Below are positions 1 to 32,075 of a stretch of 32,075 bases of DNA, one piece after another; position 1 is the first letter of the stretch; each line of letters opens with the position of its first letter. The DNA is from a virus. The translations under genes were made by a program, and so were the position numbers. The notes under the pieces were generated by a model, which did not search any database, had not been told where the DNA came from, and was given only the letters and a program-made list of their open reading frames with translations. The stretch is from the IMG/VR virus record IMGVR_UViG_3300044981_000035, positions 1-32,075 of that record; one strand, written 5' to 3'.

Positions 1-414
1 TTCGGCAACGCTCAGGTGTACGGCAAAGCTCTGGTGTCCGGCGACGCTCGGGTGTTCGGCAACGCTCAGGTGTACGGCAAAGCTCGGGTGTCCGGCGACG
101 CTCGGGTGTTCGGCAACGCTCAGGTGTACGGCGACGCTCTGGTGTCCGGCAACGCTCAGGTGTACGGCGACGCTCTGGTGTACGGCGACGCTCGGGTGTT
201 CGGCAACGCTCAGGTGTACGGCAAAGCTCTGGTGTACGGCGACGCTCAGGTGTACGGCAAAGCTCTGGTGTACGGCGACGCTTGGGTGTCCGGCAACGCT
301 TGGGTGTCCGGAGACGCTTGGGTGTACGGCGACGCTTGGGTGTTCGGCAACGCTCAGGTGTCCGGCGACGCTCGGGTGTTCGGCAACGCTCGGGTGTTCG
401 GCAACGCTCGGGTT
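1..414 (+). repeat. 18-bp tandem repeat array, 23 units
   Basis: Twenty-three contiguous 18-bp units of the form T(T/A/C)C GGC (AAC/GAC/AAA) GCT (CAG/CTG/CGG/TGG) GTG. Within the array only one silent change (GGA for GGC in unit 18) and the terminal GTT depart from the fixed positions. All other variation is amino-acid changing and confined to the first, third and fifth codons. The array runs off the left edge of the window. Confidence 0.95.
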
Positions 415-441
415 GACAGACAGCGAGACCCCATGGGATAA
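1..441 (+). CDS. Hexapeptide-repeat (left-handed beta-helix-like) protein, 3' part
   Basis: The frame is open from base 1 and stops with TAA at 439-441, so the 5' end is outside the window. Almost the whole product is 23 copies of a six-residue unit x-G-(N/D/K)-A-x-V, followed by a nine-residue tail. The V and A spacing matches the bacterial hexapeptide rule ([LIV]-x3-[STAV]-x) that folds as a left-handed parallel beta-helix with V and A inward. I infer a rigid prism-like fibre or surface protein; no enzyme domain is visible. Position 1 is only F, Y or S, position 3 N, D or K, and position 5 Q, R, L or W. The ATPase gene starts 4 bases after the stop. A similar partial gene faces it from the other end of the window. 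Repeat reality is certain; function is unknown. Confidence 0.75.
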   Translation, partial: FGNAQVYGKALVSGDARVFGNAQVYGKARVSGDARVFGNAQVYGDALVSGNAQVYGDALVYGDARVFGNAQVYGKALVYGDAQVYGKALVYGDAWVSGNAWVSGDAWVYGDAWVFGNAQVSGDARVFGNARVFGNARVDRQRDPMG

Positions 442-442
442 A
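413..442 (+). promoter_or_regulatory. Candidate sigma70-type promoter at the array end
   Basis: A perfect TTGACA lies at 413-418 and an extended -10-like TGGGATAAA at 434-442, with an 18-base spacer; TAAAAT at 439-444 is an alternative -10. The predicted start point near 449-451 falls just past the ATG at 446. If the promoter is real, translation would have to begin downstream, for example at the ATG at 488, or the promoter serves only part of the transcripts. Chance resemblance is possible. Confidence 0.3.
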
Positions 443-445
443 ATA

Positions 446-1609
446 ATGACATTCAAAAAGGCAGTTAAGGTAGACGCAAAGCTACGGATGGCCGTTAGCG
501 GCCCAGCCGGTAGCGGCAAGACATTCACGCTCCTCCGATTAGCGACCGAGCTCGCCTGTGGCGGACGCATCGCCTACGTGGATACCGAGCATGGCAGCGC
601 TAGTAAGTACGCTCACACGCCGACATGCGCCCCTGGATGTGCGGACCCAACACACTTCAGCTTCGACGTGATCGAGCCAGCCACGTTCGACCCACGCGAC
701 CTGATCGAGGCCATGGATGCCGCCATCAAAGGCGGGTACGCGGTTTTCTGTGTAGATTCGCTATCGCATTACTGGGTGGGGCCGAACGGCGAGCTGGAAC
801 TAGTCGATAATGCGGCCCGCCAGATGCGCAACCCGAACAGCTTCGCCGCATGGAAGACGATCACCCCGATACATAACCAGCTGGTTGACAAGATGCTCTC
901 CGCTTCTGTCCACGTTCTGGTGGCAATGCGCACCAAAACGGAATGGGTCATAGATCGCGACGAAAAGACCGGTAAGACCACTCCGCGCAAGATCGGTTTA
1001 CAGCCTGTTATGCGCGACGGCATTGAGTACGAATTTGACGTTTGCGGCGACCTGGATCAGGATAACACGCTAGTTGTGACCAAATCTCGCTGCCCAGAAC
1101 TGTCTGGAAAGTCCATAAATCGTCCCGGGCGAGACGTCGCCGAAAAACTCAAAGCGTGGCTAGGCAGCGGACCTGCCGATCGCGTACCGAGCGCAGTAAA
1201 TGTCCAGGAAAATACCAATAAGCCTACTTACGGACACGGGCAAATAAAGTCGGTAGCCAGCTCTGAAAATGCGCCACCGACACCAGCAGATGGAAAATTA
1301 CCAGAAGAAATGAAGCCGCTGATCGAAGGTTTGACAAAGCCGGGCGGAACCCGCGCTGCGCTACAAACGATGCGTGACAAACTATTCATGCTTCCTGATG
1401 GAGACGTGCTGTATCGACGCATCCTTCAAGACAACGGTATCGTGCCCGGCCATGGAAGCGCTAAGGAGTCTGTAAAGAAGGCTCTTATGACAATGTGGGC
1501 CACCATCGCTATCCCGCCACCGGCCAGTACCTACCAGGCCACTGACGAAGATGTTCCTGACATATTTAACACGGCCGCCACCGAAGAGGAGCCCCTCGAT
1601 GCAGCCTAA
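446..1609 (+). CDS. P-loop ATPase, AAA_24/RecA-like, phage recombination type
   Basis: A 387-residue product. The Walker A motif GPAGSGKT is at residues 19-26, a VDTEHGSA segment typical of RecA-like folds near 45-52, and a Walker B-like VFCVDS near 100-105. A small insertion with two cysteines (TCAPGCADP) lies around 60-68. The family is common in phages beside Gp157, where members are thought to act with single-strand annealing or recombination proteins (Sak4-like); that role is inferred. ATG 446 is chosen because it is 4 bases after the hexapeptide stop, which would allow coupling. TTG 413 would extend it into the array. The 3' end overlaps the Gp157 gene by 11 bases. Confidence 0.8.
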   Translation: MTFKKAVKVDAKLRMAVSGPAGSGKTFTLLRLATELACGGRIAYVDTEHGSASKYAHTPTCAPGCADPTHFSFDVIEPATFDPRDLIEAMDAAIKGGYAVFCVDSLSHYWVGPNGELELVDNAARQMRNPNSFAAWKTITPIHNQLVDKMLSASVHVLVAMRTKTEWVIDRDEKTGKTTPRKIGLQPVMRDGIEYEFDVCGDLDQDNTLVVTKSRCPELSGKSINRPGRDVAEKLKAWLGSGPADRVPSAVNVQENTNKPTYGHGQIKSVASSENAPPTPADGKLPEEMKPLIEGLTKPGGTRAALQTMRDKLFMLPDGDVLYRRILQDNGIVPGHGSAKESVKKALMTMWATIAIPPPASTYQATDEDVPDIFNTAATEEEPLDAA

Positions 1610-2234
1610 AGAATTGGCCGTAGTGCCAAAACCAGCACAAAGCATTAGTCTGTACGAGGCTGAAGAAGACTTGATGGCTCTACTGGACTCCGAGGCGCTG
1701 GTCACGCCTGAGCAGGAGGAGCAATTTCAGGTCGAGCTGGCACGCGCGATGCTGGCCGCGCGCTCCAAACGTGATCGCGTGGCTGGATTCATCCGTTCCT
1801 GTGAGGCCGCAGCGTTATTCGCCGGCGATGAGATTCGACGCCTACAGGTGCGCAAGGAAGCCTTCAATAAAGCCTCTGAGAGACTGCGGTCGTACGTAGT
1901 CCACTGCATCCAGTCCATGGGAGAGGACGCCAAAGGCGAGCTACGCAAACTGGAAGGTGACAGCTTCACAATGATCGCCCGCGCCTGCCCTGCCTCTATC
2001 GAGATCATGGACGAGGGCGTCGTGCCGGTAAAGTACAAGCGCCTAACAATCACGCTCGACATGGCCACGTGGGCACAAATAGCATTAATTATGGAGTCAA
2101 AAGGAGTGGATTCCACCAAGTTCCAGGGCTGCATATCGGTTGACAAGCAGTCCATCAAGCGCGACATTGAGGCCGGTCACGAAGTGCCCGGAGCAGATAT
2201 GGTGCTGGACAAACTAACCCTTCAAATCAAATAG
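1599..2234 (+). CDS. Siphovirus Gp157-family protein
   Basis: A 211-residue protein with the characteristic N-terminal SLYEAEEDLMALLDSE stretch, a long charged helical middle, and the family's C-terminal block around IEIMDEGVVPVKYK (residues 134-147) followed by a basic tail. Gp157 proteins are phage proteins of unclear biochemical role that co-occur with AAA_24 ATPases and recombination genes; first noted in streptococcal phages in connection with phage resistance. ATG 1599 is preferred over an in-frame start at 1551 because AGAGGAG at 1585-1591 is correctly spaced and the overlap with the ATPase gene falls to 11 bases. Confidence 0.85.
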   Translation: MQPKELAVVPKPAQSISLYEAEEDLMALLDSEALVTPEQEEQFQVELARAMLAARSKRDRVAGFIRSCEAAALFAGDEIRRLQVRKEAFNKASERLRSYVVHCIQSMGEDAKGELRKLEGDSFTMIARACPASIEIMDEGVVPVKYKRLTITLDMATWAQIALIMESKGVDSTKFQGCISVDKQSIKRDIEAGHEVPGADMVLDKLTLQIK

Positions 2235-2243
2235 GAGCATGTT

Positions 2244-2399
2244 ATGCAATCTGAACGCACTCGAAAGCTGATGGTGGCCTTGAATGGCCTTCTGGAAACA
2301 ATAGACGATCTTCCAAAGAAGGATGCTCACCCTATCGAGATAATGGGCGAGGCCGTTGTTCCTGTAAAGTACAACAAAAAGAACTTACTGACTAATTAA
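2244..2399 (+). CDS. 51-residue ORF sharing the Gp157 C-terminal motif
   Basis: A short ORF with an AGGAG ribosome binding site at 2233-2237, six bases before ATG 2244. Its start is nine bases after the Gp157 stop. Residues 31-44 read IEIMGEAVVPVKYN and match Gp157 residues 134-147 at 11 of 14 positions; the two 42-base DNA segments (1998-2039 and 2334-2375) agree at 35 of 42 bases. It may be a partial duplication of the upstream gene kept as a small protein. The N-terminal 30 residues are helical and charged and are not recognised. It is tightly followed by the KTSC gene's ribosome binding site. Confidence 0.7.
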   Translation: MQSERTRKLMVALNGLLETIDDLPKKDAHPIEIMGEAVVPVKYNKKNLLTN

Positions 2400-2416
2400 T
2401 AAAGGAGATAATTCCG

Positions 2417-3004
2417 ATGGAACTAAAAGAGGTGAGGTCTAAGGGAGCAAAAGCCATAGGCCATGACGCGGTTTCGCAGACGGCACACGTTCAGTTTCAC
2501 TCCGGAGCCGTGTATGCCTACCATCCAATCAGCGAAGAGCAGCACAGGGATCTTATGAACTCAGAATCGATCATGAACCACATCAGAATGAACTGGCCGA
2601 AAGGCAAGAAGGTGGCTTCGTTTGCACTGTTGTTGTGGCTAACGGCCGCTACGGCCCTTAGTCTTAAGGCGGCCGACGTGCCGCTGAACAATCCGATAGT
2701 CAGCGGCGACATAACGGTCACGCTCACGGAGGGTAACTCAGGGACTCGTCCGGGCATACCGGTTGTGCACTGGTTCTTGGTTAACATTGAATACACCGGA
2801 CCCGAGTCTGGCGCGCCGTCAGCCTATCTGGTGAGCGGCTTTATATGCACCAAGGCTGGCTGCGCTCAGTATTCCAGCGCCAGCGCATATAACAGTCAAG
2901 AGAAGATCTCGACCATGTGGATTCAGCTCAACGGTGGGCTGGCTACTTCGGTTCCATCGCTAACCGTGTCGCTGGTGCCACAGGGTCAGGAGCATCAGCT
3001 TTAG
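2417..3004 (+). CDS. KTSC-domain protein with internal signal peptide and exported-type tail
   Basis: Residues 1-60 match the KTSC domain (V-x-S pattern, HVQFHSGAVYAY, then a helix ending in MNHIRMNWPK), a short domain often attached to lysyl-tRNA synthetases and found alone in phages. A basic stretch and hydrophobic run at about residues 62-85 (KGKKVASFALLLWLTAATAL) look like a Sec signal peptide. The rest is a Thr/Ser/Gly-rich sequence with two Cys, typical of exported proteins. AAGGAG at 2402-2407 supports ATG 2417. Met58 at 2588 would make a canonical secreted protein on its own but lacks a clear ribosome binding site. Convergent with the minus-strand module, overlapping by 4 bases. Confidence 0.7.
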   Translation: MELKEVRSKGAKAIGHDAVSQTAHVQFHSGAVYAYHPISEEQHRDLMNSESIMNHIRMNWPKGKKVASFALLLWLTAATALSLKAADVPLNNPIVSGDITVTLTEGNSGTRPGIPVVHWFLVNIEYTGPESGAPSAYLVSGFICTKAGCAQYSSASAYNSQEKISTMWIQLNGGLATSVPSLTVSLVPQGQEHQL

Positions 3005-4392
3005 TAGCCTACGGGCTGTTGCTTCCACAGGTCGGTTAGCTTGTTAAGCACGCCGGTCCAAGTGGCTGGGCTTTGGCTCTTTACGCCGGCTGCTTGGAAA
3101 ACCAGTTGACGCTGGGCCGGACTCATCCTGGCTGCATCCGCTGGTGTGATGCCAGCACCTCCGCGATGTAGCCATGCGGCAGTTTTGCTGATCGCGTCCG
3201 CGCGGTTGGCCTCATGTTCCGGGATCGCCTCAGTACTAGCAGGCTCCATAGGTGGATTACTGTAGCCATTCTTGGCCATTTCCTGCTGAAGCGCTTTTGC
3301 TATATCATTAGGATTGTTTAGAGAAGGAGGATTCGATGTTCCACTTGATCGTAGTTCTGATGGTGGTGTGCTTTGTGGCGCGGTTGTGCTTTGGGTTTGT
3401 GGAACTGTGCTTGGTGCTGTGGCTTGCGGCTGTTGAACGGAAGTCGAAACAGGCGCGCCGTCTAAAACTGGAGCGGAACCCTGTGTTTTTGCAGGCGAAG
3501 CTGGACTGGATGGTGCGGGAGTCGTTGGAGAACCAGCAGTAGGCTTAGGTCCAGAAGTGTCTGTTATGCGCTGGGCCAAATCTCTGATATGGGCTTGACC
3601 TTTAGCATTGAGATCGGAGTACTTTTTACCGCCCATTCCAGTCGAAATATCATCGTAAAAAGCCTCTTGTTCTGCCGGAAGTTCTTTCGTGGCGGCACTA
3701 GCAGCCTCGGCCACGGCAGGTTCGTTGCTACCTCCTAATCCCAAAACTTTCATCCAATTCTTAGCGCGCGGCGAGAACAGTCCGACAATATCGGCGGTGC
3801 TTGCGCCGCTACCCTTGGCCGCCTGAATTAATTTTCCTGCTGCCTCTAAACCTATCGATCCTCCAGCACCTAGCGTTGCCGCTCCTGCCATTTCGTTTGT
3901 ATTGCCGCCAGTCTGAGCGCCACGTGTCAAGCCAGACGCGATCGCTTGACCGGTCGCGCGTGTAGCCAATCCAGCACCGGATGTGATCTTTCCGGCAATC
4001 GAGGCAGGAGCCATGAACTCGGCGGCCTTTTCGCCCCCAAAGCCTATCTTTTCAGCGGTGCCTTGCGGGGTTATTCCGGCCTGCACTTCTGGTTTGTCGA
4101 TCACCCGGTCAAGTCCGAAGAAATCCCGCACGGCTGGAGGTATTTTGTCGGTATCCACGCCAAGCGATTTAGCAATACCCATTTCGCCTCGCCGGATGAG
4201 ATCACCTGCATTGAAGATAGTAGAAGCGGCGCCCTTGGCAGCGCCAGTAGCGACACTCTTGGAGGCCCCCCCGAGCTTGCCGAGCAAGGTAGTTGACAGC
4301 CCGGCATCGTGCGCGGCTATATCAGAATCGCTTAGAGGTGCTGGTGCACTGTCCCACTTAGCGATATCAGCATCCGTGAACGTTTGCGGCAT
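3001..4392 (-). CDS. Putative internal virion / DNA ejection protein
   Basis: A 463-residue protein, last gene of the structural module. Residues 1-30 are acidic (DADIAKWDSAP, then DSDIAAHD). The middle is Gly/Ala-rich with hydrophobic stretches (TGAAKGAAS, GAATLGAGGSIGLEAAG) that could insert in membranes. A Pro/Thr/Ser/Gln-rich linker lies around residues 280-380, and a short helical C-terminal domain follows. Position matches the last ejection genes of P22 (gp20/gp16), but I see no direct sequence motif. ATG 4392 is chosen because it follows the upstream stop by four bases; an in-frame start at 4422 would overlap by 26. Confidence 0.55.
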   Translation of the reverse strand: MPQTFTDADIAKWDSAPAPLSDSDIAAHDAGLSTTLLGKLGGASKSVATGAAKGAASTIFNAGDLIRRGEMGIAKSLGVDTDKIPPAVRDFFGLDRVIDKPEVQAGITPQGTAEKIGFGGEKAAEFMAPASIAGKITSGAGLATRATGQAIASGLTRGAQTGGNTNEMAGAATLGAGGSIGLEAAGKLIQAAKGSGASTADIVGLFSPRAKNWMKVLGLGGSNEPAVAEAASAATKELPAEQEAFYDDISTGMGGKKYSDLNAKGQAHIRDLAQRITDTSGPKPTAGSPTTPAPSSPASPAKTQGSAPVLDGAPVSTSVQQPQATAPSTVPQTQSTTAPQSTPPSELRSSGTSNPPSLNNPNDIAKALQQEMAKNGYSNPPMEPASTEAIPEHEANRADAISKTAAWLHRGGAGITPADAARMSPAQRQLVFQAAGVKSQSPATWTGVLNKLTDLWKQQPVGY

Positions 4393-4396
4393 CCCG

Positions 4397-5995
4397 TTAT
4401 TGCCAGCTGCCCTCAGCGTCACGGGTGACGGTCACTCCATTGATGACTCTCTTATCCCCGGCTTTGTACCCACCATTGGTGGCAGGAGTAACCCTAGTCA
4501 GATTAGGTTCTGGCACCACTGGCGCGAACCTGGATTGCGATCGCGCGTTGAGCGCGTCCAATCCGGCCTTGTATCCGCCATAGGCTTGTGTGGCAAGCTC
4601 CTGGTGAAGCGCGCGCATGTCGCTGATGACATCTGTCGGTACAGGCTTGCCTTCCGTCCAGCCCTGCAATTTTCCTTGAATTTTATCTAGCAGGCTTCCA
4701 GCGTGCCCATATTGCGAGATTTCAGCGCTATTGATTCGCTTGATGCCATTGACGGCATTGAGTGCGCCAACACCGACTAGGGGAACGTTTGCGCCGGCCG
4801 CTTTGTTGCCAGCATCCGCCATGTCAAGTATTCGCCCCACATCTTCGGCGCTCTGCCTTGCCTTGACGTAATCCTGGTCGAGTTTCTGCGCGGCCATCGT
4901 GACGCGCGGAATGTCGGCTGGCGCCACGTTCGCCACGGCCGGATTGTCACCAGCGCGCAGGGCACGAGCCGTGGCCACTTGTTGCTGAATCTTTAATGGC
5001 GTGGTGGCTTGCTCCGTAGCAACGGCCTGCTCGGTGCGTGCCTTCTGGACAGCAGGGCTGGTTTCTTTCTCGATCTCGGCTTGTTGCTGCGATGCCTGAT
5101 CCACTGCCTTCACTGCACCTTGGTAGTCCCCGCGAGTTAAGGCAAACTGCACCATCGACTGAACGCGCTTGGTTGTGGCCGGATCAGCGCCGATAGCCGT
5201 TACCTGGTCTAGTAAGCCTTTCGGGTTTTGCATGGCGCTCTGGATTGCGGCTGCTTCCGATTGCTTGATAGCGGAACCAGCGGCCTCGCCAGGCGTCTTG
5301 GCCTGAATCTCTGCGGCATCGGCTTGAAGTTTAGCTGTATCGGCCTGACCCTTCTGCTGATTCAGGTACGCATCGGTCAATCCTAGAGGTCCGAGCTTTT
5401 GATAGATCGCGTTCTTGTCCCATAGTGGCCCGTTAGAATCTTCTTTGATGCCAAGCTGCGCAAGTTGCGGTATGGCCTGCTTCTGCGCCGCAGCCCGCGC
5501 CACAGGATCGGTGATCTGATCCACGCCCTCGTAGATCGAGCCCGCTTTGTTGTAGGCATCCGCGAGCTGACTTTTGTGGGTTTCCCATTGCTCCTTGTTG
5601 AGCATGGCAGCATTCTTTTGCATCGTCATGTTGTCATTTAAGACTCCCATGAGCCCCGTACCAGACATCCCGTTTTGTGCAGCAAGCTTGGCCGCGCGCC
5701 CGAATAACGTAGACGGATCGAGCGTTCCCGAGTCCGGCGCTGATTGCAGCGGAGGACCACCATTCGGATTCGGAGCCTTTGGAGCCTGTTCCTGCATGGC
5801 CTGACCGAGCGCGGCGCTAAAGATCTGCGAGTCCTTAAGCTGCTGCTGCGCTTGCTGGTTTGCTAGCTGCCTAGCCTGCGTATCGGCCTGTATGCCCGGG
5901 ATCTGCGCATTGGTCAGGTTGGTTTCGTTCTGAGTCTTCTGAAAGTTCAGGGGATTATTGGCGAGAATCCCCATTGCGTTGCCGTACGCGGCCAT
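4397..5995 (-). CDS. Putative internal virion / ejection protein, coiled-coil rich
   Basis: A 532-residue protein rich in Gln and Ala, with long helical stretches (residues about 20-60 and 210-350). The C-terminus ends in a compact YKAGDKRVINGVTVTRDAEGSW segment. It lies in the ejection block after the gp10-like and collar genes. The start ATG overlaps the upstream stop as TAATG. Composition and position resemble DNA-ejection proteins such as P22 gp7, gp20 and gp16, but family membership is inferred from context rather than a motif. Confidence 0.55.
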   Translation of the reverse strand: MAAYGNAMGILANNPLNFQKTQNETNLTNAQIPGIQADTQARQLANQQAQQQLKDSQIFSAALGQAMQEQAPKAPNPNGGPPLQSAPDSGTLDPSTLFGRAAKLAAQNGMSGTGLMGVLNDNMTMQKNAAMLNKEQWETHKSQLADAYNKAGSIYEGVDQITDPVARAAAQKQAIPQLAQLGIKEDSNGPLWDKNAIYQKLGPLGLTDAYLNQQKGQADTAKLQADAAEIQAKTPGEAAGSAIKQSEAAAIQSAMQNPKGLLDQVTAIGADPATTKRVQSMVQFALTRGDYQGAVKAVDQASQQQAEIEKETSPAVQKARTEQAVATEQATTPLKIQQQVATARALRAGDNPAVANVAPADIPRVTMAAQKLDQDYVKARQSAEDVGRILDMADAGNKAAGANVPLVGVGALNAVNGIKRINSAEISQYGHAGSLLDKIQGKLQGWTEGKPVPTDVISDMRALHQELATQAYGGYKAGLDALNARSQSRFAPVVPEPNLTRVTPATNGGYKAGDKRVINGVTVTRDAEGSWQ

Positions 5996-6462
5996 TATCC
6001 AACCCCCACATCGGCCCAGTTGTCAGGAAGCTCACTAGATCCTTGCGAATTAGATCCAAGTAGGCCGCTAAGATTTATTCCTCCTCCACCACTACCGGAA
6101 TTACCTGGAGAGTTTCCAGCGATCCTGGCCGCCATCTGAGCCACGCCATTGTTGTTTCCGGCGAAAGGCGGCGTGATTAGATTTGGGCCTCTAGCGTTTG
6201 GGCTGGGAGCACCCGTTGCAGACGCCGGCTGCTGCGGCTTTCCGGCTAGCCCGGAGACGAGCCCTTGGATCAATTGTGACGCCATTGGATGAACCTGCGC
6301 AAAACTTGGCGGCGCGGAGGATTGCACGGCCTGTGAGGTTGACGGCGTATTAGCGCTCTGCGCATTCGGATCTTGGCTGGTAGCGATGCCTGTATCCATA
6401 GACATATCCGGACCAGAGCCGCCACCATAAGCGCCGTTAAGTATATCCGCAAGGATACCCAT
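5995..6462 (-). CDS. Small Gly/Ser/Pro-rich structural protein
   Basis: A 155-residue low-complexity protein rich in Ser, Gly, Pro, Asn and Gln, with a short hydrophobic segment near the middle (ASQLIQGLVSGLAG). It sits between two ejection-type genes and is joined to both by one-base TAATG overlaps, implying coordinated expression. No family is recognised. Low complexity and position suggest a minor internal virion component. Confidence 0.55.
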   Translation of the reverse strand: MGILADILNGAYGGGSGPDMSMDTGIATSQDPNAQSANTPSTSQAVQSSAPPSFAQVHPMASQLIQGLVSGLAGKPQQPASATGAPSPNARGPNLITPPFAGNNNGVAQMAARIAGNSPGNSGSGGGGINLSGLLGSNSQGSSELPDNWADVGVG

Positions 6463-7325
6463 TAGAGTGCCCCCAGTAGGGCGTTTACGCCGCTGCCAAT
6501 GCCGTTTCCGAGTGCCAATTGGCCTCCGGCCTGCGCTTCTCCGAGATCTAACGCAAAGTTACCGGCATTCTCGGCTCCGGTCTGTAAGTTGCCAGCCTCA
6601 AACTCGCTCCCTTGGAGGTTCTGTCCGGCCAGCAGGTCTTGCGTTTGCAATCCGGCGTTCCCGGCATAGACACCAGCTCCCAGCGTATTGGCGGCGACCT
6701 GACCTTGCGAGTTCTGCGCCGCCTGATTGGATTGGGCGGTTGCTCCCTGACCCATATTGACCAATGTCCCAAGATTTGACAGCGTGGCGTTTTGATTCGT
6801 CTGAAACTGAGACTGTGCCTGATTGAAGGCTTGGTTATAATACGTGCTGGCGAGTCCTTGACCGTATTGCGTAAGATTCTTGAGGGTTGCCCCGCTATTT
6901 CCGAGACCCTGCGCAGCGGCGCTGTTCTGAATAGCCTGTGAGCCCTGCTGCATCTGAAATTGCAGGGCTGGCATGTCCAGCTGGTTATTAACGCTGGCAT
7001 TCGTAAACTGTGGATTGCTCAGAGCGTAGTTGGTTAGTGCCGTTGCGCCCTGCTGTCCACCTTGCAGGTATGGGTTGAGATTCCCCTGTTCCGAAGCGTT
7101 TAGGCTGTTCAGTGTGGAATTTGCGCCGGCGGTTGCGTTATTTACCTGTCCAACAGCGGTACCAACTTCGTTATTTAGGCTACTGGAATTGGCTCCGAGA
7201 GCCGCGCTAACCCCCGCGTTACCTTGCGTAGTGGCAGAAGTTACACCATTTTCAGCGTTTTGTGCCTGAGTGGCTAGCTTATTTGCCGCCGAACTGCCGA
7301 AGAGACCGCTAATTATTGCGCCCAT
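6462..7325 (-). CDS. DNA transfer / ejection protein family
   Basis: A 287-residue Ala/Gln/Asn-rich protein. The middle block, from LDMPALQFQMQQGSQAIQ through AAAQGLGNSGATLKNL to the YNQAFNQAQSQFQ segment, matches the pattern of a widespread podovirus and siphovirus family annotated as DNA transfer or injection protein (a residue block 'ALG...RG...SG.TL..L...G'). The N-terminus (GAIISGLFGSSAANK) and C-terminus (GNGIGSGVNALLGAL) are glycine-rich and membrane-compatible. ATG 7325 lies three bases after the preceding stop. Role in DNA delivery is inferred from family and position. Confidence 0.65.
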   Translation of the reverse strand: MGAIISGLFGSSAANKLATQAQNAENGVTSATTQGNAGVSAALGANSSSLNNEVGTAVGQVNNATAGANSTLNSLNASEQGNLNPYLQGGQQGATALTNYALSNPQFTNASVNNQLDMPALQFQMQQGSQAIQNSAAAQGLGNSGATLKNLTQYGQGLASTYYNQAFNQAQSQFQTNQNATLSNLGTLVNMGQGATAQSNQAAQNSQGQVAANTLGAGVYAGNAGLQTQDLLAGQNLQGSEFEAGNLQTGAENAGNFALDLGEAQAGGQLALGNGIGSGVNALLGAL

Positions 7326-7328
7326 GAT

Positions 7329-8276
7329 TTACTGTCTAAACCACATCCTCCGCGTGATACTCTGCGGCGCTCCAGCGCTGGCCGACACGCCGCTCAGCGA
7401 AATGGTTCCGGCCGGGGTCCCGCCGCTCACGGCACTAGTTTTCAATGACGTTTGAGTTGTTGAATTTGATGCTCCGCTCGCTTTGGCCTCGGCCGTGTAA
7501 GTGGAACCGTTGCCGTTTACGTCTAGCGCGTAAATATTGTCGGATCCATCGATACCTATTGGAGCATCGTGGCTGTGCGCTGCTAGCGGCGTACCCGTGA
7601 ACGTGGCCGATCCGCTCAATACTGGATTCACCGGAGCCGTAACACCACTGTTTGGTGTTCCGGCCACCAGAAAAGACGGGCTCGGAGAAGTTCCGGACAG
7701 GTTTGGTAGCGTGACGCTACCAAGCGTTCCGTTGGCCTTCAGGTAACTCACGGTTGATCCGTCTACGAGGTGCCAGCCTACACCGGTAGGATCAACCTCG
7801 AAAAACACATCCATGCCGCTGCCTTGCTCTCCGGGCGCCCAGCCCCAAGCGGAACCGCTCCACTGTAAGATGTGGCCGTAGTCGGTGACCCATGCTAAGA
7901 ATCCGGCATCGCTGGCTCCAAGACCTGTTGGAAGACTTGCCTGCACCACGCTCATGTATCCTGATTGGTAAACCCACGTGGCTACGTTAGAGACCATTCG
8001 CGCTACGTAATAAACGCCACGGTCCGTCTCGTAGTACAATCCGCCCTCAACGTTTGCCGTGTAGCTTCCAGCGGCGCTCTGCACTGGCTGTGTGATGTAG
8101 TTGCCAGCCAAGTAATTTGCGCGGTTGGCATGAGTGTCGCGAATCAGCGGCGGGGTCTTGGCGGCGCGCGAGTAGGCATTTTGAAAGTGGGCCGCCCATG
8201 GTCCGCCGGCGCCACTCATTGGTTGAGTGTGCGGCGGGGCAGTCAGGCCCACCAGATTATTTGGAGCGCTACTCAT
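7329..8276 (-). CDS. Tail collar / fibre-like protein in the gp26 slot
   Basis: A 315-residue protein, Gly/Ser/Thr-rich. A segment near residues 165-195 (GWHLVDGSTVSYLKANG, then TLPNLSGTS) resembles the phage tail collar pattern W-x-DG-(S/T)-x...PNL-x-G. The C-terminal part has SGVSASAGAPQSITRRMWFRQ, like fibre or needle tips ending in a basic aromatic tail. In P22 the gene after gp10 encodes the tail needle gp26, but this one looks more like a collar or fibre protein. Joined to the gp10-like gene by a TAATG overlap. Confidence 0.6.
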   Translation of the reverse strand: MSSAPNNLVGLTAPPHTQPMSGAGGPWAAHFQNAYSRAAKTPPLIRDTHANRANYLAGNYITQPVQSAAGSYTANVEGGLYYETDRGVYYVARMVSNVATWVYQSGYMSVVQASLPTGLGASDAGFLAWVTDYGHILQWSGSAWGWAPGEQGSGMDVFFEVDPTGVGWHLVDGSTVSYLKANGTLGSVTLPNLSGTSPSPSFLVAGTPNSGVTAPVNPVLSGSATFTGTPLAAHSHDAPIGIDGSDNIYALDVNGNGSTYTAEAKASGASNSTTQTSLKTSAVSGGTPAGTISLSGVSASAGAPQSITRRMWFRQ

Positions 8277-9844
8277 TAGTCTTCGGTTCCTTGTTCAGCG
8301 TCCAGGTAGGCTCCAATCAGCCGGATCGGGTTATTGGCGTCCGTTATGGTCACCTGATACACGCGATCGCGAGACCTGCCAAGCTGATAAAATTTGAACC
8401 TCCCGAAAGCAGCGGCTCCGGCCGGGCTGCTGTCGTTTGTGCTGGCCGACACTGGACCGAACGAGATTGGAAAAGTTCCGGCGCGCGCACCGTCGTTACA
8501 ATAGGCTAATTTGAGTTGCGCTGTTCCGATATCGGCGTCGATTTCTAGGCTCTTGTGCTTCAAGAATCGGTTGCTATTAGCGACGTGCGGCGCGGTCCGC
8601 TGGCGGATAATGGCCACATTGTTATCGCTTGTGATGGCCGTACTCATCCTGTAAATCAGTCCTGTGCTGTAATAGTCCCCGACAAAATTATCAGCCTGTA
8701 GCGGGCTCGCTCCCTGTAACGAGCTAACGCATGCGAAACACCACGGCCGTGGTGTGGCGAAAGCGCCGCTATTGTTGTAGTAACGTTCGTGCCAGAGCTT
8801 TGTTTCCGTGTCGTATACCAGCGAGGCCCCGCTACTGAGTCCGTTGCTCGGCAGGTTCAGGACATAGAAGCTGTGGCCATTCTCTTCGTAGGGGAATGCG
8901 GTGGTTGAGAAAGAAACCACCTGTGGCGCGTTGACGCCATTTATGATGGCCTCGATGCCTGGTGTGCTAACCCGAATGGCATTGAATCCGTTGGCCATGT
9001 AAACCCGTGCCGAGCCGCGCTCGTCTGCTCCAAGCCACATGACAGTACCAGCAATCTTTGCTACAGAGAAAGGTGCAAGGAGTCCGTGGTCGATTGTGGC
9101 ACCCTGGTAACGCACGAACGGAAATAGTGGATTACCTGCGTCATACCAGACCTCGATGGCTTTTTGACCGAAAATCCACAGCTGGCCATTGATGACCTTG
9201 AGTTGCGTATAGAGCTGTGGGTAGCCGGCCATTACCACGTAATTGAGTGGCTGCCATGTAGTCCCGTCGCCAAAATTGGAAACAGCTATAGCGTTGGGTT
9301 GCGTTGCGCTCGGCAGCGCAGCTCCACCAAGAATTGCCACCGTGAAGCCGTCTAAATACTCAATCGCGGTAGCCCCTACATTAGTTCCGTTCGTTAGTAT
9401 TTGGGTCATTGCTGGCCCAGTGGTGTTGAATTGGTAAATCTGCTCGCTATAGCTGTTGTGGACGAAGAGCTGGTTGCTGTTTCCTCCAAAATTGGCGCTG
9501 ATCTGGCACGGATATCCAAAAGATGTTGCGCCTCCAGGATCACCTGTCATGGCTCCGTAGTCCGTTATAATTGCGCCACTGGAGGGGCTTACCTCGTAAC
9601 CATGGTTGCTGGATATAGCAAACAGTCTGCCGTTGCCAGCCCACAGCGCGCGCACCTGCCCTGGAAGCGGCGTGCCGGCATTGATTGGCGATAGTCCAGG
9701 AGTGCCGACTAGCGCAATCTGCTGCTTTGGCTTACCGCTTTCGGCCGTCTCTGGATACAGATTGATGCAACGCTCCGCGTCCAACACCGGCGAGAGCGCC
9801 TGGTATGTTGGTCCGCAGAAGCCAAAGTTATTCTGTGTCGGCAT
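8276..9844 (-). CDS. P22 gp10-like packaged DNA stabilisation protein
   Basis: A 522-residue beta-rich protein whose start (FGFCGPTYQALSPVLDAERCINLYPE...SGKPKQQIALVGTPGL) and repeating beta-propeller-like blocks match the phage stabilisation protein family of P22 gp10 (472 residues in P22). gp10 forms part of the tail hub that plugs the portal after packaging. It follows the gp4-like gene directly (stop 9845-9847, ATG 9844), the same order as in P22. Confidence 0.8.
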   Translation of the reverse strand: MPTQNNFGFCGPTYQALSPVLDAERCINLYPETAESGKPKQQIALVGTPGLSPINAGTPLPGQVRALWAGNGRLFAISSNHGYEVSPSSGAIITDYGAMTGDPGGATSFGYPCQISANFGGNSNQLFVHNSYSEQIYQFNTTGPAMTQILTNGTNVGATAIEYLDGFTVAILGGAALPSATQPNAIAVSNFGDGTTWQPLNYVVMAGYPQLYTQLKVINGQLWIFGQKAIEVWYDAGNPLFPFVRYQGATIDHGLLAPFSVAKIAGTVMWLGADERGSARVYMANGFNAIRVSTPGIEAIINGVNAPQVVSFSTTAFPYEENGHSFYVLNLPSNGLSSGASLVYDTETKLWHERYYNNSGAFATPRPWCFACVSSLQGASPLQADNFVGDYYSTGLIYRMSTAITSDNNVAIIRQRTAPHVANSNRFLKHKSLEIDADIGTAQLKLAYCNDGARAGTFPISFGPVSASTNDSSPAGAAAFGRFKFYQLGRSRDRVYQVTITDANNPIRLIGAYLDAEQGTED

Positions 9845-10630
9845 TTAGGCTTCGCTACCGTAATCCCCGATGGCGTAATTCCAGCTACCCTTGCGCGAGG
9901 CAGCCCTGAACATTGGATCGCACTGCAACAGCGCATCCGGAGCATTGTAGGTCTGTACCATCGCCTTGGCCTCGCGCGCCTGCTGCGTGACCTGTGCGAG
10001 ATTCGAAGCAATTAGTTCTTTTGGCAGCTTGGAATATAGCGTAAAGGCCGGCGAAAGCTCCACGGCCAGAGCTTTACGTAGCGCCTGCGCATAGCCTGGA
10101 GGCACGTTGTATGTGGACGATAGGCTCGCGAATTGCTGAAGCTGTCCCCACTCCAAAAGCTCAAGTTGGTAGTTCGAGAGCGGCCCGGGCCAAAGGTAAA
10201 TGGTTGCTATGCCGGCAACCGGATCATAGTTGAGGTCGTAGTACATCCGAAGCGGAATCGCTGTCGGGATCTGTTGAACGCGGATACTTTCCCATTCCTT
10301 ACCGTCGATGATATCGATAGGAAAGCGCACCGATGGCGTCGTGGTGTTCAGGATGATCGTGGCGGCAGTTACGCCAGTCGGCCTGCCGGTGGTAAAGTTG
10401 GCCCCGCTAGTGGGACCACCAATCGTGTAGGACTGTTGACCAGCCACCAGCTGGTAATCTGTGATGGTCTCGAACGGCACCCATAGCTCGTCCGTCAGCC
10501 ACAGGTCCAGCACGTTGTTTAACTGCGCCAGCGCGTCAGCCAGAGCATCCGCCGAGGTGTTCTGGGCCGGGCGCAGCTCTCCAAGGTCGCGCAATGCGCC
10601 ATAGATTAGCTGTTGTGGCGTGACTATCAT
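9845..10630 (-). CDS. gp4-like tail accessory factor (long form)
   Basis: A 261-residue protein. The N-terminal helical block (TPQQLIYGALRDLGELRP through LNNVLDLWLTDEL) and the following LVAGQQSYTIGG segment are typical of phage gp4-like adaptor or tail accessory proteins that bind the portal. The C-terminal helical block includes VPPGYAQALRKALAVELSPAF. P22 gp4 is about 166 residues and also has muralytic activity; this protein is longer because of a central beta insertion. Start ATG 10630 abuts the preceding TAG. A shorter paralogue is encoded at 11784-12245. Confidence 0.75.
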   Translation of the reverse strand: MIVTPQQLIYGALRDLGELRPAQNTSADALADALAQLNNVLDLWLTDELWVPFETITDYQLVAGQQSYTIGGPTSGANFTTGRPTGVTAATIILNTTTPSVRFPIDIIDGKEWESIRVQQIPTAIPLRMYYDLNYDPVAGIATIYLWPGPLSNYQLELLEWGQLQQFASLSSTYNVPPGYAQALRKALAVELSPAFTLYSKLPKELIASNLAQVTQQAREAKAMVQTYNAPDALLQCDPMFRAASRKGSWNYAIGDYGSEA

Positions 10631-10726
10631 CTACCGCTTTAATTTAAGGATTAAGGCGAAGCTGGCTGCCCCAAGAACAGCTCCAACCGTAGCCAAAACA
10701 ACCGAAATAATTACCAGTGTTTCCAT
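10631..10726 (-). CDS. 31-residue single-pass membrane peptide
   Basis: Begins at ATG 10726, with a GAAAGG ribosome binding site about seven bases upstream, and ends TAG 10631-10633, abutting the next ATG. The peptide is one hydrophobic helix (VIISVVLATVGAVLGAASFALIL) with a basic KLKR end. I recognise no family. Size and topology suit a small holin-like or other membrane microprotein, but its place among tail genes gives no functional proof. Confidence 0.6.
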   Translation of the reverse strand: METLVIISVVLATVGAVLGAASFALILKLKR

Positions 10727-10738
10727 GTTTGATCCTTT

Positions 10739-10996
10739 CTAGCCGATGCCGAGTCCTTTCGCCGTGGCGTCCAAAGCATCTGCGCGCTTCACGGCGTTTT
10801 CGCAGTGGTCTTTTTGAATGTGGTCCAACACAAAGCGTCCAGCCTTGCCGTACCAAGCCCCGCGCACGGCGGCGCGGCCGATCTCGGAAGAGATGGTCTC
10901 TTGCGGCGGTGCTCCGAATAGTGACGCTCCGGCGCGGTCCAGGTTATATAAGAAATCCAGCGCGTTCCGCTTCAGATCCGCTGTTGGTTTGTTCAT
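10739..10996 (-). CDS. Small phage protein with ETISSEIGRA motif
   Basis: An 85-residue protein. The stretch PPQETISSEIGRAAVRGAWYG followed by a DHC...A segment recalls a small family of phage proteins (pattern ETISSR-GRA...G.W...DHC) that is common but uncharacterised. It overlaps the previous gene by 53 bases, which is long for this genome, and the start has no strong ribosome binding site. The true start could be downstream, but no good alternative start codon is visible before the motif. Confidence 0.55.
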   Translation of the reverse strand: MNKPTADLKRNALDFLYNLDRAGASLFGAPPQETISSEIGRAAVRGAWYGKAGRFVLDHIQKDHCENAVKRADALDATAKGLGIG

Positions 10997-11180
10997 TAAT
11001 GTGTCTCTGTTTGAATTCTGCTAACTCACCAATCACTGCTAGCCGCGCTTGTCTTGTGCGCGGGTCATGCTCGCCATATGGCCGCACTTCTCCGCAGTTC
11101 ACGCACTCCCACCGGAATTCATCTTCATCCAAAGGAGAGTGCTTATATACGTGGCCACTGAGGCACTTCAGCTTGGTCAT
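10944..11180 (-). CDS. Small zinc-ribbon-like protein
   Basis: A 78-residue protein with the N-terminal pattern CLSGHVYKH...RWECVNCGEVRPYGEHD, that is one Cys/His pair and a CxxC pair consistent with a zinc ribbon. ATG 11180 forms an ATGA overlap with the upstream stop and is preferred over a longer start at 11204. The C-terminal half is helical and charged. Function is unknown; it may be a small regulator or structural stabiliser. Confidence 0.55.
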   Translation of the reverse strand: MTKLKCLSGHVYKHSPLDEDEFRWECVNCGEVRPYGEHDPRTRQARLAVIGELAEFKQRHINEQTNSGSEAERAGFLI

Positions 11181-11776
11181 TGGCATCCGTTTAGCGTGTA
11201 CCAACGCTCGTTGCCGAAAGGCGTAGCTACCACGGAAAGAGTGAACGTCTGTCCGTTCTTTACAACTTGTGCGCCATTAATAGCTGGATCACCAGCGAGA
11301 TCAATATAGACACAGCCGAAGTTAAGACCACCGACGTACGAGATTGGCGCGGGCGCGGTGTTGACCGGCGCTGGCTGAAAGGGTGGATAGTTGGCTGGGT
11401 TGGTGCTGACAAGTATAGAGCCAGCCGGGGGAGCGTTGGGATTGTAAGCCGGGCAGCCCGGATAGACCAATCCCGGAGCAGCACAGATTGGCGTTTGTCC
11501 CAAAGCTGGTACCCACGTGTAGCCGAACTGAGCGCGCAGCGTCATCGTCTCGAATGCATCCCAACCCCACACGTCTATAGGTACATCCACCGAATATCCG
11601 TCAGCCGCCAGCGTAGTGGCCTGCGCCTGCGTGCATGGCGTCTTACATGCCGCTACCGCTGGAGGCTGGGATGCCCAGTAAGCAGTGTCAAAGGCCGCTT
11701 GCGCGGTTGCGCTAGACGTGGTTGTTTGCGCGCAGCAGATCGTCGCGCAGGCAAGAAGTAGTGAAAGCAATCTCAT
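11177..11776 (-). CDS. Exported Cys-containing protein, unknown function
   Basis: A 199-residue protein with a clear signal peptide (MRLLSLLLACATICCAQ) followed by a Thr/Ser-rich mature region, a paired-Cys segment (ACKTPCTQ), Pro/Asn-rich repeats and a C-terminal GNERWYTLNGCQ. AGGAG with a five-base spacer supports ATG 11776. It lies between the two gp4-like genes among tail components, so it may be a virion or surface protein. A Sec signal on a gene in this position is unusual. No family is recognised. Confidence 0.65.
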   Translation of the reverse strand: MRLLSLLLACATICCAQTTTSSATAQAAFDTAYWASQPPAVAACKTPCTQAQATTLAADGYSVDVPIDVWGWDAFETMTLRAQFGYTWVPALGQTPICAAPGLVYPGCPAYNPNAPPAGSILVSTNPANYPPFQPAPVNTAPAPISYVGGLNFGCVYIDLAGDPAINGAQVVKNGQTFTLSVVATPFGNERWYTLNGCQ

Positions 11777-11783
11777 TTTTCTC

Positions 11784-12245
11784 CTAAGCAGGCGTTGGTG
11801 TTGGGCTGCCGGCAGGTTTAAGATTCACCGCCGCCTTTGCTTCTTGCAGGCTTGCCAGCAGTTCCTTGGAGACCGTCATGTCATACTGCGGAGCCATATC
11901 CACAGCAAGCGCAAGTTTCAGCGTGCGGTCGTATCCGTCCGGCAAAGTGATCGGCGTTGTGGTATCCGGAAAGGCTGGCTCGGCGCTGGGAGCAAAAATA
12001 CCAGGCGTATAGGTCCCAGCCGATAACAGGAACGCCGTTACAAGTACACTTATGGTTTTGGTTTGCTCGGTGATTAGGACGTCAAGCGTGTTGACCTGCG
12101 CTCTATACCAGCTGGCCAGAAGATCATTCGCAATAACGAGTGCATCAGCGAGCTGCTGTGTTGACAGGCTCTCGCCAGAGTCCAACACGCCAATCTCTTG
12201 CGCGGCCACTGTTGCAGCCTGAGTCAGTGTCAGTGTGGTTGCCAT
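11784..12245 (-). CDS. gp4-like protein (short form), paralogue of 9845-10630
   Basis: A 153-residue protein, close to the length of P22 gp4. Its N-terminal helical block (ATVAAQEIGVLDSGE through IANDLLASWYRAQ) and C-terminal block (LPDGYDRTLKLALAVDMAPQY through KELLASLQEAKAAV) align with the corresponding blocks of the 261-residue protein downstream, while most of the central beta insertion is missing. The C-terminus is Pro/Thr-rich. Two gp4-like adaptors in one tail module could form stacked rings, or one may be a diverged duplicate; which contacts the portal is unknown. Confidence 0.65.
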   Translation of the reverse strand: MATTLTLTQAATVAAQEIGVLDSGESLSTQQLADALVIANDLLASWYRAQVNTLDVLITEQTKTISVLVTAFLLSAGTYTPGIFAPSAEPAFPDTTTPITLPDGYDRTLKLALAVDMAPQYDMTVSKELLASLQEAKAAVNLKPAGSPTPTPA

Positions 12246-12248
12246 CCG

Positions 12249-12329
12249 CTAGCGCTCCAACCCGGCGTGCGCTACCGGAATTCGCACCTTACATCCGCGC
12301 TGGTTAGGCCCGCGCGCCGGCCTTTGAAT
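12249..12329 (-). CDS. Possible 26-codon micro-ORF with ATT start
   Basis: Immediately after the upstream stop the sequence reads TAATT, the same junction geometry as the TAATG overlaps elsewhere but with ATT. The frame stays open for 26 codons to TAG 12249-12251 and gives a Gly/Pro/Arg-rich peptide (QRPARGPNQRGCKVRIPV, then AHAGLER). ATT is a rare start and no ribosome binding site is seen, so this is speculative; a shorter GTG-initiated reading is also possible. Confidence 0.25.
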   Translation of the reverse strand: MQRPARGPNQRGCKVRIPVAHAGLER

Positions 12330-12949
12330 TATTCGCTAGCTACGGCCAGCGATTCCTTGTATTCGCGCGTTCGCTTATCGACCTTCGTAGTGATCGCCTC
12401 GGAAACCTGAGCGCGCTGCTTCTCCATGGCCACAACAGTCGCTTCGAGCCGCGCGATCTTTACCGGATCGGGCTCATCCACACCATCGGGCATGGGCTCG
12501 ATATCGGCGATGCTGTCACACCACGGACCATGGCTAGAGCGCCGCTTTTCGGCGCGTACCTCAACTTCGTGCTTGGCATCGCGAATCAGGCGAGTCTCAA
12601 CGTACTCGTGGTTGATGATATTGTTAGTACCATCCTCTTTCTGTAGCTTGAACTTGTCTTCGAAGTTGCGGCGGAAAATGTACTTTGGGTAGCTCTTTGG
12701 GATGTACGTTTCCACATAGCCAAAGCCCTTCAGTTCCGAGGCCTGGTCCTCCGTAAGAGCCTGTACCGGGTCCAACCGCTCGTGGTAGAGAAATATGGGA
12801 TACCCACCGTTCTTGGCGGTAACCTGCTTCATTTGGTTGATAACGAACACGGGCGGATTAGAGTTGCGCGCCGGCCGTAGTTTACTCAAGACCTCATGGA
12901 CATCCTTCATGGATGTCTGTTGATCTTGCTGGTAGTCAAATCCTGTCAT
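12329..12949 (-). CDS. Hypothetical phage protein, helical C-terminus
   Basis: A 206-residue protein with a good AGGAG ribosome binding site before ATG 12949. The middle contains PKYIFRRNFEDKFKLQKE and an acidic linker (IEPMPDGVDEPDPVKIA). The C-terminal 45 residues are predicted coiled coil (LEATVVAMEKQRAQVSEAITTKVDKRTREYKESLA). It is in the tail/capsid region and may be structural. No family is recognised. Confidence 0.6.
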   Translation of the reverse strand: MTGFDYQQDQQTSMKDVHEVLSKLRPARNSNPPVFVINQMKQVTAKNGGYPIFLYHERLDPVQALTEDQASELKGFGYVETYIPKSYPKYIFRRNFEDKFKLQKEDGTNNIINHEYVETRLIRDAKHEVEVRAEKRRSSHGPWCDSIADIEPMPDGVDEPDPVKIARLEATVVAMEKQRAQVSEAITTKVDKRTREYKESLAVASE

Positions 12950-12956
12950 TCTGCTC

Positions 12957-13208
12957 CTATTCGTGCATCAGCTTTTTGCTGTGAGATTCAGCGTTTCTAA
13001 CGTTCTTGTGACCCAATACGCGGTTTGCCTTAGCGTAAATACTGGCCTTGGTAGACGCCGTTATGTTGCCATTGGACTCTTGTTGCGATGCCCGCGCCTT
13101 GGCGTTAGCGGCGTGCGACTTGTCCGGCATGGGATACTTACGTTCTCCCGGCATGCCGAATTCGCTACTAGGCAACGAGTTCCTGGTTTCGGCTTTCATC
13201 TGGCTCAT
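12957..13208 (-). CDS. DUF6582-like small phage protein
   Basis: An 83-residue protein. The segment RNSLPSSEFGMPGERKYPMPDKSHAANAKARASQQ matches the short widespread phage motif 'LPSSxFAxPGxRxYPIxDxxHAxNAxAR', often annotated DUF6582. The C-terminus GHKNVRNAESHSKKLMHE resembles the C-terminus of the gene at 28778-28954. It overlaps the upstream gene by 41 bases (start 13208; 13199 is an alternative). Its role is unknown. Confidence 0.65.
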   Translation of the reverse strand: MSQMKAETRNSLPSSEFGMPGERKYPMPDKSHAANAKARASQQESNGNITASTKASIYAKANRVLGHKNVRNAESHSKKLMHE

Positions 13209-13425
13209 TTTCTACTGACTCCGGCTTGGCTTCACGGATGCTATGCATTTGATGTGCGTAATACCCGTTGGCGCGAAACGTGGCTTCCTCGTGTGAGTCG
13301 CGCGCTTCGCGCGTACTACCGTTTTGGTGACGAACCAACTTAGGATACTCACCAGTCTGGCGCGCAACGCCGAGGTGATTCAGCGCTGTCTCATCGTGGC
13401 TAGGAAATGGTTTCGATTCTGACAT
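13168..13425 (-). CDS. Hypothetical small acidic/charged protein
   Basis: An 85-residue hydrophilic protein rich in His, Glu, Arg and Ser, with no hydrophobic core segment. ATG 13425 lies just after a small hairpin region and has a weak ribosome binding site. The 3' end overlaps the next gene by 41 bases. No family is recognised. Confidence 0.5.
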   Translation of the reverse strand: MSESKPFPSHDETALNHLGVARQTGEYPKLVRHQNGSTREARDSHEEATFRANGYYAHQMHSIREAKPESVENEPDESRNQELVA

Positions 13426-13441
13426 TAGTTATTCTTTCTGG

Positions 13442-13483
13442 ACCGGCGTGGCCCATTCGGTCACGATTCCACCCCACGCCGGT
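13442..13483 (-). other. Inverted repeat in the leader of the 13425 gene
   Basis: ACCGGCGTGG at 13442-13451 pairs perfectly with CCACGCCGGT at 13474-13483, with a 22-base loop. On the minus strand the stem ends about 16 bases before ATG 13425. No U-tract follows, so a simple intrinsic terminator is not supported; an attenuator, RNA processing site or operator are options. The same gap holds a possible 22-codon ATT-started frame (13429-13497). Confidence 0.5.
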
Positions 13484-13521
13484 TTGCCTCGGTGAATGAG
13501 AAGGGTTCATCCATCAGACTT

Positions 13522-14580
13522 CTAATACAGGTACACGAACGGCCCGGTGGCCGAAGTGAAAGCTCCAAGATTAGCCGCCGGTATCGGGATTACCGTACCG
13601 AACGTCCCAGCCGCCACCAATCCGGTTTCGAGTCCCTTGGGAACGAGTCCGGTATCGATGGTCCAAAATGAGGCAGCAGTTGTTCCGTTGCCCTGAATGC
13701 CGACATAATACTTGCCTGGAGCCACGCGGATAGTAGCGGTGAAAGCCTGGCAATTGTAGACCGACGCGGTTCCGGGAACAGCACCAGCGACAGCACTGTT
13801 TGCTAGCACCGCTCCGGTGGCATCCCACAGAACTACCAGGATCTTGTCAGTAGTGGCGGTTCCATTCAGCCAGCACGCCCCGGTAAGGACGGCTCCATAC
13901 GGAACATTCACGGAGGTGAACCACTCTTGACCGCTAATGTCAGTGGTGTCTGTGGCCATGGTACCGGCGGCCAGATTAGCGTAAGCCGGGATCAAAGGTC
14001 CAAAGGTCCCATTGAAGCCCGTGGTGGGGGGGTAAGCCAACGGGGTATAAGTGACCCACGTTCCGTCCTGACATGTCACCAGGTCCCCGGCGTTACCAGC
14101 CTGCACGGTCCCGGTCACAATCAGCGGTAGCTGATATTGCAACGCGGCGGTGCAGGAGCCTCCCGGGGCAAACGAAACGAAAGCGCCTTGGCTGAACGGT
14201 CGCGAAGGATCTCCTGTTGAGGCCGCCGGGTACCCGACCCAAACGATAGCGGCCGTGGTGTGGCCACTCTGTATCGTTCCGAGTTGCCCGCGCTTGACCT
14301 GCACGGTGCAAGCGCCTGAGCCGCCAATCGTGCCGGACAAAGTGCTCTGCCCTGTAATCTGCATGGCCTCCTGGTCTGCGAAGATGAACGTACCGACAGT
14401 GGTAACTCCCTCTAGCACGGTGGCCGTGCAGCTCGCTAGTTGCACGGCCGTAACGCCCTGAGTGCCCGGGCCAGTGACGGTAACAGCCGCCGAGAAGGTT
14501 GTCTGAGTGGTGGCGATTTGAGCCCGGCTCACGCCGATGCAGCCAACCATCAGAACCAAGAATTTCAACGCATGCTTCAT
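13522..14580 (-). CDS. Exported beta-rich protein downstream of the coat gene
   Basis: A 352-residue protein. The signal peptide MKHALKFLVLMVGCIGVSRAQ is followed by Thr/Gly/Ala-rich beta-type sequence with repeated hydrophobic strands and several Cys (for example ASCTATV, GACTVQV, GSCTAAL). This resembles domains of phage fibre or head-decoration proteins, but no family is certain. ATG 14580 is preferred over ATG 14592 because it gives a canonical signal peptide. It directly follows the coat gene, where P22-like phages normally proceed to gp4. Confidence 0.6.
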   Translation of the reverse strand: MKHALKFLVLMVGCIGVSRAQIATTQTTFSAAVTVTGPGTQGVTAVQLASCTATVLEGVTTVGTFIFADQEAMQITGQSTLSGTIGGSGACTVQVKRGQLGTIQSGHTTAAIVWVGYPAASTGDPSRPFSQGAFVSFAPGGSCTAALQYQLPLIVTGTVQAGNAGDLVTCQDGTWVTYTPLAYPPTTGFNGTFGPLIPAYANLAAGTMATDTTDISGQEWFTSVNVPYGAVLTGACWLNGTATTDKILVVLWDATGAVLANSAVAGAVPGTASVYNCQAFTATIRVAPGKYYVGIQGNGTTAASFWTIDTGLVPKGLETGLVAAGTFGTVIPIPAANLGAFTSATGPFVYLY

Positions 14581-14612
14581 AGTGTTTTCCATGGAATTTA
14601 TCGAATAGCGAA

Positions 14613-15866
14613 CTAGTTCGTGATTCGAACACCACCTTCCTGATAGAGAATGCCGATGCCGTAGTACACATCGAAACGGTTAATCCACATGTCGCGATAT
14701 CCGTCCCAGATGCGGACAAAGCGCAGCGACACGCCAAGTTCCTGGTTGCGGTCTTCGTAGCCCATGTCAACCCCGTCCGGAACGTCGCCAGGAAAGCTGA
14801 CGAAGGCGTACGCCTGCTTGTGGAACAACAGGCCCTGGGGCAGACTGAGCCCTGAAAGGGCTGACTGTCCGGCAGCAGAGGTGTTGTAGCACTGGATCAA
14901 GGCAGAAGCGGCCGGCGAAGCCGAAACGTTTTGAAATTGGCCGCTCGGAACCAGGGCCGGAGTCACAACAAGTGTTGCCGTGCCGCCGGAAGCCGAGGTT
15001 ACCTGGTTCTGTATAACAAAATTCTGCAATACGCCCGTGCTCTGCCGAGACTGCGGGTTAACGCTGAAGCAACCGGCAAAATTGACGACGTCGCCGGTAT
15101 TCAGGACAGCGGTAGAGCCGGTCCAACCTGATGTCAATATAGAAGTTCCGGTTTGGTTGGCTCCGGTCGATGTAATAGTCGGGGTTCCACCGAACAGGCC
15201 AAGGGTCTGAGTCGGAGTGTTCTGGTCAACATACCAGCGGTTGCCTAAGGCGCGTCCGTTAACTTCGCCTTTCAACCACTGCTCTCCGATAAGCGCGGAC
15301 GGGTTGAACCATTGCTTAGCGTAATCGTTCCATCCGGTCTCCATACCAGGCGTAATGATGAAGCAACGATCCTTACGCGGAAAAGCCATTTCGGTCAGCC
15401 TTTGATTGGCCTGCGAATAGATCAGGAACGCGTCCGTGGAGCTGAGTCCAGGCGTGCTACCAGGAGTTCCGACCAACTGCGCGGTATTCTGCATCGCGGT
15501 GAGCGCAAGCCGGAAGTCCAGCTTGTTGGCCAGAGCGATCATGTACGGCTCCAGATAGCGGTTCTTGAAGTCGTCTAGCGATAAGAATTTCTCGGCACTT
15601 GAAAACTCGAAATCCACGCCGGACTGCTGGTTGATGGCTACCGGCACCTGCGTATCCGTCATGCCCTCGGGTTGATACGCTTGGCCGTCACGCCCGATGG
15701 CGCGCGGGGGTTTGCGCACGTAGATGGTGTCACCGATCTTTCCGCCCTTCTTTCCAAATTCCTGGTCAAGGTCGCGGTAGACGTTTGGGACCATTGCTGT
15801 TTCGTTTTCCAGCACGATCAGCGATTCACGCGTGATCTCCTGCCGGGTTAAAAGTTGGTTTGCCAC
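14613..15866 (-). CDS. P22-like major coat protein
   Basis: A 417-residue protein, close to P22 gp5 (430). The N-terminal NQLLTRQEITRESLIVLENE region, the GDTIYVRKPPRA segment and the later Gly-rich insertion fit the P22 coat family (HK97 fold with an inserted I-domain). It forms the capsid shell with the upstream scaffold protein. GTG 15866 is supported by AGGAG with an eight-base spacer. This is the clearest capsid marker in the window. Confidence 0.85.
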   Translation of the reverse strand: MANQLLTRQEITRESLIVLENETAMVPNVYRDLDQEFGKKGGKIGDTIYVRKPPRAIGRDGQAYQPEGMTDTQVPVAINQQSGVDFEFSSAEKFLSLDDFKNRYLEPYMIALANKLDFRLALTAMQNTAQLVGTPGSTPGLSSTDAFLIYSQANQRLTEMAFPRKDRCFIITPGMETGWNDYAKQWFNPSALIGEQWLKGEVNGRALGNRWYVDQNTPTQTLGLFGGTPTITSTGANQTGTSILTSGWTGSTAVLNTGDVVNFAGCFSVNPQSRQSTGVLQNFVIQNQVTSASGGTATLVVTPALVPSGQFQNVSASPAASALIQCYNTSAAGQSALSGLSLPQGLLFHKQAYAFVSFPGDVPDGVDMGYEDRNQELGVSLRFVRIWDGYRDMWINRFDVYYGIGILYQEGGVRITN

Positions 15867-15890
15867 AAATTTCTCCTGTATGTTTACGGG

Positions 15891-16886
15891 TTATGCGTGG
15901 AGCAGCTGCTTGCGCAGCTTGCGATGCTCTTCAAAGGAGCTAGCTTCTGCCGTGCTCTTTGGGGCCGGGCGCTCGCTACCGCCAAAAGTTTGCGGCGGCG
16001 GCGAAGGTTTTCGCACTACCGTGGGTGTCTTGTTTTCAGGAGTTCCACTCAGCCTTTTTTCTATAAAGCGCAGCTCGGCCCAACGTTCTACCGGATCGGA
16101 GACAGCAAGGATTCGCCTATGCTCCTCCTGGTTAGTTCCGAGGTAATACAACAAACCCATTGGATCGTTGAACTTTTGAATGAACTGGCGCATCGATGGC
16201 GGGTCGTAGCCCAGGCCTATTTCCCCGGCAACCTGATCAAAGTCGGCGTATTTGGCCCTAGCTTCCGTCACCTTAGTTTTGAGGTGTTCGCTAGCTGTTG
16301 CCTCCTGCCGTTGCTGATCCGAACGGCGCTTCTCTTCCGCGCGCTTCGTATCCCGGTAATCGTCTCGCGCGTCTATCCAGGCTTCGTGGGCTTCCTCGTA
16401 CGTGGTGTACTTTGAATCTTTAACGAAGTCACCCAGCTTAGGTGCCTGACTCTCTGGCGGCTTGGATTCTTTAGGTTGCTCGACCGCTGGCTTGCTTGTG
16501 GTTTCCGGTTTGCGAGTCCGGTATTCTTGCAATTCTTGCTCAAGCTTGTCCGCGCGTTCCTTTTCGCGCTTTGCGTTGGCCGCATCCCAGATCTTGGCCG
16601 CTTCCTCGATTCTGCCCTGTGCTACGAGTTCTTTGATACGCCCTTCAGTGCTGCGATCACGTTTAGGCTTCTGCTCCTGATTATTTGTTTCCGCGATCCC
16701 CGTTTTCGCGGCAGTTTCGGTTTTATCCTCGGGAGTATTCGCCTGCTTATTGGCCGGCGGTGCCGATTCTTTCGCCCTGTTTTCGGTAGGCGTATCCGTA
16801 TCCGATTTATTGGAAGCCCGTAGCGCGCGGTGCTCCTCGAAGCTCAGGGCCTCCGAAACCGGCTTTTCGATAGTCGCTGTATCCAA
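15891..16886 (-). CDS. Scaffold protein
   Basis: A highly charged, helical protein of about 331 residues, rich in Glu, Lys, Arg and Ala, with FEEHRALRAS near the N-terminus and a matching FEEHRKLRKQLLHA at the C-terminus. These features and its position between the tailspike-like gene and the coat gene indicate a P22 gp8-type scaffold; basic C-terminal helices of scaffolds bind coat. The start is uncertain: TTG 16886 has GAGGTG six bases upstream, while GTG 16895 and TTG 16949 are in-frame alternatives. Confidence 0.75.
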   Translation of the reverse strand: MDTATIEKPVSEALSFEEHRALRASNKSDTDTPTENRAKESAPPANKQANTPEDKTETAAKTGIAETNNQEQKPKRDRSTEGRIKELVAQGRIEEAAKIWDAANAKREKERADKLEQELQEYRTRKPETTSKPAVEQPKESKPPESQAPKLGDFVKDSKYTTYEEAHEAWIDARDDYRDTKRAEEKRRSDQQRQEATASEHLKTKVTEARAKYADFDQVAGEIGLGYDPPSMRQFIQKFNDPMGLLYYLGTNQEEHRRILAVSDPVERWAELRFIEKRLSGTPENKTPTVVRKPSPPPQTFGGSERPAPKSTAEASSFEEHRKLRKQLLHA

Positions 16887-16993
16887 AATGCGCACCTCAG
16901 TAGTGATCTGTAATATCTGGGGTGCGCCGCCAGAACTTACGCACTGCAACCGCTCGCGCCGCTTAAAGCCCCGCGCGTGGGCTAGACATCAAA

Positions 16994-18946
16994 CTAATAG
17001 CCGAGGCAATTCCATGCCCCGCTAACGAAAGTTGCAATCACGGCCGTTGCCCCTGCCGTGCATGGAGTGGAGGCGGCGGTAGCCAAAGCCAAAACCTTAG
17101 AGCCGTTCTGTACTGATGCCGGTAGGTCGGCTTGAGGAATCGCAACTTCGACCCCGGTCATTCCGCCGATTTGAGTCAAAAGCATTCCCTGCAGAGATCC
17201 GTACGGATTAGTCGCGCTGTTTCCAACAATATTGTTGTTTGCAACTTGCAGCTGCGCTGCGTTGGCTGAATTCATTACGATGAAAGCGCCGAGAGCGCTA
17301 GACCCCAAATTTGCCAAGTTATTGGTGACGTTTATATCGTCCGCGAATTCTCCTAGAGCGAGAAACGTTTCGCCGCTGCTCATCGTGTTACCGTTAATGA
17401 TGGTTTGCAATACTGAATGTCCGCTGGCCCCGGCAAGAGAGATTGCAACGCTAGTTGCGCCACCAGCGAGCTGGTTACACTCAATCTGAACATTAACGAG
17501 AGTCCCGCCGGAGTTGGCGATGTTGATGCCGGTGGTTCCATAGCTCTCGATTGAATTATTGGCGATTATGATGTCACTGCACGCAGAGCCGTTACAGACA
17601 AGGTCAACAGCGATTGGGAACGTAGCCACTATCTTGTTTCCAACGAACTTAACCCCACTCCCGCTGAGCCACTCGATTGCCGCTACGGTTTCCGCCCCGA
17701 ATCCCTCAAAGGCGTTACCTGCTATATAGTTGTCGCCCTGGTCGCTGTTAACAACATTCTCGATTATGAGATCCGCATTTGAGCTGCTGAAAATATTGTC
17801 CGTGAGGTTCCAGTCGGCACCGGCTGTGACTACTACGCCGTTGTACATTTCCTGAAAATTATTTCTGGAAATGCGCGCTCCGAAGCTATTGTCAGTGCTT
17901 CCGTTGCCAACCTGGATTGCAGATCCGCCAGTCTGAGTTCCCGAGCTTTCGAAGTAACAACCAATTACCGACGAAGGATTGGAGCTAAACATCTGGACGC
18001 CTATCTGCGTGGCGTTGCTCAGTTCAATGATCGACCCCCAGCTCGCGCACGTTAGGGAGCTGGCCGTAGTGGGAGGCGAGAGCGTCAATGGCGCGAATAT
18101 CGCGTTTGTGCCGGCCGGATACGTGATAGCCCCGGCCGGATTGGCGTACGCCGCCTCTTGTCCGCCAGCAGTGGCGGTTCCAATCGTGAACGCGCCGCTG
18201 TGATTATTTGCCGGAGTGAAGATGATGGTTCCGCCGGCCGCCAACCCGGAGGTGCACGTACCGCCCGTCACCGCCGTGGCCTCTGCCGTGCCAGTACCGC
18301 CGGAGATATACACATACAACGCCGATTCGCTACCAGCAACGCCAGTAGGACAGGGAGAAAGATTGACGGTATTTGATACGCCGGCAGTGAGCGTTCCACC
18401 AGGCGTCTGCGACCAAACGTAATTAGCTGCCGATGCCGCACCGCCAGCGCTTCCAGCCGGCCCTGCCGGTCCTGCCGGTCCAGTCGGTCCAGGGCTGCCT
18501 GCCTGCGCATTAACAAACGTCACCGGTCCAAGATAGATCAGTACCTTACCCTGCGCGTTGGCAACGTTCTGTCCATTAATTTTTAGACTGAAAGAGCCAG
18601 TGATTGGCGGTGACGCAGTGGAGGCCGCAAAGAAAGCCGTCGCGGTCGCCGATAAGCTTGAAAGTTGTCCGCTGGCTAGGTCTCCGGATGCAAAATCTGG
18701 TAGCGTTATCGAGTAGCCAGATGTCGGTGCCGGAGTGCCCGGAACTGTCTCAATTGTCATCATGTGATAGCCCTGTACGTTGGCTGTAAATTGCGCCAAC
18801 GTGATCGGCACAGACCCAGTAGGCCCAGCGGTCCAGTTGAAAGTAATGACGTAGTTCCCGCTGGAGCCTAGAGGCTGCATTGACTGAGTGACTGATTGAG
18901 CTTTAGCCGCAAGACACGCGGCTAATAGTATGGCTATTCTTCGCAT
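16994..18946 (-). CDS. Tailspike-like beta-helix protein with signal peptide
   Basis: A 650-residue protein. Residues 1-17 form a signal peptide (MRRIAILLAACLAAKAQ), residues about 150-169 a short collagen-like Gly-X-Y run, and residues about 340-570 a right-handed parallel beta-helix (repeated N-x-I/F-x-x-N-x-I patterns such as ISRNNF, VGNKIV, IIANNSIESYG). The end (TPCTAGATAVIATFVSGAWNCLGY) resembles a small Cys-paired cap found on soil-phage and acidobacterial proteins. It is likely a receptor-binding or polysaccharide-degrading spike. No catalytic residues can be assigned. An export signal on a tailspike is atypical. Confidence 0.7.
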   Translation of the reverse strand: MRRIAILLAACLAAKAQSVTQSMQPLGSSGNYVITFNWTAGPTGSVPITLAQFTANVQGYHMMTIETVPGTPAPTSGYSITLPDFASGDLASGQLSSLSATATAFFAASTASPPITGSFSLKINGQNVANAQGKVLIYLGPVTFVNAQAGSPGPTGPAGPAGPAGSAGGAASAANYVWSQTPGGTLTAGVSNTVNLSPCPTGVAGSESALYVYISGGTGTAEATAVTGGTCTSGLAAGGTIIFTPANNHSGAFTIGTATAGGQEAAYANPAGAITYPAGTNAIFAPLTLSPPTTASSLTCASWGSIIELSNATQIGVQMFSSNPSSVIGCYFESSGTQTGGSAIQVGNGSTDNSFGARISRNNFQEMYNGVVVTAGADWNLTDNIFSSSNADLIIENVVNSDQGDNYIAGNAFEGFGAETVAAIEWLSGSGVKFVGNKIVATFPIAVDLVCNGSACSDIIIANNSIESYGTTGINIANSGGTLVNVQIECNQLAGGATSVAISLAGASGHSVLQTIINGNTMSSGETFLALGEFADDINVTNNLANLGSSALGAFIVMNSANAAQLQVANNNIVGNSATNPYGSLQGMLLTQIGGMTGVEVAIPQADLPASVQNGSKVLALATAASTPCTAGATAVIATFVSGAWNCLGY

Positions 18947-18950
18947 CGAA

Positions 18951-19577
18951 TTAGAGCGCCGGTACCTCTTCCCACACGATGGTCGCTAGCACCGAAACAG
19001 CCGTCGTGAGCGATTGCAGGCTGATCTGCGTGCCCGGAGCCATGATGATTTGCCCGGCGATTTCGTCGCGAATAAAGACCGGCGTTAGCTGGCTGGCCTC
19101 CGTCGCCGCGCCGCCGCCAGGTATGTTGCGCATTACGGCGGAAACGGAGGTGACGGTGGCCGCCGAATAACCAAGAGCAACCGCAGAAACGGCAGAGAAT
19201 TTTCCGAAGTAAGAGCTCTGGATAGCCTGTGCCGTTGTGGTAGTAGGGGTAGTGACCTGCTGTCCAGCTAGAAGCTGGTAAGTGAATTGCGCCGCCGGAA
19301 GAGTCGCCTGGGCGATAAGCAAATCCAGGATTACAAGATTCTTTCCGGAGCCAGATGGGTTGTAAAGGATCAATCCGGTTGCGGTCGTGCTGCCGACGCT
19401 GAGCGCCTGCACGGCGGTGTTGGAAAGTTCAAATACGTTTCCACGCCGAACAGCATCGTAGTAGCGCCCGTGCGCGTCCATCGTTGCCAATTCGAAAGAT
19501 TTTCCAGCCCTGAGCGGTCCTACTTGGCCTTCTCCGCCCACTAAATCGGTCGTTTGTACTCTTACTTCTGATAACAC
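18951..19577 (-). CDS. Virion-associated beta-rich protein, unknown
   Basis: A 208-residue protein with short beta-type segments (GLILYNPSGSGKNLVILDLLIAQ and SAVSVLATIVWEEVPAL). It resembles phage proteins of unknown function that sit near portal and coat genes and may be head decoration or fibre components. GTG 19577 has AGGAG about ten bases upstream. It lies between the 164-residue gene and the tailspike-like gene. Confidence 0.6.
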   Translation of the reverse strand: MLSEVRVQTTDLVGGEGQVGPLRAGKSFELATMDAHGRYYDAVRRGNVFELSNTAVQALSVGSTTATGLILYNPSGSGKNLVILDLLIAQATLPAAQFTYQLLAGQQVTTPTTTTAQAIQSSYFGKFSAVSAVALGYSAATVTSVSAVMRNIPGGGAATEASQLTPVFIRDEIAGQIIMAPGTQISLQSLTTAVSVLATIVWEEVPAL

Positions 19578-19589
19578 TGTTATTTTCTC

Positions 19590-20084
19590 CTAGGTTGGTA
19601 TTTGCGGGTCTGGCCCGTATGGAATATTCACTTGCGCGGTGACTGGTTCTTTGAGGCTTGCAATCAAAACCGATATGGCCCGCAATTCCTTAACGATCAT
19701 CCACAGCAGGCGCAAATCCTCGATATGCCCGGCTCCGCCACCGTTCGAGCTATACGTAATCGAAAATTGCGAAGTGGCCGCGTTGCCGTTGATGTACTGG
19801 ATCAGGAAGGATTCGTTGCGCAGCGCTGGCATCAAGAACGTGGCCGGTACCAGCTGCTTACCGCCCTCTACGTTAGCGCCGCTACCTCCAGAGATCGGAA
19901 CCTTTAGCGTCTGTATTACCGAGGCGTCCCCGGTGCGCTCGAACAAAATCAGTGTGCCGGGCTGATCGCTCTGTACCGTAATCGCAATATTTGGGCAATC
20001 CGGATCATTAGAAAGCCAGCCGGAAGAGAAAACAGCGTTGGCCGCCAACTGCACACCGTTGTTATTTAGGATTGACTGGCTCAT
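19590..20084 (-). CDS. Virion-associated protein, unknown
   Basis: A 164-residue protein: an N-terminal beta-rich half (SGWLSNDPDCPNIAITVQSDQPGTLILFE), a Gly/Asn-rich hinge, and a C-terminal helix (IEDLRLLWMIVKELRAISVLIASL). It overlaps the portal stop by ATGA, so it is probably translated with the portal. No family is recognised. Confidence 0.6.
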   Translation of the reverse strand: MSQSILNNNGVQLAANAVFSSGWLSNDPDCPNIAITVQSDQPGTLILFERTGDASVIQTLKVPISGGSGANVEGGKQLVPATFLMPALRNESFLIQYINGNAATSQFSITYSSNGGGAGHIEDLRLLWMIVKELRAISVLIASLKEPVTAQVNIPYGPDPQIPT

Positions 20085-22150
20085 TGAATGGCTCCTGTGT
20101 TACCGGCGGGGCCGGCCGGGGCGTTACCACCGCCGGCCGCTCCAGCAGCCATTTGCGCCGGGTCTGGAGTTAACTCGCTTTCGTGAAGCATCTCAAGCAA
20201 CTTTCCGATTGCTTCCATGTTCATGTCCGACATGTGCGCCGCGGCCTGATGTTGCTGCTTCATTCCCTCGACCATGACCTGTCCAGTAGTTTTGACGTGC
20301 TCTATGGCTAGGCGGCCTTGTTGCTCAACCTGCTTGGTCTGAAGCTTTTGTAATGCCTGCATGGCCAGTGATTTTAATTGCTGGATTTGCTGAGTCTGTT
20401 GCGCTAATTGCTGGGCAACTTGCGGAGGAATGCCTTGGGCTTTAGCCTGCTGAGCTTGCTGAATAGCCGGCGGCAAGAGAAGCTTGGCACGTTCGGCAAG
20501 TTCAGCATAGCCCATGAGGTCGAAAAAGATGTCCAGGTAGACAGGGGCAAGCTGGGGATTCGTTTCAATCAACACCTGCACTTCTTCGCGCATTTCTGCG
20601 CGCTTGGATGGATAACTTGGACCGTTTTCTACCGATAGGTCATAGGTTCCGATGTCAAAGCGATGGTGCTTCTGGTTTTCCATACCAGGAACGAGAGGTA
20701 CCTGACCATCTTCGTTCTTGGCTGTGACGGCAACAGTCGATATCTTGCGATCCGCCCCCATAATTTTCATGGCGCGCGGCTCGTTTTCTAGCTTCTTTTC
20801 TAGATCGAGACAGATCCTAGCGCAGTGATACTGAGAGCGCTCCAGGTTGTCCATGATGTGGTAATTTGTCAGCTCTTGCTGCTCACCGCGCTTCGTGATA
20901 GCTACGCCGGATAGGTCAGCATGACTTGGCTGTATGATGTTGTCGTTGTAGCCAACTGCCGCGCGGATAGAATCGCGCATCTGAAGTGCGGCCTGAGAAG
21001 CGGCCTGAATTTGTGGATCAACCGCTATCCAACTAGGAAGCGGGGATGGCTGTCCTGACACGTTTAACGGCTCGGCTTCGTAGTATTTTTGCGGCTTAGC
21101 GCTGCGCCACTTCTTGTCTTTGAACTGGCCCGTAAACCCAATGTAGTGACCGTCCATGGCCGAACCTATCTTCTCGGCAACCTTCGACAGGTAGGCGTTT
21201 TCAAGCTTCTGTGGGTCGCGCGCGTAGCGGATTATGCTGATGAATTGCCTCTTGCCGTTAACTACTACCTCGGCTCCAAGAACTGGAACTTTTGGAATCC
21301 ACGCGCCAGCCCATTCTGTGGTTTGCAGCACTTTTTCGCCGTCGATAATGTCGCAGTAAACGGTGCGCTCAAAGGTCGGGCGTTCGTTAACCACGTCAGC
21401 TTCTTCGAAGTCTATTTCATCATCGAAACCGCTGGTTCCGTCCGCCAACTGGACCTTGCGGCGCTCGTTTATTTGGAGCGTCCAGTATTTTGCAATACAG
21501 ACTTGCTCTTCTTTGGACCAGTCCTCAGAAGTTCCAGCTTCGAATTCCACCGGCTCTTCTTTGAAGCGCTCCTTGAAGGCATCTCTGTCCATCCAGTAGC
21601 GGGAGATCCACCATTTGGCATCAGAAAAGTCGGACTCTATCGCGCCCGGGTCAGGATACTCACACATCGGGTCTTGCACGCGCTTAATGCGCGGCTCTTG
21701 GATGAAAGTATCGCCGTCGTCGATGTATTCGAGCGTTACATCGTAGAAGCCCCACCCTCCAGCCGCCTGGTAGACAACGGCCGTATCGTAGGCCACATCC
21801 GCTTGACTGGCGTACTGGATATGCCTAAGCTTGCCCTCGATTACATCGGCCGTGTCCGGGTCGCCTTTGTCGCCGGCGGTAACCTTAGGTTGCGGGCGCT
21901 CCTGACGCGCGCGGTTTACAACCTGAAGCACGTGCGGGTGAAGTTCGTTGAACGTTAGTGCTGGAAGGTCTGCGTTCTCGCGGGCGGATTCAATCTCGGG
22001 GTCCCACTGACCATGGCCTTTGCGCGGCCACGCGTAACGTAGATCAAGCTCGAAGTCTTCGCGAATGTCAGACCACGCAGTTTTGGCCTGATCGTAGCGT
22101 TTCAGCGCTAGTTCGTGAAAAGCGGCGTCTCTTGTTATACGCTCTGGCAT
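20081..22150 (-). CDS. P22-like portal protein
   Basis: A 689-residue protein close in size to P22 gp1 (725). The N-terminal region (SDIREDFELDLRYAWPRKGHGQWDPEIE, then LPALTFNELHPHVLQVVNRARQERPQPKV) is diagnostic of P22-type portals. The C-terminal 150 residues are Gln/Ala-rich helix (QQLAQQTQQIQQLK and following), corresponding to the P22 barrel. It forms the dodecameric DNA conduit. ATG 22150 is preferred; a TTG at 22168 would extend it by six residues into the 3' arm of a stable RNA stem. No strong ribosome binding site is visible, which makes the structured leader notable. Confidence 0.85.
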   Translation of the reverse strand: MPERITRDAAFHELALKRYDQAKTAWSDIREDFELDLRYAWPRKGHGQWDPEIESARENADLPALTFNELHPHVLQVVNRARQERPQPKVTAGDKGDPDTADVIEGKLRHIQYASQADVAYDTAVVYQAAGGWGFYDVTLEYIDDGDTFIQEPRIKRVQDPMCEYPDPGAIESDFSDAKWWISRYWMDRDAFKERFKEEPVEFEAGTSEDWSKEEQVCIAKYWTLQINERRKVQLADGTSGFDDEIDFEEADVVNERPTFERTVYCDIIDGEKVLQTTEWAGAWIPKVPVLGAEVVVNGKRQFISIIRYARDPQKLENAYLSKVAEKIGSAMDGHYIGFTGQFKDKKWRSAKPQKYYEAEPLNVSGQPSPLPSWIAVDPQIQAASQAALQMRDSIRAAVGYNDNIIQPSHADLSGVAITKRGEQQELTNYHIMDNLERSQYHCARICLDLEKKLENEPRAMKIMGADRKISTVAVTAKNEDGQVPLVPGMENQKHHRFDIGTYDLSVENGPSYPSKRAEMREEVQVLIETNPQLAPVYLDIFFDLMGYAELAERAKLLLPPAIQQAQQAKAQGIPPQVAQQLAQQTQQIQQLKSLAMQALQKLQTKQVEQQGRLAIEHVKTTGQVMVEGMKQQHQAAAHMSDMNMEAIGKLLEMLHESELTPDPAQMAAGAAGGGNAPAGPAGNTGAIQ

Positions 22151-22156
22151 TATTTT

Positions 22157-22260
22157 ACCCAAAAGCAAAGGGGGCTGAACCGCTAGTGACTGACAGGTCC
22201 ATACTATTGGGACCTCGTGCTACTAGGAGTCCAACCCCCTTCGAAGGGTTGCCTTTGGGT
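22157..22260 (-). ncRNA. Structured RNA leader before the portal gene
   Basis: As minus-strand RNA, ACCCAAAGGCAA (22249-22260) pairs with TTGCTTTTGGGT (22157-22168) over 12 base pairs with one G-U. Inside, AGGGGG/CCCCCT (6 bp), CTAGT/ACTAG (5 bp) and AGGTCC/GGACCT (6 bp, 9-base loop) can nest, and CCCTTCGAAGGG can form an alternative small hairpin. The outer stem closes six bases before ATG 22150. There is no U-tract, so it is not a standard terminator. I match it to no known riboswitch or ribozyme class. Regulation of portal expression is inferred from location only. Confidence 0.6.
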
Positions 22261-22295
22261 GTTACTGCTCTATATCTAGCTTTTCATGATTTGAT

Positions 22296-22309
22296 CGTTC
22301 CAGCAAGTT
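22296..22309 (-). promoter_or_regulatory. Intergenic motif CGTTCCAGCAAGTT (site 1)
   Basis: One of three copies of CGTTCCAGCNAGTT, each in a gene-free gap; on the transcribed strand it reads AACTNGCTGGAACG. Here it lies in the gap before the portal gene. The neighbouring AGCTTTTCATGA (22278-22289) also recurs exactly at 26281-26292. Promoter, operator or remnant of a repeated element are all possible. Confidence 0.45.
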
Positions 22310-22382
22310 AACGCTAAACCAGTTCGCTACAAGATTGTCCCAAGGGCACTCGTCGTCATCTGTAATGCCCCAGTGCTTTCTA

Positions 22383-23243
22383 TCAACGAAGCGTAAGTTC
22401 CCAGCGTCCATCTGGCTCCAGAATTACGCGCCCCATCATCGTGTCCGTTGCTGCCATGCCCATAACTTCCGCATAGGTACCGTAGTGGTCCAAGAAGCTA
22501 CTCGACATGACGCCGGCGAACTTTTCAAGATGTATGCGCCTATTCTTTCGACGCTCGCGCCAGTCGAATAGCACAAGAACATCATGTAGGTGCCCCACCC
22601 AGTAAACCTGTGAATCGCCTTGAGCCATGAATCTGTGGAGCATCTGAGCTTTAGCTCCCTTTGTGCGGCTACCTGTGCCGCCATGCCACAGACTATTTTT
22701 GAATGGCTTGTGCTCGCCGTAGTGAATGTCCACAAATTGCTTACCGGCGCTATAAGGAACTCGCAAAAGAGTAGCTATAAGGCGACCCAGGTCACCAAAC
22801 GTCTTAACAGACCTGCGCTCATGGTTGCCTCCAACGTAACCGATAATTCTGTGCCTTAGCGGTAGCGCCAGCTCTATAAACTTGAAGACCTGACCTTGCG
22901 GCTCCTCGGTGTTTTCGTACGGGCTGGCCACGCTGATAGCAGTGGCGGCGTCCACCATGTCGCCAAGAAAGAACACGAAGCGGTTCGGTATTGACAGAAT
23001 CCAATCACGGAACTCCAGGAACCGTGGCACGTTACAAGAAAGGTGCCCAAACTGCACATCCGTCAGCGCGATCAGCTCGATTGTCTTGTACTGCTTGGGA
23101 CTGAACTCCACGTTGAGGTACTTGAGCTGATGGTCATGTTTCATGCCACCATGGATCTTGACTACATCCTTGGGGGCCGAGGCGTGGATCTTTTCTAGAT
23201 ACGCGGCCGTCGAGCTAACTTCCTCTTGGTTTTTATGGGACAT
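22383..23243 (-). CDS. Calcineurin-like metallophosphoesterase
   Basis: A 286-residue protein with the metallophosphoesterase motifs in order: TDVQFGH (residues 61-67), GDMVD (94-98), GGNHE (138-142), WHGG (186-189) and GHLHD (217-221), which bind a two-metal centre. The first motif has Gln64 where many family members have His (D-x-H). Substrate is unknown; phage members include phosphatases and DNA nucleases. ATG 23243 overlaps the upstream TAA. It is the last accessory gene before the portal, after the GroES and dNTP-metabolism genes. Confidence 0.75.
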   Translation of the reverse strand: MSHKNQEEVSSTAAYLEKIHASAPKDVVKIHGGMKHDHQLKYLNVEFSPKQYKTIELIALTDVQFGHLSCNVPRFLEFRDWILSIPNRFVFFLGDMVDAATAISVASPYENTEEPQGQVFKFIELALPLRHRIIGYVGGNHERRSVKTFGDLGRLIATLLRVPYSAGKQFVDIHYGEHKPFKNSLWHGGTGSRTKGAKAQMLHRFMAQGDSQVYWVGHLHDVLVLFDWRERRKNRRIHLEKFAGVMSSSFLDHYGTYAEVMGMAATDTMMGRVILEPDGRWELTLR

Positions 23244-23527
23244 TAAATCATTCGCTCCTGAATGCGCTTTAGTCTCCGATTTGAAAGCTTCTTAAATTTT
23301 TCCTGCTCCCGGCCGCCGCTATTTCGGTAGCGCGCGTCTCTCGCTTTACCTTTTGAGCTAGCGTCATAGCGCGATTGTGCCGCTTTTCCTTCTGGGCTCT
23401 GGTTATAGCGCAATTTTCGCGCTTTTCCTTTTGGGCTCTGGTTATAGCGCAATTTTCGCGCTTTTCCTTTTGGGCTCTGGTTATATCTCTTATGACTAGC
23501 CCGAATCTTTGCAATATCTAATCCCAT
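23243..23527 (-). CDS. Small basic protein with 13-residue tandem repeats
   Basis: A 94-residue, strongly basic protein built around repeats of the form RYNQSPKGKARKL (about four units, the last ones diverged), with a Lys/Arg-rich C-terminus (KLSNRRLKRIQERMI). Repeats of this kind occur in several phage proteins, often near HNH or HTH domains, and may bind nucleic acid; that is inference. ATG 23527 is chosen; an in-frame GTG at 23590 would make it cross the upstream hairpin. No clear ribosome binding site is seen. Confidence 0.6.
   Translation of the reverse strand: MGLDIAKIRASHKRYNQSPKGKARKLRYNQSPKGKARKLRYNQSPEGKAAQSRYDASSKGKARDARYRNSGGREQEKFKKLSNRRLKRIQERMI
23401..23478 (-). repeat. Two identical 39-bp tandem repeats
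   Basis: 23401-23439 and 23440-23478 are identical, and a diverged third copy precedes them at about 23362-23400. They encode the 13-residue repeat units of the small basic protein. Perfect identity suggests recent slippage or duplication. Confidence 0.9.
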
Positions 23528-23535
23528 TGTTTGGG

Positions 23536-23592
23536 ACGTGGCCAGCTGTCCGACTGAGCCTAAAAGGAGGAAACGGCTCCAGCTGGCCACGT
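23536..23592 (-). other. Hairpin with an anti-Shine-Dalgarno loop
   Basis: ACGTGGCCAGCTG (23536-23548) pairs with CAGCTGGCCACGT (23580-23592), 13 bp. An inner stem GAGCC/GGCTC (23556-23560 and 23575-23579) encloses a 14-base loop at 23561-23574. On the minus strand the loop reads GTTTCCTCCTTTTA, complementary to the AAAGGAG-type ribosome sites used by this phage; on the plus strand it displays AAAAGGAGGAAA. It lies nine bases upstream of ATG 23527. A regulatory or small RNA role is inferred. Confidence 0.6.
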
Positions 23593-23628
23593 AGTCAGGG
23601 CTACGGTTCAGCGCTGCCCTGAATGTCG

Positions 23629-23892
23629 CTATTCCTCGCCACTTGGCTCTTCCTTGGCGCTCTCGCCCTTTACCGGCTCGGTCTCGCTCTTGCCAAACAC
23701 GCCACCGAGCGTGGTACGCAGGTGACCTACGGCATGCTCCATAGTTGGATGCACGGCTTCTTCGTGCTCGTGATCGAAGTCGGGACCTCCACCCTGTCCG
23801 CCGCGCTTAAAGCGCATGTGCGTGGTGCTGATTATGCCGCCAGTGGCCGGCTTGAATTCTACGCCTACCGTTTCGCCTTTGCGTGATGCCAT
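23629..23892 (-). CDS. Hypothetical phage protein, His/Gly-rich
   Basis: An 87-residue protein with a conserved-looking core (ATGGIISTTHMRFKRGGQGG, then GPDFDHEHEEAVHPTMEHAV) that I recall as typical of uncharacterised small phage proteins, and an acidic tail (ESAKEEPSGEE). ATG 23892 lies one base after the upstream stop. The many His and acidic residues could bind metal, but nothing proves it. Confidence 0.6.
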   Translation of the reverse strand: MASRKGETVGVEFKPATGGIISTTHMRFKRGGQGGGPDFDHEHEEAVHPTMEHAVGHLRTTLGGVFGKSETEPVKGESAKEEPSGEE

Positions 23893-23893
23893 T

Positions 23894-24181
23894 TCAGTTT
23901 GTCCTCTCGTTTACTTTCTTGCCTCCTGGTTCGACCCAGCCAAGGCGTTTCATCAGGCGCAGGGCATCCTGATCTCCGATTGTCAATGCAACTCCGTGCA
24001 ACATCAACACTACGTATTGGTCGCGCCGATGAGCAGATGGGCTTATAGCCTGTACGTGTTCAATTCTGACCGTGCAAAAACCGTCAGCCGTCAGCCATCC
24101 GAAGTAATGACCACCACGCGGTTCTTGCCAGCTCGCGCTTGTCTTCACCGCAGTTCCTGTATCGTCCAAAATTTCAATCAT
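23894..24181 (-). CDS. Hypothetical small beta-rich protein
   Basis: A 95-residue protein (MIEILDDTGTAVKTSASWQEPRG...). ATG 24181 gives an ATGA overlap with the upstream stop and is preferred over a longer frame from 24217. Alternating hydrophobic strands (GFCTVRIEHVQ, QYVVLMLHGVALTIG) suggest a compact beta fold. No family is recognised; it is in the accessory operon with GroES and the dNTP enzyme. Confidence 0.55.
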   Translation of the reverse strand: MIEILDDTGTAVKTSASWQEPRGGHYFGWLTADGFCTVRIEHVQAISPSAHRRDQYVVLMLHGVALTIGDQDALRLMKRLGWVEPGGKKVNERTN

Positions 24182-24672
24182 GCCTGGTCTATGATCCTCC
24201 GCTTTTCTTCTGACCAATCCTGAAGGCCTAGCAATGGACCGGTGCTAGCGTCATCTGTAAGCGCGTGCTTTTCGCAACGCTCTATCTCGGCATCACAGCG
24301 CTTCAAGTCGTGCACCTTATGTTTAAGCAGCTCGTGGAGATAGCCCATTACGTTGAACAGCAGGGCACACAAAGCTTCTTCGCGCGTGTTGCCGCTAGTG
24401 TTTCGAGAGTAGGCGGAGCGGTGAAAAAAGTGAACCTCTAGGAAGTGGCGCCACATCGACTTCATGAAGCGTGACAGTGGAATGCCAAGCTGCCAGTTAT
24501 CTGAATCACGCAGCGTTCCGTCTTTCATGAAACGGTGCTTGTGGATATACTGCGCGTAGCGCTCAAGTACGGCCGGGGACAGGAAGCCTTCGTAGTCCAG
24601 CGATTCCGTGTCGATACTGCGCGTTGCTCCGTTTTCGTAGGATGCCAAACCGTTACATGCCTCCATGTTCAC
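24178..24672 (-). CDS. dATP/dGTP diphosphohydrolase-like (MazG-type) protein
   Basis: A 164-residue protein. The order of FLSPAVLERYAQY, WQLGIPLSRFMKSMWRHFLE and NTREEALCALLFNVMGYLHELL matches the all-alpha N-terminal domain found in phage dATP/dGTP diphosphohydrolases, where paired acidic residues in the second helix pair (EE, then E) bind Mg2+. Such enzymes shape nucleotide pools. The start is either GTG 24672, overlapping the GroES stop, or ATG 24666. Confidence 0.6.
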   Translation of the reverse strand: MNMEACNGLASYENGATRSIDTESLDYEGFLSPAVLERYAQYIHKHRFMKDGTLRDSDNWQLGIPLSRFMKSMWRHFLEVHFFHRSAYSRNTSGNTREEALCALLFNVMGYLHELLKHKVHDLKRCDAEIERCEKHALTDDASTGPLLGLQDWSEEKRRIIDQA

Positions 24673-25199
24673 GCCGCCGCTATCAGTGAGGTCTTATCGC
24701 GCTTGCAGTATGGGCCGCGCTTAATTCCCTTGTCGCTTCGGCCCTTTCGCGGCTTGGACAACACCGCCAGAACATGCTGCTGCTCGTGCAGGAACGTGTA
24801 GCTCTCGCCGTCGATCTGTACGTCGTTGGCGGGAGAGCGATCATACAGTATGCGGTCTCCGGGCTTGCAGTTCATGGCGTGACGTTGCTGGGCCACCAGT
24901 TCCAGGGAGGTATTGCCACACGCTTTACATTTAGGAGGAGCCATGAACGTGCTTAGTGTTGTGGCTCCCGATGGCCTACATTTCCAGCACATCCACACAA
25001 ACAACCGATCACCAGGCCCGCACATCAATACCTCTCCGATTCGCTTTCCGTCTTCCTGGTAGCGCTTCAGATCTGGCATCCAGATCAGACGCCGAGAGTC
25101 GTAGAACTCGTCACGAATGCGCTTGACTAACACCAGGTCACCTAACGGCCTGATATGGCGCAGCTGAACCGGGATGTTCTGGTTGTAGACCGGCTTCAC
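24669..25199 (-). CDS. GroES-like co-chaperonin with zinc-ribbon insertion
   Basis: A 176-residue protein. IRPLGDLVLVKRI (residues 16-28), GEVLMCGPGD (55-64), CKPGDRILYD (111-120) and the end TFLHEQQHVLAVL (135-147) follow the Cpn10 (GroES) order, ending with the typical -LAV segment. Between the second and third blocks, where GroES has its roof hairpin, there is an insertion with CWKC (71-74) and CKAC (91-94), a zinc-ribbon pattern. Phage co-chaperonins such as T4 gp31 help the host GroEL fold the coat protein. GTG 25199 overlaps the upstream stop (GTGA). Confidence 0.75.
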   Translation of the reverse strand: MKPVYNQNIPVQLRHIRPLGDLVLVKRIRDEFYDSRRLIWMPDLKRYQEDGKRIGEVLMCGPGDRLFVWMCWKCRPSGATTLSTFMAPPKCKACGNTSLELVAQQRHAMNCKPGDRILYDRSPANDVQIDGESYTFLHEQQHVLAVLSKPRKGRSDKGIKRGPYCKRDKTSLIAAA

Positions 25200-25396
25200 A
25201 GCGGCATCCCGGGTACCGGCCTGCGATCGGGCATTTTTCCGTGGTTGCGCACGGCTCCTAGCGCCAATAGCACAACAGGCTCTACGCGCTTGTCCATGAA
25301 TCTGTCCGGGCCTTCTGCTTCAGCGGCATCGAAGTGCGCCTTGGCGCTGCCAACGATTGTTCCGGAATCGTTCCTGATGACAACGATCAATTCCAA
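25196..25396 (-). CDS. Hypothetical small protein
   Basis: A 66-residue protein (MELIVVIRNDSGTIVGSAKAHF...). TTG 25396 is supported by GGAGG seven bases upstream, and the gene overlaps its neighbour by ten bases. The N-terminal IRNDSGTIVGSAKAHF resembles a short beta hairpin. Unknown function. Confidence 0.5.
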   Translation of the reverse strand: MELIVVIRNDSGTIVGSAKAHFDAAEAEGPDRFMDKRVEPVVLLALGAVRNHGKMPDRRPVPGMPL

Positions 25397-25611
25397 TGCA
25401 GCACCTCCACTACGCCGTTACGTAACGCAGCCAGAACCGCTGCGGAAGCTAATGTTGAGCAGAAAGCCAAGCACTCCTCGTCCTCATGAACTGGCTCGAT
25501 TGTGTCGGAATCGGAACGCCTATAGCCACGAACCTCACGCATGTCCACGAGGCGCCTACCGGTCACTCTGTAGCTATGCATCCTTAGGTCCAATGGTTGG
25601 ATCTCCAGCAT
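25387..25611 (-). CDS. Hypothetical small protein
   Basis: A 74-residue protein, charged in its first half (RMHSYRVTGRRLVDMREVRGYRRSDS) and hydrophobic in its second (FCSTLASAAVLAALRNGVVEV). ATG 25611 abuts the upstream TAG (TAGATG). No family is recognised. Confidence 0.5.
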   Translation of the reverse strand: MLEIQPLDLRMHSYRVTGRRLVDMREVRGYRRSDSDTIEPVHEDEECLAFCSTLASAAVLAALRNGVVEVLHWN

Positions 25612-25788
25612 CTACTTGGTAGTGGTGGAAGAAGCCCTATTTACTGCCGGCAGTACACTCGGCGCAACAGCAGCGCCGGCGATGCCGGTGCTAGCGATGA
25701 CTGGAGCCAAGGTTGGATACTTACCGATTAACCACACTGATCCAGCCACTAGCGCCAAGTGCCAAACCGTAACAAAGAAGTTCTTCAT
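25612..25788 (-). CDS. 58-residue membrane protein (holin-like size)
   Basis: Begins at ATG 25788 after GAAAGGAAAAG. The peptide has one long hydrophobic helix (FFVTVWHLALVAGSVWLIG) followed by an Ala/Val/Pro-rich second segment (LAPVIASTGIAGAAVAPSVLPAV) that could be a second, weaker membrane segment. Two-helix proteins of this size are often holins, but here the lysozyme is 5 kb upstream, so this stays a suggestion. TAG 25612-25614 abuts the next ATG. Confidence 0.6.
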   Translation of the reverse strand: MKNFFVTVWHLALVAGSVWLIGKYPTLAPVIASTGIAGAAVAPSVLPAVNRASSTTTK

Positions 25789-25877
25789 CTTTTCCTTTCA
25801 AAAGTTTCTAAAACCAGCGCGCCGAATGCGGCCACGCACATACCGATGAATAACAGCACCGCTAAGCGTACGGCCAT
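25785..25877 (-). CDS. 30-residue membrane microprotein
   Basis: ATG 25877 overlaps the 3' end of the previous gene by 16 bases, and TGA 25785-25787 overlaps the next ATG as ATGA. The peptide is one hydrophobic helix (VRLAVLLFIGMCVAAFGALVL) with a basic ERKR end. Overlap at both ends suggests translational coupling. No family is known, and the missing ribosome site leaves moderate doubt. Confidence 0.45.
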   Translation of the reverse strand: MAVRLAVLLFIGMCVAAFGALVLETFERKR

Positions 25878-26101
25878 TTGGGGAAGTTGGTTAAGTAGTT
25901 ATCAACCTGCTCATTATTCAGTGCGCTAAAGTTATTAATGGTGCCGTAGGATACGTGCTCGTTCTCAAGTTTTCGCAACCGCCTGGATATCGAAGGAAAG
26001 ATAGCCTTGAGCGTGCTCTCCTGCCGGTCCAAGCGCCAGTGCGCGTAGCCAGCTAGAGCGGTAGCAGCTCCAGCCCAGATAAGTGCGGCAAAAAGCAGCA
26101 T
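25862..26101 (-). CDS. Small protein with N-terminal membrane anchor and helix
   Basis: A 79-residue protein with an N-terminal membrane segment (LLFAALIWAGAATALAGYA), then a charged helix (LDRQESTLKAIFPSISRRLRKLENEH). This topology is spanin-like or toxin-like, but the helix is short for an inner spanin. It precedes two further small membrane ORFs in the same compact block. Confidence 0.5.
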   Translation of the reverse strand: MLLFAALIWAGAATALAGYAHWRLDRQESTLKAIFPSISRRLRKLENEHVSYGTINNFSALNNEQVDNYLTNFPKWPYA

Positions 26102-26104
26102 GGC

Positions 26105-26290
26105 CTACTTTACGGTCTTGACCGGATGCCGCACCGGGTACGTCGCTACAGCAAACACTTTCTTGGTGCTCTTGACAGGATGGCGAACCGGATACGTAAC
26201 CACCGAAAATATACCGGCCTGCGCCGAGGATGCAAGCGCTAGGCCGGCCAAGGGAAGAAAACCTGCAAATCTTTTCAGTAAGCTTTTCAT
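26105..26290 (-). CDS. Exported small cationic repeat peptide
   Basis: A 61-residue product with a signal peptide (SLLKRFAGFLPLAGLALASSAQA) and a short mature basic tail made of an 18-residue unit repeated once, each containing TYPVRHPVK. The mature peptide of about 36 residues is rich in Lys, Arg, Val and Pro. ATG 26290 lies three codons inside a 12-base sequence also present near 22278. Function is unknown; a membrane-active or surface role is a guess from composition. Confidence 0.55.
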   Translation of the reverse strand: MKSLLKRFAGFLPLAGLALASSAQAGIFSVVTYPVRHPVKSTKKVFAVATYPVRHPVKTVK

Positions 26291-26315
26291 GAATACAAGT
26301 CTGCACTACTAGGAG

Positions 26316-26329
26316 CGTTCCAGCCAGTT
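26316..26329 (-). promoter_or_regulatory. Intergenic motif CGTTCCAGCCAGTT (site 2)
   Basis: Second copy of CGTTCCAGCNAGTT, in the 72-base gap between 26290 and 26363. It is directly preceded by CTACTAGGAG (26306-26315), a 10-mer also found in the structured leader at 22220-22229. A CACAATTCTGTG inverted repeat lies at 26349-26360. Confidence 0.45.
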
Positions 26330-26362
26330 GTAATCCTGTTAATAACTCCACAATTCTGTGAA

Positions 26363-26629
26363 TTATTTGCATTCGCCTGACAGGTTCCAGATTTGCCTGG
26401 CCAGCTCGCAGGAACGCACGAATTCATCGCTCCGGATCTGTCTTGGAAGGTCACATTCTCCTAGTTCGTAATGAACAACATGATTTTTTACCGGTATTGG
26501 GCAGCCGATCTTGGCGAATAAGTAGGCAGCCCAGTGCTTGTCAAAATTGACCTCAAGACGTAGCGTGTCTTCCTGCGAGAAACACACAGCCGTCAGCAAT
26601 AGTAGTAGTATTGCAGACTTCAAGCCCAC
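26363..26629 (-). CDS. Exported Cys-containing small protein
   Basis: An 88-residue protein with a signal peptide (KSAILLLLLTAVCFSQ) and a mature part with Cys at several positions (IGCPIP, GECDLP, RSCELAR, GECK). GTG 26629 is chosen because AAGGAA precedes it and the upstream stop ends two bases before; the frame opens earlier at 26674 but would then lack a signal peptide at its N-terminus. The ribosome site lies inside the duplicated 82-bp segment. Function is unknown. Confidence 0.55.
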   Translation of the reverse strand: MGLKSAILLLLLTAVCFSQEDTLRLEVNFDKHWAAYLFAKIGCPIPVKNHVVHYELGECDLPRQIRSDEFVRSCELARQIWNLSGECK

Positions 26630-26709
26630 GTCATTCCTTGAGCAAATCGCCGAGTACCGTCTCGGCGCGGTCAATCTGCGCCCACTGCTCAGGAGTTAGC
26701 GATGCGTAG
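26628..26709 (-). repeat. 82-bp perfect direct repeat, copy A
   Basis: Identical base for base to 28320-28401. It encodes the C-terminal 25 residues of the gene at 26631-26933 (YASLTPEQW...LGDLLKE) with the stop and next ribosome site. The two copies flank the terminase large-subunit gene, so recombination between them would remove about 1.7 kb. Confidence 0.97.
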
Positions 26710-26933
26710 CGAAGCTCTCCCAAAACAGAATCTATAAAGGCTGACCGCTGCGGGCAGTTCTCCGCAGTTGGCTCCATACTGGTGCGCACCATTCCGAGCG
26801 TAACGCGCCGACCTCCGATATCTGGCTCGCGCCTCTGCCGTGATCGTGAGCCGACCGGAGAAGCTGCTTTAGGCTCTTGGGGTAATCCGCGATTTTTAAT
26901 ATATCGCTGACGCAATGTCCATTCAGAACCCAT
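26631..26933 (-). CDS. Hypothetical protein sharing the TerS C-terminal tail
   Basis: A 100-residue protein. ATG 26933 follows the TerL stop after one base, with GGAGG upstream. The first 75 residues are basic (Arg, Gln, Pro-rich) and unrecognised. The last 25 (from YASLTPEQW) are identical to the terminase small-subunit tail, encoded by an identical DNA segment. This may be a truncated or rearranged TerS paralogue, or a separate protein given the same terminase-contacting tail. Confidence 0.6.
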   Translation of the reverse strand: MGSEWTLRQRYIKNRGLPQEPKAASPVGSRSRQRREPDIGGRRVTLGMVRTSMEPTAENCPQRSAFIDSVLGELRYASLTPEQWAQIDRAETVLGDLLKE

Positions 26934-26934
26934 T

Positions 26935-28326
26935 TCAAAACATCCTCCCGTCATATGACTCTGGGGACTCATGGCGCTCCCGATTTGGATTCAGCGTCAA
27001 TATTTCTCGGCCACTCATCCACAGGTAGCGCATGGCGTCCATGAGATGGTCTGCCTCTTTCACGACGTGTCCCTTTTCGTCTCGGTGGTACTTACGGAAC
27101 TCGCGCAGTAAGTTTTCAAGATGTCGCTGAACCTTCAGTTGCCCAGAAACAAGCGCTTGCCATACCTCCGTAATCCCAGCGTCTACGGCGTTTATGGCCG
27201 GCGTGAGCGTTAGACCCAGGTCAACGTACATCTGCAAGAGCTGGCGGCCATCGACTTGCGAGCGACCACGCGCCGCCGGATCGATTACTCCACGCACCCA
27301 TGTGCCGCGCGAACGTATGGCACTGGCGTGACTTGCCGGTTCTCCAAATCCCTGGTAATGCTCGTCGTATAACACAATGCGGCCGTTGCCTGGATCTTGT
27401 GCCCCCCATAGCACAGCGGTGCGATTCCAGCCTACGTCCATAGCGAATACGCGCCGCCATGAATCCGGAATTGGCTTGGTGTCTATGATTATTTCTTCTT
27501 CAGGAATGGGATAGACTGTGCCGACTCCAAGGCGCGGCTCTCCGTTCATGCGCGCCTGAAGTTCAGCAGGATTAGTGGTGGCTGCGAGGTGTTTCTTTTC
27601 TTCCTCGTCAAGGTGCGGAACGTCACGCCATCCAGCCTGTACGTACCACTTCAGCTTCTTTGATTCTGGTGAAGGCTCCAAGAAAGCATTAACTACTTCG
27701 GATCGCCCGAGCAACGGCGTGAATGTAGTGTAAATTATTCCCTTGGTTGTGAGTAGCCGGTACATCTGCTCGCTGTATATGTCTGCTGGAGGTTCCTCAT
27801 CGTCCCAAATGAAGTCCTTAGCAGCACCCTCAAATGATCGCCTGCCTTGCTCGTAGGCTTTGAACACTAATACTGACGCCTTGCCGGATACGTGCTTAAC
27901 CCACACGCTATCTATCGATCCAGCCTTGCCGCCACGGGCGGCTGTTTTGTCGATAATTAAATCGAAAGGAATCATGCCGTCTTCTGGAGTCTTGCCCAGT
28001 AACACGCGCTGCACGATCTCGTAATTAGTGTTTCCGTCCACAGCGCAAGCCCATCCATCAGTAGCTTTATCGAAACGTTTGCCTTGCCACCATTCCGGGT
28101 AGCGCCCCGTGAGATGCGCGGTCGTCTCAAATGCTCCCGAGATTGTCTTTCCCACGCGGTTTCCGGCCATAAACAACCGCTCCTTGAATTCCGCGCCGGC
28201 CGTAAAGAACTCCATATGCTTGGAGTAGAGACGCCTAGCACGTGAGCCTTCTTCTGGAAACAAAGTGCGGAATGGAACCGAGCGCCACTTGCGCGCACCG
28301 GCCACTAGCTCAATAGCCGACGTCAT
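26935..28326 (-). CDS. terL: Terminase large subunit
   Basis: A 463-residue packaging motor. Walker A is AGNRVGKT (54-61), Walker B with catalytic Glu is FIWDDEEP (172-179), and the RNase H-like nuclease carries Asp in FAMDVGW (D297), GVIDP (D349) and EADHLMDAM (D426 or D430). It powers DNA packaging and cuts the concatemer; P22 gp2 is the comparable protein. It starts ATG 28326 in an ATGA overlap with the small subunit stop. The duplicated 82-bp segment lies immediately on both sides of the gene. Confidence 0.9.
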   Translation of the reverse strand: MTSAIELVAGARKWRSVPFRTLFPEEGSRARRLYSKHMEFFTAGAEFKERLFMAGNRVGKTISGAFETTAHLTGRYPEWWQGKRFDKATDGWACAVDGNTNYEIVQRVLLGKTPEDGMIPFDLIIDKTAARGGKAGSIDSVWVKHVSGKASVLVFKAYEQGRRSFEGAAKDFIWDDEEPPADIYSEQMYRLLTTKGIIYTTFTPLLGRSEVVNAFLEPSPESKKLKWYVQAGWRDVPHLDEEEKKHLAATTNPAELQARMNGEPRLGVGTVYPIPEEEIIIDTKPIPDSWRRVFAMDVGWNRTAVLWGAQDPGNGRIVLYDEHYQGFGEPASHASAIRSRGTWVRGVIDPAARGRSQVDGRQLLQMYVDLGLTLTPAINAVDAGITEVWQALVSGQLKVQRHLENLLREFRKYHRDEKGHVVKEADHLMDAMRYLWMSGREILTLNPNRERHESPESYDGRMF

Positions 28327-28401
28327 TCCTTGAGCAAATCGCCGAGTACCGTCTCGGCGCGGTCAATCTGCGCCCACTGCTCAGGAGTTAGCGATGCGTA
28401 G
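28320..28401 (-). repeat. 82-bp perfect direct repeat, copy B
   Basis: Second copy of the 82-bp segment at 26628-26709, encoding the C-terminal tail of the terminase small subunit plus the stop and start of terL. Confidence 0.97.
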
Positions 28402-28778
28402 TCAATCGTCCCGGTTGTGCCGCTGTGCTCAACGGCTTTAAGTTCAGCCATCAGCCGCTTTAGTTGCTGGTCTGCCGCCCAGCCTCTATCTTTGGCGCTA
28501 ACGCGTTCCCTGAGATCGCCACCGCAACTCTGACAGACCCTCGTGGTAGTTTCACCGTTTTCAAGGCAAACCGTGGTGCGTCCGGTTGCGTGACACGTTG
28601 AACACGACAGGTTCCCGTCACGGATCGCGCTTAAAACCGACCATGCAGCTACTTTGTCAGAAGCTAATTGCTCTTGAGTAAGGCCCTTGTTGAGAAGCTG
28701 GGTTATTTTGTTCTGGGTTCCTTTCTTGCGTCCTCCGGTCTTTACTCCCTTTTTGTAGGTGGTGCCCTTGGCAGACAC
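28323..28778 (-). CDS. Terminase small subunit with zinc-finger pattern
   Basis: A 151-residue protein immediately upstream of terL. The N-terminal KTGGRKKGTQNKITQLLNKGL is the typical DNA-binding start of phage small terminases of the GGRKKGTPNK type. A central pair of CxxC motifs (C59/C62 and C82/C85) suggests an added zinc ribbon. The C-terminal helix (YASLTPEQWAQIDRAE...) is duplicated in a second gene. GTG 28778 overlaps the upstream TAG and has AGGAG. It should recognise the packaging site. Confidence 0.75.
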   Translation of the reverse strand: MSAKGTTYKKGVKTGGRKKGTQNKITQLLNKGLTQEQLASDKVAAWSVLSAIRDGNLSCSTCHATGRTTVCLENGETTTRVCQSCGGDLRERVSAKDRGWAADQQLKRLMAELKAVEHSGTTGTIDYASLTPEQWAQIDRAETVLGDLLKE

Positions 28779-28954
28779 TAGGAACTCCTAAGCTTATCAG
28801 CGTGTTTTTTTGCGTTCTTGACGTTGTGATGGCCATGGTCAACATGGACATTACCGGTGCCAGTGTCGCGCTCGGGCTTGGCCTCTATCGCAACGCCTTT
28901 ATGGTTCTGGCTGTTGCCACTCACGGCGTTGATCTGACTCTTTAGTGTTTCCAC
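28778..28954 (-). CDS. Small basic protein related to the 12957-13208 C-terminus
   Basis: A 58-residue protein in the frame ending TAG 28778-28780. GTG 28954 is preferred (a weak GAAGGTG site precedes it); GTG 28999 is an upstream alternative, but it would overlap the previous gene more. The C-terminus GHHNVKNAKKHADKLRSS resembles GHKNVRNAESHSKKLMHE in the DUF6582-like protein. Rich in His, Lys and Asn; function unknown. Confidence 0.5.
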   Translation of the reverse strand: METLKSQINAVSGNSQNHKGVAIEAKPERDTGTGNVHVDHGHHNVKNAKKHADKLRSS

Positions 28955-29145
28955 CAGATATGCCCACCTTCGGTCAATCCAAGCGCCCCCACTATCCACT
29001 GCAAAACCGCCACTGCTCCACTGGCCTTGTTCTGTTTACGCTCTACCTCAGACAGGCGCCGGTCGTGATCCTTGGAGCGCTCGTTCATTTCCCTTACTGT
29101 CGTCAGTGTCTCCACAACGGCGTCGTTGATCTCGCTACGAGTCAC
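28942..29145 (-). CDS. XhlA-like coiled coil plus C-terminal membrane segment
   Basis: A 67-residue protein. The first 45 residues form a charged helix (VRE, EVERKQNK) ending in a hydrophobic segment (AVAVLQWIVGALGL) and a short tail. Coiled coil followed by a C-terminal membrane segment is the plan of XhlA-type phage lysis proteins. A holin-related or spanin-like role is plausible, with the lysozyme nearby. GTG 29145 has GGAG eight bases upstream. No certain family match. Confidence 0.5.
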   Translation of the reverse strand: MTRSEINDAVVETLTTVREMNERSKDHDRRLSEVERKQNKASGAVAVLQWIVGALGLTEGGHIWWKH

Positions 29146-29184
29146 TCTGCTTTCTCCGTTGCCTCGATTTTACTTTGGATTTAA

Positions 29185-29198
29185 CGTTCCAGCTAGTT
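29185..29198 (-). promoter_or_regulatory. Intergenic motif CGTTCCAGCTAGTT (site 3)
   Basis: Third copy of CGTTCCAGCNAGTT, in the 110-base gap between the gene ending at 29256 and the one starting at 29145. On the transcribed strand it reads AACTAGCTGGAACG. Confidence 0.45.
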
Positions 29199-29200
29199 AA

Positions 29201-29248
29201 TGCCTAATCCATTAGGCACCTGGTACGTTTTGAGGACTTTTGCCTAAT
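29201..29248. promoter_or_regulatory. Operator-like ATTAGGCA/TGCCTAAT sites
   Basis: TGCCTAAT at 29201-29208 is followed two bases later by ATTAGGCA at 29211-29218, forming an inverted repeat with a 2-base loop. A direct copy of TGCCTAAT lies at 29241-29248. Three half-sites in 48 bases of non-coding DNA look like a repressor operator; no repressor can be assigned, although an HTH protein is encoded at 31161-31628. Confidence 0.45.
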
Positions 29249-29255
29249 ATACTTG

Positions 29256-29693
29256 TCACTGCGCTTGCATCCGCACCACTGATCCGTCGAACCACATCGG
29301 ATAACCATATCCTGGTTGCAGTGCTTGAACGGCAAGCTCAGTTTGGCCGTCTTCGGCCATGAGTGTGTAAGGTCCGTGTCCGTCTATAGTCAGCGAGGCT
29401 GCTGGTCCATTCGCCACGTCGGGCACGAACAGGAAAGCGGTACCGGCCGAAAGATCGGAATACGCCTGGCACTGTGGAGCTCCACTCACGGTGTACGCCG
29501 AGGTTCCTGCGTTATTGCCAGTCGTGGAAGCGAACAGCGTAGAGCAGGCTCCAGACTGTATAATTCCCCGCGTTGCTATCTCTGAGGAATTAAAGCTGGC
29601 CGTGCATGTCCCGTTCTGGCAGGTAACCACTAGTCCGCTAATCTGGTGTAATGCAATCGCGGCGGCCAGCGCTCCAATGGCTAACTTAACCAT
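29256..29693 (-). CDS. Exported tail-fibre-like protein
   Basis: A 145-residue protein with an N-terminal signal-like segment (VKLAIGALAAAIALHQISG) and a mature part with four Cys. The C-terminal block (FLFVPDVANGPAASLTIDGHGPYTL...AVQALQPGYGYPMWFDGSVVRMQ) resembles the short domain repeated in phage tail-fibre proteins (LNIDGLGAKAI...AGQIVEVAYDGT). It overlaps the upstream gene by eight bases. Confidence 0.6.
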   Translation of the reverse strand: MVKLAIGALAAAIALHQISGLVVTCQNGTCTASFNSSEIATRGIIQSGACSTLFASTTGNNAGTSAYTVSGAPQCQAYSDLSAGTAFLFVPDVANGPAASLTIDGHGPYTLMAEDGQTELAVQALQPGYGYPMWFDGSVVRMQAQ

Positions 29694-29916
29694 TTATTTC
29701 CTTCCAGTATTCGGTGTGCTCAAGCGCTTTTTTAGCGGCGTCAATCTCTTGGTCGTTATTACAGTAAGAACAGTCCGGGTCTTTGAAACGGTAACCCAAT
29801 TTCTGTTCTATTAAACGATAGTAATTATGACAGACGCACTCTTCCGGAAAGCACCTTAGAAGATCGAGTAGGGCGCTTGCAAGATTTGCAATTTTTAACC
29901 TATCGACTTCTTTCAT
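29686..29916 (-). CDS. Small Cys-containing protein
   Basis: A 76-residue protein with a helical N-terminus and a central Cys cluster (CFPEECVCH ... DCSYC) that may bind a metal. ATG 29916 gives an ATGA overlap with the upstream stop. No family is recognised. Confidence 0.5.
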   Translation of the reverse strand: MKEVDRLKIANLASALLDLLRCFPEECVCHNYYRLIEQKLGYRFKDPDCSYCNNDQEIDAAKKALEHTEYWKEING

Positions 29917-30365
29917 CTATGCCAATCCATTAGCACATCTCCGGGTTGCGGGATCGATCCGGACAAGAAAGTGATCGTTGTACCAGATAGCGTGTAGTTG
30001 CCGGAAGAGCCCTGAATCTGCACAACGCCATTAACCGTGAGTATCAGGCTAGCCGGCGTGCCTGGAGCCGCCGCCAAGGTGAAGGTGGCATTAGTTCCGT
30101 TGACTGTACCCGATGGCGTTTCTGCATCCGTGAATGTTGGCGATATCCCAGTCACGGATAGCTGTCCGGCGGAGTTTATGGTCAAGCCTGAACCCACCTG
30201 AAGGAAACTGTTAACCCCTGAAGGCAGCGTGCCAAAAATAAATCCAGGAGTAGAGCTGCCTGGTGACTGGATCTGCCGAAGAGTGATTATTACCGAAGCG
30301 GCCGAAAGCGCCCCGAGTACGAATATAACGGCCAGTACAGATACGGCGAATTTTAAGTTTTTCAT
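29913..30365 (-). CDS. Exported protein with tail-fibre domain
   Basis: A 150-residue protein. ATG 30365 overlaps the upstream stop as ATGA with GAGGAA upstream. An N-terminal hydrophobic signal or anchor (KFAVSVLAVIFVLGALSAAS) is followed by a Gly/Ser-rich linker (LQVGSGLTINSAGQLSVTG) and a C-terminal domain (DAETPSGTVNGTNATFTL...ILTVNGVVQ...YTLSGTTITF...PQPGDVLMDW). That domain is common in phage tail fibres and structural proteins, so a receptor or virion-surface role is likely. Confidence 0.7.
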   Translation of the reverse strand: MKNLKFAVSVLAVIFVLGALSAASVIITLRQIQSPGSSTPGFIFGTLPSGVNSFLQVGSGLTINSAGQLSVTGISPTFTDAETPSGTVNGTNATFTLAAAPGTPASLILTVNGVVQIQGSSGNYTLSGTTITFLSGSIPQPGDVLMDWHR

Positions 30366-30787
30366 TTTGATTCCTCGCAATGCGGTAGCCTCAAGGCTTC
30401 GCACTCAGCTTTGGTCATGTCGCGCTCGTCCCTAACAATGGGGCGATCTACAATCTCTCCTCCGAAACATGCCGGACCGTCCCAGCAGCGGCAGCGTGCC
30501 TTTGAGCAGGAACGCTTGCAGGTGTTGCGCGGGTCTTTATCGTCCGGCTTCTGGATAATCGCACAATTGTCCGGCACCTTTACCAGGCACGCATCGACCT
30601 GCTTTTGCGTAGGCTCCTGGTAGCAATTCCTCCGCTGTTCTTCCTCTACTCGGGCGACCATAGCCGGACAGTGGCAGTGATGGTAGCTGCCCATCTTACA
30701 AGCCCAGCGCTCGTCTGGGTCTTCCTTTGCTTTCTGCGCAATAAGTAGCAGGTTAGGCCAGAGCAACAGGACTATTATGTATTTCAT
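30362..30787 (-). CDS. Exported Cys-rich protein
   Basis: A 141-residue protein with a signal peptide (MKYIIVLLLWPNLLLIAQ) and 13 cysteines in the mature part, including HHCHC and CKRSCSKARCRCW. Such density implies disulfides or metal binding outside the cytoplasm. It is joined to the lysozyme by ATGA, the position often taken by spanins or lysis accessory genes, but it lacks a coiled coil or lipobox. Confidence 0.6.
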   Translation of the reverse strand: MKYIIVLLLWPNLLLIAQKAKEDPDERWACKMGSYHHCHCPAMVARVEEEQRRNCYQEPTQKQVDACLVKVPDNCAIIQKPDDKDPRNTCKRSCSKARCRCWDGPACFGGEIVDRPIVRDERDMTKAECEALRLPHCEESK

Positions 30788-31164
30788 GAATTAATCAGGG
30801 CGGACTCCAGCGCTCGGCGTGTAACGAGGCCCGGCTCCACATTTCCGTGACGGTCGTGTATGAAGTGAATCAGAGACGCTTTGCCTTCAATCACTAGCTG
30901 TAGTGCTGCCCGGCCGGCGTTGTAAGCAAAACTGACGTAGGCTGCTTGAGCCCATTCTCCGAAATCCTTCACGACACCGAATAGCTTTTGTGAATCAGAA
31001 CGGAACCACTGAATAGCTTGGTCAGTAGTACAAGTATCCCCGGCTTTTACGCCAACTGTGTGCCCAATCCCGATAGTCCACACGCCGCCACCATCCTGGT
31101 ACGCAGATAACCTGCATCCCTCGAATACGCTAATCAGCGCGAAAGCCTTTTCTTGTGCGCTCAT
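30784..31164 (-). CDS. T4-type lysozyme (endolysin)
   Basis: A 126-residue glycoside hydrolase family 24 enzyme. The catalytic triad is E15, D24 and T30 in FEGCRLSAYQDGGGVWT, with the T4 lysozyme spacing (E11-D20-T26). GHT and SFAYNAG are also present. It cleaves peptidoglycan at lysis. ATG 31164 (ATGA overlap with the HTH gene, AAAGGAG upstream) is preferred over a longer frame from 31206. There is no signal peptide, so it needs a holin. It is slightly shorter than P22 gp19 (146). Confidence 0.85.
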   Translation of the reverse strand: MSAQEKAFALISVFEGCRLSAYQDGGGVWTIGIGHTVGVKAGDTCTTDQAIQWFRSDSQKLFGVVKDFGEWAQAAYVSFAYNAGRAALQLVIEGKASLIHFIHDRHGNVEPGLVTRRALESALINS

Positions 31165-31628
31165 GCCCGTAAGTGATCTCCTTTCATGAATGTGCAGATC
31201 CTCCATACTGCCGTTTTTGAAATACCAAACCGGTCCGCGATCTGCCTGATGCTTAGATAGCCACGGAGTTTATAAATTTCCTCAGCCTCGTTCTCCGTAA
31301 TTCTCAGCGCTAAAGATCGCTTGCCTCCCTGCTTGCCGCCATGGTTGCCGAGCATCAGCTGGAAGCGCTTACGCATCCCATCGCTGATCTTTTGACGGTT
31401 CTCCAGTTTTGCATGGTACGGCTCTGCCTTTCGCCGTGTCCGCCAGTCTTTTGGAATACGATTTTGCGGAGTGTCGCCCCATCCCATAGCGATCATTTCG
31501 TCCAGCTCTTTGTCATGTGCTGCCTGAAGCGCGAACCATTCCGCTATTTGCTGGTCAGTGGCTTCCTTATTACCAGAATAGGCTGCCCTGTTTTTTACAT
31601 ACAGCCCCGTGGAGCTTTCGTTTGTCAT
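31161..31628 (-). CDS. HTH DNA-binding protein
   Basis: A 155-residue protein. Its basic middle (DWRTRRKAEPYHAKLENRQKISDGMRKR) is followed by a C-terminal helix-turn-helix (ITENEAEEIYKLRGYLSIRQIADRFGISKTAVWRI) of the resolvase or homing-endonuclease-associated type. It may regulate the lysis operon or be a remnant of a mobile endonuclease; no catalytic motif is visible. ATG 31628 has AAGG upstream. The preceding gap (31629-31685) shows a weak TTCAAT...TATACT with a short spacer. Confidence 0.6.
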   Translation of the reverse strand: MTNESSTGLYVKNRAAYSGNKEATDQQIAEWFALQAAHDKELDEMIAMGWGDTPQNRIPKDWRTRRKAEPYHAKLENRQKISDGMRKRFQLMLGNHGGKQGGKRSLALRITENEAEEIYKLRGYLSIRQIADRFGISKTAVWRICTFMKGDHLRA

Positions 31629-31685
31629 TAATGACCTTGGAGTATACCTGGTTGGTACTCGATTGAACCTTGGTGCCTTTCCGCT

Positions 31686-32075
31686 TCAGGAAACATCATT
31701 CATCAGAGCTTTGCCGTACACCAGAGCGTCGCCGTACAACCGAGCGTCGCCGGACACCTGAGCGTTGCCGGACACCTGAGCGTTGCCGGACACCTGAGCG
31801 TCTCCGAACACCTGAGCGTTGCCGAACACCCGAGCGTTGCCGGACAACCGAGCGTCTCCGAACACCCGGGCGTTGCCGGACACCCGAGCGTTGCCGGACA
31901 CCCGAGCGTTGCCGGACACCCGAGCGTCTCCGAACACCAGAGCGTTGCCGTACACCCAAGCGTTGCCGGACAACCGAGCGTCGCCGTACACCAGAGCCTT
32001 GCCGGACACCCGAGCGTCGCGGAACACCTGAGCGTTGCCGGACACCCAAGCGTCGCCGTACACCCGAGCGTCTCC
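31686..32075 (-). CDS. Hexapeptide-repeat protein, 3' part
   Basis: Open to the right edge, so the 5' end is outside the window. It contains 20 complete x-G-(N/D/K)-A-x-(V/L) units plus a partial one, then a short end (MNDVS). The repeat is the same as in the gene at 1-441, but with a little more decay: one Gly-to-Arg change, several GTG-to-TTG changes and GGA or AAG codons. It points leftward into the late operon. Inferred fold is left-handed beta-helix; function unknown. Confidence 0.75.
   Translation of the reverse strand, partial: GDARVYGDAWVSGNAQVFRDARVSGKALVYGDARLSGNAWVYGNALVFGDARVSGNARVSGNARVSGNARVFGDARLSGNARVFGNAQVFGDAQVSGNAQVSGNAQVSGDARLYGDALVYGKALMNDVS
31701..32075 (-). repeat. 18-bp tandem repeat array, inverted copy
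   Basis: About 20.8 units of the 18-bp repeat also present at 1-414, in opposite orientation. Variation again concentrates in the first, third and fifth codons. The array runs off the right edge. Confidence 0.95.

Follow-up and report, generated by a model that had tools for sequence, protein, structure and literature searches.

Homogeneous silent sites and diverse, presumably outward-facing residues in the hexapeptide arrays of a phage and its relatives

The window, that is, the whole 32,075-base stretch of virus DNA analysed here, begins inside an array of near-identical 18-bp units whose silent bases are practically fixed and whose protein-changing bases are diverse, and the same contrast recurs in related arrays of many other phages. 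Taken as a whole, the likely explanation is that the array would form a YdcK-type beta-solenoid rod, in which the glycine, alanine and valine of each six-residue unit would supply the turn and the core and residues 1, 3 and 5 would face outward by the hexapeptide rule. Copying between units, seen in relatives as short patches with breakpoints inside units and supplemented there by block duplication and deletion, would keep rewriting the array and homogenise all of its neutral sites. Such homogenisation would account both for the missing silent differences and for each array having silent codons of its own, while selection favouring diversity or change at the surface would keep the outward residues polymorphic, within a small conserved alphabet.

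The two arrays of the window

Bases 1-414, plus strand: left hexapeptide array, 23 units of 18 bp, following the scheme TNC GGC RAC GCT NNG GTG, with AAA at codon 3 in four units.
Bases 1-441, plus strand: C-terminal part of the array protein, a predicted YdcK-type beta-solenoid (PF18836, 118.7 bits), with the N-terminus missing and the contig edge open.
Bases 415-441, plus strand: non-repeat tail VDRQRDPMG and stop, without the C-terminal domain that many relatives have.
Bases 31701-32075, minus strand: right hexapeptide array, made up of a truncated unit of 15 bases and 20 full units, with the codon vocabulary of the left array.
Bases 31686-32075, minus strand: second array protein, C-terminal part only (PF18836, 105.9 bits), with the tail ALMNDVS and a stop, the contig edge being open.

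The left array lies in a frame that is open at the left contig edge and stops at 439-441. Its 23 tandem units and their codons had been described in the initial annotation correctly to the base. Codon 1 is TAC in 10 units, TTC in 7 and TCC in 6; codon 2 is GGC in 22 and GGA in one; codon 3 is GAC in 10, AAC in 9 and AAA in 4; codon 4 is GCT in all 23; codon 5 is CAG or CGG in 7 units each, CTG in 5 and TGG in 4; and codon 6 is GTG in 22, the last unit having GTT. Counted base by base along the unit, minority letters number 0,13,0 / 0,0,1 / 10,0,4 / 0,0,0 / 4,12,0 / 0,0,1, and the concentration of variation at codons 1, 3 and 5 that had been noticed there is borne out both by these counts and by the 137 arrays described below. 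The array's fixed glycine, alanine and valine codons make up 36%, 22% and 29%, respectively, of the codons for those residues in the rest of the window. For these residues, codon usage in the window predicts a diversity of 0.72-0.74, whereas within the array it is 0.08, 0.00 and 0.08, respectively. This silent homogeneity is far beyond chance and agrees with the original remark that silent change is nearly absent and protein-changing differences are abundant. An AAA_24 ATPase gene and a Gp157-like gene stand downstream of the array, and relatives of the ATPase gene carry no array. The array is also open in all three forward frames (window 2-1609 and 3-416), and frame 2 (2-1609) runs stop-free through it into the ATPase gene.

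The right array, at the opposite end of the contig, had been overlooked. The rare GGA at codon 2 is always followed by GAC in the window arrays, and this linked GGA-GAC variant occurs in the right array as well. Both arrays are read toward the interior of the contig, each from its own edge and on opposite strands, and the record terminates within an array on both sides; probably the assembly broke there, so that both proteins have their N-termini in missing sequence. A search for exchange between the left and right arrays found no long shared blocks above shuffled expectation. Elsewhere in the window, a 39-bp unit is repeated in tandem 3.7 times with 88% matches (23342-23485), inside a small minus-strand frame at 23243-23590.

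Family assignment and predicted structure

Both window arrays score far above the curated PF18836 cut-off of 30 bits, and the sole PDB sequence match of the window array is Salmonella YdcK (2F9C, 2PIG). The NCBIfam equivalog model for YdcK, NF040481, gives 50.9 bits against a cut-off of 350 for a window protein that is truncated at its N-terminus. By Pfam, then, the window arrays belong to the PF18836 YdcK repeat family, without being YdcK equivalogs. Bactofilin (PF04519, cut-off 27.9 bits) reaches 26.9 bits in the left array and 34.7 in the right one, in both cases far behind PF18836, and the Hexapep Pfam model, which would point to a hexapeptide acyltransferase of the LpxA/GlmU kind, was not reported for either.

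Full-length relatives match the YdcK model near its N-terminus too, and they have an N-terminal cap and a C-terminal domain, whereas in both window proteins only a short tail follows the array. The cap resembles LGGWI or LGGYI; in its strict form the motif precedes 88 of 198 arrays, and variants of it are visible in many others. In a full-length relative the array is modelled poorly (pLDDT about 30-35) and the C-terminal domain confidently; the significant PDB hits of that relative are to YdcK only, with no clear PDB relative for the C-terminal domain itself.

Single-sequence prediction of the window array gave a regular solenoid with strands at Ala-x-Val and a pLDDT of 90; the left-handedness that had been anticipated for a beta-helix is not reliably given by the model, which may be a mirror image and whose best PDB alignments combine a structural Z of up to 17 with an rmsd of about 12 A. 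AlphaFold 2 is reported to over-predict solenoids (PMC11795689), and such models can be over-confident. Given this tendency and the large rmsd at high Z, neither handedness nor exposure was taken from the model, and the outward orientation of residues 1, 3 and 5 is instead suggested by the hexapeptide solenoid rule.

Codon pattern across the family

An initial search with a DNA pattern returned only arrays with GGC, GCT and GTG, but the pattern itself had fixed those codons, and it was replaced by protein-based searches. The protein search of viruses gave 558 matched stretches in one scan, from which 80 loci were kept, and a further 78 loci were bacterial or archaeal; Escherichia coli genomes held no match to the array.

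Over 137 arrays, base 2 of codon 1, base 1 of codon 3 and bases 1-2 of codon 5 have a mean diversity of 0.44-0.47 and are polymorphic in 95-99% of the arrays, while the silent third bases have a diversity of 0.07-0.10, against about 0.70 predicted from codon usage, and are invariant in 67-75%. When compared with flanking codon usage, 121 of 121 arrays were less diverse at silent sites, 68 of them being fully fixed. The silent codons are fixed within an array and differ among arrays (GGC, GGT, GGA or GGG; GCT, GCG, GCC or GCA; and so on), and arrays on the same contig have them in common (L099, L100 and L125). The last of these, a 152-kb viral contig, holds at least 7 arrays within 6.6 kb, nearly all with identical silent codons. 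Edwardsiella and Xanthomonas arrays are less homogeneous, with silent differences present. The outward alphabet is conserved over the same 137 arrays, namely Y/S/F/C at residue 1, D/N at residue 3, and R/Q/W with some L, E and K at residue 5; serine at position 1 is nearly always encoded by TCN and not by AGY.

Comparison of sister phages

Closely related phages differ in their arrays. In Vibrio phages 1.139.A and 1.139.B the flank is identical over 3.1 kb and the array genes differ by a 201-bp gap; in Vibrio phages 1.034.O and 1.034.X the flanks are identical and the arrays differ; and in the Edwardsiella KF-1 group and the Streptococcus phages Sfi19, SFi18 and CHPC919 the flanks are 99.7-100% identical and the arrays altered. 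In the Streptococcus trio array length is constant, and whole-gene codon differences comprise 8-12 protein-changing against 0-2 silent ones. The sister phages L031, L039 and L041 have 13, 16 and 28 units between identical N- and C-terminal parts, L041 differing from L039 by a block duplication, and altered arrays are also found in the sister pairs L014/L024 and L032/L037. Over eight altered IMG/VR pairs, the codon differences are 93 protein-changing and 1 silent. Arrays are identical in the sister contigs L112/L114, L068/L129, L099/L102 and L019/L025, and since several sister pairs keep identical arrays, turnover is not fast everywhere.

Some of these sister differences depend on short-read assemblies. 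Scans with the flank junctions of both arrays of the present virus matched no other contig, and that its own arrays vary is presumed from its relatives. In-frame stops or a shifted frame occur in the arrays of Vibrio phages 1.139.B (L057:2303-3106) and 1.209.O (L228:2857-3632), so that some copies are broken or mis-assembled. CRISPR spacers are annotated within the array gene in five Vibrio phage records (L056, L057, L058, L059 and L228); apparently the hexapeptide repeats were mistaken for them.

Copying between units and alternative explanations

The Sfi19 array can be rebuilt from that of SFi18 by 5 exact copies, against 14.4 for a shuffled unit order. Variable codons are linked by 0.14 bits at a spacing of 6 bp; the linkage declines to about 0 by 36-54 bp and does not jump where one unit meets the next. 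Four-unit words are repeated 95 times where 7.7 are expected. Associations between pairs of variable codons are array-specific (heterogeneity p from 7e-4 to 5e-20), with common odds ratios mostly near 1, and therefore record history and not coupling in the protein. The mosaic, the linkage decay with the repeated words, and the array-specific associations point to copying rather than point mutation. Linkage that decays with distance in bases, ignores unit boundaries and is particular to each array is best explained by short-patch copying between units. Sister comparison and linkage decay thus show in relatives the unit shuffling that the initial annotation had offered as one possible diversifier.

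In a toy simulation, built by hand with arbitrary parameters, copying alone fixed the outward sites along with the silent ones, and a silent diversity of 0.000 with a variable-site diversity of 0.59 and 0.15 bits at 6 bp was obtained only with selected diversity and short tracts, which roughly reproduces the real arrays in short-range linkage and silent fixation. Because copying alone would fix the three outward residues like the silent sites, we infer selection for diversity at these residues from the diversity patterns. Selection merely against perfect DNA repeats was rejected, as it would have preserved silent differences, which are absent.

A history of recent neutral amplification would dispense with such selection: slippage, which is to be expected in repeat arrays, would have multiplied a few unit variants, the residue variation would be that of the founders, and there would have been no time for silent change. 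Block duplications of the kind this requires do exist, both between L041 and L039 and in the repeated four-unit words. However, nearly all of the 137 arrays, from phages of very different kinds and GC contents, vary at the same four bases and keep the same silent positions fixed, and chance founders would not produce one pattern so widely. Moreover, neighbouring units do not resemble each other more than random pairs do (lag 1 z -0.2), which disfavours local slippage as the main process, neutral copying fixes the outward sites in simulation, and the present sample already points to outward diversity persisting in old arrays, all of which makes this history unlikely, if not negligibly so. The residues might instead be set by their place in the solenoid, on its faces or at its caps, the variation being a matter of architecture. 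The family-wide residue alphabets would agree with this, as would a slight lag-3 signal at residue 1 (z 4.3), which would fit three units per coil and is echoed in the left array, which begins F-Y-S three times; but unit order is otherwise close to random, the pair associations vary by array as described above, and sister phages freely change residues 1, 3 and 5, leaving an architectural origin quite improbable.

Targeted mutagenesis at codons 1, 3 and 5, by a diversity-generating retroelement or another base-specific mutator, had been raised in the initial annotation on the ground of an adenine template. Changes from TAC to TTC, TCC or TGC and from CAG to CTG or CGG would fit changes at adenine, and the near absence of silent change would fit as well. 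Against this, the proposed search for a reverse transcriptase found none in the 32-kb contig, itself possibly incomplete, and none in 30 records with arrays, including some whose arrays are altered; the middle adenine of codon 3 is constant in 23 of 23 left-array units; codon 3 varies almost only between A and G, and codon 5 also between C and T; neither TGG nor the A/C difference at the third base of AAA is accounted for; and independent mutation would give neither the linkage decay nor the mosaic copying. Of the explanations weighed here it appears the least probable. Nearly as improbable is an assembly artefact, in which short-read assembly would have scrambled or collapsed the arrays and the sister differences would be unreal. 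The contig ends within arrays on both sides and the in-frame stops inside the Vibrio 1.139.B array speak for it, but Sfi19 and SFi18 still differ, and the age of their GenBank records presumably implies Sanger sequencing; identical arrays can also come from different metagenomes, and the codon patterns within arrays are independent of any comparison between assemblies.

Possible function

In its simplest reading, the array gene would encode an accessory protein of the phage, its surface under constant pressure to match, or to escape, a partner that itself changes, and the pattern suggests a putative, rapidly changing binding surface. More tentatively, and as a possibility that we hold to be less likely than not to be right in full, the array may carry a modular recognition code on a beta-solenoid, in which each six-residue rung presents three outward residues drawn from about 3 x 2 x 3 combinations and short-patch copying rewrites the rung order to keep pace with the partner, for example a nucleic acid, a polysaccharide or a defence protein of the host. 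PRDM9 or TAL-effector arrays would, if this is true, have a prokaryotic counterpart in it.

In cultured phages the array gene has small genes of the early or accessory kind for neighbours: Streptococcus phages carry it between a cro-like gene and a helicase, Xanthomonas phages between the gene for RNA polymerase and those for lysis. A role as a tail fibre was considered and is disfavoured, the gene not being consistently within the virion gene block. None of the defence-system models matched. A literature search, with most subscription journals outside its reach, returned nothing relevant on hypervariable phage hexapeptide arrays.

The signature of diversity-preserving selection, together with internal copying, would imply an unrecognised arms-race or recognition role for PF18836-type arrays, which have so far been annotated mostly as hypothetical, acyltransferase-like or cytoskeletal. 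Sfi19 and SFi18, which infect the dairy bacterium Streptococcus thermophilus, are small cultivable phages in which the partner could be sought and the rate of copying measured.

Comparison with known systems

The repeat family is common to YdcK (PF18836; 2F9C, 2PIG) and the window arrays, but the phage repeats are shuffled and near-identical in DNA, and their alignment to YdcK is confined to weak, diverged stretches. As in diversity-generating retroelements, variation is confined to chosen codons of a phage protein; unlike in those systems, no reverse transcriptase was found with the arrays examined and the variation lacks an adenine-specific pattern. TAL effector repeats are near-identical tandem units with variation concentrated in the recognition residues. 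The phage units resemble them in being near-identical and in varying at few residues, whereas the TAL fold is helical and unrelated, has 2 variable residues per 34, and serves an established recognition of DNA. In PRDM9 the zinc-finger array is a coding minisatellite that undergoes concerted evolution by duplication, deletion and gene conversion, and the diversity among its units is mostly protein-changing and located at codons -1, 3 and 6 (PMC3890296). The phage arrays likewise have homogenised silent sites and three diverse codons per unit, for which a contact role may be proposed by analogy, but the fold is unrelated, the units have 6 residues and not 28, the setting is a phage and not a vertebrate, and the ligand is putative. 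The window array would, by this analogy, work like the PRDM9 array without being a member of its class.
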